Origin: Halobacillus sp. Marseille-Q1614
GTDB taxonomy: Bacteria; Bacillota; Bacilli; Bacillales; Halobacillaceae
Reading direction: 5' to 3'
Assembly: GCF_902809865.1 (NCBI RefSeq)
Contig: NZ_CADDWH010000001.1
Coordinates: 2,728,001 to 2,792,000, forward strand
Length of the DNA stretch: 64,000 nt
Made by a program: the position numbers and the translations under genes. Positions 1 through 64,000 of the stretch are shown one piece after another (position 1 is the stretch's first letter; every line of letters begins with the position of its first letter). Below the pieces are notes generated by a model. It saw only the letters and a program-made list of their open reading frames with translations, did not search any database and was not told the DNA's origin.

Positions 1-193
1 CGATAAAGCTGCTGGCACTTCCGTAAGTCGCAATCATCGTCATCGCTAGAATGAAGCCGCCTAGTTCCCTTCCTCCAAGGAAATACTCAGATAAGAAAGA
101 ATCCGATGATTTTACGAACTTGCTCGCCCAAAATCCGATGAAGAAAATGACGACTAAAAATAATAACAGTGGAATAATGACAGCCCAATTCAC
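1..193 (-). CDS. panF: Sodium/pantothenate-type symporter, N-terminal part (cut by window edge)
   Basis: Only the first 64 codons lie in the window. The reverse strand reads from a GTG start (193-191) into a hydrophobic first helix, then SEYFLGGRELGGF and an ATYGSASSF stretch. These are hallmarks of the sodium:solute symporter (SSS) family, PanF branch, which imports a carboxylate with Na+ across the cytoplasmic membrane. The GTG overlaps the TGA of the upstream small gene by 4 bases (GTGA), so translation is probably coupled. A YhdT-like partner directly upstream is the usual PanF context. Substrate is inferred: with an omega-aminotransferase in the same operon, a beta-alanine-like or other carboxylate is as plausible as pantothenate. 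Confidence 0.8.
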   Translation of the reverse strand, partial: MNWAVIIPLLLFLVVIFFIGFWASKFVKSSDSFLSEYFLGGRELGGFILAMTMIATYGSASSFI

Positions 194-477
194 GTATGAT
201 CGCCCCCTTCTTCATCAAAAGAAACATCAGTAAACCAAAATTTTACGATCACAATGACCAGCACTGACATCACTATAAACCCCAGAACGCAGCTATAGAA
301 AAACCATGCCGGCAGTCCAAATACAAACGAATACTCTTCAGGTGATTTCGATCCCAGGCCGTAAGCAAAACCGAACCACCAAATAAAATTAAAAATAACC
401 AGCCCTACACCCATTAAAGCCTCACGATGAGCGATCTTAAAGCGAGGATCTATCTTTTCTTTTTTCAAATCATTCAC
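190..477 (-). CDS. yhdT: YhdT/DUF997-type small membrane protein, symporter partner
   Basis: A 95-residue protein with two hydrophobic segments (about residues 20-42 and 53-80), a WWFGFAYGLG motif in the first and a short acidic tail. Length, topology and position immediately before a PanF-type symporter match the YhdT (DUF997) family, thought to be an accessory subunit of sodium/pantothenate symporters. It begins 7 bases after the aminotransferase stop and its stop overlaps the symporter start, so the three genes form one operon. The assignment rests on the conserved pairing and topology, not on a catalytic motif. Confidence 0.75.
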   Translation of the reverse strand: MNDLKKEKIDPRFKIAHREALMGVGLVIFNFIWWFGFAYGLGSKSPEEYSFVFGLPAWFFYSCVLGFIVMSVLVIVIVKFWFTDVSFDEEGGDHT

Positions 478-484
478 TCCTTTA

Positions 485-1828
485 TTAGAAACAAGAATCT
501 TGAATGGCCCGTTTTATGGCTCCGCTTAAAAAACGTACAGTTCCTTCATCAATTATTAAAGGGGGAGCAATAGTTAAGACATTATTAAAACCAGCAACCG
601 TGTCACCATTTTTCCCTATTATCACACCAAGTTCTTTACACCTCGTAATTACTTTATTAATCCTTTCTTCTTCGAGTGGTATTCGGGAAGATTGATCCTT
701 CACTAACTCGATTCCAATCACAAGTCCTTTCGAACGAATATCTCCTACATGAGGATGACTCTTCAGCTCAGCCAGTTCATCTATCAATTGCTTGCCTCGG
801 ATTCTTGAATTTTTCACTAAATTTTCTTCTTCAATGATTTCTATGTTTTTCAAAGCCAGGGCACATGCTGAGGGATTTCCGCCGAACGTGTTGACCGTAC
901 GAAAGTGATTATAATCCCCTTCCTCTTTAAAAGCATCATAAATGTCTTTTCGGACGGCTGTTGCAGATAACGGTAAATATCCGCTTGTCACACCTTTAGC
1001 CATCGTTATAATATCAGGGCTGATTCCTTCATGCTGAAAGCCAAACTTCTCTCCGGTTCGACCGAATCCCGAGATGACTTCATCTATGATCAGCAAGACA
1101 CCATGCCGATCACATATATCCCTAACCTTCTTCAAGTAACCTTCAGGTGGAACAAAAACCCCGCCTCCTGTTATGTAAGGCTCCATGATGACTGCGGCCA
1201 CCGTTTCGTCCAATTCCCATGTCATTGTCTGCTCGACCATATCTGCACATTCGTGATTACAGGTTGTCGGCTGCTTCCCTAATGGACAGTGATAGCAATC
1301 CGGCGGCACCGTATGAATAAATCCGGCCGCCAGCGGCTCATATTTATATTTCCGCTGAGCCTGGCCCGTGGCCGCAAGTGCTCCTAATGTCCCGCCGTGA
1401 TACGCACGGTATCTTGAAAGAACTTTGTATCTCTCAGACTCACCCTTTTGGTGAAAGTATTGCCTCGCCACTTTAAAAGCTGCTTCGTTTGCTTCAGACC
1501 CGCTGTTAGAAAAAAAGAAAACATACTCATCATCCAGCCATGAATTAAGCTTTTCCGCCAACTCTATCGCAGGCTTATGACTATGAACAAGCGGATAATA
1601 AGACATCTCTACCATTTGATTATGAGCTGCCTCCGCCAATACTTCCCGTCCATAACCAACATTCACACACCAAAGTCCGCTCATTGCATCCAAATACTTA
1701 TTTTGATCCGTATCTTCTACAAAGCACCCTTTCGCACTTTTTGCAATCAACGGATTCTTTCGAAAAGGAGTCATTCCATGCATGATGTTGTCGTGATCTC
1801 TCTCAATCCATGTTTTAACCTTATTCAT
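485..1828 (-). CDS. Class-III omega-amino acid:pyruvate aminotransferase
   Basis: A 447-residue PLP enzyme of fold type I, class III. SNSGSEANEAAFK (about 107-119) is the phosphate-binding motif, LLIIDEVISGFGRTG (about 245-259) carries the PLP-pyridine Asp249, and Lys278 in ITMAKG is the Schiff-base lysine. Four cysteines (C178, C181, C190, C194; CX2CX8CX3C) are of the kind seen in taurine/beta-alanine:pyruvate aminotransferases. It most likely transfers an omega-amino group to pyruvate, giving alanine and a semialdehyde. The start is ATG with AGGAGGG upstream. First gene of the yhdT-panF operon and divergent from a PucR-type activator, so a catabolic, substrate-induced role is inferred. The exact substrate (beta-alanine, taurine, other) cannot be read from sequence. 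Confidence 0.85.
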   Translation of the reverse strand: MNKVKTWIERDHDNIMHGMTPFRKNPLIAKSAKGCFVEDTDQNKYLDAMSGLWCVNVGYGREVLAEAAHNQMVEMSYYPLVHSHKPAIELAEKLNSWLDDEYVFFFSNSGSEANEAAFKVARQYFHQKGESERYKVLSRYRAYHGGTLGALAATGQAQRKYKYEPLAAGFIHTVPPDCYHCPLGKQPTTCNHECADMVEQTMTWELDETVAAVIMEPYITGGGVFVPPEGYLKKVRDICDRHGVLLIIDEVISGFGRTGEKFGFQHEGISPDIITMAKGVTSGYLPLSATAVRKDIYDAFKEEGDYNHFRTVNTFGGNPSACALALKNIEIIEEENLVKNSRIRGKQLIDELAELKSHPHVGDIRSKGLVIGIELVKDQSSRIPLEEERINKVITRCKELGVIIGKNGDTVAGFNNVLTIAPPLIIDEGTVRFLSGAIKRAIQDSCF

Positions 1829-1896
1829 TTCCGCCCTCCTATTCTGCTGAATTTACACAATTGTCAGCTCGGATAATTTCCCTTCTGCCCTGAATT

Positions 1897-1955
1897 TTTT
1901 TACAATTATTGTGAATATTTAAAATTCATTGTAATGTGTAAACCCTTACAATTCA
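1897..1955. promoter_or_regulatory. Candidate operator region between aminotransferase operon and pucR-like gene
   Basis: The divergent intergenic stretch carries three copies of one heptamer: TTACAAT at 1900-1906, its complement ATTGTAA at 1928-1934, and TTACAAT again at 1946-1952. The last two form an inverted repeat with an 11-base spacer. The first is embedded in an odd palindrome ACAATTATTGT (1902-1912), and ACAATTGT recurs at 1857-1864. This symmetry between a PucR-type regulator and its likely target suggests the regulator's binding sites. Binding itself is inference. Confidence 0.5.
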
Positions 1956-2023
1956 TTAGACACTATACGAATAGTTTAAGAAGAACATTTTACACAGTGT
2001 CCACTCAGAGGAGGTAAACCAAA

Positions 2024-3178
2024 GTGTCACGCCAACATTTAACTATTGAAATGATCCTCTCCATGCCATGTTTTCATAGGGCGAGTCTTATTGCCGGAAG
2101 AAAAGGGACAACCCAACCTGTCTTATGGGCACACATCCTAGAAGTTAATGATATATCAGCGCTGATCAATGGTGGTGAACTCATTCTCACCACGGGGATC
2201 GGCTGGAAAGATGATCCTCAATCAGCCATTAATTTACTTCGCCAATTAATAGAAAATAAAGCTTCTGGATTATGTATCGAGCTTTTTTCTCATACCACTG
2301 AACTGCCCGACCAAGTAATCAGGATAGCTGATGAACACAACTTTCCGTTGATTGTTTTTTATGAACAGGTCAGATTTATTGATATCACCAAAGACATCTA
2401 TGACACCATTTATTATCCCGAACAAAATTTCAACAGTTCTCAGCAGCTCATACAATTTTGGAATACAGAAAAGCTGTCAGAACATGCATGGGCGTCCTTG
2501 TCTTTGGAAGATAATTTGCCTGGCTACTTCGTCCTTGTATTAGGAAATATTAATAATGAACAGCTTTATATGAAGGAAGATGAGTTGAGATGGATCTCCA
2601 GCCCTCTTCATTCTGTTCCTGCCACGTTTTTTATGTTCGTAGACCGCTATAAAGACACCAAAACTCTAAAAAAAAGAATACTGAATAAAATCCGTGCTCA
2701 AGTGCCCTCTGAGGCCACTATTCTTTTTGGAACACCTTTTCATACATATGAAGAATTAAACCAGTCACTGACAAGCCTAAAGAAGACAAAAACGATCGCC
2801 AATTATCATCTCTCAAAAAACAACCTTGCCTATGAAGATCTTCATATTGAAAAAATTCTTCTTCCGATCATCCAGAGCGGTCAAATACAACCACTGGTGG
2901 ATGAGTATCTTGGCGACTTGATCATGCACGACCAACTCCATAATACTGAACTGATACTTACACTCGGCGTTTACTTAAAGTGCAGCTTAAATAAAAAAAT
3001 GGCGGCAGACCATCTATTTATTGTAAGACAGACGCTCTACCACCGTTTAAGTAAGATTGAGGAGCTGCTTGGCAAAGATTATCTGGAAGGGGAACGAAAA
3101 ATCGTTTTGGAAATTCTGCTGAGCTGGATGCTTAATGATGATGGATCTGATTATAAGAAGATAGCCTTGTTCCTCTAA
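2024..3178 (+). CDS. PucR-family transcriptional regulator
   Basis: A 384-residue regulator. Residues 6-125 form the PucR N-terminal sensor domain (LWAHILEVND, GGELILTTGIGW, LIVFYEQVRFIDITKDIY). The C-terminal helix-turn-helix (HTH_30 type) lies at about 320-350, with AADHLFIVRQTLYHRLSKIEELLG. The GTG start at 2024 is preceded by GAGGAGGT at 2009-2016. PucR-type proteins are usually activators of purine, GABA or amino-acid catabolic genes and respond to a pathway metabolite. The divergent aminotransferase-yhdT-panF operon is the obvious target, and repeated TTACAAT sites lie between them. Ligand unknown. Confidence 0.88.
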   Translation: MSRQHLTIEMILSMPCFHRASLIAGRKGTTQPVLWAHILEVNDISALINGGELILTTGIGWKDDPQSAINLLRQLIENKASGLCIELFSHTTELPDQVIRIADEHNFPLIVFYEQVRFIDITKDIYDTIYYPEQNFNSSQQLIQFWNTEKLSEHAWASLSLEDNLPGYFVLVLGNINNEQLYMKEDELRWISSPLHSVPATFFMFVDRYKDTKTLKKRILNKIRAQVPSEATILFGTPFHTYEELNQSLTSLKKTKTIANYHLSKNNLAYEDLHIEKILLPIIQSGQIQPLVDEYLGDLIMHDQLHNTELILTLGVYLKCSLNKKMAADHLFIVRQTLYHRLSKIEELLGKDYLEGERKIVLEILLSWMLNDDGSDYKKIALFL

Positions 3179-3405
3179 CAAAGAGATTATTCTAAATGAA
3201 AGATTGATTATTTTAAAGTATCGGGCTCACATTGTTAAATAAGATTTGTTTTATTCTTAAATAACGGCTGGCTCTTCTTAAAATAACCCATTCTCCCAAA
3301 CAAAAAAGGTTCCTTTTTTAGGAACCTTAAGACTTTCGTCAATTTGCCTGCTTATTGTTTCAGTTTTATCTTTCTTACCACTTAGAAAGGAAGGAGGAAT
3401 GTTTT
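3179..3405. other. Intergenic region with repeated TTAAATAA-type motifs
   Basis: No gene is seen. The stretch 3185-3290 contains several related A/T motifs (GTTAAATAAG, TTATTCTTAAATAACG at 3251-3266, TTCTTAAAATAACC) spaced about 25-30 bases apart, followed by the hairpin at 3302-3328. The same 16-mer and the same order of elements recur at 37.45-37.61 kb. Confidence 0.5.
3302..3328 (-). terminator. Hairpin with T-tract on the minus strand
   Basis: AAGGTTCC and GGAACCTT arms around a short A/T loop. The T-run follows the hairpin only when read on the minus strand, so it could end transcripts leaving the germination operon. That would give those transcripts a 3' end running antisense to the two small + strand ORFs. 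It may also act as a weak terminator for the pucR-like gene. Confidence 0.55.
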
Positions 3406-3531
3406 TTGTTACTCCCAAGTCAAAGGGGACGAATACCGCGTGACTCTTTGGAAAAAAAGAATGATCTCCCTTTTCCCATTAAAATAATAGGACCATTAAT
3501 TAAAAAGCACTCTCCATTTATAACTGTATAG
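3406..3531 (+). CDS. Putative 41-residue small protein
   Basis: A short open frame from TTG (3406) to TAG (3529-3531) sits 8 bases behind a strong AAGGAAGGAGG ribosome site. The product is basic, starts LLPSQRGRIP and ends KKHSPFITV, with no membrane segment. An alternative ATG at 3399, sharing the same ribosome site, would give only a 14-residue peptide in another frame. I recognise no family. The ribosome site is the main support, with a second small gene 46 bases downstream. Confidence 0.35.
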   Translation: MLLPSQRGRIPRDSLEKKNDLPFPIKIIGPLIKKHSPFITV

Positions 3532-3577
3532 ACTTTATTCCTGCACACATAATAATAAAAAATGGAGTGAGTTATTC

Positions 3578-3799
3578 ATGAAAATTATCCTCATTTTCTT
3601 TTTTACAACTATTATTATGCTAATGATCAATTTAGGGATCGATTTGATAATGGGCAGCTATAAGACTACAGCCATAAACAACCTCTTCAATCCTTTTTGG
3701 GTGATGAAACCCTTTGAGTACTTACTTCTCATTATATTATTTGTATGTACACTCGCCGGCCCGATCATATACGCTATTAGAGATAAGTACAAATCTTAA
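3578..3799 (+). CDS. Small two-helix membrane protein, unknown function
   Basis: A 73-residue product with two hydrophobic segments (about 2-25 and 45-67) and a basic C-terminus. The ATG follows GGAGTGAG at a good distance. Its TAA overlaps the stop of the convergent germination permease gene: the two stop codons share bases in TTAA, a tail-to-tail arrangement. No family recognised. The close convergence with a sporulation-phase operon could permit antisense effects between the two transcripts, which is inference. Confidence 0.6.
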   Translation: MKIILIFFFTTIIMLMINLGIDLIMGSYKTTAINNLFNPFWVMKPFEYLLLIILFVCTLAGPIIYAIRDKYKS

Positions 3800-4890
3800 T
3801 AGGACTTGAAATGCCTTCGGGTCAAGGCGATAACGAGTAAAAGCAAAGGAATCCCCATTTGAAAAGGGAGGTTAACATAAAAAGGAACGAATTCAAGGCC
3901 TTCTTTAATATGATCGACAAAACTACTGGCCATTGTCATGGAGGAAAATAAAATAACAAGACTGAATGGAAAGATTAACTGTTTATATGTGGGCACTCGG
4001 AAAAGTTCTGCAGCACTTATCAGCGCCACGTAAAAAAAGATGGCAATCTTGAAAAAACCACCGATTATGAGGGTCATGACAACTGCCACATCTAAACGCT
4101 GGAAAAGACCGGGCATATCAACCAGTCCTATGGCAGTCAACAATGGGAAAGCTGACCGGCTGGTTACATAAGCACCTAGAATAGCAATGTCCATCGCGAC
4201 AACCCACGTTAAGAGAATTCCACTAAAACTGATGGCTGACCAGCCTGCCTTAAGGCCCAATTGAGGGCGATTTAAGTAAGGGAGTAACATGGCAAAAACA
4301 ATCATTTCCCCAAATGGAACAGTATAGGTAACTGGGAGTGCCATCAAAACGGGGGCCCAGCCATTTTCCAAGATGGGGAGTAATTGATTAAAATCAATAT
4401 TTCCGGAAACAAGAACCATAGTTGTTCCTATAAAGCCAATAAGCATTAAGAAGACAAAGAAAATTTCCCCCGTTCTTGCCAGCACTTCAATTCCCTTCCA
4501 CAATACAAAAGCAATAGTGAGTATCATGATCGCATTAATCACAAATATAGGAGTATAGATATAAGTCGAAGCTGTTAATAGTTCGCCAAAATCGCGCAGA
4601 TCCCTCGATGCAATATATAAAAAGTAAAACAAGTACAAGATCCCAAGGGCTCCTCCTATATACTTACCGAGTATTTGCTTTATATAGCCTGTCAGTGAAA
4701 GATCAGGATAGAGACGATAAAGCGCATAATATACGAGAAAAAACAACAGGCCGATGATTAACCCCAAAAATACAGCTATCCAGGCATCCTTTTTCGCTTC
4801 AACTCCCGGGTGAATAACGATAGCTGTCCCAATTTCGAATAAAACCATTAATATAAATAACTGCCAGCCGTTCACTTTGGCTTTTTCCAC
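3796..4890 (-). CDS. Spore germination receptor B subunit (GerKB/GerAB family)
   Basis: A 364-residue inner-membrane permease-like protein with about ten hydrophobic segments. It matches the endospore germination permease (GerAB/GerKB) branch of the amino acid/polyamine transporter superfamily, whose members bind the germinant in the spore inner membrane. The GTG start is preceded by GAGGGG. It is the last gene of the downstream receptor cluster (A at 6202-7791, C at 4974-6182). The size is normal for the family. The germinant cannot be inferred from sequence. Confidence 0.88.
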   Translation of the reverse strand: MEKAKVNGWQLFILMVLFEIGTAIVIHPGVEAKKDAWIAVFLGLIIGLLFFLVYYALYRLYPDLSLTGYIKQILGKYIGGALGILYLFYFLYIASRDLRDFGELLTASTYIYTPIFVINAIMILTIAFVLWKGIEVLARTGEIFFVFLMLIGFIGTTMVLVSGNIDFNQLLPILENGWAPVLMALPVTYTVPFGEMIVFAMLLPYLNRPQLGLKAGWSAISFSGILLTWVVAMDIAILGAYVTSRSAFPLLTAIGLVDMPGLFQRLDVAVVMTLIIGGFFKIAIFFYVALISAAELFRVPTYKQLIFPFSLVILFSSMTMASSFVDHIKEGLEFVPFYVNLPFQMGIPLLLLVIALTRRHFKSY

Positions 4891-4973
4891 ATCAGCTGCC
4901 CCTCTCTAAGGGATTTCAAAAAGTAAAACTATATTTAGACCACAAAATACTCACTCATAATCTTTGCCCGCTT

Positions 4974-6182
4974 TTATTTCTTTTCAAGGATTAAAGGGTT
5001 TGTTCTTAGACCCGTACCGCGAATGAAAAATTCAACCTTCACATCAACATCCAACTCGCTAAAAGTGTTTGACCAATCATCCTTCAATTTCTTCCATTCT
5101 TTTGGATCGCGTCGATTTATCACACCACCGAAATCAAAAATATCGCTTTGTTGTTCTTGAGCAAGCTTGACAGCTGCAGTCACTTCCTGTTCAATCTCTG
5201 ATTCAAATTTAGTATTCAGCTTGGATATAACTCCAGGCTCAGTCAGATCTAACGGACACGCTGCCTCCTGCAAGGCTCCCTCTCCGCGGATATTTATTGT
5301 GATCTTCGGGTCACCGTTCCTTATCACTGCATTCAAATCTGTTTTAGTATTCCGAACTTCCACAGCCATAACTTCATCATTTTCATTACATGGAGATGTG
5401 ACCACCGTTTTATCAATTTTATTTTTCACCCATGCCGCACCGTGAGCTTCCTTATCATCAAGCCAGCCTTTCAGTTTTCCATCCTTTAATAGAGCCAATC
5501 CTTTTATTTCAATAAAAGAGGATGGCGTAACTTGTTGATCTTTTACAGATTTCTGGCCCTCCTCTAGATTGCCGATCAGGGTGATCCCGTTTAATAAAGT
5601 TCCCTTGCTTTCATTATTCAATGTTTGAACTACTTCATTGATATTCTGTTCCGGATTTTCTCCCCACACTTCCGCTGTTTTTTTCGAGGTTTCCTGAATT
5701 TTCATCGCCGGAACTCTTTCCAATGAATTAAGCATACTTAAAATAGATTGGGCTTGAACATCTCTCGCAAGAAAAACACGGGAGGTTGATCGAAACCCGT
5801 AGAACCTTTCAGTAAAGTCCATAACTTCGATAAGCCCGTTCTCTTCTGCCAGACTTTCCCCGATTATAAGCACAACCATATGGGAGAAAGTAAGATTACG
5901 AGGAATTTTTGTTGAAATTTTCCTTGTGGTCTCAAATAAGGTGCTTCCTTCTACACTGTAGGTGACAACCGCTGGTCCCTCTCCACGTTGGGCGATTTCT
6001 CCACCACTTACATGTCCAGGGTTTACAATCTGATAAGAGACATGATATAGATCATCCTCCGTCTTATCGACTCCCATTCCTACCACCAATGCCACGTCCC
6101 CTAATTCATTTTGGTCCCAGCATCCCGTTAATAGAACCAGCCCCGCCACCAGTACCCCTAATAAAGGACGCTTAATTGTCAT
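4974..6182 (-). CDS. Spore germination receptor C subunit (GerKC/GerAC lipoprotein)
   Basis: A 402-residue protein with a lipoprotein signal: hydrophobic N-terminus followed by LLTGCWDQNELGD, the Cys-Trp-Asp start typical of Ger(x)C family proteins. The mature part shows the usual family features, including VVGMGVDKTEDD near the N-terminus and DPKEWKKLKDDW near the end. C subunits are anchored to the outer face of the spore inner membrane and are needed for receptor assembly. It starts 19 bases after the A-subunit gene with AAAGGTGAT as ribosome site. A second, diverged copy is at 9334-10533. Confidence 0.9.
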   Translation of the reverse strand: MTIKRPLLGVLVAGLVLLTGCWDQNELGDVALVVGMGVDKTEDDLYHVSYQIVNPGHVSGGEIAQRGEGPAVVTYSVEGSTLFETTRKISTKIPRNLTFSHMVVLIIGESLAEENGLIEVMDFTERFYGFRSTSRVFLARDVQAQSILSMLNSLERVPAMKIQETSKKTAEVWGENPEQNINEVVQTLNNESKGTLLNGITLIGNLEEGQKSVKDQQVTPSSFIEIKGLALLKDGKLKGWLDDKEAHGAAWVKNKIDKTVVTSPCNENDEVMAVEVRNTKTDLNAVIRNGDPKITINIRGEGALQEAACPLDLTEPGVISKLNTKFESEIEQEVTAAVKLAQEQQSDIFDFGGVINRRDPKEWKKLKDDWSNTFSELDVDVKVEFFIRGTGLRTNPLILEKK

Positions 6183-6201
6183 CTAATCACCTTTCTCTTC
6201 T

Positions 6202-7791
6202 TTAATACAGATTGTCATTCGGCGGAGGGGTTGGTTTTTGACCCTGATCCTGCCGTTTACTATTTTGCTGGCTGATCAGCCTTGGGCGATTTATTAAAGA
6301 CCATAAAGGCTGGCGGATGATAGAATCCTTGATATCCGCCCAAACAACCGGTGCAAAAGGACTTAAATAGGGAATTCCAAATGAACGCAGACTGCTCAGG
6401 TAGGCAATGAGAATAAACAATCCCATAAAAACCCCATAAAAACCAAAACTTACAGCCAGGATCATTAATAAAAAACGTAATAGCCTTGGGGCAACCGTAA
6501 TATTGTAATTAGGGACCGCAAAGCTCGCAATCCCTGTAAATGCGACCACAATAATTGTTGTTGCTGAAACAATCCCCGCTTGTACAGCCGCCTGACCAAG
6601 AACAAGGGCACCGACAATAGATACAGTCTGCCCTACCACACGGGGCATACGGAGCGCAGCCTCTCGTATAATTTCAAACGTAAACTCCATAATCAACACT
6701 TCGAAAAAAAGCGGAAAAGGCACACCCTCCTGCTGAGCAGCAAGACTAATTAATAGAGCCGTCGGAATCATCTGAGGATGAAAGGTCGTTAAGGCAATAT
6801 AAAGGGAAGGCGTAAGTAAAGAAATCGTAAAGCAGATCAGTCTTAACAACCGTAAAAAAGATCCCATAAAAAAGTTTTGATAATAATCACCAGGGGATTG
6901 AAAAAACTGAATAAATAAAGCCGGGGCCACTAAAACAAAAGGTGTCCCATCCACGATGATCGCAATCCTGCCTTCAAGTAAATTGCCTACCACGGCGTCC
7001 GGACGTTCTGTATTAAAAATAGTTGGAAATAGCGTAAAGGGCTCATCCTGAATGTATTGTTCAATATATCCAGATTCGAGAATATCCGCGACTTCAATCT
7101 TGTTCAAACGTTTTTTTATTTCACGACAGACTTTCTCATTTGCTATTCCTTTAATATACATGACAGCAACGTCTGTTTTGCTCACGCTTCCAATCTGCAT
7201 CGTTTCTAACCGTAAATTAGGGGTTTTAAGATAGCGTCGAATCAATGCTGCATTAGTACCAATTGATTCTGTAAACCCAACGTTTGGGCCGCGAACAACG
7301 AGTTGGGTCTTAGGTTCGGAGATTCCGCGGGTTTCCCCGCCCTTGGTGTCTCCGATAACCGCTTCACAATAACCGTCAACAAGGATGACCGTTTGGCCAG
7401 ACAAAACCGCTAATAGTATTTCATTCCATTCAGTAACAAACTTGGTCTTTTCAATTGAATGTGCTTGTTTTTTAATAAATTCAAAAAGAGCAGGCCCCAA
7501 AGGACTCCCCTCAGATGAAGGGTTAACTTTTAAAGTTTTTGAAACAAATTCGTTGACGCTTTTCCTGTTCACTAACCCACTCATATAAACAACAGCCGTA
7601 TCGATGGATGATTCTTCAAACATATCGAATGGACGAATCACTAAATCACTGCTGTCTCCCAGGTCCTTCTTCAATTTACTTAAGTTCACTTGTAAATTTA
7701 CATCAAGAATGTTTTCTGTCTCTGATGTCGAATTTCTCTCTTTTTCAGTCTGTTTCTTTAGCTGATTCTTAGAGCTGTTCCATTTCTTCAT
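6202..7791 (-). CDS. Spore germination receptor A subunit (GerKA/GerAA family)
   Basis: A 529-residue member of the GerA spore germination family. The hydrophilic N-terminal domain (1-290) carries VVYMSGLVNRKSV, RGPNVGFTESIGTNAALIRRYL and EGRIAIIVDGTPFVLVAPALF. It is followed by a membrane part with about five helices and a short Pro/Gln-rich tail. A subunits form the oligomeric ion-channel core of germinant receptors in current models. First gene of the second A-C-B cluster. The ATG has GAGGAATGG upstream, and the 118-base gap to the preceding B gene may hold its own promoter. Confidence 0.9.
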   Translation of the reverse strand: MKKWNSSKNQLKKQTEKERNSTSETENILDVNLQVNLSKLKKDLGDSSDLVIRPFDMFEESSIDTAVVYMSGLVNRKSVNEFVSKTLKVNPSSEGSPLGPALFEFIKKQAHSIEKTKFVTEWNEILLAVLSGQTVILVDGYCEAVIGDTKGGETRGISEPKTQLVVRGPNVGFTESIGTNAALIRRYLKTPNLRLETMQIGSVSKTDVAVMYIKGIANEKVCREIKKRLNKIEVADILESGYIEQYIQDEPFTLFPTIFNTERPDAVVGNLLEGRIAIIVDGTPFVLVAPALFIQFFQSPGDYYQNFFMGSFLRLLRLICFTISLLTPSLYIALTTFHPQMIPTALLISLAAQQEGVPFPLFFEVLIMEFTFEIIREAALRMPRVVGQTVSIVGALVLGQAAVQAGIVSATTIIVVAFTGIASFAVPNYNITVAPRLLRFLLMILAVSFGFYGVFMGLFILIAYLSSLRSFGIPYLSPFAPVVWADIKDSIIRQPLWSLINRPRLISQQNSKRQDQGQKPTPPPNDNLY

Positions 7792-7909
7792 TAGCCATTC
7801 CTCATTAAGAGACTTATGGTTTTATAATGCACAGTAGGATTTATTTTTAAACGTACTGGTAAGGGATAAGGAAAAGGTTCTGTTAAGGGGATTAAACCTG
7901 TCAAATTCA

Positions 7910-9031
7910 TCAGCCTCCACTCCCACTGGACTCTGCTTTTTTATTATCCTTCACTCTCTTCTTAACCAGGACCCCGATTAATAGTAATAGCGGAAATATC
8001 AGCCCGTGCATAACTTTATACGGAAATACATTTATTACAAAAGTTTCAAAATACGCCACATCTGGATAAACAACGATAGATAACACAACCATCCCCATAC
8101 CGAGCGGCAATAGCAGCGGACGATAATCATCGATATTTAAGAACTGAGCAGTTCCTACAGCTGATGCGTAATAAAGGATGATCAGCTTAAAAAAAATCGT
8201 CAGCATCCAAACGATTGCAACAATAATTTCAATCCCTTCTAAGAAGCCGGCAATATTTATCTTGCTGGCCAGTTCATAACTCGGATACGCATTCAACGCT
8301 GCCAGATCGCTTCCCAAAACGAGAATGCTGAACAATGTGATCATGACCAGCAAGCCTCCGCCAATCAGCAAGGCGAGAAACCAGGCAGTTTTGGCTTTCT
8401 CTTTTTCCTTCACCTGAGGAAAAATCATAAGAAATACGACCATTTCAAGAACCGGCGTATTTAAGAAAATAAAAGAAGCGCCTGTAATCGATTTTGCTCC
8501 ACTGTCAAACATTGGCTGAAGATTTTGCAATTCAATTTGAGGGGTCAGCGCAGCGAACATAAATACCAGCAGCAGGAACGTCCAAGTAATGAAAATCTCC
8601 GCAGATCTCCCCATTACTTCAATTCCCATACGCGCTCCCCAAATCACAACGAGTAAAAATAAGATGTGAGTGAATTGCAGCGGGGTCTGGATCATGATCT
8701 GTGTGGTCATGAAATCACCAATATTCCTTAAAACCAAAGAGGCCAGTAAATAAATAAAGGCCAGATGAAAAACACAAATGATTCGTCCAATCCACTTTCC
8801 GTATACATCTATTGCGGCCTCCACAAACGTTTGGTTCTCAAGGGTTATCCCAATCTTGTGATAGAGAAGTACTAATAAAAATCCAACCCCCAACCCAAGC
8901 AATGAGGCGATCCAGGCATCTTGTCCCGCTTTTGCTGCTAAAGGAGTAGGGATAATGATGATGGAACTCCCTATTAAAAATAATATGACCAGGTACATAA
9001 ACTGCCGCGGGCTGATGGTCTTGTTATCCAT
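7910..9031 (-). CDS. Spore germination receptor B subunit (GerKB/GerAB family), upstream cluster
   Basis: A 373-residue polytopic membrane protein of the germination permease family, beginning ISPRQFMYLVILFLIGSSIIIIP with a germinant-transporter-like set of about ten helices and a charged C-terminal tail. It completes the first cluster (A 10530-12083, C 9334-10533, D 9090-9323, B here). AGAGAGGGGG lies upstream of the ATG. The protein is clearly diverged from the B subunit at 3796-4890, so the two receptors probably differ in specificity. Confidence 0.88.
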   Translation of the reverse strand: MDNKTISPRQFMYLVILFLIGSSIIIIPTPLAAKAGQDAWIASLLGLGVGFLLVLLYHKIGITLENQTFVEAAIDVYGKWIGRIICVFHLAFIYLLASLVLRNIGDFMTTQIMIQTPLQFTHILFLLVVIWGARMGIEVMGRSAEIFITWTFLLLVFMFAALTPQIELQNLQPMFDSGAKSITGASFIFLNTPVLEMVVFLMIFPQVKEKEKAKTAWFLALLIGGGLLVMITLFSILVLGSDLAALNAYPSYELASKINIAGFLEGIEIIVAIVWMLTIFFKLIILYYASAVGTAQFLNIDDYRPLLLPLGMGMVVLSIVVYPDVAYFETFVINVFPYKVMHGLIFPLLLLIGVLVKKRVKDNKKAESSGSGG

Positions 9032-9089
9032 CGTAAATCCCCCTCTCTTTTAATCGGGAAGGATCCTGCAGTAAACACAGCTCCTCTCA

Positions 9090-9323
9090 CTAATTGAATA
9101 TCTTATCCAGCCATGCATTGACCGGAGCATAGTACCACTGAATGAGGTCAGCAGGGTTTGGAAGATTTGTTCCTATTGCTTCTAGGATGCTGACCGTAGT
9201 CGCTGCAGCCAGCAGTATACAAAAATAAACGATATCTTTCTTTTTCTTTTCGCGCTTAAGTTTAGGTACTTCTATAAAAAAGATACCTGCCGCTGTAAAG
9301 ACAATCGCCATGATCGGCCACAT
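9090..9323 (-). CDS. Small two-helix protein inside germination operon (GerKD-like D subunit)
   Basis: A 77-residue protein with two hydrophobic segments (about 1-20 and 29-48) separated by a strongly basic loop (KLKREKKKKD). It sits between the C and B subunit genes, 10 bases after the C stop, with GAGAGAGT before the ATG. Small two-helix D subunits are known in some Bacillus germinant-receptor operons and modulate germination. Size, topology and position fit that role, though sequence conservation in this group is low. The neighbouring second cluster lacks such a gene. Confidence 0.65.
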   Translation of the reverse strand: MWPIMAIVFTAAGIFFIEVPKLKREKKKKDIVYFCILLAAATTVSILEAIGTNLPNPADLIQWYYAPVNAWLDKIFN

Positions 9324-9333
9324 ACTCTCTCAT

Positions 9334-10533
9334 CTACCCTTCTTTTATTGCAGGCTGTGCGGTTGTGCCCTTTCTTCGAATATCCGTAGACACATCAACT
9401 TTGACATCGAGCTCTGGGAAATGTTCATCCCAGCTTTTTTCGACCTTTTTCCAATACTTTGGATGCTGCCGGTGAATGGAATTTCCAAATCCGAAAATAT
9501 CACTCTTATATTTCTCCTGGGCACTATCAATCGCCAATTCCATCCGATCTTTCAGCGTCTTTTCAAGCTGTTCGTCTAATTTCTTAATAGTTTTTATTTT
9601 ACTCAGGTCTATATCGCATTGAACTTCCCCTACATTCGCTTCAGCTTCCAGGGAAACTATAATAGCAGGTTTCTCATTATTCATTTCCGACTCGATGGCT
9701 GCTTGTGTCCTTATAATCTCAATGGCTACCTTTCCTTCGCCTTCTTCACATGGAAGATTAACGATCGTACCTTTTACGTTTCCAGCAATATCATTATAGC
9801 CCTTGCTTTCATCCTCATTCAGCCAGCCAATTAATCGATCCCCTTTAAAAATAGCAAGGTTATCGACTTCGAGTCTGGTGGGGGAATCTATATTTTCTAC
9901 ATTGCTGATATTATTGCCGATTTCTTCACTCCCTTTCATCGTCACTCCGGTCATCACCGGATGGATTCCTTTACTGTGTATGTCAGAAATGACATCATCA
10001 ATATTAACTCCGTGTGTAGCTGCCCAGCTTTCTTCTGCATTCTTAAGAGTGTCCATCACTTTATTGGCAGGTATTTTTTCATAGGCCGTAATGACACTGA
10101 GGATGTCTTCAACATTTGAATCTTTAGCCACCGTAAGAAAAAAACTAGTGCGCATATTATGATCCCTGTAGAGAAAATCCAAAGTTGAAAGAATTCCTTC
10201 TTCAGCAAGAGCTGAACTAAGGACAACTAAACGCAGCTGAGACAAATAAACTCTTCGGGGAGACGTCGTAGTCATTTTTCTTAAAGCCTCAAACAGCGTG
10301 TCACCTTCTTCTTTGTACAGAGATACGGGAGGCCGGGTGGAAGGAGCTTCTGTCGCAATTTCAGAAGGGTTGATCAGCTGAACATAAACGACATATTTGC
10401 CCTCCTCCGTTTTATCAATCCCTAACGCCACGCCGATTCCGAGATCATCCATCTCTCTGCTGTCCCAGCATCCGCTTAGAAAGACAAGACACGCAGTCAA
10501 CACAAGAAAAACAGAGGTTAACTTCTTTTTCAT
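9334..10533 (-). CDS. Spore germination receptor C subunit (Ger(x)C lipoprotein), upstream cluster
   Basis: A 399-residue lipoprotein. The signal peptide ends at the lipobox and mature start LSGCWDSREMDDLG, followed by ALGIDKTEEGKYVVYVQ and a C-terminal HPKYWKKVEKSWDEHFPELDV that parallels the other C subunit in the window. Its ATG overlaps the stop of the A-subunit gene (ATGA), indicating translational coupling. Role as for other Ger(x)C proteins: assembly and function of the germinant receptor at the spore inner membrane. Confidence 0.9.
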   Translation of the reverse strand: MKKKLTSVFLVLTACLVFLSGCWDSREMDDLGIGVALGIDKTEEGKYVVYVQLINPSEIATEAPSTRPPVSLYKEEGDTLFEALRKMTTTSPRRVYLSQLRLVVLSSALAEEGILSTLDFLYRDHNMRTSFFLTVAKDSNVEDILSVITAYEKIPANKVMDTLKNAEESWAATHGVNIDDVISDIHSKGIHPVMTGVTMKGSEEIGNNISNVENIDSPTRLEVDNLAIFKGDRLIGWLNEDESKGYNDIAGNVKGTIVNLPCEEGEGKVAIEIIRTQAAIESEMNNEKPAIIVSLEAEANVGEVQCDIDLSKIKTIKKLDEQLEKTLKDRMELAIDSAQEKYKSDIFGFGNSIHRQHPKYWKKVEKSWDEHFPELDVKVDVSTDIRRKGTTAQPAIKEG

Positions 10534-12083
10534 TGTGAGCCCCCCTTACCCTGCGCCGGCCCGCTTGCTCTTGACTGATTACTATGAGCTGTAGTTTGAG
10601 GCCTCGAAAATAATCTCCAGTGTGGAAAACGTACAAGTACATCCTTCTGATCCTTAGCAACAAGCGGTGCAAATGGTGACATATAGGGAACCCCAAACGA
10701 CTTCAGGCTGCATAGATGAAGCACGATCGAAATCATACCTAGAATGATTCCATATAAGCCGAAGGTCGCTGCTAAAATCATCAGCAGAAAGCGAAGCATC
10801 CTGATCGAAATCGCCATGTTATAGGAAGGAATGACGAAGCTGCTGATGGCTGTCATCGCAACAACGATAACCATTGCAGGAGACACTAATCCCGCTTGTA
10901 CCGCTGCTTCACCCAGTACGAGCGCACCAACGATAGAAACCGCCGAACCTACAGGTCTCGGAAGCCTTACCCCGGCTTCCCTCAGTACTTCAAAGGTAAT
11001 CTCCATCAATACCGCTTCGGCAAACGCCGGAAAAGGCACCCCTTCCCGCTGGGCCGCTAAGTTGATAAGCAGCGGGGCAGGAATCATTTCCTGGTGGAAC
11101 GTAGAAACCGCGATATATAAAGCAGGCAAAAATAAGGCCACAATAAACGAAAACAACCGCAGCATCCTGATAATTGTTCCAATGTCAAAACGCTGGTAGT
11201 AATCTTCACTCGACTGCATGAAATTAACGAATAAAGCCGGAACAAGAAGCACATTCGGCGTCCCATCCGTTATAATTGCTACTCTTCCTTCAAGAAGGCC
11301 TGCAGCAATCGAATCCGGACGTTCTGAATAGTAAACCCTGGGAAAAGGAGAGTAGGGACTATCTTCAATGTATTCCTCGATATATCCGCTCTCAAGCACC
11401 CCATCGATGTCAATCTTATCAAGTCTTGCATGTACTTCATCGACAATGCTCTGATCCGCTGTATCCTTAATATAAACAACGACGGTATCCGTCTTCGTCA
11501 TCCGGCCGATTCTTTTCGCATCCATTCTGAGGTTAGGGTCTCTAATTTTCCTGCGGAGCATGGAAGTGTTGATCCGCAGTGTCTCCGTAAACGCCTCTTT
11601 CGGCCCGCGGATAACACCCTCTGACGTGTTCTCCTGAACTCCCCGGTTCACCCACCCCTTCGTACTGGCAGCAAACCCCTTCTTCTCATGATCCAGCAGA
11701 ACAATCGTTTCACCAGACAAAAGCTTCAGCAGTAAATCATCAAACTGTGAGGTTTCCGTAAGTTCCCCAATCGGAAGCGCAGAATCCTTAAGCGTCTCAT
11801 AGACATGTCGAAAAGAAAGTCCTGATTTAGGGGCTTCCAGAAGTAACGCATCCATAATAAAATGCTGCACCGTATTTTTATCCACCATGCCATCGATGTA
11901 AATAACTGCACAGCTCTTGCTTTTGTCCAAAGTAAACCGGCGCACTACAAGGTCTGAGCTCTTACCTAGCGTTTCCTCAAGGAATGTAAGGTTATCCTCC
12001 AGATCCTTAAAGAGCGGCTTGGCAAGACTCTCATCGACTTTGGCCGTAACTTCCTGAGATTGTTGTTTCTTTCTGCGCTTCAT
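10530..12083 (-). CDS. Spore germination receptor A subunit (GerKA/GerAA family), upstream cluster
   Basis: A GerA-family protein of about 517 residues with the same order as its partner at 6202-7791. The soluble N-terminal domain has KSCAVIYIDGMVDKNTV, RGPKEAFTETLRINTSMLRR and EGRVAIITDGTPNVLLVPALF, then a membrane domain, then a Ser/Gln-rich tail. Two in-frame ATGs exist. I prefer 12083, because AAAGGGG lies 7 bases ahead of it but only 1 base ahead of 12089. Head of the seven-gene double receptor region. A sigma-G-like promoter can be drawn upstream. Confidence 0.9.
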   Translation of the reverse strand: MKRRKKQQSQEVTAKVDESLAKPLFKDLEDNLTFLEETLGKSSDLVVRRFTLDKSKSCAVIYIDGMVDKNTVQHFIMDALLLEAPKSGLSFRHVYETLKDSALPIGELTETSQFDDLLLKLLSGETIVLLDHEKKGFAASTKGWVNRGVQENTSEGVIRGPKEAFTETLRINTSMLRRKIRDPNLRMDAKRIGRMTKTDTVVVYIKDTADQSIVDEVHARLDKIDIDGVLESGYIEEYIEDSPYSPFPRVYYSERPDSIAAGLLEGRVAIITDGTPNVLLVPALFVNFMQSSEDYYQRFDIGTIIRMLRLFSFIVALFLPALYIAVSTFHQEMIPAPLLINLAAQREGVPFPAFAEAVLMEITFEVLREAGVRLPRPVGSAVSIVGALVLGEAAVQAGLVSPAMVIVVAMTAISSFVIPSYNMAISIRMLRFLLMILAATFGLYGIILGMISIVLHLCSLKSFGVPYMSPFAPLVAKDQKDVLVRFPHWRLFSRPQTTAHSNQSRASGPAQGKGGSQ

Positions 12084-12115
12084 GTTCATGCCCCTTTGAA
12101 TAGTGCTTTGCTTCT

Positions 12116-12146
12116 TAGCATGTACAGTAAATGGATAAGTTATGAA
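12116..12146 (-). promoter_or_regulatory. Candidate sigma-G-type promoter for the germination operon
   Basis: On the minus strand TTCATA (12146-12141) and CATGCTA (12122-12116) are separated by 18 bases. This is close to the forespore sigma-G pattern (TGNATA-type -35, CATACTA-type -10) that drives ger operons. The -10 lies about 30 bases before the first gene's start codon. Motif match only. Confidence 0.4.
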
Positions 12147-12204
12147 TTCTTGGACGTAATGGACAATTTCTGAAAAGAAACTCCGAGAATTAATTTTTTG
12201 TTTG

Positions 12205-12350
12205 ATTAATTATGGAAGGTAGGAAATTCACTCCCTTTTCGCGGACGAAAGGTCAAGTCTCCTTCTCGTTCCTCGCTATGGGATCTTGCCCGCACGTTTT
12301 TCCGCAGGAGTGTCGCGAACTTCCTGACCCACCAGACCACCATTCTACAG
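12205..12350. other. GC-rich non-coding element with imperfect dyad
   Basis: No ORF with a ribosome site is seen. Between an A/T-rich promoter zone and the terminator lies an abruptly GC-richer stretch with partly complementary pieces (CGCGGAC with GTCGCG, TCTCCT with AGGAG, GGTCAAG with CTTCCTGACC). It resembles degenerate intergenic repeats common in Bacillaceae chromosomes. Its copy number cannot be checked here. Confidence 0.35.
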
Positions 12351-12362
12351 AGCAAAGATTAT

Positions 12363-12409
12363 AAAAAAGCCCGCCCTCTTGCCAAACTGGCGAGGGACAG
12401 GCTTTTTTT
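12363..12409. terminator. Bidirectional intrinsic terminator
   Basis: AAAAAAGCC and GGCTTTTTTT flank the arms GCCCTCTTGCC and GGCGAGGGAC, so a T-tract follows the hairpin on both strands. On the minus strand it ends the McrBC-like operon, 7 bases after its last stop codon. Confidence 0.85.
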
Positions 12410-12415
12410 GTTATC

Positions 12416-14911
12416 TCATATCAATAATTTCTGAAGTTTTTTAAACACCATAACTGGGTTATGAGTAAATTCTGTTAAAGAATCACTCACTTCATAACCC
12501 TCTTTGTTGCTTATGATCAACCTATCGTATGGCTTATCAATTTTTATCTTACAGTCTCCCACGATAAATGATGTTATCCCTGTGGAAGTATCTAAATAAG
12601 TACTGTCTAACTCTGTTCTTACTCTCTTCGTGTACCTTCTTAAGAACCTCCATAGTTTTAATTCGTCTTTTGATTTCATAAACAACTCTGGAAGATCCTT
12701 AGCGTTCTTTAAAATATTCATGGTCGTAATGGCATAAACTCTTATACCATACCCAACAGGCCGAATGGTTTCTTCGAGATTTCTCCAATAATCAACATGG
12801 AACTTTACATACCATTGATTTGATTGACTAGGAACCTCCGTAATACTCGACCTCTTTACGATTTCAGCATTGGATATTTCCCCATAATAAGTGATTCCAT
12901 TGGGTTCATTGGATTCTTTTGCTTCAGTTTGTTTAATATAAAGAGCGATATACTTCGCTTCCTGCCAACCTTGCGATAATTGTTTTACAGGAATATGATA
13001 AAAACATTCTTGCTTATGAATAGCTAGACGTCTAGCGTCCTTAACTACCCCAACTAAAACCTTCTCTTCTAATGAAGATTCCCAGTGCTCAATCGCTCCT
13101 TTAGGTAAAATTCCTTGATGCTGTAAATCCTCAGGACTGCTTTCCACTAAACGCTCCACAAACTGCTCAACGAGTCTTGTGGTATTAGGCAGAAAAGGGA
13201 AACCTCCGATATTTACTTCATTAATGCTTTTATAAAAATGATGGTTGTCATAGTTGTCTTCGTCCATCCAAGGAAATAACACGTAAGCGCCAAAAGCGTG
13301 GCGTTCATATGGACCATCATTCTTATATACCCAGGCATCTCGATAGCGGTGCATCGTATTGATATCCGCTTCCATCGGTCCAGGTGTTAGTTGTTGAGTA
13401 CGAGGAGGGCCAAAGTCAATCCGATACTTAGCGTCAAAAATGTATTGATAATCGTAAGAGTGTCCTTTTTTCTGGATGGTTAGCATAATGTCTGACTTTT
13501 GCCGAACCGTTGGGGGATCTTGATGTCTCTCCTGGAAGCTTAGAGTAATCAATTCATCAGTACTTGAATGTTTAAATGTTCTCTTAGCCGTTTTGCTTTG
13601 ATCAAGATCTACAAAAAGGCCCTTTTGTTTAATTTTGATAATATCCTGATCTATAGCGATATATTTTTTATGTAGGATCTGCCCCATTTTTAAATAAGTC
13701 CAGTATTCATATAGTGTGGCGACATCCTTTACGGACATTTTAAAAATCTCGCCTTGTAGGGTGAGTCCTTGAGAAAGGATGAGATAAATCATGTAAGCAT
13801 CACGATAGCCTTGCTTCATTTGTATCACTAAGCTTAATACTGAACGATCTAACTTACTAATTTGCCTCCAAAAGGAACGTTGAACAATAGCTTTTAATTC
13901 TAGGTCCATCTTTATTGACTGCTCCAAAACTTTAGTGTCGGCATCTGGGTTATTTCTAGAATACTTCTCTAATTTTAGGATTAAATCTTGAACCTTTTCT
14001 TGAAGGCGATAAACCATGAACTTTACGAATCTATTCTCTAACGTATCGTAGGAGAGACTCTTCTTAGCATTTAGTCCTTTTTCGGGCATCTTCGTACTAT
14101 TGCCGATCTCTATTCCTTGAGCGGTTTCCTTAAAAAGATGTGGACGCTTCCGCAAGTAACGCCTCGATACATTATCCATTCTCTTTAATTGATCCCCTCG
14201 AACCGAACGGTATTCCGTAACTAAGTTATGATGAGGCTGTCTTTCTATTTGCTGTACAGCTTGAATAAAACGATGATAATAATGAGTTAGCAACCGATAA
14301 AATTCAACAATGGATGGTTCCTTTGAGGAAATTTTCGATGCCCCAAGAAACGTCTTTTTCATAAAATGAAACACCAAATTATAAATTTCCTCACTTATTT
14401 CATCTAATAAGCTCTGATAGTCCTCCTTGTAATCGAGCTTAGTAGGAAAAAGCTCAATCGTAATATGAGCAAGTGTGTGATTTTTGTCATGTATTTCAAA
14501 CTCAGTTAAGCCCACCTCATTCATAAACTGAAGCTGTCCCATCAAAAAACTTAAATTACCGACTGTTTCTTTACTTACAGACTTACGAATCAGCGGGTGT
14601 TCATGATAAAAGAATAACTCTTTATCCGTTTTAGAGATCACCACGATTTGATAGATCTCATTTTCAAAAAAGATTGGCGGTAAGTCATCTGCCGGAAGGT
14701 TTACTAACCTTTCCTTAATAGGATGAAACACTTGAATATTTGCTTTATCTAGTCCGTCGACTTTTAAAAGCATGGATTGTTGATCAAGCTTCGTTTTCTC
14801 TTTATATTGCTTCAAGCTTTCAAAACGACGATTGAATGGTTTCCCTTTGATATGAAGAGAAAATTCTTCATGTTCCATAACTAATAATTTTATATCGTTA
14901 GCATTAGACAT
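12416..14911 (-). CDS. McrC-like nuclease subunit (DUF2357 / PD-(D/E)XK) of a modification-dependent restriction system
   Basis: An 831-residue protein. The first ~390 residues match the helical DUF2357 architecture found in McrC-like partners of McrB GTPases. A PD-(D/E)XK nuclease core follows, with Asp474 in SDIML and the DAK signature Asp493-Lys495 (IFDAKYR), as in the PDDEXK_7 family. Residues about 615-735 are a strand-rich extension (CFYHIPVKQL, AKYIALYIK, ITYYGEI) that may be a PUA-like reader, which is inference. It lies 23 bases after the AAA+ gene and is followed by a strong terminator. The expected role is cleaving DNA carrying modified bases, driven by the McrB-like partner. It has no obvious methyltransferase partner, as expected for type IV restriction. 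Confidence 0.8.
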   Translation of the reverse strand: MSNANDIKLLVMEHEEFSLHIKGKPFNRRFESLKQYKEKTKLDQQSMLLKVDGLDKANIQVFHPIKERLVNLPADDLPPIFFENEIYQIVVISKTDKELFFYHEHPLIRKSVSKETVGNLSFLMGQLQFMNEVGLTEFEIHDKNHTLAHITIELFPTKLDYKEDYQSLLDEISEEIYNLVFHFMKKTFLGASKISSKEPSIVEFYRLLTHYYHRFIQAVQQIERQPHHNLVTEYRSVRGDQLKRMDNVSRRYLRKRPHLFKETAQGIEIGNSTKMPEKGLNAKKSLSYDTLENRFVKFMVYRLQEKVQDLILKLEKYSRNNPDADTKVLEQSIKMDLELKAIVQRSFWRQISKLDRSVLSLVIQMKQGYRDAYMIYLILSQGLTLQGEIFKMSVKDVATLYEYWTYLKMGQILHKKYIAIDQDIIKIKQKGLFVDLDQSKTAKRTFKHSSTDELITLSFQERHQDPPTVRQKSDIMLTIQKKGHSYDYQYIFDAKYRIDFGPPRTQQLTPGPMEADINTMHRYRDAWVYKNDGPYERHAFGAYVLFPWMDEDNYDNHHFYKSINEVNIGGFPFLPNTTRLVEQFVERLVESSPEDLQHQGILPKGAIEHWESSLEEKVLVGVVKDARRLAIHKQECFYHIPVKQLSQGWQEAKYIALYIKQTEAKESNEPNGITYYGEISNAEIVKRSSITEVPSQSNQWYVKFHVDYWRNLEETIRPVGYGIRVYAITTMNILKNAKDLPELFMKSKDELKLWRFLRRYTKRVRTELDSTYLDTSTGITSFIVGDCKIKIDKPYDRLIISNKEGYEVSDSLTEFTHNPVMVFKKLQKLLI

Positions 14912-14934
14912 CCTACCGCCCCCTTTCTATACAA

Positions 14935-17328
14935 TCATCCCAGCCAGAATGATGTGAATCCATTTTGTTGCTGGTTTCTATACATCGTCTCAAGCTTCTG
15001 AGCTGACAAAGGATAACGTGCATCTTGAATGCTCGCCCCGGCATAGTTTAAGTCTTGGCCTGTACAAAAATGAAATAACTCTTCAATCATATTCGCTGTT
15101 TGAGCATCACTTCCATTTAGTTTAGGCAAAACCTTCTGGAGCAGTTGTCGATCAAAAGCATCCTTCGGCTCCATAAGATCGGATTGCTGATTATAAATCA
15201 TGTAGTAGCATATCTCATCACGAATACGATAACCAAAATGGGCACTATTCTTTTTTAGAATCTCATTTACTTGAATGAGCTGCTCAGTTGTTTGTCGAAT
15301 TAATTTTTCATGAGTAGGAAATGCATCCTTCAGAGTGATAAATTGTGGTTTTATAGAATTATTATCTACCTTCGCTGAGGCAACCTCTGCCTCTTTAATG
15401 AAATCAGGAAAGAAATCTAAAGCTACATCATTAAATTCCATCGTATTCGCACGATCTAACACCTTTGAGCTAAAAGGATGTGTGGTTTCGTCCATATTAA
15501 CAGTTCCTATAATATACACATTTTCAGGAATAATAACTTGATGATTATAGGATTCAGGAGTTGGAATTTCAGACGTTACGATTTTCCCGTTTATTTTTTT
15601 ACGACTCTCCATTACGCTTAAAAGGTCGCTAAAATAATATTCAACTCTAGCTAGATTCATCTCATCTAATAAAACGAAATAAGGTTTATAGAGGTTTAAC
15701 TCAGCATCTATAAGAACTTCAGTTAAAGGACCAGGCTTAAATTCCCCTTTTATATCTTCAAAACCTATTAAGTCTGACCCATCACTCCAGTCCGGTCGTA
15801 CAGGAATAAGCGAGAACCTTCCGTTTTCCTCTGTGGCCCCTAGACTAGCGGCAAACTTCTCAACGATCTTCGTTTTACCAGTTCCTGAGATCCCTGATAG
15901 AATAACAAAAGGCTTCGTCTTTAATGACAAGTACAAGCTTTTTATCTCTTCTTCTTTATAGTAAAGGCCTTCAGATTTAATATAATGATAGATATGACTA
16001 AGCAGTTCAGAATCTGAGTCGAAATGATCGAAATCCTCAATAGGTGTTTTATTTTCGATCGTTATTTTCTCTTTAATGGCTTTTGGTAAAAGCTCTTTAA
16101 ATTGATTAACTAACTTCAGAACAAACGAATCAGAGACAGTATAAAAATACCCTTGTTTGACATCACCGTTGCGGTCAAAAGGACCCGTTTCTTCTTCACG
16201 CCATTCTAGTGGAATCTCACTCTTATCTATCCCTGGATTCATCTCATGATATTTCACCTTTAATAAATTGCCCTCTTCTTGCCAACTATCATTCCCAAAT
16301 GGCTTTTGACTTGTTACAGCAGGCTCTATCACTTCACAAATGGAATGAATCGTTCCTTGAGAATACGCAAAGACTATATCTCCAAGATTAGCTATTAATA
16401 GATCAGTGTGATGAGCTAATGGTCTCCCATTTTTGTTAGCTTTAGGCGCCCATAAAAACCCACCTTCTTTTTCACCTTTCTTTGTCTGTCCCTGATTTAC
16501 CCACCAGTATTGTCTATCCTCTTTCGTAGATTCCATATGAATCACATTCCAATCCTCGTCGATTATTCGAGCAAATTTTAGCCATTGGATAATATTTTTT
16601 GTTCTATACTCTGCGACCGACTGCTTAATGCGGGTCCCATCCTTCGAACTAACCACTGTTAAATAGGCCACTTCATATAAGACTTCCTGTTTTTCCTTTA
16701 TGCTATAATCTCGCATATGCGTAAGCATGTCATAAACCATATGTACATAAGGGGTACTTAAGATCCTCTTCCTAAGCTTAGGAAGAGAAGTATCATTTTC
16801 GATAAGGTTATATTCATTATCCAAATAACCGAGAAGTCTTAAGCTTTGTCTTGCTCGAGATTTTAATCTCCGAACACTATCTTCTTTAAAAGCTTGCGTA
16901 ATAGTTGAAGCCGTATATTTTTCATCTACAAGATCTCTAAGTAGACTCAATACCTGCTCTAAAGTGCTTTCGGGTAAATCTAACGTATCGAATTGTTTTA
17001 TAGAAACTTTATTTTCCTTTGATTCCACAAAGGGAAGGTTTGCTAAGAAACCCAGAAAAAAAGAGTGTCGCATTCCTAATTCAGTAAAATCTCCATAAGC
17101 ACACGTTCTCTTCTCTTGTAGAATTTCTAATGATCGGTCGAACCATTCTTTTTTTATAAGAACAGAAGGATCGTTGGTCATGCCATTCTGAAACTTACTT
17201 CTAGAAGCTTCCGTTTCAACATTTATTCCTTCTTCGTTGGCAGACACAATTTTATTTACAGCTTTTTGTTGAAGTGTAGTAATTGTGTCTAGTTGTTTAG
17301 CAAAGTCAAAAACAAACCTTTTAAGCAC
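14935..17328 (-). CDS. McrB-like AAA+ motor subunit with N-terminal EVE/PUA-like domain
   Basis: A 797-residue protein. Residues 1-265 are helical with winged-helix-like pieces. Residues about 272-405 begin YWWVNQGQTKKGE and include FLWAPKA and GDIVFAY, resembling EVE/PUA-like modified-base readers. The AAA+ domain follows: Walker A GISGTGKTK (479-487), Walker B FVLLDEMNLA (551-560), and the McrB-type signature GTVNMDETTHPF (608-619) preceding LDRANT. McrB proteins are nucleotide-driven hexamers, normally GTP-dependent, that bind modified DNA and recruit the McrC nuclease. GTG start with AGGAGGGG upstream. First gene of a two-gene operon. Nucleotide preference and modification target are not readable from sequence. 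Confidence 0.82.
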   Translation of the reverse strand: MLKRFVFDFAKQLDTITTLQQKAVNKIVSANEEGINVETEASRSKFQNGMTNDPSVLIKKEWFDRSLEILQEKRTCAYGDFTELGMRHSFFLGFLANLPFVESKENKVSIKQFDTLDLPESTLEQVLSLLRDLVDEKYTASTITQAFKEDSVRRLKSRARQSLRLLGYLDNEYNLIENDTSLPKLRKRILSTPYVHMVYDMLTHMRDYSIKEKQEVLYEVAYLTVVSSKDGTRIKQSVAEYRTKNIIQWLKFARIIDEDWNVIHMESTKEDRQYWWVNQGQTKKGEKEGGFLWAPKANKNGRPLAHHTDLLIANLGDIVFAYSQGTIHSICEVIEPAVTSQKPFGNDSWQEEGNLLKVKYHEMNPGIDKSEIPLEWREEETGPFDRNGDVKQGYFYTVSDSFVLKLVNQFKELLPKAIKEKITIENKTPIEDFDHFDSDSELLSHIYHYIKSEGLYYKEEEIKSLYLSLKTKPFVILSGISGTGKTKIVEKFAASLGATEENGRFSLIPVRPDWSDGSDLIGFEDIKGEFKPGPLTEVLIDAELNLYKPYFVLLDEMNLARVEYYFSDLLSVMESRKKINGKIVTSEIPTPESYNHQVIIPENVYIIGTVNMDETTHPFSSKVLDRANTMEFNDVALDFFPDFIKEAEVASAKVDNNSIKPQFITLKDAFPTHEKLIRQTTEQLIQVNEILKKNSAHFGYRIRDEICYYMIYNQQSDLMEPKDAFDRQLLQKVLPKLNGSDAQTANMIEELFHFCTGQDLNYAGASIQDARYPLSAQKLETMYRNQQQNGFTSFWLG

Positions 17329-17482
17329 GCCATCCCCTCCTACACTCTTTCCTTGATATCAATTATTTCAAATACTAGTCATTAACTCAATAAAGAAGAA
17401 GCCGCTAAATTATAAGTTACATTTTCATAGACTAGGGTATAAACCAACTAACATTTACCAAGTGATAAGGAGATGGATAGTT

Positions 17483-18268
17483 ATGTCTCAAAAATTAAAA
17501 GGAAAAGTAGCATTAGTAACAGGTGGAGGCTCAGGAATGGGAAAAGCATCTGCTATTCAGCTTGCCAAAGAGGGAGCAAAAGTCGCTCTCGCCGATATTA
17601 AAGAAAAAGATGCACAGGAAACAAAAGAAGAGATTCAAGCAGCAGGCGGAGAAGCGCTTATTATAGAAACCGATGTTTCTAAAGAAGAAGATATAGAGAA
17701 ATGCTATAAGCAGCTCATAGACAGCTACGGCAGAATAGACATTATCTTCGCCAATGCAGGCATTAACGGCAAAATCACTCCCATTGAAGACATGGCTGTT
17801 GAGGAGTGGAACCAGACATTAGAAACGAATTTAAAAAGCACTTTCTTAACAGTAAAACATGCGATTCCCCATATGAAAAAGGATGGCGGAAGCATCATTA
17901 TCACTAGCTCTGTTAATGGGAATCGTGTTTTCTCTAACTTTGGATTTTCGGCTTACAGCTCCTCAAAAGCCGGACAAATGGCTTTTGGGAAAATGGCGGC
18001 ACTCGAATTATCTAAATATCACATACGTGTCAATGTCATCTGCCCTGGAGCAATTGAAACGAACATCGATAAAAATACTCATCCTGAAGAGGACAACTTG
18101 GAGAAAATTGAAATTCCAGTTGAACATCCTGAAGGAAACCAGCCCTTGCAAAATCGTCCTGGACACCCAGAAGAAGTGGCAGATTTGATCGTATTTTTGG
18201 GGTCTGATGCATCGCGACATATTTCTGGGACTGAGTTGTATATTGATGGGGCGGCATCCCTGCTATAA
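17483..18268 (+). CDS. SDR-family NAD(P)-dependent oxidoreductase
   Basis: A classical short-chain dehydrogenase of 261 residues. The cofactor motif is TGGGSGMG near the N-terminus, NAG lies in FANAGING, the catalytic Ser in IIITSS, and the YxxxK pair in AYSSSKAG. The C-terminus GTELYIDGAASLL is typical. An in-frame GTG at 17462 would add 7 residues, but it lies before the ribosome site AAGGAGA (17467-17473). ATG 17483 is therefore the start. Probable reduction or oxidation of a small alcohol/ketone; the substrate is unknown. Monocistronic, convergent with the HxlR gene. Confidence 0.85.
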   Translation: MSQKLKGKVALVTGGGSGMGKASAIQLAKEGAKVALADIKEKDAQETKEEIQAAGGEALIIETDVSKEEDIEKCYKQLIDSYGRIDIIFANAGINGKITPIEDMAVEEWNQTLETNLKSTFLTVKHAIPHMKKDGGSIIITSSVNGNRVFSNFGFSAYSSSKAGQMAFGKMAALELSKYHIRVNVICPGAIETNIDKNTHPEEDNLEKIEIPVEHPEGNQPLQNRPGHPEEVADLIVFLGSDASRHISGTELYIDGAASLL

Positions 18269-18286
18269 TCAACCTCCTGTATTACT

Positions 18287-18320
18287 AGAAAAACCCCCTC
18301 AATGATCTGAACAATGAGGG
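18287..18320 (-). terminator. Intrinsic terminator for the HxlR gene
   Basis: Minus-strand CCCTCA / TGAGGG arms with a ~13-base loop, followed by GGTTTTTC. Located 22 bases after the HxlR-type stop codon. Confidence 0.65.
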
Positions 18321-18341
18321 AGTTCCTTATATTCGCAGCTT

Positions 18342-18707
18342 CTACAAAATTGAATAATTTACATCGTCTTTCTCTTTCCCGACAGTTTCCATGTATGTTC
18401 GGCCCCACTCGTACATGGATTCTAAAATCGGGATTAACGTTTCCCCGTGTTCGGTTAGAGAATATTCGACTTTCGGCGGGACAACTGGATAGACTTCCCG
18501 GTGAATGAGCTGGTCCTCTTCCAATTCACGTAGCTGTTTGGTTAGCATTTTTTGTGTAATGTTAGGCAGCATTCTTTTTAGTTCACCAAAGCGTTTAGTC
18601 CCTTCTTTTCCTAAATGCCAAAGGAGGATCATTTTCCATTTGCCTCCGATTAAAGACAATGTGAGTTCTTTTTCACAGTTGAATTCTTGCTCTGATGCTC
18701 TAGTCAT
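18342..18707 (-). CDS. HxlR-family winged-helix transcriptional regulator
   Basis: A 121-residue regulator. [22 protein letters not shown] and the wHTH core with [19 protein letters not shown] are diagnostic of the HxlR/YodB family, whose members often sense aldehydes, quinones or other electrophiles through a conserved N-terminal Cys, here the Cys of FNCEKE. A TTG 15 bases upstream is in frame but overlaps the GGAGGG ribosome site, so ATG 18707 is chosen. Divergent from an alcohol dehydrogenase, with dyads between the genes. Likely represses that gene and itself. Confidence 0.88.
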
Positions 18708-18738
18708 TTTGCTTCCCTCCAATAGTAAATCAACCTTA

Positions 18739-18797
18739 TAGTATCATTACGGATACTACGTGATTTAAAAGTGCGTACTATCATCATACTACTATAA
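18739..18797. promoter_or_regulatory. Candidate HxlR-type operators
   Basis: A perfect inverted repeat TAGTATC-N6-GATACTA spans 18739-18758. A second dyad, GTACTAT-N4-ATACTAC with one mismatch, lies at about 18774-18791. Both resemble the TACTAT/ATAGTA half-sites bound by YodB/CatR/HxlR proteins. They sit between the divergent HxlR and adh genes, and the first overlaps the probable regulator promoter. Confidence 0.55.
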
Positions 18798-18845
18798 GCT
18801 ATACAATGGAAACTGTAACCATATTACAAGGAGGCTTTTATTACT

Positions 18846-20018
18846 ATGAGTCGTTTTACGATCCCACGAGATATTTATTTCGAAGACAACGCCCTAGAAG
18901 TGCTAAGGTCATTTGAAGGGAAAAAGGCTGCACTTGTGATTGGGGGAGGTTCTGTTAAAAGAAACGGAAACCTCACACGCATTCAGGAACATTTGGCTGC
19001 TGCCAATATAGAAACAGAGGTTCTGGAGGGCTATAATACGGAGCCTACTGCTAAAATGGTAAAAGAAGGAGCGAAAGATCTAGAATCGTTCCAGCCTGAT
19101 TGGATTATTGGTATCGGAGGCGGGTCCGCAATGGACGCTGCTAAAGCGATCTGGCTCTTTTACGAATATCCAGAACTATCATTTGAGGACGCTACGAAGC
19201 CTTTTGAACTTCCGCGCCTTCGCACAAAAGCAAAATTTGCCGGCATTCCGACTACAAGCGGAAGCGGTTCTGAAGTTTCCAACCTTTCTGTAGTTGCAGA
19301 TGAAAAGACTAATATTAAATACCCTCTGGCTGATTTTGAGTTAACGCCAGATATCGCGATTATTGATCCTGTCATGATCGAAAGCCTGCCAAAGCACATT
19401 GCGGCTTACACTGGCATGGACGCCTTCACCCACACGATCGAGGCGTATGTGGCCAAACCGCGTACCTTATATACGGATATCCTTTCTCTTGGCGCTGCAG
19501 AAGTGATCAAAAATAACTTGCTTGCTTCCTATCAAGGCGACCAAGAAGCAGCCAAGCAGATGCACAGCATTCAAGCTATGGCTGGCATGGCATTTGCAAA
19601 CGCAGTGCTTGGAAACGTCCACAGCCTGGCCCATAAAAGCGGTCCGAACTTCGACATTCCGCACGGGTATGCCAATGCCATTTACCTGCCGTATGTGATT
19701 CAATTCAACCGAGCTGTTGTTGAAGACCGCTTTGCTGAAATTGCCCGTCGACTTGGGCTTGAAGGAAATACAGATGCTGAATTAACGGATGCTCTTGTAG
19801 AGTATATCTACCAATTAAACAAAGACCTTGGTCTTGCCACTACCCTGCAGGACTTTGGCGTATCTGAAGAAGATTTCAACAAGCACCTAGACACAATGGC
19901 TAAAAACGCAATGGAAGATCCATGCACCGGTACCAACCCGCGTGAAACGTCTGTAGAGCAGATGAAAGAACTTTACAAAGCTGCTTTCTACGGTAAGGAA
20001 GCATTAGTGAAAGCTTAA
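18846..20018 (+). CDS. Iron-containing (group III) alcohol dehydrogenase
   Basis: A 390-residue Fe-ADH. The NAD-binding region has IIGIGGGSAMDAAKA, then GIPTTSGSGSEVSNLSV. Metal ligands are D and H of TGMDAFTHTIEAY plus the His residues of VHSLAHKSG and FDIPHGYANAIYLP. It resembles butanol/1,3-propanediol-type dehydrogenases and reduces an aldehyde with NAD(P)H. CAAGGAGG precedes the ATG. The divergent HxlR regulator suggests induction by reactive aldehydes, a detoxification role (inference). Confidence 0.87.
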   Translation: MSRFTIPRDIYFEDNALEVLRSFEGKKAALVIGGGSVKRNGNLTRIQEHLAAANIETEVLEGYNTEPTAKMVKEGAKDLESFQPDWIIGIGGGSAMDAAKAIWLFYEYPELSFEDATKPFELPRLRTKAKFAGIPTTSGSGSEVSNLSVVADEKTNIKYPLADFELTPDIAIIDPVMIESLPKHIAAYTGMDAFTHTIEAYVAKPRTLYTDILSLGAAEVIKNNLLASYQGDQEAAKQMHSIQAMAGMAFANAVLGNVHSLAHKSGPNFDIPHGYANAIYLPYVIQFNRAVVEDRFAEIARRLGLEGNTDAELTDALVEYIYQLNKDLGLATTLQDFGVSEEDFNKHLDTMAKNAMEDPCTGTNPRETSVEQMKELYKAAFYGKEALVKA

Positions 20019-20043
20019 ATACAAAGTTAGAACAAAGGCTAAA

Positions 20044-20146
20044 AGCGCCCTGGTAGACACGAAACGCATAAGCAAAACGGCCGGAGGAAGGTGGTGGCCT
20101 TCCCTTCCGCAGCCCGGATTGCTTATGACGCGAGTGTCTGGGCGCT
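20044..20146. repeat. 103-bp imperfect palindrome, possible interspersed repeat or structured RNA
   Basis: Nested complementary arms are visible: AGCGCCC with GGGCGCT at the ends, then GTAGACAC with GAGTGTCT, CATAAGCAA with TTGCTTATG, CCGG with CCGG, and GGAAGG with CCTTCC around a ~6-base loop. The GC content is far above that of its surroundings. No ORF spans it. It could be a MITE-like repeat or a long structured 3' element of the alcohol dehydrogenase mRNA, which ends 25 bases upstream. Confidence 0.6.
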
Positions 20147-20215
20147 GGAAATGGATGTCGCTCTTTTAAATATATATCCACAGCCTGGAATTTTATAATT
20201 TCCTGGACAAAGATA

Positions 20216-20256
20216 AAACCGGAGCTTAGGGAATTCCCTCAAGCTCCGGTTTTTTG
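20216..20256. terminator. Bidirectional intrinsic terminator
   Basis: AAAACCGGAGCTT and AAGCTCCGGTTTTTT form a long perfect stem around a GGGAATTCCC core, with T-tracts on both strands. It separates the alcohol dehydrogenase from the convergent CDF transporter gene. Confidence 0.85.
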
Positions 20257-20311
20257 CTTTACCGATCTGTGGTCATTTATAAAATTCAGGATAGGAAAGG
20301 CACAGTCAGAA

Positions 20312-21286
20312 TTAAACCTCAGGTTCTGTTGGTCTCCAGCTTAATATTTCATCATCCTTATCGGACTCTATGATGACTTCAGTGACCCCGCGTTCTTTTA
20401 AAATCTTACTCTCTATACTTTTTAAAATACCGGCGGCCGCTGCTATGGACATATCTGCATCAAATTCAACCTTTAATTCCACATGCAGCTCTTCACCTTC
20501 TTTAATGACCATAAGTTTTTGAATATCTTTTACATGTTTATTTTCAAAGACAAACTTCCCAATCTTCTCCTCCATTTGTTCATCAGCCACTCCTAACACA
20601 CCGGCAGCATTATCGAGAAAGATTCGCCCCACAACATAAAACAGCATGATCCCTATAATTACGGAAGCGTACCCCTCCGCAGCGTGAAACGGTGTATAGG
20701 TGGCAATAACGATGGATAAAATGGCGATTAACGCCCCGACAGTAGCTACCATATCTTCTAAAAAAACGAGCTTTGTTGCAGGTTTCGCCCCCTTTACATT
20801 TCTAAGGCTTACCATCACAACATTAAAACCTTTTACTTGTTCTTCCCCTATATCAACGACCACTTCTTTCATCGCTTTATACAAAACATAAGCTTCCAAT
20901 ATGGCGGCGACTCCTAATACGCCGATGTTCAGCCAAAACCAGGAACCCGATTCAGGGGGGGCGGTAATATGATGGATTCCTTCTTTAATGGTTTCGTAAG
21001 CTAAAATCCCTACAATGATAACCGCCCCAAGTAAAACTAAATTGACTAAACGGGCAAAACCATTTGGAAATCGATCCGTTGGGGCTTTTTTGCTTAGAGC
21101 CGATCCAATAAAAACAAAAAACTGGTTAGCCGTATCACCAATACTGTGCATCGTTTCAGCAAACATAGCCACATTACCTGTTATAAAAAAAGCGATCCCC
21201 TTAATAATAGCGATAATGGCATTCATAATACTCGCAGTTAAGGCGGGTTTATTCCCCTCTTTTAATAATCCTAGAAACTCTTTCAT
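20312..21286 (-). CDS. Cation diffusion facilitator (CDF) family efflux protein
   Basis: A 324-residue membrane protein with six predicted helices. AMFAETMHSIGDTANQ carries the HxxxD metal site of helix 2, and ATVGALIAI lies in helix 5. The cytosolic C-terminal ferredoxin-like domain (about 235-320) ends ESDKDDEILSWRPTEPEV. It belongs to the CDF branch close to B. subtilis YdbO. Exports a divalent cation in exchange for H+. The metal is not predictable with confidence. AAAGGAGCAG precedes the ATG. No regulator nearby. Confidence 0.85.
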   Translation of the reverse strand: MKEFLGLLKEGNKPALTASIMNAIIAIIKGIAFFITGNVAMFAETMHSIGDTANQFFVFIGSALSKKAPTDRFPNGFARLVNLVLLGAVIIVGILAYETIKEGIHHITAPPESGSWFWLNIGVLGVAAILEAYVLYKAMKEVVVDIGEEQVKGFNVVMVSLRNVKGAKPATKLVFLEDMVATVGALIAILSIVIATYTPFHAAEGYASVIIGIMLFYVVGRIFLDNAAGVLGVADEQMEEKIGKFVFENKHVKDIQKLMVIKEGEELHVELKVEFDADMSIAAAAGILKSIESKILKERGVTEVIIESDKDDEILSWRPTEPEV

Positions 21287-21398
21287 CAGCTGCTCCTTTC
21301 ACTCCGAAGAACCTCCATAGTTTACTCTTAGGTTTCCATAGTTCTATTGAAAAAATCATGAATTTCTGATTTCTCTCAATTTTGATCTCATAACATAG

Positions 21399-21430
21399 AA
21401 AAAACTCTCCATTGCCAAAGAGAGCTTTTT
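21399..21430 (-). terminator. Intrinsic terminator for the DUF421 gene
   Basis: Minus strand: CTCTC / GGAGAG arms around a short loop, then TTTTTTC. Lies directly after the stop codon of the DUF421 protein. Confidence 0.7.
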
Positions 21431-22138
21431 CTATTTTGTTCTTTTACTAATTTCTAACCGCTTCGTTTTATCCGTCACGTACGCATAAAGAACATCTTTT
21501 TCTTTTAAACCATGCTGATCAAGATGCTCGATTAACCATTCTTCCGATTTACCTAAAAGTTTAAGGTTTTTATACTGGGTCTTCCCATCAATAATCACAG
21601 CAATGGGCAGCCCTTCATCATCAATCGTAATATTTAAATTCCCCACCGTCACAGGTGAATTGTCTGATTTAGGGATTACACTTACTTCACCGATCGGTTC
21701 AAGCATGGCATAATCTACATCGCTTATTTTAGGGTAACCTTTACTTCTTAGAATGGAGAGAAGCTGGGCGACCGATAACCTTGATTTTTCAATGTTATCC
21801 TCTACGATCTCGCCGTTTTTAATTAATATGGTGGGCTTCCCTAAGAAGAATCCATTCCCCCACTGCCATAAGGTTAACTTCCCGAAGAATATATGAAGGG
21901 CCATCAAGATTCCTAATACGTAAATGGTTTGCATATATTCAGTACTGATTAATGGCTCAGATACAACTGTGCCCGTTATGATAATCGCTACTAAATCATA
22001 AGGGGTCATTTGAATAATTGTCGACTTCCCCATTAATCTCATGATGACTATGGCTGCTAAGTATAGCGATAGTACTTTGATCACTAATATCATGGTCCGC
22101 TCCGCTCCAACTTTTGGCATTTTTATTACGTTCCCCAA
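21431..22138 (-). CDS. DUF421-domain membrane protein (YetF/YkjA-like)
   Basis: A 235-residue protein with three N-terminal helices (about 15-85), including AAIVIMRLMGKSTIIQMTPYDLVAIIITGTVVSEPL, the hallmark of DUF421. A soluble beta-rich domain follows with LSVAQLLSILRSKGYPKISDVDYAMLEPIGEVSV. YetF-type proteins of Bacillus are sporulation- or stress-associated membrane proteins of unclear activity. The first methionine (MGNVIKM) is not certain: an internal start at MILVIKVL would keep all conserved parts. Confidence 0.85.
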   Translation of the reverse strand: MGNVIKMPKVGAERTMILVIKVLSLYLAAIVIMRLMGKSTIIQMTPYDLVAIIITGTVVSEPLISTEYMQTIYVLGILMALHIFFGKLTLWQWGNGFFLGKPTILIKNGEIVEDNIEKSRLSVAQLLSILRSKGYPKISDVDYAMLEPIGEVSVIPKSDNSPVTVGNLNITIDDEGLPIAVIIDGKTQYKNLKLLGKSEEWLIEHLDQHGLKEKDVLYAYVTDKTKRLEISKRTK

Positions 22139-22290
22139 AAGTAAATGGAACTATCCACAGCTGTATAGCAACCTGATAACTCTTCTTCTATTCTAATAGA
22201 ACATTTTATGGATATTAAAAAATCCTTTATAATGGTACAAATCCTAACCGATCGCAGTATCGAAAAACTTTGAAAGGAGAGGAATTCAAC

Positions 22291-22407
22291 ATGGATAGTT
22301 TTTTCTTATCTATCACTGCAATGTCTATCGGTATAGCCCTATTATTTCTTATTTTTGTACTATTGCTGCTGAAGCGTTCGAAGAATAATAAAAATAATGA
22401 TTCATAA
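22291..22407 (+). CDS. 38-residue single-helix membrane peptide
   Basis: ATG at 22291 follows AAAGGAGAGG at ideal spacing. The frame gives a short Ser/Thr-rich N-terminus, one hydrophobic helix (about residues 10-28, rich in Leu/Ile/Phe) and a basic, Asn-rich tail ending before TAA (22405-22407). A promoter-like A/T stretch precedes it and a hairpin follows at once. No family recognised; small one-helix proteins are common in Bacillaceae. Confidence 0.55.
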   Translation: MDSFFLSITAMSIGIALLFLIFVLLLLKRSKNNKNNDS

Positions 22408-22440
22408 AAAAGACGCTCCCCTTAAAGTAAGGGAGCGTCC
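22408..22440. terminator. Hairpin between convergent genes, T-tract on the minus strand
   Basis: GACGCTCCC and GGGAGCGTC arms with a ~9-base loop. The minus-strand reading continues into TTTTTT, so it terminates the gene at 22485-23042 and may also end the small + strand transcript. Confidence 0.7.
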
Positions 22441-22484
22441 ACTTATGCAGCCTTTCCGATCTTCTTATTCGGAGAGATCCTTTT

Positions 22485-23042
22485 CTAATTGACACTGGTA
22501 TCTAATACTGTGATTTTCCTATTTCCACTGATTAAGCTTCTTAACCGCCGATCCATTTTTCTTGCTCTCCATATAATATGAGAAAAGTTCTCCGGAGTAA
22601 AATTGTATTCATCAATCAGAAATTGCTCAAATGCTTCATGATCCACCTGGTTATTATGCGTTCTCGCATAGTTAATTAAAATATAGGTCAGTTCCTTATA
22701 CGTCATGCTTTTTTTCCGATCTGTTGAAAAAGCGACAGGATCCGTAGGAAGGATATAATCATTCTTCAAAGTTTCTGTTGATAAGCTGCCCTCAGATGGG
22801 TCCTCTGATTTAGACGAGTTTGCTGCTATTTCCGAACTCAGTTCTTTTAACTCGTCTTCGGCCTCCTGTGTCGTTATAACGGTTGAAGGATCAATGTTCT
22901 CTCTATTCCCCTCCATACGCTCCAGGCGGGCTATTAGTTCGTGCTGTTCATTCGTAAGCTGCTTGATCATTTCCCTCAGATGCTTTTTCTCCTCTTGTAT
23001 ATCCTCTAACCGCATCCCTATGGCGTCCCTTAAAGTGAACAT
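22485..23042 (-). CDS. Coiled-coil cytosolic protein, unknown function
   Basis: A 185-residue protein. Residues 10-50 form a charged coiled coil (EDIQEEKKHLREMIKQLTNEQHELIARLERME), followed by a Ser/Glu-rich linker. The C-terminal helical domain of about 80 residues starts at SMTYKELTYILINYARTHN. An upstream in-frame ATG at 23090 exists, but GAAGGAGGA lies 8 bases before the ATG at 23042, which I take as the start. No family recognised and no membrane segment. Monocistronic. Confidence 0.65.
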   Translation of the reverse strand: MFTLRDAIGMRLEDIQEEKKHLREMIKQLTNEQHELIARLERMEGNRENIDPSTVITTQEAEDELKELSSEIAANSSKSEDPSEGSLSTETLKNDYILPTDPVAFSTDRKKSMTYKELTYILINYARTHNNQVDHEAFEQFLIDEYNFTPENFSHIIWRARKMDRRLRSLISGNRKITVLDTSVN

Positions 23043-23188
23043 GTTAGGAGATCCTCCTTCAATAGTAATGGCTATAGAATATAATAGCATACTAAAAAAG
23101 GGAGGTTAGTTGAAAACTTCCAGGATATCAAAAATTGATAAAATAGTAGGAATCGAAAGAGTACATTCCTTCTATTTGGGTAAAGCTT

Positions 23189-23917
23189 CTATTTACTCTG
23201 CTTAAACGCGTAGATAATAGTAATAAACAGAAGGAGCGCTGCGAGTATAAGTGAAGAGTAAACCACCAGCGGGACATCCCCATTCTGATTCTTAACCCCA
23301 ATTCCAATAAATGCCCAGACGAATACGAGAGGGTACACCCAATCATTTTCACTTTTCATAAAATAAAGAGCCAGTCCTGTAGCGATAATCAAGAGCAGGA
23401 ACGTCCAGATCGAAGCAGAGATTCCGAAGCCGTTCCACTCGATATAATTCAGATAATAGCTGATGTTGGCAATGGCAGCAACGCTAATCCATCCTAGATA
23501 CACAGAAAATGGCAGCAGATCAAAGAATGACGCATTCGCTGCTTTTAATTTTACATACAAGCGAATCAGAGTCATTAGTAAAAGAAGCATAACAACAACT
23601 GAAAGTCCGAAGAATTCATAATGCCACATAAAAATCCAAAGGCTGTTCAGAATACAGCTTACGACAAATAAAGAACTCGTCGTTTGATAAACCGGCAGAT
23701 CTCGCCGGCTGGCCGGGAACTGACGGATGATCCATAGTCCAAGCAGGATATAAATCAATCCCCAAATACTGAACACATACCCTGCAGGCGTGAAAAGCAC
23801 ATTCAACCTATTCGAAATTTCACCGGTGGTCTGCCCATTTAACGGCAGTGCATTCGCAAGACCATTCACGGTGACGACGAGAAGAAAAGCGATGACATTC
23901 AAAATAAATTTGCCCAT
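23189..23917 (-). CDS. Tryptophan-rich sensory protein (TspO/MBR-like)
   Basis: A 242-residue, seven-helix membrane protein with PAGYVFSIWGLIYILLG near residue 45 and LNSLWIFMWHYEFFGLS near residue 113. These are the FSIWG/WxxW-type motifs of the TspO-related tryptophan-rich proteins. It is longer than canonical TspO (about 160 residues), matching the extended Bacillus group. Function in Bacillus is not established; relatives bind porphyrins. No operon partner. Confidence 0.75.
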   Translation of the reverse strand: MGKFILNVIAFLLVVTVNGLANALPLNGQTTGEISNRLNVLFTPAGYVFSIWGLIYILLGLWIIRQFPASRRDLPVYQTTSSLFVVSCILNSLWIFMWHYEFFGLSVVVMLLLLMTLIRLYVKLKAANASFFDLLPFSVYLGWISVAAIANISYYLNYIEWNGFGISASIWTFLLLIIATGLALYFMKSENDWVYPLVFVWAFIGIGVKNQNGDVPLVVYSSLILAALLLFITIIYAFKQSK

Positions 23918-24112
23918 TCCAACACTCCTCTGTTAGCACAACTATGATACATAGTATTCCTTTTCCACCTTGGATACAACTTCAGTTTATGTATACAGAC
24001 AAATTATGAAAATAACCGTATCCGAAGGATATCAACTCAAATGGCATTCATATTTTTGGAAATCTTTTCACACAGGTGATAACCTTGTTTTATTACCATA
24101 AAGGAGTGGATC

Positions 24113-24958
24113 ATAATTAGCAGCCAAATTCCTGAGATTACACTAAATGATGGTATGAAAGTGCCAATGCTCGGCTTCGGTACATACACCCTGAACGGAA
24201 ATCAAGGAGCTCAGAGAATACATCACGCCATTGATGCCGGTTACCGGCTGATCGACAGTGCCTACAATTACGAAAACGAAGGAACCGTAGGGGAAGCTGT
24301 TCGACGCAGTTCCGTTCCAAGGGAGCAATTGTTAATTACCTCCAAGCTGCCTGGCCGCTATCATTCATACGACAAAGCGGTCACTACTATTCAAGAATCG
24401 CTGTATCGTGCACAGCTTGATTATTATGACTTTTACTTGATTCACTTGCCAAACCCAAAGCAAGACATGTATGTGGAGGCTTGGCAGGCATTGATTGATG
24501 CTAAAAAATGGGGGCTTATTCGTTCTATTGGTGTGTGTAACTTCTTGCCTGAACATATCGAACGTTTGCAGAAAGAAACAGATGTCCTTCCAAGTATCAA
24601 CCAAGTGGAGCTGCATCCGTATTTCAATCAAGAAGAGCAAAGAATGTTTCACGAAGAGCATCATATTGCTACCCAGTCATGGAGCCCGCTGGCTCGCGCC
24701 AAGGATATTCTAGAGGAAGACGTTCTCCAGGAAATAGCAAGCGAGCACAATAAATCTATCTCTCAAGTGGTTTTACGCTGGCATTATCAGCTGGGAACAA
24801 TCGCCATCCCCAGGTCTTCCTCTCCTGAAAGACAGCGTGAAAATATGGCGATTTTCGACTTTTCATTGAGTGAAACAGAAATGACCAAGATTTCAGCGTT
24901 AACGCTTTCTGACGGTCGTCTTAAGGATCAAGACCCTGCTGTTTATGAAGAATTTTAA
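24113..24958 (+). CDS. Aldo/keto reductase with apparent non-canonical start
   Basis: An AKR-family protein of about 280 residues. The catalytic tetrad is visible as Asp and Tyr in IDSAYNYENEG, Lys in LLITSKLPG and His in FYLIHLP. NADPH-binding segments include IPRSSSPERQRENMAIFDF. The family's N-terminal strand (ITLNDGMKVPMLGFGTY) begins before the first ATG (24155). The ribosome site AAGGAG (24101-24106) is correctly placed only for codons at 24113 (ATA) or 24116 (ATT). I see no ATG/GTG/TTG between the ribosome site and 24155 in this frame. Either a rare start is used or ATG has mutated to ATA, with the shorter product from 24155 lacking the first strand. Confidence 0.8.
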   Translation: MISSQIPEITLNDGMKVPMLGFGTYTLNGNQGAQRIHHAIDAGYRLIDSAYNYENEGTVGEAVRRSSVPREQLLITSKLPGRYHSYDKAVTTIQESLYRAQLDYYDFYLIHLPNPKQDMYVEAWQALIDAKKWGLIRSIGVCNFLPEHIERLQKETDVLPSINQVELHPYFNQEEQRMFHEEHHIATQSWSPLARAKDILEEDVLQEIASEHNKSISQVVLRWHYQLGTIAIPRSSSPERQRENMAIFDFSLSETEMTKISALTLSDGRLKDQDPAVYEEF

Positions 24959-24960
24959 AA

Positions 24961-24994
24961 GAAGCACATCTCCCAAGGCGGAGATGTGCTTTTA
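24961..24994. terminator. Intrinsic terminator after aldo/keto reductase
   Basis: GCACATCTCC and GGAGATGTGC arms, then TTTTATTC on the + strand. Lies 2 bases after the stop codon and also faces the convergent permease gene. Confidence 0.75.
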
Positions 24995-25006
24995 TTCTGC
25001 AAAGTA

Positions 25007-25642
25007 TTAAAGAAATAATCCATCACCAAAACCAATCGTATAAATATAGTATAATCCATACCCTATACTGAGTATAGAAGTCGCACCTATGAGTGTACGG
25101 TTGATTTTCAGGCTGCGGCTCCCAATTTGGTAAGGAATGCTGAGAAGCAGTGTAAATGCAAGCATCCCAAGAATTGTACCCATTCCAAATATACTAATAT
25201 AAATAAAGGCTTCTTGAGCTGAATCAACCATGGACAGTGCGAGTAGTATCATAGCTGCACTGCCTGCCAATCCATGAATCTGTCCGATTGCCATTGATTT
25301 TACAAACAGCTTCTTGCTTGATTCACCTTTGACTTTTCCTGATTTAATATGAACGTTACCAGAATTCCAAAGAGGCGAAAATCCAAGGTAGATTAGCATA
25401 AATCCAACACCCATCTCAAAAGACATCGCCCATGTATCCGGGATGCTGGACTTAGTAAGGGTCATTATAAGGAAGATCCCTAATAGTGTTAACGTGTGGC
25501 CAATTCCCCAGAAGAATCCTAAAAAGCTTGAACGCCAAAACTTTTTATGCTTGCCAACAATAGTTGATACCGCTATCACATGATCGGGTTCCAATGCATG
25601 CTTGATTCCAAGTAAAAAGCCAATGGCCAGTATTTCTATCAT
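25007..25642 (-). CDS. Nickel/cobalt-type permease (UreH/NicO-like) in the lar operon
   Basis: A 211-residue membrane protein with about six helices. The first helix has GIKHALEPDHVIAVST, the HX4DH signature of NiCoT/UreH-type metal permeases, and GIGHTLTLLGIFL follows. Its ATG overlaps the larE stop (ATGA), so it is translationally coupled. In an operon building the nickel-pincer nucleotide cofactor, Ni2+ uptake is the natural role; that is inference from context and family. Confidence 0.8.
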   Translation of the reverse strand: MIEILAIGFLLGIKHALEPDHVIAVSTIVGKHKKFWRSSFLGFFWGIGHTLTLLGIFLIMTLTKSSIPDTWAMSFEMGVGFMLIYLGFSPLWNSGNVHIKSGKVKGESSKKLFVKSMAIGQIHGLAGSAAMILLALSMVDSAQEAFIYISIFGMGTILGMLAFTLLLSIPYQIGSRSLKINRTLIGATSILSIGYGLYYIYTIGFGDGLFL

Positions 25643-26475
25643 GATAATAGCGCTCCTCTTTCCAGCATATTATTCATGCTCCCACTTTTATATCCTTTCA
25701 TATCCAGCGTGACATATTTAAAATGAAGGCTTTTCAGAAAGGTGTCGATTTCCTCATGGTGCTCCAGCAAGCGCATCATATCTGAGGGCTCTACTTCGAT
25801 CCTGGCAATCTCATTATGTACACGTACCCTGACCTGTCTGATCTCCAGGCCTTTTATAAACTGTTCCGCTTCATCAACCTTTTTCAGCTTCTCAATCGTA
25901 ATTCTTTCACCATAGGCAATTCTTGAAGACAAGCAGGCAAGGGAAGGTTTGTCCCAATTATCGATGCCCAGCTCTTTAGCACGTATGCGAATATCATCCT
26001 TTGACATGTCCGCTTCAGCTAAAGGCCCTCTGACATTATTATCGACCGCCGCCTGAACTCCTGGTCGGTGATCGCCCAAATCATCTTTGATTAATCCAAA
26101 CGTCAAATTCTTAAATTCCTTTTCCTGAAGCAGCGGGGACAAACGCTCAAATAGTCCTTTTTTACAGAAGTAGCAGCGGTTTGCATCATTTTCTGCATAG
26201 CCCGGTATAGCTAACTCAGACATTTCAATGATTTGGTGAGGAGCTTCTAATGCTGCCGCCAGCCTTTTTGTTTCTTTTAATTCCGAAGGAGGAAAAGATT
26301 CTGAATCAGCCGTAACTGCTAATACATTTTCTTCACCTAGCGTATCTAGTGCAACTTTAAGCAAATAGGTGCTATCAACCCCGCCTGAGAATGCAATGAT
26401 CACACGCTCCATCTGCAGAAGAATTTCTTTCAGCTTCTTTTCCTTTTCTAGAGCTCGATTTGTGTCCATACCCAA
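25639..26475 (-). CDS. larE: LarE, ATP-dependent sulfur insertase of nickel-pincer-nucleotide synthesis
   Basis: A 278-residue PP-loop enzyme. SGGVDS at residues 30-35 is the pyrophosphatase loop, with LAVTADSESFPPSEL just after. CYFCK supplies Cys101 and Cys104, and SLACLSSR gives Cys181. LarE adds sulfur to the pyridinium dicarboxylate precursor, either sacrificially from its own Cys or, in three-cysteine homologues, through an Fe-S cluster. Three well-placed cysteines here favour the cluster type, which is inference. The gene lies between larC1 and the permease in one operon. Confidence 0.9.
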   Translation of the reverse strand: MGMDTNRALEKEKKLKEILLQMERVIIAFSGGVDSTYLLKVALDTLGEENVLAVTADSESFPPSELKETKRLAAALEAPHQIIEMSELAIPGYAENDANRCYFCKKGLFERLSPLLQEKEFKNLTFGLIKDDLGDHRPGVQAAVDNNVRGPLAEADMSKDDIRIRAKELGIDNWDKPSLACLSSRIAYGERITIEKLKKVDEAEQFIKGLEIRQVRVRVHNEIARIEVEPSDMMRLLEHHEEIDTFLKSLHFKYVTLDMKGYKSGSMNNMLERGALLS

Positions 26476-26488
26476 GTCACTCCTTCCC

Positions 26489-27211
26489 TTATGATTCTCC
26501 TAAAACAAACCTTACAACATTCGGGTGATTTTCAAAGTCTTTCGTACCCGCACCGTATCCAATTTTGTTAACCTTCATCCCCGGAATAGTTCCATATTCA
26601 GTCGTTAATGTACGAATAATGGCTGCCCCAGTTGGAGTGGTCAGTTCTCCTTGCACCTCTGTATGATGCAAAGGGATATCTTTCAGAATTTCAAGAGTAG
26701 CAGGAGCTGGTACAGGATACAATCCATGCGCCATATGAATATACCCATTTCCGGCAGCAACAGGAGTGCTGACAACCTTGTCAATGTCCAATTGATGATA
26801 AGCGATAGCTGCGCCTATAATGTCAATCATAGAATCAACTCCCCCTACTTCATGGAAATGGACTTTCTCCAGTGTAGAGTTATGGATTTTTGCTTCTGCG
26901 ATTGCGATCGTTTCGAACATAGACAGGGCTGTTAGTTTTTCTTCCTCTTCAAGATCAGATTGCTCGATGGCTTGTTTAATATCCGTATAATGACGGTGCG
27001 AATGTTTTTCTTCTTCTGTATCAATAATTAAGTGTGAACTAGAAAGACCTTTTTTGACTACTTTTTCTACAGATAGGGAAAAATCTTCGTTTACGACTGA
27101 ATGAAGTTTATCCGATATGACGGATAAATCAGCCCCTATTTCTGTAAAAGCTGCCAAGGTCATATCTCCGGCTATTCCCGATATACCGCAGTCGATAAAT
27201 AAGGTTCTCAT
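26489..27211 (-). CDS. larC1: LarC1, N-terminal domain of the nickel insertase as a separate gene
   Basis: A 240-residue protein covering only the first domain of LarC: LFIDCGISGIAGDM at the N-terminus, a His-rich segment KHSHRHY, then EKVHFHEVGGVDSMIDIIG and GELTTPTGAAI. It stops after FENHPNVVRFVLGES, where the full-length protein would continue into the second domain. LarC is the CTP-dependent enzyme that inserts nickel to form the NPN cofactor. AAGGAG before the ATG. The remaining domain is at 28040-28498 on the other strand, so no ribosomal frameshift can join them. Confidence 0.88.
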   Translation of the reverse strand: MRTLFIDCGISGIAGDMTLAAFTEIGADLSVISDKLHSVVNEDFSLSVEKVVKKGLSSSHLIIDTEEEKHSHRHYTDIKQAIEQSDLEEEEKLTALSMFETIAIAEAKIHNSTLEKVHFHEVGGVDSMIDIIGAAIAYHQLDIDKVVSTPVAAGNGYIHMAHGLYPVPAPATLEILKDIPLHHTEVQGELTTPTGAAIIRTLTTEYGTIPGMKVNKIGYGAGTKDFENHPNVVRFVLGES

Positions 27212-27240
27212 ATTGTGGATCTCCTTATAGTTTATTTTTA

Positions 27241-27984
27241 TTACACTCTCAGCATAAGTGATGCGGCATAGCCTGCTCCAAAACCATTATCAATATTGAC
27301 AACGGTTACACCTGAAGCACAAGTGTTTAACATACTTAAAAGTGATGTAATTCCATTCAGATGGGTGCCATATCCGACACTGGTCGGAACAGCAATTAAA
27401 GGAACCGATACCAGCCCGCCGACAACACTTGGCAGCGCTCCCTCCATTCCTGCAACTACAATCAAGACCTGGCATGATTTGATTTCCTCCAGTTGGGCAA
27501 ACAGCCGGTGAATTCCTGCCACTCCAATATCATAGAAGCTTTGGCATACATGCCCCATGGCCTCGATGGTAACCTCAGCTTCCCTGGCTACGGGAATATC
27601 AGAAGTGCCCGCACAAATAACCCCTATTTTTTTAGTTTCATTCTTCATAACATATGTATCCGGTTTATAAAGCAGTGTTCTTCCGGCTGGGTCGTAGCTT
27701 ACTTCTGGCAGAAGATCACAAACCTCTTTTGCTGCTAGATCTGTTACTCTTGTTGCCAGAACCGTCTGATTCTGAGAAGCAAGGTGGTTAAAAATCCCTG
27801 CTATCTGCTCAGGTGTCTTGTTCGCCCCGAAAATAACTTCAGGAAAACCTTGCCTGAATTCACGGGCGTCATCGACTTTAGCAAAACCATAATCGGTGAA
27901 GCCTTTCAGCCTTTCTTCCGCTTCCTCAATTGATAGAACCCCTTCTTGAAATTGTGTTAGAATGTGTTTAGTATATGAGTCCAT
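27241..27984 (-). CDS. larB: LarB, P2CMN-forming carboxylase/hydrolase of NPN cofactor synthesis
   Basis: A 247-residue protein with a variable N-terminal helical part and a PurE-like core starting at KIGVICAGTSDIPVAREAEVT. SCQVLIVVAGMEGALPSVVGGLVSVPLIAVPTSVGYG follows, a pattern shared with AIR carboxylases. LarB carboxylates the pyridinium ring of nicotinic acid adenine dinucleotide and cleaves off AMP, the first NPN step. First gene of the minus-strand operon larB-larC1-larE-permease, 55 bases from the divergent larC2, so both probably share a regulatory region. Confidence 0.9.
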   Translation of the reverse strand: MDSYTKHILTQFQEGVLSIEEAEERLKGFTDYGFAKVDDAREFRQGFPEVIFGANKTPEQIAGIFNHLASQNQTVLATRVTDLAAKEVCDLLPEVSYDPAGRTLLYKPDTYVMKNETKKIGVICAGTSDIPVAREAEVTIEAMGHVCQSFYDIGVAGIHRLFAQLEEIKSCQVLIVVAGMEGALPSVVGGLVSVPLIAVPTSVGYGTHLNGITSLLSMLNTCASGVTVVNIDNGFGAGYAASLMLRV

Positions 27985-28039
27985 TTGTCTCTACCTTTCT
28001 ATGAAATTACCCTTTGGACAGAGCAGGAAGGAGCTAATC

Positions 28040-28498
28040 ATGCAGCACCGGTATGAACATACAGATCATGAGATGATCAAAATGGAAGTAAATTTGGATG
28101 ATATACCTGGTGAATGGCTCGGTCATGTCATGACTCTGCTGTTAGAGGCAGGTGCAAACGACGTGTTTTACATACCGATTTACATGAAAAAAAACCGCCC
28201 AGGCACCATGCTGCAGGTATTATGTCCAGAAACACGGGCTGAGGAATTGATGAATATTATTTTCCAGGAAACAACCACTCTGGGAGTAAGGTATTACCCC
28301 CTTTCCGTCAAACGCCTTGGTAGACAATTCAAAGAAGTTGAGACCCCTTGGGGATTTGTCACCGTAAAAGAAGGCTTATTGAATGATAAAGTGGTCCAGC
28401 GAGCTCCTGAATACAGCAGCTGCAAGAAAATTGCAGATAAATATCACATTCCCCTAAAGAAAGTATATCAGGAAGTTTGGAAAGTAATAAGTAGCTGA
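28040..28498 (+). CDS. larC2: LarC2, C-terminal domain of nickel insertase encoded divergently
   Basis: A 152-residue protein matching the second LarC domain: EVNLDDIPGEWLGHVMTLLLEAGANDVFYIPIYMKKNRP at the start, then IIFQETTTLGVRYYP and KVVQRAPEYSSCKKIAD. These are the conserved parts downstream of the LarC1 region in fused homologues. ATG 28040 follows GGAAGGAG; an upstream in-frame TTG/ATG series overlaps the larB promoter side and lacks a ribosome site. Divergent from larB. The two LarC halves must assemble as separate chains. Confidence 0.88.
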   Translation: MQHRYEHTDHEMIKMEVNLDDIPGEWLGHVMTLLLEAGANDVFYIPIYMKKNRPGTMLQVLCPETRAEELMNIIFQETTTLGVRYYPLSVKRLGRQFKEVETPWGFVTVKEGLLNDKVVQRAPEYSSCKKIADKYHIPLKKVYQEVWKVISS

Positions 28499-28581
28499 AA
28501 AGATAATATTTTCAATTTTCACTTAACTTCCTATTCTGCTCCACCCTATTAACCCAGCAGTTAAAAAGCTGGTTTGCAGAG

Positions 28582-28836
28582 TCATTTAGTTAATGCATAA
28601 GGTGTCTGTTCCCCTTTTAGAACCTGAACAATATTAAAAGCTGCTTTTTTTCTCAGTTCTACCATAGCTTCCTCTGAATACCAAGCACTGTGCGGTGTGA
28701 TGATAACATTATCCATTTCCAGAAGCTCACTGTCGATCCTAACAGGCTCTTCTTCCATTACATCTAATGCGGCTCCGGCAATTCTTCCTTTTTTCAGTGC
28801 GTCCGTGAGGGCAGCTTCATCAATAATGGGTCCAAC
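28582..28836 (-). pseudogene. C-terminal remnant of a D-2-hydroxyacid dehydrogenase
   Basis: The minus strand reads, without interruption, from GPIIDEAALTDALKKGR through GAALDVMEEEP and NVIITPHSAWYSEEAM to a TGA at 28582-28584. This is the last third of an NAD-dependent D-isomer-specific 2-hydroxyacid dehydrogenase, including the substrate-domain His of TPHSAW. Upstream of 28836 the expected NTARG segment is replaced by unrelated hydrophobic codons, and no start codon or ribosome site is found. The N-terminal two thirds are missing. Position beside NPN-cofactor genes suggests a lost lactate-linked enzyme (inference). Confidence 0.8.
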
Positions 28837-29163
28837 AAGTAAAAGCAGGACAGTGATTTTAGTACACCTCTTTATTTTTTATTTAATGATAAAACAACAA
28901 ATTAGCTTGATTTAAGTCAACCTCCTAAAGATTTCAAATTACTCACTCCTTACAACTGGTATAAGCATAATTAACTATTTTCAATTAAGTTATTAGAAAG
29001 GTCATTTTTAACTTAATTTTAAAAAGCAGACCATTTTCTCTCGTGAAAAATGGTCTGCTTTATCGTTTTCTTATAATTTTTCATATCTTATTTGATTGGT
29101 TTGTATTAAAGATTTAGCATGCTTTAATTTATTTAGTTGTCTAATCTCCTCCAGCAGTTCATT
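28837..29163. other. Intergenic region with one hairpin
   Basis: No supported gene. A strong stem-loop lies at 29023-29061. The minus strand between 29163 and 29077 carries a short open run (ELLEEIRQLNKLKHAK...) without a start; see rejected items. Confidence 0.5.
29023..29061. terminator. Intrinsic terminator
   Basis: AAAGCAGACCATTTT and AAAATGGTCTGCTTT arms with a short loop and A/T tracts on both sides, about 100 bases after the VanW-like gene on the minus strand. Confidence 0.75.
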
Positions 29164-30084
29164 CTATGATTGACTAGATCCCCTTTCTCTTTCTTCAGGG
29201 AGTTTCTTGCTGGCATCGGGAACGTTCTGCGGGTCAAAATTAATCACATCTGAGGAATACATCGTCACACTCATCTGTCCTCCAATAACCTTAGTGCGGA
29301 TTAGCAGAGGTTGATTATACTGATTCTTAAACGTAAAATCAGGACCATACCAGCTTACCGTCGCGTCTCGTCCCGGTGGTACATAAGGCACCCGTTTGCT
29401 GTGGGAATAGCGTTCCATAATTTTCACCCCAGCGTTGTCCACTGAGTTGAACAATGTTGAAGATAGCTGGCAGATTCCACCGCCAATTCCTTCGGTCACT
29501 TCCCCTTTTACAATGACGGGGGCATTTTTATATCCCTTTTCCTTCGTTCTTTTACCAACGGCCTTATTAAAAGAGAATACTTCCCCTGGAAAGACCACAT
29601 AACTGTCCAAAACTTCAGCGGCTAGGCGAATGTTGTAGGAGCGCTCTTTATTATTAGAATTAAAATAAGTCACATAATGACCGATCTGCTGGGTACGGAT
29701 ATTGGCAAGCAATTCACCATCTACTTTAGGAGAAATGGCAATCTTCGGTACGCTAATGGTCCCCGCCTCTGTGTCATAAAAATAACTATAGAATTTTTCC
29801 AGGAATTTTTTTTGATAAACTTTGTATCCAGCCTCTCCAGGTATAATCTCACCGGACTCGCCGATTTTTGCATCTACAGGTTCCTGGCTTATCTGCTGAT
29901 CCAGCTGATCAATAAGCTCTTGGGTTTTATTCTGGTCCACAAACGGTTTGCCGAAGAACTCTGCTTCAAAGTCCTTTCGGTTTATGTGTAGGATTTCTTC
30001 CCCATCATCGGTTATCGATAAATTATCTTGTTGAATATACGGCTGAGCTAAGAGCAAACTTAAAGATAAAATGACAAATTTCAT
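29164..30084 (-). CDS. VanW-family secreted protein
   Basis: A 306-residue protein with a cleavable signal peptide (LSLSLLLAQ at residues 7-15). The VanW domain covers about residues 135-270: VVFPGEVFSFNKAVGKRT, the Gly/Cys motif EGIGGGICQLSSTLFN, then YSHSKRVPYVPPGRDATVSW. VanW-type proteins act in cell-wall biology but have no agreed biochemical function. ATG at 30084 with AGGAGG-like sequence upstream. Monocistronic. Confidence 0.85.
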   Translation of the reverse strand: MKFVILSLSLLLAQPYIQQDNLSITDDGEEILHINRKDFEAEFFGKPFVDQNKTQELIDQLDQQISQEPVDAKIGESGEIIPGEAGYKVYQKKFLEKFYSYFYDTEAGTISVPKIAISPKVDGELLANIRTQQIGHYVTYFNSNNKERSYNIRLAAEVLDSYVVFPGEVFSFNKAVGKRTKEKGYKNAPVIVKGEVTEGIGGGICQLSSTLFNSVDNAGVKIMERYSHSKRVPYVPPGRDATVSWYGPDFTFKNQYNQPLLIRTKVIGGQMSVTMYSSDVINFDPQNVPDASKKLPEERERGSSQS

Positions 30085-30164
30085 ACGTAAAGCCTCCTAC
30101 TGCTAGTATGAGTAGAAGGCTGTAAAACATGTGAAGAACTTTCATATGTTACATCGACGAATCT

Positions 30165-30210
30165 TATAAAAAAACGCCTGCTCCTTATCTCTTAAATAAG
30201 GAACAAGCGC
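30165..30210 (-). terminator. Intrinsic terminator for the aldehyde dehydrogenase gene
   Basis: Minus strand: CTTGTTCCTTAT and ATAAGGAGCAGG arms followed by CGTTTTTTTA. It lies about 110 bases downstream of the aldehyde dehydrogenase stop. Confidence 0.7.
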
Positions 30211-30318
30211 ACGTATGGAAAAATTATATCTTCATGACGCCAATTTATACTGCATCCCCTCAGTCCCATCCATTAAGGATAAAAGGATCATCGGTTTAAA
30301 CCGCACACTAGGATATCT

Positions 30319-31743
30319 TTACGATGGATAACCTAAGATCGTTTTCACTTCTAAATATTCTTCGATTCCGAAATCGCCCCATTCCCTTCCAATACCGGAT
30401 TGTTTAAAGCCGCCAAATGGAGATGAAAAATCGGCTTCCGCATCATTAACCTTCACACGGCCGGCACGAATACCAGAAGCTGTTTTTCGAAGGGTTTCTG
30501 GGTCATTCCCGAATACATATCCAGCCAGGCCATAAATCGTTTCGTTTGCTATCTTAATGGCCTCTTCAATTGTATCGTAAGTGATTATTGTCATCACAGG
30601 CCCGAAGATCTCCTCCTGAGCGATCACCATTTGATTGTCTACATCAGTAAAAATTGTCGGCTTCGCATAGTAGCCTTTGTCAAGACCTTCTGGTTTACCT
30701 GTACCTCCAGCGATTAAAGTGGCTCCTTCGTCTATTCCTTTCTCAATATAGGATTGAACTGTATCCCACTGCTTCTTAGAAACGAGGGGACCAATGTGGT
30801 TTCCTTCACGCGGATCACCGACAGGGAATTCGGCGAGTGCTTTTTTGACTGCCTCTTCAAATTCTTCCTTCATTGATACAGGAATTAAAGTCCGTGTAGC
30901 TGCTGAACAGACCTGACCTGAATTTGTTGCGATATGGCTAACCGCAGCTTTTGCTGCACCTTCCACATCCGCATCATCGAGAACGACGAGCGGTGATTTG
31001 CCCCCAAGCTCAAGGGCTACCTTCTTAATCGTTTCTGAGGCATTTTTCATAATCTTCTCACCTGTAGCACCAGAGCCGGTAAAGGATACAAAATCGATGT
31101 CCGGGTGGGAACTGATGCCGTCTCCTATTACTTCGCCCGTCCCATTTATAAGGTTAAATACGCCTTTAGGAACGCCGACTTCATCAAAGATTTCTGCTAA
31201 AATAATCGCCGCAAACGGAGTTAGTTCAGCCGGCTTCAAGACGACAGGACTTCCCGCAGCAAACGCACTCGCAATCTTAGTAGACGTTTGATTGGTCGGA
31301 AAGTTCCACGGAGTAATTAAACCACTGACACCAATGGATTCCTTCACTCGCGTATGACCCCCGCGGTCCTCCATGAAAGAGAACTCTTTTAACGATTCAG
31401 CCGCTTGTGAAAAATGATTATACCCCATCATATAATGCACTTTTTCAGAGAGTTCAAGCGGAGAACCTAGTTCATCCGTAATGGTTTCAATGATTTCATC
31501 TTTTCTTTTTTCATATTCTTTGGCAATGTTTTCAAGCATTTCTATCCGTTCTTCTTTTGTCGTTTGAGAAAACGATTGAAACGCATCTCTTGCTGCCTGC
31601 ACAGCTTTATCTAAATCTTCTTTCGTACCTAAACTGATTTTTCCGATCACTTCTTCAGTCGCCGGGTTGATTACCTCTTCGGTTTCTGAGCCAGTAGATT
31701 CGACCCATTCACCGTTAATATAATGTTTTAAGTAGTTCCGCAT
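30319..31743 (-). CDS. Aldehyde dehydrogenase family protein
   Basis: A 474-residue NAD(P)-dependent aldehyde dehydrogenase. [14 protein letters not shown] holds the catalytic Asn, [15 protein letters not shown] the general-base Glu, and [11 protein letters not shown] the nucleophile Cys. [10 protein letters not shown] and the C-terminal [14 protein letters not shown] are also typical. It is shorter than, and clearly distinct from, the betaine-aldehyde dehydrogenase at 53393-54871, and resembles the YfmT/AldX/AldY group of B. subtilis. Substrate unknown. Monocistronic with its own terminator. Confidence 0.87.
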
Positions 31744-31824
31744 AAAGCTATTCTCCTTTTATTTAAAAATGTTTAATTTAATAAGCTTGATTAAAATGTA
31801 TCCTTTATTTGGGAAGTTGAAACA

Positions 31825-31908
31825 TTCTTCGCCTGATTCACGTGGGCTTATCACTCCTTGCAAAGCGAGGCAGCCCGTCTCGTCGCTGGCTTTTCTTCTC
31901 AAGTCATA
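31825..31908. other. GC-richer intergenic stretch without gene
   Basis: Between the divergently flanking terminator and promoter parts lies an ~80-base GC-rich piece (GCGAGGCAGCCCGTCTCG area) unlike the A/T-rich surroundings. I see no ORF or strong hairpin. It could be a degraded interspersed element. Confidence 0.25.
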
Positions 31909-31910
31909 TT

Positions 31911-31944
31911 AAAAAGACAATTCACCTTGACGGTAAATTGTCTT
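31911..31944 (-). terminator. Intrinsic terminator for the yhfK-like gene
   Basis: AAAGACAATTTACC and GGTGAATTGTCTTTTT on the minus strand, loop GTCAA. Immediately downstream of the stop codon at 31965. Confidence 0.75.
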
Positions 31945-31964
31945 TAATAAAAATTCTCTTTTAT

Positions 31965-32615
31965 TTAGAGGGAATCGATGGCTTCCTTAATCGACTTTGT
32001 GCCACCTACCACTTGATATTCTTTGCCAATCGTTGAGTCATTCTCCAAAGTGGCAACAATCACAGAAGCAACGTCTTCTCGTGGGACCTTTCCTCTTTCC
32101 ACTGTCTCTGCCGCTTCCACCTTACCGGTTCCCTCATCATTTGACAGACGGCCGGGGTGGATAATTGTGTATTCGAGCGCTGTTCCTCTTAGCCACTCAT
32201 CGGCATAGTGCTTAGCCACTACATATGGAGCGAATGACGAGTTAGCTGCCTGAATCGCTTCACGTGTCGTATCAAACGAGCTGATCATAACAAATCGCTT
32301 CACACCGGCAGCTTCAGCCGCTTTAATGGTTTTTACAGCACCATCCAGATCAATTAAAATCGTTTTATCCGGCCCGGTGTTTGGCCCGGAACCTGCGGTG
32401 AATACGACGGCATCCACACCCTCAGCTGCTTTTGTGATTGATTCAATATCGTCTTCAAGATCAACAATTGTTGTTTCTGCACCTAAATTTTCAAAATAGG
32501 ACGCCTGCTCTTCTTTACGAATCATGGCTTTGGCTTCCAGGCTGTCATTTTCCTGAATAAAAGAAACGAGATGTTTTCCAATTTGTCCGTTTGCTCCGAC
32601 TACAAGTACTTTCAT
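31965..32615 (-). CDS. yhfK: NAD(P)-binding SDR-like protein (YhfK-like)
   Basis: A 216-residue atypical short-chain dehydrogenase. VLVVGANGQIGKHLV is the GxxGxxG nucleotide site, VDAVVFTAGSG and RFVMISSFDT mark later Rossmann strands, and the C-terminus has PREDVASVIVATLE. It matches the NAD(P)H-binding group containing B. subtilis YhfK. A GTG start 9 bases upstream is possible, but the AGAAAGGG ribosome site fits ATG 32615. Substrate unknown; proteins of this group often handle flavin or quinone compounds. Confidence 0.85.
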   Translation of the reverse strand: MKVLVVGANGQIGKHLVSFIQENDSLEAKAMIRKEEQASYFENLGAETTIVDLEDDIESITKAAEGVDAVVFTAGSGPNTGPDKTILIDLDGAVKTIKAAEAAGVKRFVMISSFDTTREAIQAANSSFAPYVVAKHYADEWLRGTALEYTIIHPGRLSNDEGTGKVEAAETVERGKVPREDVASVIVATLENDSTIGKEYQVVGGTKSIKEAIDSL

Positions 32616-32811
32616 TACCTTCACCCTTTCTAAATAAGCTTAATAAGTTCCACTAATATTACGATCATGTCTTATCTATATCGTAAAGGGAAGTAAAAGA
32701 CAATGTCTAGAAATATACTCTGTTATTTAATAGCTAGACTTCTTTGTCACAGTTATATAGTCGGCTATTAAGGACAAACTAACTCAGAAATAATATCTGA
32801 GGAGTGATGAG

Positions 32812-33075
32812 ATGAATTTTATAGGTGATATTATCACCGGGGAATTTGATCAGTTTAACGATGAGTTTGTACTCCAGCAGGTCAAGCAGTTTTCAACATC
32901 CTCGATACTTAACAAAGACCAATTTAACTCGATCTATGAATATTTAAACAGCCATAAGGGTGAGATGGATGGTCAGGTATTAACCTTGAATGAACAAATG
33001 CTCGTGCGTTTGAGTAAGGAAGAGGCAGATCTATTTATAAATGACTTAAATGAGATCAGGAATTTTTATCATTAA
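32812..33075 (+). CDS. Small acidic cytosolic protein, unknown function
   Basis: An 87-residue product, ATG with CTGAGGAGTGATGAG in front. It is acidic and helical, without membrane segments or cysteines, and ends NDLNEIRNFYH. A promoter-like region precedes it and the class I aldolase starts 100 bases downstream with its own ribosome site. No family recognised. Codon use looks like that of the neighbours, so I take it as real. Confidence 0.6.
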   Translation: MNFIGDIITGEFDQFNDEFVLQQVKQFSTSSILNKDQFNSIYEYLNSHKGEMDGQVLTLNEQMLVRLSKEEADLFINDLNEIRNFYH

Positions 33076-33175
33076 TACGCCTAAAATCATTACTATCTTT
33101 TCCGCTTTTTGTTACGTACTAGGCAATAATGGGAAGAGTATAAGTGGATTCTATTAAAAAAGAAGGAGTGGAAGC

Positions 33176-34066
33176 ATGAACAATCAGCAATTCGATAAAA
33201 TCAAAAATGGAAAAGGATTTATCGCCGCACTCGACCAAAGCGGCGGCAGTACGCCTAAAGCATTAGCAGGGTACGGGGTACCTGAAGGTTCTTATTCCGG
33301 GGAAGATGAAATGTTTGATCTTGTCCACCAGATGCGGACAAGAATCATCACATCTCCTGCCTTTGATGGTGACCGTATAATTGGTGCGATTCTCTTTGAG
33401 CAGACGATGGATCGTGAAATTGAGGGTAAATATACGGCTGATTATCTTGCTGATAAAGGCGTTGTCCCTTTCCTCAAAGTCGATAAAGGACTAGCCGAGC
33501 AGGAAAATGGCGTGCAGCTCATGAAACCGATCCATGACTTGGATGCGACACTGCACCGTGCCAACGAACGAAATATTTTCGGTACTAAAATGCGCTCAGT
33601 CATCCATGAACCAAACGAGGATGGTATTAAGCAGGTCGTCGAGCAGCAATTCCAAATCGGAAAACAGATCATCGCTGCTGGTCTCGTCCCGATCATCGAG
33701 CCGGAAGTCAATATTCACAGTGAGAACAAGGAAAAATGTGAAGAAATCCTGCGTGATGAAATTCTAAACCATCTCAATAATTTATCAGAAGACGAAAATG
33801 TTATGTTGAAGCTTACGATTCCAACGAAAGCCAACAATTACAAAGAGTTGATTGAGCATCCGCGAGTTGTACGTGTTGTCGCACTGTCCGGCGGTTATTC
33901 CCGTGATGATGCAAATGAGAAGTTGAAAGAGAATGTTGGTCTGATTGCAAGCTTTTCCCGTGCTCTGGCAGCTGACCTTAATGCTAATCAATCTGAAGAA
34001 GAGTTTGATAAAGCATTGAAGGATGCAGTAGATACGATTTATGATGCTTCTGTGAATAAGAAATAA
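33176..34066 (+). CDS. fda: Class I fructose-bisphosphate aldolase
   Basis: A 296-residue aldolase of the class I type known from staphylococci and other Firmicutes. [16 protein letters not shown] lies at the N-terminus, then [18 protein letters not shown], a [13 protein letters not shown] segment, and [12 protein letters not shown] with the Schiff-base Lys. It splits fructose-1,6-bisphosphate into DHAP and GAP without a metal. AGAAGGAG precedes the ATG. Most Bacillaceae also carry a class II enzyme, so this is probably a secondary aldolase. Confidence 0.88.
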
Positions 34067-34074
34067 TGATTCAC

Positions 34075-34099
34075 AAAGGTACGCTTATGGCGTACCTTT
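34075..34099. terminator. Bidirectional terminator between fda and nfo
   Basis: AAAGGTACGC and GCGTACCTTT around TTATG, with A/T tracts on either side. It overlaps the 3' end of the convergent endonuclease IV gene. Confidence 0.75.
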
Positions 34100-34936
34100 A
34101 TCTTTCCCCCATTTTAGATGCAATTGGCGGATTTCTTCTTTATGAGAAACGATTTCTTTAGGAGTTTCTAAGATGAATGGTACATTTTCTAAAAGTCTTG
34201 AATCCATTACCTGAGCAAATTGTTCTTCCTTAATATAACCAAGCTCAAAAATATTCGCATGCCGGTCTTTCCCTGTGCCCGTGTCATATTTAGAATTATT
34301 GAGATGGATCACAGCTAAATCCTCAAAATAGCCCAGCTCTACCCCCTTTTCTTCTACCTGCTTCCAATTGTCACCGTCCCATAGCCCGCTCGCAAATGCA
34401 TGGCACGTATCGAAGCAGAAGCCGATCTTATCTGGATGATCAGATAATCTCCGGAGCTGCACGAGTTCTTCCAAAGTAGTGCCCATTGCTCCCGGCTTCC
34501 CTGCCATATTCTCAAGGAGAATCCTGCACTCTCCCTGCCACTGGCTAAGCACTTCATTTAGCACCTCTATCATTAATCGATAACTGGCCAGCTGATCGTC
34601 CCGGAAAATATCTTTTCCGAAATGGACCACAACCCCAAGCGATCCGCAGGCATCAGCAATCTCTAAGTCATTCAAAAGGGACCCTTTCACCTGCTCCCTT
34701 TTATTCTCATCAGCAGGGGTTAGAGTCGTAGGATACGGCGTATGAACAACTGATACAAGTCCTTTCCTCTTACAAAAATTCTTGCACAGCATCGCATCTT
34801 CTTTATTAAACGATTTAACTGATATACTTCTCGGGTTCTTCGGAAAATATTGAAAAGCATCAGCGTTAAGGGCTGCGGCTCGTTTGGCAGCCCCTAAATA
34901 ACCATCCCTGATTGAAACGTGACTGCCGAAAATCAT
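34085..34936 (-). CDS. nfo: Endonuclease IV (AP endonuclease family 2)
   Basis: A 283-residue TIM-barrel enzyme starting FGSHVSIRDGY. Metal ligands appear in LVSVVHTPYPTTL, GVVVHFGKD, ILLENMAGKPGAMG, IGFCFDTCHAFASG and VIHLNNSK, the conserved His/Glu/Asp set of the three-zinc site. It cleaves DNA 5' to abasic sites in base-excision repair. Length is normal for the family. Convergent with fda and monocistronic. Confidence 0.93.
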   Translation of the reverse strand: MIFGSHVSIRDGYLGAAKRAAALNADAFQYFPKNPRSISVKSFNKEDAMLCKNFCKRKGLVSVVHTPYPTTLTPADENKREQVKGSLLNDLEIADACGSLGVVVHFGKDIFRDDQLASYRLMIEVLNEVLSQWQGECRILLENMAGKPGAMGTTLEELVQLRRLSDHPDKIGFCFDTCHAFASGLWDGDNWKQVEEKGVELGYFEDLAVIHLNNSKYDTGTGKDRHANIFELGYIKEEQFAQVMDSRLLENVPFILETPKEIVSHKEEIRQLHLKWGKDKGTP

Positions 34937-34985
34937 ACGATCCCTCTCCTACTTCTTAAGAGATAATAATATTTATCTTTCCCAA

Positions 34986-35014
34986 AACAAAAAAGACGCC
35001 TTTTATTCAGCGTC
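34986..35014 (-). terminator. Intrinsic terminator for the Cys-rich repeat protein gene
   Basis: Minus strand GACGC / GCGTC arms with a 10-base loop, then TTTTTTG. It lies 22 bases after the stop codon at 35036. Confidence 0.65.
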
Positions 35015-35035
35015 TCCTATTCGTATTACTTTTAT

Positions 35036-36196
35036 TTACGGACAATCGGCAATAAACGATTGAGGCGAACCTGGTGCAGCAAAAGGTGTAAGCGTCTCAA
35101 AAGTGGTCGCGGTTTCATCTTCGGCATATATCTCCCAAGTAATCACATTTGTTACGTTATTTAAAGTAGCGGTAATCGTAGCCGTGAATGTCCTTGCCGG
35201 TCCTTGGTTAATCCGTCCGTTTATATGACCGATTACTGTAGCTCTAGTAAAGTTATCTTCACATGTGATAGATGTTCTGCGTCCTTGAGTGAACTGGAAG
35301 GTGTCTCCATTATTTGCGTTAAAAGTAAAGTTGAAGTTATCTATTCCCGGATCACATCCACCTCCGGCACTTGCCCCACATTGATTGACAGTAATATTTA
35401 GTGTCCCCGTATAATCCATAACATTTCCAAAGCGAGTCACCCGGATATTTGCTTCCGGCTGTTCTCCTCCTTGAGTATTTAATCTAAATTTGCAAGTGCA
35501 CTCCATTGGAGGCAGAGGACAATCTACATCGACACTGTTAGGACCGTCACTTATCGGGATCCCCCCTACGGTAGTAAATGCCGTAATGTTTATAGTTTCC
35601 ATCGCTCCTGTGATAGGTGTGATTGTAGCTGTATAAACCCCATTACTATCCGTAATAGCAGGATTAGGGTTTATAAATACATTATTAACAGCAGGAGTAA
35701 AAAATACAGCCACATCTGTAATACCTTCCCCATCCTCACCACAGGTTACGGTACCAGAAAGGGCCGCACCATCACAAGTAACTGTAGCTTCAGGAGTGTC
35801 TAACGTAATAACAGGATTATCACACGCAACACAGCCAGCCCGTACAAAGTTTGTATTTTCTATTGTCACCCCATTCACAACGGCACTTGCTGTATAATCT
35901 ACTCCTTCTGTAATATCTGTACCCTGTTCTACGGTAACTGTGCTTGTAAATTCTCCAAATAAATTGGTGATTGGATTAGCAGGAGTAAAGCTCATAAAGG
36001 AAGCTGTACTGGACAAATTCACTTCAATCCCCGGCACAAACCCTTCATCACAAAGAACCCTGCCTGTAATCGTTGCTTGACAGCTGATAGGGCCGGGGTT
36101 GTGTAGTTCAATTCGAGGATTCGTACATTTTCTTCTTGGAAAAATATCAGGGCAGCCCGGTGGAGGAAGGAACTGTAAACACTCGTCTATAGACAT
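35036..36196 (-). CDS. Cys-rich, beta-repeat (Ig-like) protein without signal peptide
   Basis: A 386-residue acidic protein rich in Thr, Val, Asn and Cys. After a short CLQFLPPPGCPDIF head come two related ~90-residue units: GRVLCDEGFVPGIEVNLSS followed by NLFGEFTSTVTV, and GTVTCGEDGEGITDVAVFF followed by DSNGVYTATITP. The second halves resemble bacterial Ig-like folds. Then comes a distinct C-terminal region beginning ECTCKFRLNTQGG. No signal peptide, sortase motif or membrane helix is present, so export is unlikely. Together with a sigma-K-like -10 this suggests a mother-cell-made spore surface protein, which is inference. GAAAAGGAGAG precedes the ATG. Confidence 0.7.
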   Translation of the reverse strand: MSIDECLQFLPPPGCPDIFPRRKCTNPRIELHNPGPISCQATITGRVLCDEGFVPGIEVNLSSTASFMSFTPANPITNLFGEFTSTVTVEQGTDITEGVDYTASAVVNGVTIENTNFVRAGCVACDNPVITLDTPEATVTCDGAALSGTVTCGEDGEGITDVAVFFTPAVNNVFINPNPAITDSNGVYTATITPITGAMETINITAFTTVGGIPISDGPNSVDVDCPLPPMECTCKFRLNTQGGEQPEANIRVTRFGNVMDYTGTLNITVNQCGASAGGGCDPGIDNFNFTFNANNGDTFQFTQGRRTSITCEDNFTRATVIGHINGRINQGPARTFTATITATLNNVTNVITWEIYAEDETATTFETLTPFAAPGSPQSFIADCP

Positions 36197-36232
36197 AACA
36201 ATAAACTCTCCTTTTCAAATTCATCCTATTAT

Positions 36233-36241
36233 TAGATTATG
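36233..36241 (-). promoter_or_regulatory. Sigma-K-like -10 element
   Basis: The minus strand reads CATAATCTA, an exact match to the CATANNNTA -10 of mother-cell sigma-K promoters, 37 bases before the ATG of the Cys-rich protein. No AC-containing -35 stands at the ideal 16-base spacing, so support is partial. Confidence 0.35.
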
Positions 36242-36452
36242 AAGAATAGCTGTACCTGACTATATAGACACCCACGCTTTCATTAAATTTGAATTTTACA
36301 TAAAGGAAGGTACTTTGCAGCATTGCAGAAACAAGACGGCTGCGAAACATAGATTCTTTTTTCCGCAACTCATAGGAAACATGATTATGTATGAATAGTC
36401 GAAGTGTTATAATAATAGTTCAAATTATAATCTGTATTAAAGGTTGTGCCGT

Positions 36453-37430
36453 ATGTCTGAATACCAAAATACAGCTTTTAGAGTTTATCCAATAAAAGTA
36501 GACCTCGGTAAAAAGAATCCCCTGAAAACCGTGAATTTCTATCTGCTTTCCCTTGATGACCAGTTGATTCTTTTCGATGCTGGCTGGAATGACCAAAACA
36601 ATTGGGAAGCTTTTCAGAATACCCTCAAACATCATGGCTTTACAATGAAAGATTTAACGGCTGTTGTAATTAGTCATAACCACATAGACCATTGCGGTCT
36701 GGTTAACAGAATTGTTGAAACTCATGATATCCCTGTCTTCGCTCATCAAATAGCTATTCCGCGCCTTAAAAGAGATCCGGACTTCCTTCAAATGCGTATA
36801 AACTTTTTTCACGAATTATATGAAAGATTTGATTGTGGTGATCGAGGCAAGCGGCAGGTCGATTATTTAGTCGAATCGCTTGATAAAAATCATGATGCAG
36901 CTATTCAGCCTTCTATTTCAGCAATCGAAAAAGCCCAACTCCAGCTATTAGAGATTCTTCACTTTCCCGGGCACGCCCCTGATCAAATAGGGTTATGGGC
37001 TCAAGAAAGCAACATATTATTTGGGGCAGATGTCCTCCTTCAACATATTTCGAGCAATGCTTTAGTGGAGCCTGATGGAAACGGAAAACGGCTTCCAACA
37101 CTTCACCAAAGTGTACAATCTCTTAACAAGATAGCCTCCCTGCCAGTAGAGCTTGTTTACTCTGGTCATGGGGCTGATATCAGAGATCCCCACGGTTTAA
37201 TTAAAAAGCGGCTGCAGCGTATTGAAGAAAAAGGAGAAAAGATCAGAGTCCTTATCCAGAACGGAGCAGTTACGGGCCGTGATATTGCTCAGAGCTATTA
37301 TGGGAAAACGTATGACCAGCAATTTTCCCTAGTCATGTCGGAAATTATTGGCCAGCTTGATTATCTAGAGCAAAAAGGGAAAGTTACTAAGATAATGATG
37401 AACGGCGCTTACCGCTATTCTGTTATTTGA
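36453..37430 (+). CDS. MBL-fold metallo-hydrolase
   Basis: A 325-residue metallo-beta-lactamase-fold protein. The metal motif HxHxDH is SHNHIDHCG (about residue 70), further ligands lie in LHFPGHAPDQIGL and VYSGHGADIRDP, and a helical C-terminal domain follows as in the glyoxalase II/lactonase-like branch. TTG 36444 is in frame, but the AAAGG ribosome site fits ATG 36453. Substrate unknown. Followed by an intergenic repeat zone and terminator. Confidence 0.85.
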   Translation: MSEYQNTAFRVYPIKVDLGKKNPLKTVNFYLLSLDDQLILFDAGWNDQNNWEAFQNTLKHHGFTMKDLTAVVISHNHIDHCGLVNRIVETHDIPVFAHQIAIPRLKRDPDFLQMRINFFHELYERFDCGDRGKRQVDYLVESLDKNHDAAIQPSISAIEKAQLQLLEILHFPGHAPDQIGLWAQESNILFGADVLLQHISSNALVEPDGNGKRLPTLHQSVQSLNKIASLPVELVYSGHGADIRDPHGLIKKRLQRIEEKGEKIRVLIQNGAVTGRDIAQSYYGKTYDQQFSLVMSEIIGQLDYLEQKGKVTKIMMNGAYRYSVI

Positions 37431-37436
37431 ATATAA

Positions 37437-37560
37437 GTTAGATGAAAGTCCTTTTCTTGGATAATTTCGAATCACTCTTAAATAAGTCTTTAAGATTCTT
37501 CAATATCATTGACTTATTCTTAAATAACGTACGGTTATACTTAAATAACTAATATAATTT
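37437..37560. repeat. Intergenic repeats with TTATTCTTAAATAACG
   Basis: Three related motifs (CTCTTAAATAAG near 37472, TTATTCTTAAATAACG at 37514-37529, TTATACTTAAATAACT near 37533) are followed by a hairpin at 37583. The central 16-mer is identical to 3251-3266 at the 3' side of the pucR-like gene. Confidence 0.5.
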
Positions 37561-37582
37561 CTGAAATAAATCTGTCTCCATA

Positions 37583-37614
37583 CAAAAAAGCTTCCTAAAA
37601 GGAAGCATTTTTTG
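37583..37614. terminator. Bidirectional intrinsic terminator
   Basis: GCTTCC and GGAAGC arms, AAAA loop, AAAAAA before and TTTTTT after. It lies between the MBL hydrolase and the convergent bioD. Confidence 0.8.
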
Positions 37615-37648
37615 TTTTATCCCCCAACTTATGAGGAAGGACCTGTTA

Positions 37649-38350
<702 letters not shown>

Positions 38351-39526
38351 TTATATCACCTCAAACTTTTTTCCAACCTTATAAAAGGCCTTACAGATTT
38401 CCTGGATATCTTCTTTGGTATGTGTCGCCATGATTGTCATTCGAATCCGGCTTTCCCCTTGTGGAACACTGGGAGGCCGAATGGCTGGAGCGAACACGCC
38501 ATTATTTTCGAGTTCTTTAGAAAAATTCATTGTCTTTTTGGAGTCTCCAATAACGACAGGTAAAATAGGAGTTCGCTCTCCTCTCACGTCAAAGCCAAAA
38601 TTGAGTAATTCAGTTCGAGTGTAGTCGATCAAGTGCTGCAAATGATCCTGAAGTTGTGGACTGGTTTCGATAATATCGATGGCCTTAATAGTAGCTGCCA
38701 TCATGCTAGGGGGGAGTGCCGTTTGAAAAATGAATGGTCTTGCCCGGTTTCTTAAATACTCAATCAGCGCTCTTGACCCAGTGACAAACCCTCCTTCGGT
38801 GCCGATGGATTTACTAAATGTTCCCACTATTACATCTACAGATACATCAAAGTGATCACTTGTCCCTCTGCCGTTTTCACCTAAAATCCCTGTGGCGTGA
38901 GCATCATCTACAATTACAAAAGCGTTATAAGTTTCCGCTAAAGCTTTGATCTCACGCAATGGAGCAATGTCCCCGTCCATACTGAACACACCATCTGTCA
39001 CGATAAATCTCCGTTTATAATGCTGGCTATGGATTAATTTTTCTTGTAAATCTTCCATATTCAGATGACCATAAATACTTGTCTCCGCACGGCTGAGCCT
39101 GCAGCCATCAATAATACTTGCGTGATTGAACTGGTCGCTTAAAATGATATCTCCTTCCCCTGCCAGGCTGGATATTACGCCAATATTGGCAAGGTACCCA
39201 CTTGAGAAGATGAGGGCAGCTTCTTCGTTTTTGAATTCAGCGATCCGCTTCTCCAGCTTCTCGTGCCAGATGGTATTGCCGGTGGTCAGTCTTGATCCAG
39301 TGCTTCCAACCCCATACTCTTTCATAATCTTCACAGCTTCATCGGTGAGTCTTTGATCTTCTGCTAAGCCTAAGTAATTGTTGGAAGAAGCCATGATGCT
39401 TTCCATTCCATCTACGTAAGATCTCCCTAGAGTCGAGGGAGAGATGGTTCTAAGCTGTCTGTATAACCTCTGATCCTTAATTGTGTCCACTTCCTGTGCC
39501 AGCCACTCATGAGTTTGTCGCAGCAA
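38351..39526 (-). CDS. bioF: 8-amino-7-oxononanoate synthase
   Basis: A 391-residue alpha-oxoamine synthase. Motifs include [62 protein letters not shown] and [17 protein letters not shown] with the PLP lysine. It condenses pimeloyl-thioester with alanine. The frame opens further upstream, but the best start is TTG 39526, 9 bases after GGAGG located inside the 3' end of bioA. The two genes overlap by 20 bases. Confidence 0.93.
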
Positions 39527-40871
39527 CGTGAAGCGCCTCCTCCGATGTAATACTCTCAATGGCTTGTTTCATAATCTGAACCATTTCCTTTAACTCTTCT
39601 TCTGTACTGGCTAGAGGCGGCATAAAGACGACTACATCTCCGGTAGGTCTTGTCAAAAGGCCTAATTCCCGCATCTTTAATGAGGCTTTATAGGCTGCTC
39701 TTCTTTCAAAAGGAAAAGGCTCCTTCGTATTCTTATCGTAAACGAGCTCAATCCCGCACATGAAGCCAAGCTGACGGATGTCTCCGATATGAGGGAGGTC
39801 GATCAAATCTTCGAATAATTCATGTAAATACTCAGACTTTCTCGCAACCCGCTGAGTGATATGGTCTTTCTCAAATAATTGGAGGTTGGCCAGTGCTGCT
39901 GCACAGCCAAGCTGATTGCCGGTATACGAATGACCATGAAAGAAAGTCTTCAGGTTTGTATAGTCATCATAAAAAGCCTCATAAATTTTTTCTGTTGTGT
40001 ATGTAATGGCAATAGGCAGGTAGCCCCCGGTAATTCCTTTTCCTGCTGCCATGAGATCCGGTTCGACACCTTCATGCTCACAGGCAAACATCTTCCCAGT
40101 ACGACCGAAGCCTGTCGCTACTTCATCAATAATCATGAGAACATTGTATTTAGTGCATAGTTCCCGAACACCGGCTAAGTAACCTTCCGGCATGACTATC
40201 ATGCCGCCGGCCCCCTGGACCATTGATTCAATGGTTAACCCGGCAATCTCCTGATGATGCTCTTTTAATAAGGTCTCAAGTGTTTCAAGTGCTTCATCAC
40301 GGCATTTCTCAGCGTCCTCTTCAGGGTAGCGGTAGACATGAGGAACCGTTGTTTTATACCCTTCAAACATTAAAGGACCGTACACCTTATGAAAAATATC
40401 AATGGCTCCGACACTAACTGCCCCAATTGTATCTCCGTGATATCCATTCTTTATCGAAATGAATTTCTGTTTGTTGGTCTCACCAATATTCTGCCAATAT
40501 TGATAGGCCATCTTTACAGCAATTTCAACGGCTTCTGCCCCGCTGTCAGAATAAAAGACTCTGCTTACGGAATCAGGAGCAATTTTGACTAGTTCTTCCG
40601 CTAATTCGGTAGCCGGAACATTCGTCATTCCGAGTAAGGTAGAATGGGCAATCTTATTCAACTGAGCGCGGACAGCATCATCCAGCTCTTTCTTTCGGTG
40701 TCCATGTACATTCAGCCAGACAGATGAAAAAGCATCAAAATATTCTTTTCCATTAATATCCTTCACTTTAATCCCTTTACCGCTTTCAATAATTAATGGC
40801 TCGTCATCATAATCTTTCATTTGTGTAAACGGCAGCCACAAGTATTTTTTACTCTTGTCTATTAAGTCCAT
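39507..40871 (-). CDS. bioA: Adenosylmethionine-8-amino-7-oxononanoate aminotransferase
   Basis: A 454-residue class-III aminotransferase. It starts [16 protein letters not shown], the W-(L/H)-P-F-T-Q motif specific to BioA, with [31 protein letters not shown] and [14 protein letters not shown] (PLP Lys). It converts KAPA to DAPA using SAM or, in some Bacillus, lysine as amino donor. First gene of the minus-strand operon, whose promoter region faces bioB and carries two BirA boxes. Confidence 0.93.
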
Positions 40872-41030
40872 TCTTCTCCTCCGTTTCTATTAAGCCAAGT
40901 ATCTATTTCATCAGATTTTGTAAAAAGTTTATTCTTTCAATATAACCTTTCTTCATGCATGGGGACCGCTAAGTGCAGTTAAGTCGTATAATCCTCTATC
41001 CTTCCAGAGTCTATCAAATCCCTTCACGAT

Positions 41031-41064
41031 TAATGTTAACTATTTATTTTTTAAGTTTACATTA
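41031..41064. promoter_or_regulatory. BirA operator 1 (biotin box)
   Basis: TAATGTTAAC at 41031-41040 and GTTTACATTA at 41055-41064 form an inverted repeat with one mismatch and a 14-base spacer, matching the Gram-positive BirA box GTTAAC-N14-GTTNAC layout. It is on the bioA side of the divergent bio region. Confidence 0.8.
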
Positions 41065-41093
41065 TCTGATCGATTTTTCAAGGAGGTTTAACT

Positions 41094-41129
41094 TATATGT
41101 TAACCTAAAATATAATAAGTTGACATATA
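41094..41129. promoter_or_regulatory. BirA operator 2 (biotin box)
   Basis: TATATGTTAACC (41094-41105) and GTTGACATATA (41119-41129) repeat the layout of the first box with the identical 14-base spacing between the GTTAAC and GTTGAC cores. It is on the bioB side. Biotinyl-AMP-bound BirA would repress both operons. Confidence 0.82.
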
Positions 41130-41175
41130 GAAGCCCCTTCTTCTATGCTTATTTTATAAAAGAGAGGAGGTAAAG

Positions 41176-41196
41176 AATGGAAAATAAGAGCCGGTG
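41176..41196 (+). other. Possible 6-codon leader ORF before bioB
   Basis: AGAGAGGAGG lies 5 bases before ATG 41176, which opens a six-codon frame (MENKSR) closed by TGA at 41194-41196. It sits in the ~160-base leader between the second BirA box and bioB. No attenuator hairpin is obvious. It may be a leader peptide or the remains of a displaced gene start. Confidence 0.3.
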
Positions 41197-41290
41197 AAGC
41201 CTGCTAGAATAATCAAGATTCGTGGATTACCGACTTGTTAAAACTTTCACTTTAAAAGAGCATTTAGGAATTAGATAAAGGTGGGATTGG

Positions 41291-42277
41291 ATGCAAAATT
41301 GGAAGCTATTAGCTGAAAAAGTCCTTGAGGGTAATGAAATAACGAATGAAGAGGCACTCGCTGTTTTAGAGTGTCCAGAAGAGGAATTACTAGAGTTGTT
41401 ACATAGTGCGTATCAGGTTCGCAAGCATTACTACGGGAACAAGGTTAAATTAAACATGATCATTAATACAAAATCAGGGTTTTGCCCTGAAAACTGCGGG
41501 TACTGTGCCCAATCCAGGGATTCTACTGCTCCCATTCAAAAATACCGCATGATGGACAAGGACACGATCATTGAGGGGGCCGAGCAAGCCCACCGCCTTA
41601 AGTCAGGAACGTACTGCATCGTGGCGAGCGGGCGCGGGCCCTCGAAACGAGAACTCGACATTGTTACATCGGCTGTTAAAGAAATTAAAAATAAATACGA
41701 TATGAAAGTATGTGCATGCCTTGGTTTGCTGAAGCCAGAACAAGCCCGGGAGTTAAAAGAAGCTGGAGTAGACCGCTACAACAATAATATCAACACCTCT
41801 GAACGGCATCATGACCAGATTACTACCAGCCACACATATCATGACAGGGTTGCTACCGTTAATCATGCGAAAGAGGCAGGAATTTCCCCTTGTTCAGGTG
41901 TCATCGTCGGGATGAAGGAGTCTAAACAAGATGTGATTGATATGGCTCGCGCTTTAAAAGAACTGGACGCCGATTCCATACCTGTGAACTTTTTGCACGC
42001 CATTGATGGGACATTATTAGAGGGAACAAATGAACTGACACCAACCTATTGTTTGAAGGTACTAAGTCTATTTCGCTTTATTAACCCTTCAAAAGAAATT
42101 CGCGTTTCAGGTGGTAGAGAGGTTAACTTGAGAAGTCTTCAACCATTTAGTCTATACCCGGCAAATTCAATTTTTGTAGGCGATTATCTTACGACTGACG
42201 GTCAAGAAGGAACAAAAGACCATCAAATGCTTGAAGATCTTGGGTTTGAGGTTGAGTATGCAAAGGAAACCGTGTAA
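41291..42277 (+). CDS. bioB: Biotin synthase (radical SAM)
   Basis: A 328-residue radical-SAM enzyme. The 4Fe-4S cysteines are C65, C69 and C72 in FCPENCGYCAQS. Downstream conserved parts include ACLGLLKPEQARELKEAGVDRYNNNINTS, CSGVIVGMKES and RVSGGREVNLRSLQP, which hold the second-cluster ligands. It inserts sulfur into dethiobiotin. AAGGTGGGATTGG precedes the ATG. Transcribed with bioY and divergent from bioA-F-D. Confidence 0.95.
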   Translation: MQNWKLLAEKVLEGNEITNEEALAVLECPEEELLELLHSAYQVRKHYYGNKVKLNMIINTKSGFCPENCGYCAQSRDSTAPIQKYRMMDKDTIIEGAEQAHRLKSGTYCIVASGRGPSKRELDIVTSAVKEIKNKYDMKVCACLGLLKPEQARELKEAGVDRYNNNINTSERHHDQITTSHTYHDRVATVNHAKEAGISPCSGVIVGMKESKQDVIDMARALKELDADSIPVNFLHAIDGTLLEGTNELTPTYCLKVLSLFRFINPSKEIRVSGGREVNLRSLQPFSLYPANSIFVGDYLTTDGQEGTKDHQMLEDLGFEVEYAKETV

Positions 42278-42390
42278 CTCGGTGGAGAAAATAAAACTTA
42301 AAAAACGGTTATTCTGAAACTTCCATGCCTGCTGCCGGCAAACCCCACTCAGTTCCTTTAGTAAGTTTCGGATAAGGAAAGGAGAATAAG

Positions 42391-42990
42391 TTGAAAAATT
42401 ACAGAACTCTATCCCTTACACTTGTCGCTATCTTTGCAGCAATGACTGCGATTGGCGCCTTTATAAAAGTTCCGCTGCCCGTTGTCCCTTTTACACTGCA
42501 AATTGTCGCTGTGTTTTTAGCAGGAACATTATTAGGAAGCAAGCGCGGGCTGCAAAGTCAGTTGGTCTATCTTTTTGTCGGCTTAGCTGGGCTTCCTGTT
42601 TTTACACAAGGAGGCGGGCTTACGTATATCTTGCAGCCAACGTTCGGATATTTAATCGGCTTTGGTATGGGAGCTTATGCCATCGGTTTTATTATTGAAC
42701 GTATTCAACAGCCGACGCTCAAACATTTTATTGCCGCCAACCTAATAGGAACCGTCCTTATTTATGCCATAGGCGTCCCTTATCTTTATCTGGCATTAAA
42801 TCTATGGCTGAACATCCCTACTAGTTTATCTCATGTACTGGCCGCCGGATTGTTTAGTACCGTAGGCATAGACATAGTTCTTGCTGTTTTTACCAGCTTG
42901 TTGGCTGTGCGTGTATACCCTGTTTTTAAAAAAATTCATCCCAAGAAAAGAAATTTACAAAACAAATCGAAACGCCATTTAACGGCCTAA
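42391..42990 (+). CDS. bioY: Biotin transporter substrate-binding subunit BioY
   Basis: A 199-residue membrane protein with six helices. FIKVPLPVVPFTLQIVAVFLAG, GSKRGLQSQLVYLFVGLAGLPVF and GGGLTYILQPTFGYLIGF are BioY (ECF S-component) signatures. The start is TTG behind AAAGGAG. It binds biotin and works alone or with a shared ECF energising module, which is not in the window. Linkage to bioB couples import with synthesis under BirA control. Confidence 0.92.
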   Translation: MKNYRTLSLTLVAIFAAMTAIGAFIKVPLPVVPFTLQIVAVFLAGTLLGSKRGLQSQLVYLFVGLAGLPVFTQGGGLTYILQPTFGYLIGFGMGAYAIGFIIERIQQPTLKHFIAANLIGTVLIYAIGVPYLYLALNLWLNIPTSLSHVLAAGLFSTVGIDIVLAVFTSLLAVRVYPVFKKIHPKKRNLQNKSKRHLTA

Positions 42991-43123
42991 ATTTGATAAT
43001 AAACAAATTTATTCTCGAATGTGTGATGAAAAAACATACAATAAAGGAAGGAAGCAGTCGAATACTTAAGCTTTAAACGATACGAAAAGGATTCGTCACT
43101 GAAACTAATCCTATTGTACGAAT

Positions 43124-43158
43124 AAAAAGAAGGTTCCCTAAAAAGGAACCTTCTTTTT
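43124..43158. terminator. Bidirectional terminator after bioY
   Basis: GAAGGTTCC and GGAACCTTC arms, CTAAAAA loop, A-run before and TTTTT after. It can end the bioB-bioY mRNA and the minus-strand remnant gene. Confidence 0.8.
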
Positions 43159-43524
43159 ATTCAATCCTTCATTATGGGGATAGAGATAAATTCGATTGAC
43201 AGCGGGGTGTTCACCGGACGGAGTGGAAATGATAAACTCGTCATTCACTGAATAAATGCCTGAAATCAATTTCTTCAAAAAGACAATGTCTCCAGGCTCT
43301 AATTCATCTCGCTCTATGTTCATCCCTGCTTCAAATTGTGACGAAGGGTGTTTCGACCGCCAGCTTCCGGTTACCTCTTTATACACATGATAAACAAACC
43401 CGCCTGAATTAAACCCATCTTCCGGACTAGACCCCTTTAGATTGTAATGCGCCCCAATTAAGTCTTTTGCCTGCTCTACAATCTCATTATCTAAAGATGG
43501 GGGTGAACCATCATCTGTGTATCG
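43138..43524 (-). pseudogene. NlpC/P60 domain remnant with lost catalytic Cys
   Basis: The minus strand is open from just after a TGA (about 43525) down to 43138. It reads EIVEQAKDLIGAHYNLKG, then PEDGFNSGGFVYHVYKEVTG and LEPGDIVFLKK. This is an NlpC/P60 cell-wall peptidase domain, but the catalytic DC(S/A)G is replaced by NSGG, and no start codon or ribosome site exists upstream. The C-terminus (YLYPHNEGLNKKKVPF) diverges and runs into the terminator. It lies opposite to a matching half-domain on the + strand at 43562-43780. Confidence 0.65.
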
Positions 43525-43561
43525 TTTTGCCCCCGATAGGCTTCAGACCAATATTCACTAG

Positions 43562-43780
43562 TTTCCAGATTCCTCTCAGAAATCCCTTTCTGAGCTTGTC
43601 CAAAATGTGTATAAAGAATCAAAATCTATTTCTCTCCCTAGAGGTACTGCCGATCAGTGGGTGAAGGGTAATAGTGTAAACGATCTGCAGCCGGGGGATG
43701 TTGTATTTTTCAAGGGTACATATTTAATGTCCGAAATTTACATAAACGACGGGCGGTTCATAATCGTAACGAGATCCTAA
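43562..43780 (+). pseudogene. Second NlpC/P60 remnant, opposite orientation
   Basis: A start-less open frame reads SQKSLSELVQNVYKE, SISLPRGTADQWVKG, then LQPGDVVFFKG and EIYINDGRFIIVTRS before TAA (43778-43780). It parallels the second half of an NlpC/P60 domain. The same frame continues upstream through an in-frame TAG into DGGEPSSVYRF, another piece of such a protein. If this segment were inverted in place, it would read directly into the minus-strand remnant as a tandem two-domain protein, suggesting a local inversion. Confidence 0.55.
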
Positions 43781-43789
43781 ATAAAAGAA

Positions 43790-43822
43790 AAGCAGAAGAC
43801 CTTCTTACGGTCTACTGCTTTA
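43790..43822 (-). terminator. Intrinsic terminator for the zinc lipoprotein gene
   Basis: Minus strand AGCAGTAGACC / GGTCTTCTGCT arms, then TTTTCTTTTATTT. 22 bases after the stop codon. Confidence 0.7.
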
Positions 43823-43843
43823 TGAAAACTTTAACATTCTATT

Positions 43844-45448
43844 TTAGTGTGCCATCATTTCATGAGCAATGTCATGACCGCTCATATCTAATGGATAATA
43901 GGTCGGCCAGTGGGAAACTTCATCTAATAGAGCTTCACGATCGTCGCCCCAATATAGGTGATAGTGATCGGCTTTCGTTGGATAGATACTATGATCACTA
44001 AATTGAATATACTTCGGAAGCCCTTCCGCTTCTTCCTTTAGTTTAAAGATGTATCTTACCCCTCGATTACCTGCATCATAGGTTAAAATTTCATAACCAT
44101 CCGAGACATACTCTCCAGAACGCTCTTCTTCATCTTTATAGAAGGTGACGGTCTCTCGGTCAATGACAATACGATCGACATCTGTCTGGTACCCTGCCTC
44201 ATAATATTCCTTGTATTCTTCAGCTGTCTTGTTCCCTTCATGTTCTGCTTTATGAGTATATACTTCATCCAGAGTTCCGCCTTGGTGGTATGGATATACG
44301 GACTGCCAGTCTCCTTCCCAATCAGAAAGTTTTCGGTCCTCCACTTGGCTGTCTTCAAAATAACCTTCATAAATTTTTTCTTCTTCATCATGGGCATGAC
44401 TGTGATCATGCTCTTCGCTGGATCCATTTGAGGCTGATGAAGGCTCAGATAGAGCTGTTGAAAGTACTTCTAAATTACTCTGCATGAGTGTGAAGTAATC
44501 TTCATTATTCTGAATATCTTCTTCGGTTAGAACAGATAAATTGTGTATGCGTAAAGTCTCTGCATCAATTTCCTTTCGAACAACTTCTGCTACTTTTGGA
44601 GTGATATTCTGTTCGAAAAGCACATGATTTAACCCTTGCTTTTCAGCTGTTTCCACAATATTTTGCAATTCTTTTTGAGAAGGCTCATTCTCAGGGCTTA
44701 ATCCTGAGACGGCCACCTGCTCAATTCCGTATGTTTTTTCCCAATACCCGTAGGCCTCATGAGAAACGATAATTTTATTTCCAGGTAAGCTTTCAAGCTG
44801 TGTATGAAACTTTTTGTCTAAGCTCTCAAGCTTTGCTTTCAGCTCTTCAAAGTTTTCGTTAAACCCTTCTTCCTGTTCAGGCTTTAATTCGACTAATGTC
44901 TCTTTTATATGTTCTGCCATTTCAATAGAACGAACAGGGTCCAGCCAAATGTGCGGGTCTTGATCGCCGTTGTCATGCCCGGCATGTTCGTCCTCATGAC
45001 CATCTTCGTCGTGCGCATGTTCATCATGACTGTCTTTTTCGCCATGGCTATGGGCATGCTCTTCCAGGTCAATTCCTTTCGATACCTCAAGGATTTGAAC
45101 GTCTTCTGACTCAATAGATTCAGAGATTTTGTTCGCATAAGGCTCTAAACCTGCCCCATTATAAATAAAAGCATCCGATTCAGCGATTTTGATCATTTCT
45201 TTGGTGGTTGATTCAAATGTATGAGGGTCTGATCCAGGCGGAAGAATAGATTCCACTGATGCTTGATCCCCTGCGATTTGTTCAGTAAAGAACTGAAGAG
45301 GATAAACCGTTGTGAACACCTTTAACTCTTCATTAAATTCCTGAGATCCTTTTTTACTTTCATCGCCGCTTGTTTCTTCACCGCCGCATGCAGCCATAGT
45401 AAAGATGACAATAAATAAACTAAGTACTCCTGCAAATTTTTTAAACAA
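43844..45448 (-). CDS. adcA: Zinc-binding lipoprotein AdcA (ZnuA-ZinT fusion)
   Basis: A 534-residue lipoprotein with Cys21 after TMAA. The ZnuA-type metal-binding domain (about 40-335) has PPGSDPHTFE (His76), a His/Asp-rich loop at 131-158 and DPHIWLDP (His166), plus IIVSHEAYGYW. The ZinT domain follows (about 355-534), from EEKIYEGYFEDSQVEDR to the terminal YPLDMSGHDIAHEMMAH. It captures Zn2+ outside the cell for an ABC importer that is not in the window. TTG start with AAGGAGGAG upstream. Controlled by the double Zur box just upstream. Confidence 0.9.
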   Translation of the reverse strand: MFKKFAGVLSLFIVIFTMAACGGEETSGDESKKGSQEFNEELKVFTTVYPLQFFTEQIAGDQASVESILPPGSDPHTFESTTKEMIKIAESDAFIYNGAGLEPYANKISESIESEDVQILEVSKGIDLEEHAHSHGEKDSHDEHAHDEDGHEDEHAGHDNGDQDPHIWLDPVRSIEMAEHIKETLVELKPEQEEGFNENFEELKAKLESLDKKFHTQLESLPGNKIIVSHEAYGYWEKTYGIEQVAVSGLSPENEPSQKELQNIVETAEKQGLNHVLFEQNITPKVAEVVRKEIDAETLRIHNLSVLTEEDIQNNEDYFTLMQSNLEVLSTALSEPSSASNGSSEEHDHSHAHDEEEKIYEGYFEDSQVEDRKLSDWEGDWQSVYPYHQGGTLDEVYTHKAEHEGNKTAEEYKEYYEAGYQTDVDRIVIDRETVTFYKDEEERSGEYVSDGYEILTYDAGNRGVRYIFKLKEEAEGLPKYIQFSDHSIYPTKADHYHLYWGDDREALLDEVSHWPTYYPLDMSGHDIAHEMMAH

Positions 45449-45477
45449 ATGCTCTCCTCCTTTTATTCCGTATTATT

Positions 45478-45521
45478 TTAGCGTAATGATTACGATTTGT
45501 AAATAGTAATCATTACGCTTA
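45478..45521. promoter_or_regulatory. Double Zur box
   Basis: GCGTAATGATTAC (45481-45493) and GTAATCATTACGC (45506-45518) are perfect 13-base inverted arms. Each arm is itself part of a match to the Zur site ATCGTAATNATTACG: reading on the minus strand, AAATCGTAATCATTACG; on the + strand, AATAGTAATCATTACGC. The pair lies 30-70 bases before the zinc lipoprotein start, where Zn-Zur repression would act. Confidence 0.85.
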
Positions 45522-45592
45522 TTATTTAATTTATTTATCGGAAAAAAATAAAAACCCTAGAAAAAATGGCTGTTCAGCTTTCAAGCAAAGAT

Positions 45593-45634
45593 AAAAAAAG
45601 ACAAGCGGAGCATGTAAAATGCACCACTTGTCTC
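45593..45634 (-). terminator. Intrinsic terminator for the DUF1456 gene
   Basis: Minus strand GACAAGTGG-GCAT and ATGC-CCGCTTGTC arms, then TTTTTTTA. 53 bases after the stop codon at 45687. Confidence 0.75.
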
Positions 45635-45686
45635 ACTTAAGCAAATATATATAACTTTATCATCTATCATTTAATCAAATGGCATT

Positions 45687-46187
45687 TTAGCCTCTATACT
45701 TTATAGCTAATCCTTTCAAGAAATTCCGCGCATATTGGTCACCGAATTCCTTATAATTCTTATGCCCTTCTTTTCGTAACAGCGCGCTTAGTTCCCCTTT
45801 TGTTATCTTGACGCCTGCTTCATCTAAAATATCGATGATATCCTCACTCGTTAATTTCAAGGCGATTTTTACTTTTTTCAGCATGACGTTATTTACGCTG
45901 GAATAGTTCTTAATCGACCGATCCGGCTTATTCGGCTGACCGGGCTTCGGTTCTTGTGGTCCTCTTTTAAAGGTGATCAAGCCATTTAAAAAGGACTCCA
46001 GCATACTATTCGTACACTTGATGTAATCTTCATTATCAGCGGCTTCCTCGTCATCTGATTTTGTAAGCACCTTGGACACTTCTTCTGTTGTGAAATCAAC
46101 ACCGCCAAGCTTAAAGATCTCCACCATATCCTGATCCTTTATATCCAGGGCATATCTTAATCTGATTAATACATCATTATTATCCAT
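45687..46187 (-). CDS. DUF1456 protein (YehS-like)
   Basis: A 166-residue soluble protein made of two similar ~70-residue helical halves: NNDVLIRLRYALDIKDQDMVEIFKLGG and NNVMLKKVKIALKLTSEDIIDILDEAG. Each is the DUF1456 unit, and a charged Pro-rich linker joins them. E. coli YehS is the best-known relative; no biochemical role is established. Monocistronic, with a standard ribosome site GGAGGTTTATGA before ATG. Confidence 0.88.
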   Translation of the reverse strand: MDNNDVLIRLRYALDIKDQDMVEIFKLGGVDFTTEEVSKVLTKSDDEEAADNEDYIKCTNSMLESFLNGLITFKRGPQEPKPGQPNKPDRSIKNYSSVNNVMLKKVKIALKLTSEDIIDILDEAGVKITKGELSALLRKEGHKNYKEFGDQYARNFLKGLAIKYRG

Positions 46188-46298
46188 TCATAAACCTCCA
46201 ATAATATGGCTATTTACAGGTTAGTCTAACCTATACAATAAGTTCTAAGCGACTCATTGAGTATCTTATAATCACCCTTTTGAGTTTAATTCCCTAAT

Positions 46299-47483
46299 TT
46301 ATAACAGGCTTTTCACTCGATCAGCAAAAACCTGTCCATCCATTACCTTTTTGCCGCCTCCCTGGACGAAATGCGGCTGACCGCCGCCTTTTCCTTCAAT
46401 AAGAGGCAAGACTTGTTTCGCGACCTCATTCATATTTCGCTCGATGTCTGCTCCATGAGCCAGCACAAACTGCAGCTGATTTTCCTGTTCACTGATCAGA
46501 ATAATAAAGGCATCAGAAGCTTCTTCAATGATCGCTTTTCCTAGAGACTGGAGCGTCTTGATAGGGCGGTCTTTGAATACGAGGTGAATCACCTTATCTC
46601 CCTGTGACGCTGAAATGATCTCACGTGCCTCATGCTGAAGCAGTTGTTCTTCAAGCTCAGCGATTTTCTTGTCTTTCTCTTTGCTTGCCTGAATCAGCTC
46701 ATCGACTTCCTCTACAAGCTGCTGCTCCGGTCTTGGAACAAGACGCTTCATTTCCGTTAATACCCGGTGTTTATGCTCGAGCTTATCCAGAACGCGATAG
46801 CCGCAGACGAACTCCAAGCGCACCTGCTTCTTGTTTTTCGTCCATCCTAGGAATTTGACAGCCATGACTTCACCCGTAAAATTCGGGTGCGTTCCTCCAC
46901 ATCCGTTGTAATCAATGTTTGGAATGATCACTAGGCGAACCTTCCCATCGACGACGAGAGGCTTTCGAAGCGGATACTGCGCCTCCTCTTCAACGGACAT
47001 CCATTTTGTTTCAACAGTAACGTTGCTACGGATGATCTCGTTCACCTGCTCCTCCGCTTTTTTCAAAAGATCTTCGGATAGACTTTCAGCATCCAAGTCG
47101 ATCGTCGCCGTCTCTCTTCCTAAATGGAAGCTCGTTGTCGGAATGCCAAACTGGTCATGAAAAACAGCTGAAATGATATGCTGACCACAGTGCTGCTGTA
47201 TGTGGTCGATCCGCCGCTCTTGATCGACCCTTCCTTGCACATTTCCTGTTCCGGCCGGAAGCTTTTCTCTTGTGTAATGACGTACCTCGTCTTCTACTTC
47301 TTCGACATCAATCACTTCGATTCCATTTAGCGTTCCTTTGTCGTGCGGCTGCCCGCCTCCTGTCGGATAAAACGCCGTATCTTCCAGCACCACATATAAA
47401 CCACGCTCATCTTCATCTATTTTTACAGCCTTAGATTCGAATTCCATTTGATATGCATCTATGTAGTAAAGCTTTCTCGTCAT
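46299..47483 (-). CDS. Long-form alanyl-tRNA editing protein (AlaX-L)
   Basis: A 394-residue trans-editing factor. AFYPTGGGQPHDKG and the zinc motifs HIQQHCGQH and CGGTHPNFTGEV form the editing domain related to AlaRS. A coiled coil (about 245-285) and a C-terminal DHHA1 domain follow, ending GKGGGQPHFVQGGGKK. AlaX proteins remove Ser or Gly mistakenly attached to tRNA-Ala. The DHHA1 domain makes this the AlaX-L (type II) form. Monocistronic. Confidence 0.9.
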   Translation of the reverse strand: MTRKLYYIDAYQMEFESKAVKIDEDERGLYVVLEDTAFYPTGGGQPHDKGTLNGIEVIDVEEVEDEVRHYTREKLPAGTGNVQGRVDQERRIDHIQQHCGQHIISAVFHDQFGIPTTSFHLGRETATIDLDAESLSEDLLKKAEEQVNEIIRSNVTVETKWMSVEEEAQYPLRKPLVVDGKVRLVIIPNIDYNGCGGTHPNFTGEVMAVKFLGWTKNKKQVRLEFVCGYRVLDKLEHKHRVLTEMKRLVPRPEQQLVEEVDELIQASKEKDKKIAELEEQLLQHEAREIISASQGDKVIHLVFKDRPIKTLQSLGKAIIEEASDAFIILISEQENQLQFVLAHGADIERNMNEVAKQVLPLIEGKGGGQPHFVQGGGKKVMDGQVFADRVKSLL

Positions 47484-47597
47484 TATAAGCTCCTCCTATA
47501 TTTTCCTAGAGGTATCGTAACATGTTTCGGTTGAGGAAGGAGCAGAAAATGCCTATCCGCTTCCACACTAAATGCAGCAGCGAGCAGGCACCAAACT

Positions 47598-49733
47598 TCA
47601 AGCCTTCTTTTTAAAATCAAACGTAATCTTATAATCTTCATCCAATGTTAAAGCTGTACTAAACGGTTTCTTTCCCTTAAATCCTTTTAGAACCCTCGTC
47701 CGCTTCTTCTCGCATAACGTTTTAATCATATTGTTCGTTAACGTTTTTCCTGCTAATTTTTTCGGAAAGGTCACTTTACACCCTTCTTTATAAGCGGAGC
47801 ACGCGTAAAATTTGTATCGATCCATTATAACGCCAGCAGAACAGGCCGGGCATTTGGCAATCGGTTCATTCCATTTGTTTTTCTCTCCGGTACTTCGAAC
47901 GTTCACCTGCTGAATGGCGTCCGGGGTCTCTTGAATGAGCTTTTCAATGAACTGACCGGTCTGCTTGAGAAAAACTTGTTTAGACCCTTCGCCATTGCCG
48001 ATTTTCTTTAAATACGATTCCCATTTCGCTGTAAGGGAAGGGCTTGATAACAGCGTTCCTTCGATTGCTTCACAAAGCATAATCCCTTTATCTGTGACAT
48101 ACACGATGTTCTTTTTCACTTCAATATATTTCTGCGCCTTAATCGTTTCAATAATGCTTGAGCGGGTGGCTTCTGTTCCCAGTCCTTCGACTTCCTTTAA
48201 AATCTCCACGTCCTCTTCATCATCCATAAACCTTCCGCATGTTTTCATCATATTGATCAGCTGTCCTTCGGTATACGGCTTAGGCGGCTGCGTCATGCTT
48301 TCTTTTATATGAAGCTGCGCGCCGACCTGCTCACCTTTTTGGACATCCGGCAGATCTGCTTCTTTCTCCTGTTTTGACTTAGAAGGCTTTGGAAACAGCT
48401 CCTTCCAGCCCTTTCTCACTTCTCGTCTGCCTGTAGATTTAAAAGGCAAGTCGTGAACATGTGTAAAAATCACCGTCTCTTCATACACATAGTCCCCGTG
48501 GAACATTGCCAGTGTCGTGGCCAGAACTTCACGATAAATGTTTTGTTCCTCACGGCTTAATCCATTCAGCTTCTTCTCTGTAGGTACGGACTTCGTCGGA
48601 ATGATCGCATAGTGCTCCTGAACTTTACTAGAATTGACAAACCGTTTATTTGGTTTTAAGGAGACAGGTGTGAAAGAGATGTTCAGCGCTTCCTGGTACG
48701 CATTTAAGCTGTTCACTAAATAAGCAAACTCATTTTCGGTTATAAAGTTACAGTCTGTTCTCGGATAGGAAACGAGCCGCTTCTCATAGAGCTTCTGCAT
48801 AATCTTCAGCACTTGCGACGGTGTATATTTCCAGCGTCTGTTCGCAACACTCTGTAAGGTAGAGAGGGAATGCAGCTTCGGTGACTTTTGGTATTTTGTC
48901 TTTTTATCTATCTTTTGAACAATCCCTGGTAAGGCTTCTTTCTCTTTGAGCCCATGCTTGTCCATAAGCGCCTGCACCTTTGATTTATCCTTTTCCTTAA
49001 TCTCAGCCAAACCTTTATAGGCACCTGATTTTGATTGAAAAAGACCCTCGATCTGATAAAAAGGCTCTGAGACAAAGTTTTCAATTTCTTTGTGCCTTTG
49101 ATAAATCAAATAAACCGTAGGAGATTGCACGCGCCCAATCGACAGATAGCTTGAGAAACCTTTCTTCTGCAAAAGCAGTGTAAAAAGTCGGCTGGCATTG
49201 ATCCCAACCATCCAATCACTGATTTGACGGGCTTTCGCTTCATCAAATAAACGCAAGTCCTTCTCATTACTTTGTAGATTCTTAAATCCTTTAAGAACTT
49301 CATCCTTCTCAAGCGAATTAATCCACAATCGTTGAATCGGTTTTCCCTTTACGCCAGTTAAGCGAAGAATACTGTAAAAGATATTCGAGCCTTCCCTGTC
49401 GACATCGGCCGCATTCACGAGCACGTCCGCTTGCTGGAACAACCTCTTAACCGCTTGAAACTGCTCCCATTTCCCTTTAGAGACTTTCTCAAGGAAACGT
49501 TCAGGGACGATCGGAAGCTGATCAAGCTTCCACCTCTTCCACTCCGGTTTATAGTCATGAGGCTCTTTTAATTCAACCAGATGACCGACTCCCCACGTGA
49601 TGGTCGCACCATCCGGGAATGTCTCATCCGGCTTTAATTGAATGTAAGTCTTCGTTTTTTCCTGTATAGTAAAAGCCTCTGCATAAGCTTTTGCCTGAGA
49701 GGGTTTTTCGGCTAAGATGACCACTCGCGCCAT
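47598..49733 (-). CDS. topB: DNA topoisomerase III
   Basis: A 711-residue type IA topoisomerase. The Toprim domain starts VVILAEKPSQAKAYAEAF and continues to VNAADVDREGSNIF. The active Tyr is in LVSYPRTDCNFIT. The C-terminal part has a Cys4-type zinc ribbon (CPACSAGVIMDRYKFYACS) and a basic Toprim-like C-repeat. The open frame extends 36 codons upstream, but GGAGAG precedes ATG 49733, the conserved start. It decatenates DNA and resolves recombination intermediates. TopB is frequent on chromosomes of Bacillus as well as on mobile elements; here the setting is chromosomal. Confidence 0.93.
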   Translation of the reverse strand: MARVVILAEKPSQAKAYAEAFTIQEKTKTYIQLKPDETFPDGATITWGVGHLVELKEPHDYKPEWKRWKLDQLPIVPERFLEKVSKGKWEQFQAVKRLFQQADVLVNAADVDREGSNIFYSILRLTGVKGKPIQRLWINSLEKDEVLKGFKNLQSNEKDLRLFDEAKARQISDWMVGINASRLFTLLLQKKGFSSYLSIGRVQSPTVYLIYQRHKEIENFVSEPFYQIEGLFQSKSGAYKGLAEIKEKDKSKVQALMDKHGLKEKEALPGIVQKIDKKTKYQKSPKLHSLSTLQSVANRRWKYTPSQVLKIMQKLYEKRLVSYPRTDCNFITENEFAYLVNSLNAYQEALNISFTPVSLKPNKRFVNSSKVQEHYAIIPTKSVPTEKKLNGLSREEQNIYREVLATTLAMFHGDYVYEETVIFTHVHDLPFKSTGRREVRKGWKELFPKPSKSKQEKEADLPDVQKGEQVGAQLHIKESMTQPPKPYTEGQLINMMKTCGRFMDDEEDVEILKEVEGLGTEATRSSIIETIKAQKYIEVKKNIVYVTDKGIMLCEAIEGTLLSSPSLTAKWESYLKKIGNGEGSKQVFLKQTGQFIEKLIQETPDAIQQVNVRSTGEKNKWNEPIAKCPACSAGVIMDRYKFYACSAYKEGCKVTFPKKLAGKTLTNNMIKTLCEKKRTRVLKGFKGKKPFSTALTLDEDYKITFDFKKKA

Positions 49734-49841
49734 GGTCTCTCCACTCCCTTCAATGAAACTCAAGATTACTATGGGATGAAAAGGAAAGCAAGAGATCTGA
49801 TGGAACCAATTAAGAATAAAAAAATAGCGTAAATAACACAT

Positions 49842-49880
49842 AAAAAGAGATCAATCCAACCGGTTGGAATTGATCTCTTT
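49842..49880. terminator. Bidirectional terminator, near-perfect palindrome
   Basis: AAAGAGATCAAT and ATTGATCTCTTT arms around CCAACCGGTTGG. The minus strand continues TTTTTATG, so it ends the oxygenase gene transcript. Confidence 0.8.
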
Positions 49881-49929
49881 AATGATAAGAATGGGATGTT
49901 CGTTGGACTGGAATTCCTTATACTTAAGC

Positions 49930-50565
49930 TTATCGATACTGTTTTCTCCGCACCCACATCGTCGCGGCCCATTTTTCTCCGGCTGTGACCGGGGATCCGC
50001 CATGGAGTGTCCGCTCATTGATCACAGGATCCGAATAAAAATATTCAAAATAGACACCCATTCCTCTATGAGGGGAGACAGATAGATTCATGTGCGGAAA
50101 GTAGGTTTCCCCTCCCTCTTCTACATCATTCAAGTAAAGGACAAGCGTGCTGATCCTTGGGTTGTTCGTTGGTTTGACCTTTGATTTGAAGTAATCATAA
50201 TGTGCTTTATATTCCTGGCCTTGTTTATAATTCAGTATGTGAAGTCCTTCTCCATGTTCTACGGGTACGTTCATAATTTGTGCCATTCGCTTTTCGATCC
50301 TGGCAGTGACATCATCCTCTGGCAGAAAGGTGCTGCTGCTTGTCCGAATGTCGCTCACTTCGTGTTTCGATCCGATTTTCGATCGGTTCATCCGATCTTT
50401 GGAAAGACGGATGAGCTCCTCACACTCTCCCTCGCTTACCACATTTCCCAAGATAGCGATTTTAGGATCTTCCATTTTAGCGATAATCGCTATCTCACGG
50501 TCTTCGGTCATAATCTTGTTTCCCGTGTGGTCGAAAATTGAAACTTCTTTCACTTGCATTGTCAC
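49930..50565 (-). CDS. 2-oxoglutarate/Fe(II) dioxygenase, prolyl 4-hydroxylase-like
   Basis: A 211-residue P4Hc-domain protein. The iron triad is His and Asp in YKAHYDYF and the distal His in RTLHGGSPV. Lys of GEKWAATMWVR binds 2-oxoglutarate, and the core strand STLVLYLNDVEEGGETYF is typical. Bacillus homologues (such as the anthracis enzyme) hydroxylate proline in collagen-like or elongation-factor peptides. The target here is unknown, and no collagen-like gene is in the window. The start is GTG 50565 with AGAGGT upstream, or ATG 50559. Confidence 0.87.
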   Translation of the reverse strand: MTMQVKEVSIFDHTGNKIMTEDREIAIIAKMEDPKIAILGNVVSEGECEELIRLSKDRMNRSKIGSKHEVSDIRTSSSTFLPEDDVTARIEKRMAQIMNVPVEHGEGLHILNYKQGQEYKAHYDYFKSKVKPTNNPRISTLVLYLNDVEEGGETYFPHMNLSVSPHRGMGVYFEYFYSDPVINERTLHGGSPVTAGEKWAATMWVRRKQYR

Positions 50566-51094
50566 TTTTTCATCAACCTCTTCTAATTTTAATAAAACGC
50601 TTACAAAAAATTATATATCCTCGAAAAAAATTATAGGATATAAAAGATATTTTACCACCTTTTTACTATTTTTTCTTTATATTTCATAAATTTTACAAAT
50701 TTGTTCACAAATAAAAGCAATCCTCTTTTAGGAATAGGGGTATTCTCTTAAAAATATAATCCACTAGAAACAGAATAGACTACCTCTTTTCTACTTGGAG
50801 GTAGTCTTTCATTTTATATAAATACTTAGAACTTCCTTTCACGTGTTACTAGCACAAAAAAAGACTACCCTCTTCTAATCACTAACTATTTAACCCTGTT
50901 TAACTGGTTGGAACCGTAACATAACATGAAAGTCAGGTACCTCTACTACCCTTACTCTTCGCAAAGTTTATACATCTATTAAGAGTATAAGTAAGACGTT
51001 TGTCCAAAAGTTTAATAATCTTACATTTGTCCATTTCGGGCACCGGCAGTTATTAATATATTATATTATTGCAATAAAGAAAGAGGTGAAAAAA
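50566..51094. other. Gene-free interval
   Basis: Very A/T-rich and mostly featureless. It contains a hairpin at 50777-50809 and a near copy of one arm (AGACTACCCTC at about 50866-50880). The last 150 bases presumably hold the promoter of the small Cys-rich protein. No ORF with a ribosome site is seen. Confidence 0.5.
50777..50809 (+). terminator. Hairpin with weak T-tract, orphan
   Basis: AGACTACCTC and GAGGTAGTCT arms, then TTCATTTT. No intact + strand gene lies upstream within 1 kb, so it may be left from a lost gene. Confidence 0.5.
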
Positions 51095-51370
51095 ATGGCT
51101 GAAATGGAACAAATCGTTAACACATTACAAGATTCACAAGTATGCGCAGAATGCACCTGCGATCCAGATCAAGGGGCTAATCGATTACTTTGTGTTGCGA
51201 TCCCATGTGGTATTGAGATTAACCTACTTGGCTTAGTGATCACAGTAGGTCCAGTATGTATAAATGCAGAAGATGTCGAGGATGGAGCAGAAGCAACTTC
51301 TGAAAACGATCCAAAAGCCCAGCTTGAAGCTCTTCAAGGACTATTGGGTTATCTGTCTTCTCACCTATAA
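51095..51370 (+). CDS. Small Cys-rich acidic protein, unknown function
   Basis: A 91-residue product. Residues 17-53 contain six cysteines (VCAECTCDPDQG, LLCVAIPCGIE, GPVCINAED) around a hydrophobic strand-like stretch, and the rest is acidic and helical. No signal peptide is visible. GTG 51086 is in frame but is part of the AGAGGTG ribosome site, so ATG 51095 is the start. The Cys pattern suggests metal binding or disulfide cross-linking, as in spore coat proteins. I do not recognise a family. Followed by a strong terminator. Confidence 0.65.
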   Translation: MAEMEQIVNTLQDSQVCAECTCDPDQGANRLLCVAIPCGIEINLLGLVITVGPVCINAEDVEDGAEATSENDPKAQLEALQGLLGYLSSHL

Positions 51371-51383
51371 TTTCCACTCTACA

Positions 51384-51410
51384 GAAAGAAGGGATTGCCC
51401 TTCTTTCTTT
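51384..51410 (+). terminator. Intrinsic terminator
   Basis: GAAAGAAGGG and CCCTTCTTTC arms, 4-base loop, then TTTCATTT. 13 bases after the stop codon of the small Cys-rich protein. Confidence 0.8.
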
Positions 51411-51489
51411 CATTTAAGAGTATGAAAAGGACATATCTTCAACAAACGTGCTACCTCAGAAAGACTATCAACTTCAGAGTTACACCGAC

Positions 51490-51561
51490 AAAAAAAGAGA
51501 AGGCACTCTCTATCATAAATGTATGCTTCACGAGCAAATACATTTTGAAAGAGGCCTTCTC
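51490..51561 (-). terminator. Long imperfect stem-loop terminating betA
   Basis: Minus strand GAGAAGGCC and GGC-CTTCTC outer arms, with an inner pair AAATGTAT / ATACATTT, followed by TTTTTTTG. It lies just downstream of the choline dehydrogenase stop. The bipartite stem is longer than a usual terminator. Confidence 0.65.
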
Positions 51562-51571
51562 ACGAAAAGTT

Positions 51572-53266
51572 TTATTTAGATTCTGATTTAGCTACTGTAC
51601 CTGCGTCGGCCGGATGTACGCCATGTTGATAGTAATCGGCATCGATAGGATCCAGCGGATTGCGTCCAAGAATAAGGTCTGCTGCCTTTTCCGCCAACAT
51701 CAATACAGGTGCGTGGATATTGCCGTTTGTTACGTAAGGCATAGCCGATGCATCGACTACTCGTACATTGTCGAGTCCGTGAACCTTCATCGTATCCGGG
51801 TCTACGACAGCCATAGGGTCTGATTCAGGTCCCATTTTTGCCGTACAAGACGGGTGAAGGGCCGTCTCAGCATCTTCTCTCACCCATTCCAGGATTTCCT
51901 CGTCTGTTTGTACGGTAGGACCAGGTGAGATTTCCCCTGCATTATAAGGTTTCATGGCTGGTTGAGACATAATTTCACGAGTAATTCTGATCGCTTCCAC
52001 CCACTCGCGTTTGTCCTGTTCAGTAGAAAGGTAGTTGTATACCATGCTTGGATGCTCTTTAGGATCTTTCGAACGAATCTTTAATGATCCGCGGGCATCA
52101 GAGTACATAGGTCCGATGTGTACTTGGAATCCGTGATCCGTTGGCGCTTTTTGTCCATCGTACCGTACCGCTACCGGAAGGAAGTGGAACATCAAGTTCG
52201 GGTAGTCGACGTCTTCGTTGGAACGAACGAAACCTCCGCCTTCGAAATGGTTCGTCGCTGCCGGTCCTGTGCGTCCGAGCATCCACTGTAAACCGATCCA
52301 AGGCATGCGCCACTTCTGTAGGTTCGGCTGTTCAGAAACAGGAACCGGGCAAGCGTGCTGGACATAGACTTCAAGGTGATCCTGAAGGTTTTCTCCTACA
52401 CCTGGAAGATCAACGACTGGATCAATGCCAAGGGAACGAAGGTGCTTAGCATCCCCTACACCAGATAGTTGAAGCAGCTGTGGCGTGTTGATTGCACCTC
52501 CTGCAAGGATGACTTCTCCTGCTTCCACTTGATGCATTTTTCCATTTCGCTTATAAGTTAATCCTTTTGCTTTCGTACCATCGAAGTCAATGCTCGTAAC
52601 GAATGCCCGAGTCTTGACTGTCAGGTTTTCACGGTCCATGGCCGGGTGCAAGTAAGCACGTGATGCGGACAGACGCTGACCTTTGTACACATGCTTATCA
52701 AACGGTCCGAAACCTTCCTGACGAAAACCGTTTACATCAGGAGTTCGTGAATAACCAGCTTCTACACCTGAGTCAAAGAAGGCTTGGAATAAAGGGTTCT
52801 TAGCAGGTCCGCGTTCCAATTTAATCGGACCGTCGTGACCGCGAAGATCATCATCCGGTGAGCCTAAAGCATTTTCCAAGCGTTTGAAATACGGAAGGCA
52901 GTGGGCCCAATCCCAGTTCTCCATACCTTCATCGGATCCCCAACGCTCATAGTCCTTCGGATTTCCGCGCTGGTAAATCATACCGTTGATGGAACTAGAA
53001 CCTCCAAGCACCTTTCCTCGAGCATGCTTGATGCGGCGTCCATTCATATGTGGCTCAGGGTCAGATTCGTATTGCCAATCGTAAAGATTTTTGCCTGAAG
53101 GAAACGGCAAGGCTGCCGGCATTTGAATCAATAGGTCCCATGAATAATCACTGCGTCCCGCCTCTAAAACAAGAACGCTTTTTTTTCCATCTTCACTTAG
53201 ACGATCGCCGAGTACAGAACCCGCACTACCGCCACCAACGACTACAATATCATATGATTCAGTCAT
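51572..53266 (-). CDS. betA: Choline dehydrogenase-type GMC oxidoreductase
   Basis: A 564-residue FAD enzyme of the GMC family. [20 protein letters not shown] is the ADP-binding fold, [19 protein letters not shown] the GMC signature 1, and [16 protein letters not shown] signature 2. The C-terminal catalytic His lies in [13 protein letters not shown], with Asn in NGNIHAPVL. It oxidises choline to betaine aldehyde. Located 126 bases downstream of betB in the same direction, forming the glycine-betaine synthesis pair typical of halotolerant bacteria. In B. subtilis a different alcohol dehydrogenase (GbsB) does this step. Confidence 0.88.
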
Positions 53267-53392
53267 TTCTGTTCCTCCTTGATGTTGAATTTGGAAAAAA
53301 GAGATGAAGAGAAATCTCTTCTTCCATTATTAATTCTCGTTCACTTTCGTCTTTTAGAATTTAAATCTATAAAAGAATAATAGATTTTATGC

Positions 53393-54871
53393 TTAAAACC
53401 AGTTGAGCATTTCAGGTTTAAGGTTTTGGAAGATATGCTTTGTTTCTGTATATTCTTCAATACCTAGTCTGCCAAGTTCACGTCCAATACCGGACTGCTT
53501 GTAGCCACCCCACGGGGCGTGTGGGAAATACAGGTTGAATTCATTAATCCAAACCGTACCCATACGCATCTTCGCCGCACAGCGTTCCGCTTTTGCAATA
53601 TCGTTTGTAAAAACGCCGCCAGCAAGTCCGTAGATCGAGTCATTGGCAAGCTTTACGGCTTCTTCTTCTGCAGTGAATTTTTCAACCGTGATAATTGGAC
53701 CAAATGCCTCATCTTGGACAATGCTCATGTCTGTCGTACAGTCTGTGAAAATCGTAGGCAGGTAGAAGAATCCTTTTTGCAATTCAGGATCTTCCGGGCG
53801 TTTACCTCCCACAGCTAAGGTAGCACCTTCTTTGATCCCTGTTTCTACATACTTTCCTACTTTCGCAAGGTGTTCAGCGGAAATAAGCGGCCCCATTTGA
53901 GTATCTTCATCAAATCCGCTTCCCAGCTTGAATTTTTTCACTCGCTCCACAAGCGCGTTCACGAACTCATCGTGAATGCTTTCTTCTACAATCAGTCTTG
54001 TACCAGCGGAACAGATTTGTCCTGCGTGGAAGAATACCCCGTTCAAAGCTTGATCGACAGCAAGGTCAAAATCAGAATCAGCAAAGATAATATTCGGGTT
54101 CTTCCCGCCAAGCTCAAGTGCGAGCTTCTTCACATTCGAGCTTGCCGCTTGCATAATTTTCTTCCCGGTCACAATGCCGCCTGTGAAAGAAATAAGGTCT
54201 ACATCTTCGTTACTAGACAACTCTGCGCCCACGGTATCACCTGCACCAAGAACCAGGTTCGCAACACCCGCAGGGACTCCCGCTTCTTCTATTAGTTCAA
54301 ATACTTTAATATGAGTAAGCGGTGTGATTTCACTCGGCTTCATGATTAACGTATTTCCAGTCGCAAGCGCTGGAGCCAGTTTCCAAGACGCTTGAAGTAG
54401 AGGGTAATTCCAAGGAGTGATTTGCCCACAAACACCAACCGGTTCGTGAACCACTTTACTGATCGAGTTTGGCACTGGAGAATCGATCAGCTCGCCGCCA
54501 TCTTTATCTGCAATTTCTGCATAATAACGAAACACTCCAGCGATATCATCCATGTCGCCACGGCTTTCTTCTACTGTCTTGCCAGTATCCAATGATTCTA
54601 AATAAGCCAATTCTTCTTTGTCTCTTTCAATCAATTCAGCAATCTTCCTAACGACAGCCCCACGCTCCGTTGCCGGGGTAGAAGGCCATTCTCCGTGATC
54701 AAAGGCTTCTCTTGCTGCAGCAATTGCTGCTTTTGTATCAGATTCATCGCCTTCTGGAACAACGGCGATAACATCTTGGTTAAATGGATTAATAATAGTA
54801 CGCGTCTTCTCCGAGTTTGCGTTCACCCATTTACCATTAATGTATTGTTGTAGTTTTAGGTTCAGGTTCAA
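53393..54871 (-). CDS. betB: Betaine-aldehyde dehydrogenase
   Basis: A 492-residue aldehyde dehydrogenase. VCGQITPWNYPLLQASWK holds the catalytic Asn, LELGGKNPNIIFADSD the Glu, and FHAGQICSAGTRLIVEESI the Cys. FGPIITVEKF and [15 protein letters not shown] complete the family pattern. It oxidises betaine aldehyde to glycine betaine. The furthest start (TTG 54880) abuts the CTGGAG ribosome site, so TTG 54871, 9 bases behind it, is preferred. First gene of betB-betA; no GbsR/BetI regulator gene is near. Confidence 0.88.
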   Translation of the reverse strand: MNLNLKLQQYINGKWVNANSEKTRTIINPFNQDVIAVVPEGDESDTKAAIAAAREAFDHGEWPSTPATERGAVVRKIAELIERDKEELAYLESLDTGKTVEESRGDMDDIAGVFRYYAEIADKDGGELIDSPVPNSISKVVHEPVGVCGQITPWNYPLLQASWKLAPALATGNTLIMKPSEITPLTHIKVFELIEEAGVPAGVANLVLGAGDTVGAELSSNEDVDLISFTGGIVTGKKIMQAASSNVKKLALELGGKNPNIIFADSDFDLAVDQALNGVFFHAGQICSAGTRLIVEESIHDEFVNALVERVKKFKLGSGFDEDTQMGPLISAEHLAKVGKYVETGIKEGATLAVGGKRPEDPELQKGFFYLPTIFTDCTTDMSIVQDEAFGPIITVEKFTAEEEAVKLANDSIYGLAGGVFTNDIAKAERCAAKMRMGTVWINEFNLYFPHAPWGGYKQSGIGRELGRLGIEEYTETKHIFQNLKPEMLNWF

Positions 54872-55082
54872 TTTGATCAACTCCAGTTTTGAAGTGAATT
54901 AAGTTTGTTAAGAATTTATTTAACGTTTTTAACACTAACATGTCTTTATAATGCTGTCAAAATATAATGGCACATTGCAGAGAGTGTGAATTTATATGAG
55001 GTAACACTAGCTGCTGCAAGCTTATATGCGACGTTGTACTTTGAATGACACTTAGTAAAAGCGCCTTAAAGTATTCTTATCT

Positions 55083-55124
55083 AAAAAACCTCCCGAAAGT
55101 CCAATGAACTAACGGGAGGCTTTT
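55083..55124 (+). terminator. Orphan intrinsic terminator
   Basis: CCTCCCG and CGGGAGG arms with a ~17-base loop, then CTTTTAG. AAAAAA before the stem also gives a minus-strand T-tract. Confidence 0.6.
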
Positions 55125-55244
55125 AGAATTCAGGCTTAAATTTCAAAAAATCCAGTCAATATTCTTTTTAAAGGTTTCAAATCCTTGTATAGCAAAGGGT
55201 TTAAGGAAAGCTTACATCAGAGCAGATGACTAATAACGGTGGAA

Positions 55245-55275
55245 AATCCAGCCAGAAGACTGGATTTTCATTTTT
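55245..55275 (+). terminator. Orphan intrinsic terminator
   Basis: AATCCAG and CTGGATT arms with a short loop, then TTCATTTTT. Confidence 0.6.
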
Positions 55276-55496
55276 AACGCACAAACCTTCGTTCCAATGA
55301 TGTGATCTCAATCTCATTGTGGATCATGTCTCGTTTTATGCATCCATTGAACCTCTGTTTATGCCTTATATTGGCATGAACTTCGTGGCTACATTATAAT
55401 ATTGGAGATGAGTGTTCTAATTTTAAAAAGAGATGGTTTTATGTATCCTTTATTTTTATGTTGAGCTAGACCTTTAAGTTCTATTCATTATTATTA

Positions 55497-55630
55497 TAAA
55501 CTGCCAAGAACATCAGCGCCTGATCTCAAATGTATTTTTTGATGGTGAAATTCGGGTGAAACTGCTTGAGAAAGGTGTAGCTCGAACTACATATCTTAAT
55601 AACGATTTAAACCCAATTTGTCCTTGTTGA
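55497..55630 (+). pseudogene. Possible staphylococcal-nuclease-like remnant
   Basis: A start-less open run reads HQRLISNVFFDGEIRVKLLE, then KGVARTTYLNNDLNP, before TGA 55628-55630. It resembles the strand-helix part of thermonuclease-type proteins (pattern YGRxLAYVxxDGxxVxxxLLxxGLARVxY). No N-terminal part is present and the reading frame upstream is closed. The match is by eye and short. Confidence 0.35.
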
Positions 55631-55805
55631 TTTAGGCAAATAACCAATTTTAACGTTAATTGCTTCATTTAGGTATCCCTTTGGATTAACTTCTCATAGA
55701 ACTAACATTAAATCTAATTAGAATCTACATATATTTGGTATAAGTACGGCATAAATAGGAAAAAATTTTTAAGGTGTTGGCTAGTCTCGCCAAACCTTCC
55801 AACCT

Positions 55806-55836
55806 GCCAGGGTGATCACCCTGGCTATTATTTTTT
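55806..55836 (+). terminator. Orphan intrinsic terminator, perfect palindrome
   Basis: GCCAGGGTGATCACCCTGGC followed by TATTATTTTTT. It lies 176 bases after the nuclease-like remnant, consistent with the terminator of a lost gene. Confidence 0.75.
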
Positions 55837-55992
55837 AAAAAGGTATTGGTTATAATACAAGTTATTTGTTGGAATTATTCTGGAAATAAAATTAAGTTTT
55901 AACATAATTTCACCAGTTTAAAGGTCTCTTAAATAGATACACTAAACCTGTTCCTATTAAGGACTTAAAATTTCTGTAAAGGGTGATCACAG

Positions 55993-56181
55993 ATGAATGG
56001 CAGACAAAATGGGGCTTCTTGGTTAGCTCTAAGTACAGCCGGAGCTATTGGTGCTGCAGCAATGTATGGAATTTCCCGAATGAACCGCAACGGTGGAGTT
56101 CAACAACTAGCTCAAAGAGCAAGACAAAGTCAACCTGTACAAAACATGCAAAAAAACCTCCCAGATATTGACGGGAAATAA
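55993..56181 (+). CDS. DUF3918-type small membrane-associated protein
   Basis: A 62-residue protein with one Ala/Gly-rich hydrophobic segment (about residues 9-27, WLALSTAGAIGAAAMYGIS) and a basic, Gln-rich tail (QQLAQRARQSQPVQNMQK). Short proteins with this layout in Bacillaceae are annotated DUF3918 (YrzQ-like). AAAGGGTGATCACAG precedes the ATG. A second frame one base off gives a similar length but lacks sense. Function unknown. Followed by a terminator. Confidence 0.65.
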   Translation: MNGRQNGASWLALSTAGAIGAAAMYGISRMNRNGGVQQLAQRARQSQPVQNMQKNLPDIDGK

Positions 56182-56195
56182 CTTTAAATGTCTTT

Positions 56196-56225
56196 GAAAA
56201 GACCCCTCCATAAAGGGGTCTTTTG
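56196..56225 (+). terminator. Intrinsic terminator
   Basis: AAAAGACCCCT and AGGGGTCTTTT arms with a 5-base loop, 14 bases after the small DUF3918-type gene. Confidence 0.8.
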
Positions 56226-56230
56226 AGCAT

Positions 56231-56338
56231 ATACCAATCAAAGAGGAAATTAAAAAGGAACTGGCTAATGAAACAATTTCTGGGTACTACTATTTAGAAA
56301 ATGATCACTTAAATAAATTAGCTGTATGTTCTGAATGA
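56231..56338 (+). other. Short open remnant without start
   Basis: From just after the terminator to TGA 56336-56338 the + strand reads IPIKEEIKKELANETISGYY, then a Leu/Asn-rich end. The composition looks protein-like, but there is no start codon or ribosome site. Probably the tail of a lost gene. Confidence 0.25.
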
Positions 56339-56365
56339 TCAAGGTCACCACAACCATTATTCATC

Positions 56366-56403
56366 ATAAAAACGAGGCAAAGAAGATACTTTGCCTCGTT
56401 TTA
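56366..56403 (-). terminator. Intrinsic terminator for the copper ATPase gene
   Basis: CGAGGCAAAG and CTTTGCCTCG perfect arms, 6-base loop, T-tracts on both sides. Begins right at the stop codon of the copB-like gene. Confidence 0.85.
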
Positions 56404-58464
56404 TTAGTCTGCCTTTAACAGCTTCGCATTAATGGCAACAACAACCGTACTTAGACTCATTAAAACTGCTCCAACTGCAGGACTGAGTACAATACCAATT
56501 GGAGCTAAAACTCCGGCCGCTAAAGGAATTGCAAAAATATTATAACCTGTTGCCCACCAGAGGTTTTGCACCATCTTCTTATACGTGTTTTTAGATAAGC
56601 TTACAATAGAAACAATGTCTTTGGGATTACTTTTTACAAGCACAATATCAGCTGTTTCTACTGCTACATCGGTTCCACTTCCGATAGCAATACCAACATC
56701 CGCCGTAGCAAGAGCTGGGGCATCATTAATTCCATCTCCAGTCATCGCAACTTTTCTTCCCTTGGACTGGACTTCCTTCACTTTATCAGCTTTGTGATCA
56801 GGTAATACTTCAGCATACACCTCTTCAATATCCAGCTGTTTTGCCACCCAATTCGCCACTTTTTGGTTATCACCCGTAAGCATGACAGAGTGAATATTGT
56901 TTGATTTTAGTTCTGCTATCGCTTCTTTTGCTGAATCACGGACCATGTCAGCCAGCGCAATCATTCCTATAAATTGATCGTCCAGCAAAACAAATACCAC
57001 TGTCTTTCCTTCTTCCGAGAGCTCATTAAAGGATTCTGTATCATAAGAATATCCTTCATCTTTCATATAACCAGGACTCATGACTTTTACTTCTCTTCCA
57101 TCGACATATCCTTTTAGGCCTTTTCCTGTAATGGATTCAAAATCATCTACTTTTCCAAGGGATATCTCTTGTTCATGGGCTTTTTCTAGAATACCTCTAG
57201 CTAGAGGGTGTTCGGAATTTTGCTCGACACTTGCTGCCCAATACAACATATCATTTTCTTCTTGTTGATTAGGAATAATATTCGTGACACCGAATTCTCC
57301 TTTGGTTAACGTACCGGTCTTATCAAATATGACGGCGTCTATGTTCCTTGCATTTTCAAATTGCGTCCGATTTCTTATCAATAGCCCTTGCTTAGCTGAC
57401 AGTGAAGTAGAAACGGCTACGACAAGTGGTGCAGCAAGACCTAAAGCATGCGGACAAGTTATAACCATAACGGTTACCATACGTTCTAAAGCAACATCGA
57501 AAGCATATCCTAGTGCCATCCAAATGATAAATGTGGTTATACCTGCCCCTAATGCTAAATAGAAAAGCCATTTTGCTGCCCGGTTAGCAAAATCCTGGGC
57601 TCGTGATTTTGATTGTTGGGCTTCTTTCACCAAGCTAATGACTTGTGACAAATAAGTATCATCGCCCGTATTTTTCACTTTGATGGTGAGGCTGCCTTCT
57701 TTGTTGACGGCCCCGCCGATAACTTTGTCTTCTTGCTGCTTTTCAACTGGGACGGACTCCCCTGTTAGCATCGATTCATCAATGGCCGATTTACCATCTG
57801 TAATCACGCCATCCACCGGAATTTTCTCTCCCGGTTTTACGAGCACAAGATCTTCAGAATGCAGTTCACTTAATGGGACATCTTCTGTTTCTCCATTTTC
57901 TTTTAATCGGTGAGCTTCATTAGGCATTAGTTTTACTAGTTCCTGTAAAGCATTTGAAGCCCCCATCACAGATTTCATTTCAATCCAATGACCAAGCAGC
58001 ATAATATCAATTAATGTCGCTAGCTCCCAAAAAAAATTTTTACCTGACCATCCGAAAACAACAAGGGAACTATACACATAAGCGACCACAATCGCTAATC
58101 CTATCAGAGTCATCATGCCCGGATTTTTTTGTTTCAGTTCATCTAGTGCCCCTGTTAAAAAAGGCCATCCACCATAGAAGAATACAAAGGTTGCCAAACC
58201 GAATAAAATATATTGGTCATAAGGGAAGGAAATATCCAGACCAATAAAATCCTGAATCATCGGAGACAATAGCAATATAGGTAAGGTTACAATTAAAGAT
58301 ATATAAAACCTCTTCTTAAAATCTTCAACCATGGCCCCATGATCGTGTCCCTCATGACCGTGATCTTCATGTCCATGGTTATCGTGTCCATGATCATGCT
58401 TCTTATCACCATGTTTATCATGGTGTTCATTTTGGTTTTCATGATTATGGTGTTCGTGTGCCAA
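56404..58464 (-). CDS. copB: Copper-exporting P1B-type ATPase with CPH motif (CopB-like)
   Basis: A 686-residue heavy-metal P-type ATPase. The N-terminus (residues 3-43) is almost pure His/Asp/Glu/Gly and replaces the usual CxxC metal-binding domains. TGES is in [11 protein letters not shown] (about 233-236), the membrane metal site CPH is at 337-339 ([14 protein letters not shown]), the phosphorylation motif DKTGTLT at 381-387, and [10 protein letters not shown] follows. The CPH motif defines the CopB (P1B-3) group, exporting copper or silver. No CopY/CsoR regulator or chaperone adjoins it. ATG with GGAGGATT upstream. Confidence 0.92.
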
Positions 58465-58548
58465 TCGAAATCCTCCAATCCTTTTCTATAAATATGAGCT
58501 ATACTTAATACTTTTACCTAGTAGGGGTATAGTTAAACATCAGTTTTC

Positions 58549-58575
58549 AAAAAAAGACTAGCACAATTGCTAGTC
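58549..58575 (-). terminator. Intrinsic terminator
   Basis: GACTAGC and GCTAGTC arms with a 6-base loop. The minus strand continues TTTTTTTG. It lies downstream of the broken membrane-protein fragment. Confidence 0.75.
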
Positions 58576-58659
58576 TGAATCCTTCACCTTTTATATACCC
58601 ATACCGCTGACCGTATATAATTTCTACAAGGTGAAAGCGGATCTGAATTACTACTCAAA

Positions 58660-58962
58660 CTAATCTAGAACCTCATTTTTCACCAATAAGTTAAAGCATC
58701 CAAAATACCTACAGCAATTTAAGATCCATCCAGCTGCTTTATGAACAAGCCCTTCTTTCCTTCGTCCCTTCTTCATGAATGAACCCACTAAATTGAAATA
58801 CCAAATAAGAAAAATGGAAACAATTAATGGAATAGAGGTTCCAACTGCAAAGATCGGAGGGAGCACAGGTCGAAGCATCTTTGATACAACTTCTCCTATA
58901 TGCAAGTAATTGGCATGGATAAATGAAACGAGAAAACAGCTAATGTGAATTAAGGAAATCTA
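58660..58962 (-). pseudogene. C-terminal fragment of a polytopic membrane protein, with frameshift
   Basis: The minus strand reads VLPPIFAVGTSIPLIVSIFL, then GSFMKKGRRKEGLVHKAAGWIL, after which the frame degenerates. Skipping one base near 58722 restores IAVGILDALTYW and a stop, a sensible hydrophobic end, so a single-base frameshift is likely. The frame is open upstream only to a TAG near 58962 and lacks most helices. The style fits CcdA/TauE/UreH-like transporters or metal-resistance permeases. Family assignment is tentative. Confidence 0.5.
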
Positions 58963-58983
58963 AGCCTCAAGAAGCTCATATAC

Positions 58984-59020
58984 AAAGAACCTCTCTCCGT
59001 AATACGGTGAGAGGTTCTTT
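58984..59020. terminator. Strong bidirectional hairpin
   Basis: AAAGAACCTCTC and GAGAGGTTCTTT perfect arms with a 13-base loop. No intact gene ends next to it; on the minus strand it follows the LysE-like remnant. Confidence 0.7.
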
Positions 59021-59060
59021 ATGGTAGGTCCATGGCAGAATTGTTGATCATAACTGATGG

Positions 59061-59235
59061 CTACTTAATGAAAATCGATACCGCAGAGTAAATCATCAGC
59101 CCGCCCATGACTATTCGAAACATTATCATGTTTTGCAAGAAAATCTTTTAATATAGATCAGAAAGCAGACCATAGAAGAAGTGCCAACCAACCTAAAAAG
59201 ATAGTAATTGACGTGTAAGATACAATAGATTTCAT
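59061..59235 (-). pseudogene. Remnant resembling the C-terminus of a LysE-type exporter
   Basis: From ATG 59235 the minus strand encodes a hydrophobic ITIFLGWLALLLWSAF, then a stop. In another frame it continues MIMFRIVMGGLMIYSAVSIF to TAG (59061-59063). Two successive helices split over frames by stops and a shift look like the last two helices of a LysE/RhtB-like amino-acid exporter. Short and decayed, so the family call is by eye. Confidence 0.4.
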
Positions 59236-59244
59236 CCTTAATCG

Positions 59245-60348
59245 TCATTGACTTACCCAGTAATCCCTGTGAATAACAACCTTTTGATCACTATTGGTTT
59301 TTATCATAGCCTCTGTACTTGATAGTCCCTTAATTTCTAATAATTGATTGGAAGAAAAATTCACACTGCCTTTCCCAATAAGCTGCCCCTTTACGTTAAC
59401 TACCTCCACTACATCATTGACCTTAAAGTTACCCATAATGTTTGTTACACCTGCAGGCAGGAGACTTTTACCATGTTTTAATATTGCAGTTTCAGCCCCA
59501 TGATCTACTTCAATTTTACCTCTTGGAATGGAATGCAGCGCCAGCCACTGTTTGGAATTATTCATATTGGACTGTGAGCTGCCGCCGATATAAGTGCCAT
59601 CCCCTTTTCCAACTAAAATATCAACGAGTTTTTCATCACCCGCCCCAGATCCAATAAATACTTTCACCCCTAATAGTAAGGCTGTACGAGCTGCCTCTAT
59701 TTTTGATTTCATCCCGCCCGTACCAACTTTTGAACCAGCTTCAGAAGCACCTTTTACTAAATGATCATCAATTTCATGAAGAAAGTTATACTTTTTTGCA
59801 TTTGGATGAGTTCGTGGATTTTGATCATAAATCCCATTGATATCTGTTAGGATCATTAAAAAATCTGCATGCACCAGCCCACTGACGAGCGCTGATAACA
59901 TGTCATTATCGCCAAAGTTTAATTCTTCAACAGACACTGAATCATTTTCATTAATAATAGGGGTGACATTACGTTTTAAAAGTTCAGATAAGGTAGCGTG
60001 TGCATTTTGATATTGTTCTTTATGCAAGAAGTTGTGTCTAGTTAATAGTAATTGTGCAGCTACAATGCCATGTCTTTTAAACTCTTCCGTATAGCCTCTT
60101 AATAATTGTCCCTGCCCTACAGCTGCGGCGGCTTGCTTACCGGCAATCGTTACAGGACGTGAGGAATAGCCAAGATCAGTAAAACCGGCTGCAACGGCTC
60201 CTGAGGAGATCATAATCACCTCATGCCCCAGGTTCTTCAAACGTGCAAGCGCATCTACGTGCTCACGCAGCTTTTCATTGCTTAGTCCTCCTTTTGTATT
60301 CGTTAAAGAGCTGCTACCTATTTTGACAACGATCCTTTTCTTGATCAT
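59245..60348 (-). CDS. proB: Glutamate 5-kinase
   Basis: A 367-residue enzyme. The amino-acid-kinase domain starts [13 protein letters not shown], with [25 protein letters not shown] and [12 protein letters not shown]-terminal PUA domain (about 275-360) contains [12 protein letters not shown]. It catalyses the first step of proline synthesis. ATG 60366 is in frame, but ATG 60348 gives the canonical N-terminus. A T-box leader lies upstream. No proA follows, which is unusual, since proB-proA normally form an operon. Confidence 0.92.
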
Positions 60349-60372
60349 TTTCCATTCACCATCCATTTTTGT

Positions 60373-60625
60373 AAAAAACGCCCTTCCATCCTAATACAAG
60401 GGACGGATGAGCATGGTCTCCGCGGTACCACCTTCATTGATATTAGCTACATCTAATATCCACTTTCGACAATTCTTTAATCCAAGGAAATCGGGCAGGA
60501 GATTGCCCAACCATTCAAAGAATAGGTTCATTAGCATGATAGGTTGATGAATTTACATCCGTTGGGAATATTACTCTTTTTACTTGAGGACTATCTGAGA
60601 GTTTCCTATTATATATTCTCAATGT
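60373..60625 (-). promoter_or_regulatory. T-box riboswitch leader of proB
   Basis: The minus strand carries the T-box sequence AAGGTGGTACCGCG (60434-60421), then a terminator made of CGTCCCTT and AAGGGCG arms followed by TTTTTT (60405-60373). Upstream are the Stem I-like elements, and a CCU triplet near 60590 is a possible proline specifier. Uncharged tRNA-Pro would stabilise the antiterminator and switch on proB. The T-box is direct sequence evidence; proline specificity follows from the gene it controls. Confidence 0.88.
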
Positions 60626-60860
60626 TATGCCTTACTGTGCTTATATATTAATAGATTATTATGTAGTAAATTTAGTAAGGAGTCAATGTTTCCAAGCTGA
60701 TTGTTTAAAAAAGGCTTCCTATAAAAGTAGTATTATAGGTTATAAAATTAATTAGAAATGTGTATTTGTTAAATAAATGTAAAATTGAGTCGAATTATAA
60801 TATGCTACGATATTATATGGGGAAAATTATATAACCATACATAATCAGGGGGCATTTTTT

Positions 60861-61313
60861 ATGTTAAAGAAATTTGTCAGTGTCGTTTTAGCCAGTCTTA
60901 TGGCAGTGGTCTTATTTGCACCAAATGCTCACGCTGCATCAGCTTCAAGTGATGAAGTGGTCAGTATAGCTAAAAAGCACCTGGGAACTCCATACGAATG
61001 GAGTGGAGAAACGCCGGATGGTTTTGATTGTTCGGGATTTACATACTATGTAATGAAGAAAGTAGGGATCGACCTCCCAAGGGGTTCCTATGATCAATAT
61101 AAACAAGGGACATCTGTAGCAGCATCAAATCTTCAAAAAGGAGACTTGGTTTTCTTCTCTGGTACACATAGAGAAGGAGTTTCCCACGTAGGGATCTATA
61201 TCGGAGATGGGAATATGATTTCTGCTACGAAAAGTAAAGGAGTTGCCATTGACCCGGTATTTTCTGGATATTGGGGAGATAAATATACTGGTGCCAAAAG
61301 TTTTTTAAAATGA
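60861..61313 (+). CDS. Secreted NlpC/P60 (C40) peptidoglycan endopeptidase
   Basis: A 150-residue protein: signal peptide 1-25 (ending ANAHAA) and an NlpC/P60 domain from SDEVVSIAKKHLG to the end. The catalytic Cys is in DGFDCSGFTYYV, the His in GVSHVGIYIGDGN, and a third residue follows near GVAIDPVF. It is a minimal single-domain hydrolase without LysM or SH3 modules, cleaving D-Glu/diaminopimelate-type bonds in wall peptides. A TAATCAGGGGG ribosome site precedes the ATG. Confidence 0.9.
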   Translation: MLKKFVSVVLASLMAVVLFAPNAHAASASSDEVVSIAKKHLGTPYEWSGETPDGFDCSGFTYYVMKKVGIDLPRGSYDQYKQGTSVAASNLQKGDLVFFSGTHREGVSHVGIYIGDGNMISATKSKGVAIDPVFSGYWGDKYTGAKSFLK

Positions 61314-61956
61314 TAGTTTTTTCAACTATGTATCAACGGATTACGGGGCTTATGATGAAATTCAGCATTTAAATGACGAAGGCATAGATTAAACATTTTC
61401 ATACTTTAACAATACTCCAAATGAAAGGTGGTTAAACCTCATATTTGGAGTATTGTTTTATTTATTAAAAAAGGAAGGGCACTAAGTTCGTGGTGCTTAT
61501 ATCCATCACCGTTTCTTCATCAATCAATGAGTGAAAGCTGTCATTTGATATGAGTCCTGTGAAGAGTTCATTAGGACTTCCCTTCGGCGCAATTTTGGAT
61601 AGTAACTAATTAGGCCCGGCCTCTTATCAAGCTCATGAGTTGACATGACAAGGACTGATAAAAATTATGAAGTTCCTTTTTAAGTTCTTTAATACCTTCT
61701 ATCACCGTATTCCGGCTGACCAATAAGCTAAAAGGCTGCCCCAAATCTTTAGAAGTCTGAGGATCTTCCAATATCATGAAAATTTGAATAAAAAATCCTA
61801 ACAAAAGTTCAGTGAACTATTTTGAGGCCCTTTAGATCTATCCTGTCTTGTCTAACAAGTTGGTCATTTTGATATAATGGGAAAACAAACCAGAACAAGT
61901 TAAATCACACGTCTATTGAATCATCCAGACTTTGCTATAAATATACCCGCCAAAAG
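61314..61956. other. Gene-poor interval
   Basis: It contains a strong terminator (61409-61462), a 27-codon start-less open run at 61312-61392 and a weak 64-codon minus-strand frame at 61610-61804, neither convincing. A/T-rich and otherwise featureless. Confidence 0.45.
61409..61462. terminator. Intrinsic terminator
   Basis: ACAATACTCCAAAT and ATTTGGAGTATTGT perfect arms with a ~20-base loop, then TTTATTTATT on the + strand. Located ~95 bases after the NlpC/P60 gene. Confidence 0.75.
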
Positions 61957-62472
61957 TTATCTCCTGTTTTCATCAAAGGTAACCGTATCCTTTAATTTAT
62001 TGCCTTCATCTATTGACTTAGTGCTGGTCATCTTTTTCACAAATTCCTTAACGACCTTGACACTCAAGCCGGACTCCCAGTATTCAGCGATTTCAGGGGT
62101 CACTTTGACCAATACAACATTCGGGTCATCTGCAGACGCGTTCAGCACTTTTTCGATAATCTTATTCCAATAGTCTTTCTTCTTATTATCATCTTGAACA
62201 AATTCAGCTGTACCGCTGATCGATACATAGGAACTGCCTGCATATGCCAAGTTAACGGCAGGGTTACGGTTGATATCTTCATATTTCTCTGTATCTTTTT
62301 TTGTAATGAACCAGATCTCTTCCCTATCCATTTGTACTTCCTGCGTATGCATCGGCCGGGACATCAGCCTGCCTTCTGGAGATATCGTGGTCAGCATCCC
62401 CACTTTCTCATCTTTAATCAAGTCTTTAATTTTCTTAATGGTTTCCTGATTTTCTGTGGTTTGATTAGCCAT
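61957..62472 (-). CDS. General stress protein 26-like (pyridoxamine-phosphate oxidase fold)
   Basis: A 171-residue split-barrel flavin-binding-fold protein. IKDLIKDEKVGMLTTISPEGRLMSRPM is the YdaG/GSP26 start, then EEIWFITKKDTEKYEDI and VNLAYAGSSYVSISGTAE. The frame extends 43 codons upstream, but AAGGAGG precedes ATG 62472. B. subtilis YdaG is a sigma-B-controlled general stress protein, and a sigma-B-like promoter is visible upstream. Biochemical role not established. Confidence 0.87.
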   Translation of the reverse strand: MANQTTENQETIKKIKDLIKDEKVGMLTTISPEGRLMSRPMHTQEVQMDREEIWFITKKDTEKYEDINRNPAVNLAYAGSSYVSISGTAEFVQDDNKKKDYWNKIIEKVLNASADDPNVVLVKVTPEIAEYWESGLSVKVVKEFVKKMTSTKSIDEGNKLKDTVTFDENRR

Positions 62473-62585
62473 GTATGTTTCCTCCTTCTGATCCTTATCA
62501 GTTGCTTCTCTCCTTTTCCAAAAGAGGAAAGCAGTCTCTATCAAATCTTCTTCTTCCTTTTCCCGAAGAGAAACAAAATTACACT

Positions 62586-62612
62586 TTTCCCGTAAAATCA
62601 ACGGCTTTAACC
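62586..62612 (-). promoter_or_regulatory. Sigma-B-like promoter for the GSP26-like gene
   Basis: Minus strand GGTTAA (62612-62607), 15-base spacer, GGGAAA (62591-62586), close to the general-stress pattern GTTTAA-N12-15-GGGTAT. It lies about 115 bases before the ATG. Motif match only. Confidence 0.4.
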
Positions 62613-62708
62613 ATTTCCAACATCTAGGATTTCATCAAATCGAGCGGACCTTGAAAAACCTTACCCGCAAGAGAATATACTAACCAGCTATAAGCTGGAT
62701 CCCATGAT

Positions 62709-62734
62709 ATTTAAATTCATCGAAAAAAGGGTAT
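62709..62734 (+). promoter_or_regulatory. Sigma-B-like promoter for the Ca2+/cation antiporter
   Basis: ATTTAA (62709-62714), 14-base spacer, GGGTAT (62729-62734), one mismatch from the sigma-B consensus, 42 bases before the ATG. Faces away from the GSP26-like gene's similar site. Confidence 0.45.
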
Positions 62735-62775
62735 GGTTAAACGATTAAAAATAAAAAGGAGTTTGAAGATCAACT

Positions 62776-63729
62776 ATGGCTTACGTTTTATTAATTGTCG
62801 GCTTCGGTTTATTAATTAAAGGAGCGGATTTATTCGTTGATGGATCTTCCAACATTGCCAGGCTTCTCCGTGTCCCCCCTATTTTGATAGGGTTAACGAT
62901 TGTAGCTTTTGGAACAAGCTCTCCTGAGGCAACAGTCAGCATCATTGCAGCTTTACAAGGAAATGCTGAAGTTTCACTGGGAAATGTGGTCGGGAGTAAT
63001 ATCTTTAATATCACTTTAGTGGTAGGTATCGCAGCCTTCCTGTATCCATTAATGGTAGAGAGTGAAACAACCAAAAAAGAAATCCCATTCGTATTGCTGG
63101 CTAGTGGAGCTCTACTCGTACTTATAAGTGATTCGGAATTACAAGGATTAAGTGAAAACTTGCTAAACCGCGGGGACGGCATTATCTTTTTATTGTTTTT
63201 ATCTATTTTTATGTACTATGTGATTGAAGTTGGCATGAAAAGTCGAAAAGAATCAATACATGAACCAATTCCTTCAAACATTAAGTGGGGAAAAAACACT
63301 GGTTTAACGTTAGCAGGTTTAGCAGCTATTATTTTTGGTGGAGACCTGGTGGTAGACAACGGGACAGAGATTGCCTATGACCTAGGGATGAGTGATACAT
63401 TAGTAGGGCTAACCATCATTGCGATTGGTACATCGCTTCCTGAACTAGTGACCTCCATATCCGCTGCATTGAAGAAAGAAAGTGGAATTGCACTAGGGAA
63501 TGTGGTGGGTAGCAATATTTTCAATATTTTATTTGTTCTTGGGGCTTCAGCGGTCATTTCGCCTTTAACTGTGAATGGGAAGATATTTATCGATGTGATG
63601 ATCATGATTGCACTGAGCTTGTTATTGTTCTTATTTTCAAGGACCCATTATAAAATTGGAAAAACAGAGGGTTTCGTCCTTATGATACTGTATATCATTT
63701 ATCTTATTTACATTATTTCGAGAAACTGA
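62776..63729 (+). CDS. Calcium/sodium-type cation antiporter (CaCA, YrbG-like)
   Basis: A 317-residue membrane protein with ten helices in two inverted halves. Alpha-1 repeat: GTSSPEATVSI with GNVVGSNIFNI; alpha-2 repeat: GTSLPELVTSI with a second GNVVGSNIFNI. The paired acidic residues in these repeats coordinate the transported Ca2+. It exports Ca2+ against Na+ or H+ and helps ion balance in salty or alkaline habitats. AAGGAG lies upstream. Probably stress-induced through the adjacent sigma-B-like promoter. Confidence 0.92.
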   Translation: MAYVLLIVGFGLLIKGADLFVDGSSNIARLLRVPPILIGLTIVAFGTSSPEATVSIIAALQGNAEVSLGNVVGSNIFNITLVVGIAAFLYPLMVESETTKKEIPFVLLASGALLVLISDSELQGLSENLLNRGDGIIFLLFLSIFMYYVIEVGMKSRKESIHEPIPSNIKWGKNTGLTLAGLAAIIFGGDLVVDNGTEIAYDLGMSDTLVGLTIIAIGTSLPELVTSISAALKKESGIALGNVVGSNIFNILFVLGASAVISPLTVNGKIFIDVMIMIALSLLLFLFSRTHYKIGKTEGFVLMILYIIYLIYIISRN

Positions 63730-64000
63730 GATTTTTATTTTATTATTTAACGGAAAAATAGGAACTATGTAGGAATATTATGAAACAAACAGGAAGCAAT
63801 GATGGTTAGTTATCTAAACAGTAAAGCCGATCTTCTTGTGAAGATTGGCTTTAACTAATGAGCCAGTAACTGTAACCATTAATTAGTTTGACATTTTTTT
63901 GGTTTAAAGGGAGGAGATTCCATTATGGCACCCCTAAGATAAGAGTGTGTAATACCTTACACGCTGTATGCCTAGATTCTGTTATATCAAGTTTTTGTTA
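63730..64000. other. Intergenic end region
   Basis: It contains the terminator at 63822-63852, then GGGAGGAG followed by an ATG frame of only five codons (63925-63942) and a small dyad GTGTAA-N4-TTACAC at about 63946-63962. No gene is supported within the window. Confidence 0.45.
63822..63852 (+). terminator. Intrinsic terminator
   Basis: AAAGCCGATCTTC and GAAGATTGGCTTT arms with a 4-base loop, about 95 bases after the antiporter stop codon. The trailing T-tract is weak. Confidence 0.6.

Follow-up and report, generated by a model that had tools for sequence, protein, structure and literature searches.

The nickel insertase LarC is treated as a single protein in the literature that our search reached. 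In Moorella thermoacetica and Synechocystis it is indeed one chain (PF01969), encoded in the neighbourhood of larB and larE. In Lactiplantibacillus plantarum LarC is reported to be made as a fusion by a frameshift; in this species and in Lacticaseibacillus paracasei the coding sequence is found in two frames split at the domain boundary, and their 58-base overlap with an A10 run agrees with such a mechanism. A third arrangement is that of Anaerobutyricum, where larC1 and larC2 are two named genes whose products are said, in the available part of the source, to be detected in the proteome, and whose consecutive locus tags make them adjacent (PMC7702098). According to the accessible part of another paper, LarC installs nickel with CTP, the M. 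thermoacetica enzyme cytidylylates its substrate, and about 15% of genomes contain larB, larE and larC without larA (PMC11796402).

The locus analysed here is part of a window of 64,000 nucleotides of the genome of Halobacillus sp. Marseille-Q1614, and all positions without a locus code refer to this whole stretch. It contains the same two halves as the single-chain LarC, with the same domain order and the same larB and larE neighbours, but in the form of two genes on opposite strands (Table 1). With the lactobacillar genes it shares the split at the domain boundary and with Anaerobutyricum the presence of two genes; in contrast to the former, however, its halves cannot be fused and its LarC2 belongs to another tree group, and unlike the latter they are not adjacent.

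Table 1. Features of the lar locus and its surroundings (positions in the window)
Feature	Position	Strand	Characteristics
NicO-like nickel transporter	25007..25642	-	PF03824 22.9 bits, under the 27.7 cut-off; overlaps the end of larE
larE, sulfur insertion step	25639..26475	-	NCBIfam TIGR00268 1.8e-104; CXXC-C cysteines in translation
larC1, N-terminal half of nickel insertase LarC	26489..27211	-	240 aa; PF01969 1-234, NCBIfam nickel_LarC1
larB, first cofactor-pathway step	27241..27984	-	247 aa; NCBIfam LarB 3.8e-86
larB-larC2 divergent spacer	27985..28039	.	55 bases
larC2, C-terminal half of LarC	28040..28498	+	152 aa; PF01969 239-375, NCBIfam nickel_LarC2, PDB 6bwo
2-hydroxyacid dehydrogenase C-terminal remnant	28585..28833	-	84% over 82 codons to G005 L127:8902-9861

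The initial annotation had described larC1 and larC2 as complete, non-overlapping and divergent genes with larB between them, and both the open reading frames and the PF01969 ranges bear this out. The two halves score above the curated cut-offs of Pfam and of NCBIfam, where LarC1 and LarC2 are separate models: LarC1 matches PF01969 with 3.6e-85 (286.8 bits against a cut-off of 22.1) and nickel_LarC1 with 3.8e-65 (218.7 against 90), while LarC2 matches PF01969 with 3.3e-47 (161.8 against 22.1) and nickel_LarC2 with 1.4e-43 (147.7 against 50). Since the first PF01969 match ends at position 234 of the 375 in the profile and the second resumes at 239, the split coincides with the domain boundary. 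LarC2 also matches PDB entry 6bwo (1.1e-31), and the corresponding L. plantarum half was solved alone, with a CTP-type ligand (6bwo/6bwq/6bwr). The longest larC2 frame begins from the ATG at 27962 (178 aa), but the start originally assigned, which gives the 152-residue product, is favoured by the ribosome site AGGAAGGAG and by the alignment of six orthologues; the 55-base gap reported between larB and larC2 was likewise found as described. With larB and larE adjoining larC1 and a LarA user present in the genome, the halves are in the company expected of LarC. All six LarC1 proteins of the divergent cassettes compared have one extra residue in the N-terminal motif (residues 7-17 in the window protein), D[CS]GISGIAGD versus the usual DCFSGISGD, and a similar insertion occurs in the LarC1 of genome G164.

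The data point to a two-gene LarC of old origin, the halves of which probably act in trans and probably as a two-chain enzyme. The initial annotation had held that the enzyme must be a two-chain complex unless the halves have separate roles; such a complex is the likeliest reading, but not a necessary one. No report of separated larC1 and larC2 was found in a literature search that lacked the founding LarC papers and most subscription papers, which is not a proof that the arrangement is unreported. The existence of a lineage with separate genes suggests that LarC can work without being fused, and separate, often unlinked halves offer a natural way to assign the nickel and the CTP chemistry to each of them. 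For annotators and those who rebuild pathways it also means that larC2 may be far away from larC1 or on the other strand.

The lactobacillar precedent, in which larC also occupies two frames, there overlapping and with a run of A residues, could suggest fusion by a ribosomal frameshift. The initial annotation had called it physically impossible here, and rightly so: larC1 and larC2 lie on opposite strands with larB between them, and fusion in the window by frameshift or readthrough is thus ruled out. In relatives with same-strand adjacent pairs the open frames overlap by at least 6 bases in 20 of 36 cases, so the geometry permits shift fusion there; a run of at least seven A within the last 48 bases of larC1, the count of slippery sites having taken in A runs alone, is present in only three of the 36 (A9 in G202 and G274, A7 in G061). 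The A9 runs of G202 and G274 stand at the end of larC1 in the -1 frame, like the lactobacillar A10. Together with the position of these two genomes among the fused ones in the LarC2 tree, they align shift-type genes with the fused form, the free-standing group being a different solution.

The divergent order is genuine and not an artefact. A second full-length larC elsewhere in the genome, named in the initial annotation as one finding that would overturn its reading, was searched for genome-wide and is absent: no further PF01969 match was found in the 3.98 Mb genome beyond larC1 and larC2, and there is no open frame with both halves that would make a single-chain LarC. The other such finding, a misjoined inversion at 27.2-28.0 kb, has a negligible probability. 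The gene order of the window appears again in G005, G040, G142, G144 and G319, among which G005, G142 and G319 each have contigs of more than 4 Mb, and also in five further named genomes. The latter came from searching named genomes with the LarC2 alignment, which gave 511 confirmed relatives; the 80 best of them were taken. The seven best-ranked of these 80 (70-91% identity: Halobacillus massiliensis, Bacillus sp. CECT 9360, Bacillus sp. J33, Cytobacillus sp. NCCP-133, C. oceanisediminis 13_TX, C. firmus AMY 5.1.1 and Bacillus massiliglaciei) are all divergent; by larC2 DNA comparison two of the seven are the G005 and G144 loci and the rest are distinct. The other 73 comprise 56 adjacent pairs, seven with a more distant larC1 on the strand of larC2, and ten with no larC1 inside the fetched flank. 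The divergent cassette (larC2 / larB-larC1-larE) is therefore known from 11 distinct genomes, that of the window included, and the search for such genomes that had been proposed with the initial annotation thus yielded ten others.

The split is not unusual in the sampled order, where split LarC is the commoner state (66 of 92 LarC2 loci). LarC is present in 12 of the 44 genomes of the family, of which four have only the fused form (G018, G021, G039, G042) and seven only the split form, while G043 contains a copy of each kind. Within the sampled order it occurs in 91 of 397 genomes, and the 92 LarC2 loci consist of 26 fused genes (among them that of G350, whose fusion partner is a degenerate LarC1-like domain), 34 that immediately follow larC1 at no more than 250 bases, and 32 that are separated from it. 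In nine of the separated cases the halves are on different contigs, each pair being at least about 11 kb apart; in seven larC2 is more than 5 kb downstream, in six 250-5000 bases downstream and in four upstream on the same strand, while four are divergent with larB between and two convergent. A sample of the phylum contained LarC2 in 206 of 378 genomes, and among the 150 matches listed 23 are in frames no longer than 220 aa, some of which may have been truncated at contig ends, which indicates that outside the order split LarC is a minority.

Several unusual forms were met among these loci. Extra larC1 genes occur in larE-larB-larC1 sets without their own larC2 in G294 (L124), G094 (L126) and G248 (L125). 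In G350 (L123:4474-6482) LarC1 is intact, and the neighbouring LarC2 carries a fused LarC1-like domain (hmmsearch 3.6e-43, hhalign 99.9%) from which conserved motifs have been lost. In G241 (L086:7119-8162) and G092 (L142:10284-11291) LarC2 carries an N-terminal extension of about 170-200 residues, in which hhalign found no LarC1 likeness (probability at most 0.3%); a model of one such extension was poor (mean pLDDT 44.9).

The split appears to be old, with nearly all free-standing LarC2 of the sampled order in one group. The careful tree of LarC2, built from 97 rows without L122 and L123 and with one fused gene present twice, has a branch with support of 99/87, its bootstrap not fully settled, that separates 69 free-standing rows, the window protein among them, from the 26 fused rows together with G202 and G274. 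In a tree extended by the two lactobacillar sequences and a distant outgroup, the same 70 free-standing sequences made up the largest group free of fused rows. The LarC1 tree is less tidy: the distribution of fused and split forms needs at least four changes, and the separated LarC1 of G338 sits among the fused ones. Other genomes of the order with a free-standing LarC2 share the LarC2 tree group of the window, but have other gene orders, with larC1 adjacent or distant, and the divergent cassette is one sub-group. Its six rows form a single group in both trees (support 100 for LarC1, 99/99 for LarC2). The hosts span four coded families (f1, f27, f29, f47). Over the stretches fetched for comparison, the left flank of the window is common only to G005; elsewhere the block with more than 50% identity consists of the lar genes, plus nicO in G144 (70%), and other matches do not exceed 46%. 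The cassette has probably been kept or passed on as a unit, transfer of the unit and loss in other lines being indistinguishable here, and larC1 and larC2 appear to have become separated in several ways, of which the divergent cassette is one.

To the right of larC2 the window differs from its relatives. In G005, G040, G142, G144 and G319 the gene faces the end of an opposite-strand catabolic cluster with genes for a 2-hydroxyacid dehydrogenase, a DHDPS-family aldolase, a galactarate/altronate dehydratase-like protein and an IclR regulator, and with a LarA homologue and TRAP-like transporter genes on the far side (the Pfam names are from the G005 and G144 proteins, the others being named by likeness of the first residues). 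The LarA homologue of G005 belongs to nickel-pincer isomerase group 22 of NCBIfam. The window aligns with G005 to 28833 and resumes at 29163, the VanW gene; about 17.9 kb of G005 (in L127:8902-18001 and L233), including the LarA homologue of this sugar-acid-type cluster, are absent, and all that is left of the dehydrogenase gene is a fragment of 82 codons at the edge of the lost cluster. G005 and G040 have two LarA copies and the window genome one (G000:C1:873387; NCBIfam nickel-dependent lactate racemase, 541.8 bits against a cut-off of 460), located 1.9 Mb from the cassette beside a second larE. The cassette thus seems to have persisted after its neighbouring LarA homologue was lost.

These losses would also be expected if the cassette were a decaying leftover of the sugar-acid cluster, in which case its split would say little about a working enzyme. 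We consider this very unlikely: the lactate racemase gene is still in the genome, relatives that retain the cluster have the same split, and all four lar genes have a low omega against G005 (larC1 0.032, larC2 0.121, larB 0.081, larE 0.070; several more distant pairs gave no value, synonymous change being saturated). To judge from these values, both larC1 and larC2 are under purifying selection. Conserved columns, defined as those with at least 95% of one residue among 101 LarC1 and 97 LarC2 homologues, are also kept, with 52 of 54 retained in LarC1 and 23 of 23 in LarC2.

Under the preferred reading, that of a two-gene LarC acting in trans, LarC would catalyse the CTP-dependent nickel insertion with which synthesis of the nickel-pincer nucleotide (NPN) cofactor ends. 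The two divergent transcripts would yield LarC1 and LarC2, which would most likely form a hetero-oligomer, LarC2 activating the substrate with CTP and LarC1 helping to place the nickel, and the cofactor would presumably serve the remote lactate racemase. The split itself, its recurrence, the selection on both halves and the impossibility of frameshift fusion are established above, while complex formation, this division of labour and the use of the cofactor by the racemase are what we infer. Several further points favour the reading as a whole. LarC2 is separated from larC1 in 32 of 92 loci, yet LarA is present in 90 of the 91 larC-bearing genomes of the order; three genomes have an extra larC1 without its own larC2; and, besides the L. 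plantarum LarC2 solved alone, a modelled fused homologue consists of two well-formed domains (pLDDT 87.6). The mutual placement of these domains is unsure (pTM 0.61), and the confident LarC1-LarC2 interface hoped for in the initial annotation was not obtained in this single-chain model. This counts against the reading, as do the untidy LarC1 tree and the absence here of the catabolic cluster and the LarA homologue found next to the cassette in relatives. The correlation of LarC1 and LarC2 distances points the same way, being only moderate (r 0.617, falling to 0.248 with LarB held constant) and below that of LarC1 with its neighbour LarB (0.853).

The separability of the domains in the model, the ability of LarC2 to fold alone (6bwo) and the frequent location of larC2 beside larB instead of larC1 (G363, G087, G036, G037) would suit a sequential action in which no lasting enzyme is formed, free LarC2 using CTP on the substrate and LarC1 inserting nickel separately. 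We regard this as unlikely, because the enzyme is fused in 26 of 92 loci and because the cytidylylated intermediate on one LarC, as presented in the available part of PMC11796402, fits a shared site better. As a further possibility, of fairly low probability, LarC2 might be a shared, diffusible CTP-using subunit with its own promoter that serves any LarC1 (with LarB and LarE), the LarC1:LarC2 ratio controlling nickel insertion; the two larC1 with one larC2 in G294 and G094 fit this, as does the intact LarC1 of G350 beside a LarC2 with a degenerate LarC1-like domain.

The divergent spacers measure 55-71 bases in six genomes. Most of the conservation is accounted for by the ribosome sites and the opening codons of the two flanking genes, larB and larC2, with little beyond. 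The sole promoter-like site for larC2 (27946-27974, 9/12) is inside larB, one such site being found against 0.5 expected by chance. It is possible that one signal serves both transcripts, as the initial annotation had proposed.

The two larE genes of the genome differ in type. According to the accessible part of PMC9283937, an iron-sulfur cluster motif, CXXC-C, occurs in most LarE proteins but not in that of L. plantarum. The copy in the cassette has the CXXC-C pattern of cluster-bearing LarE, and the copy beside larA (L145:9644-10507) lacks CXXC and in this resembles the sacrificial type of L. plantarum.
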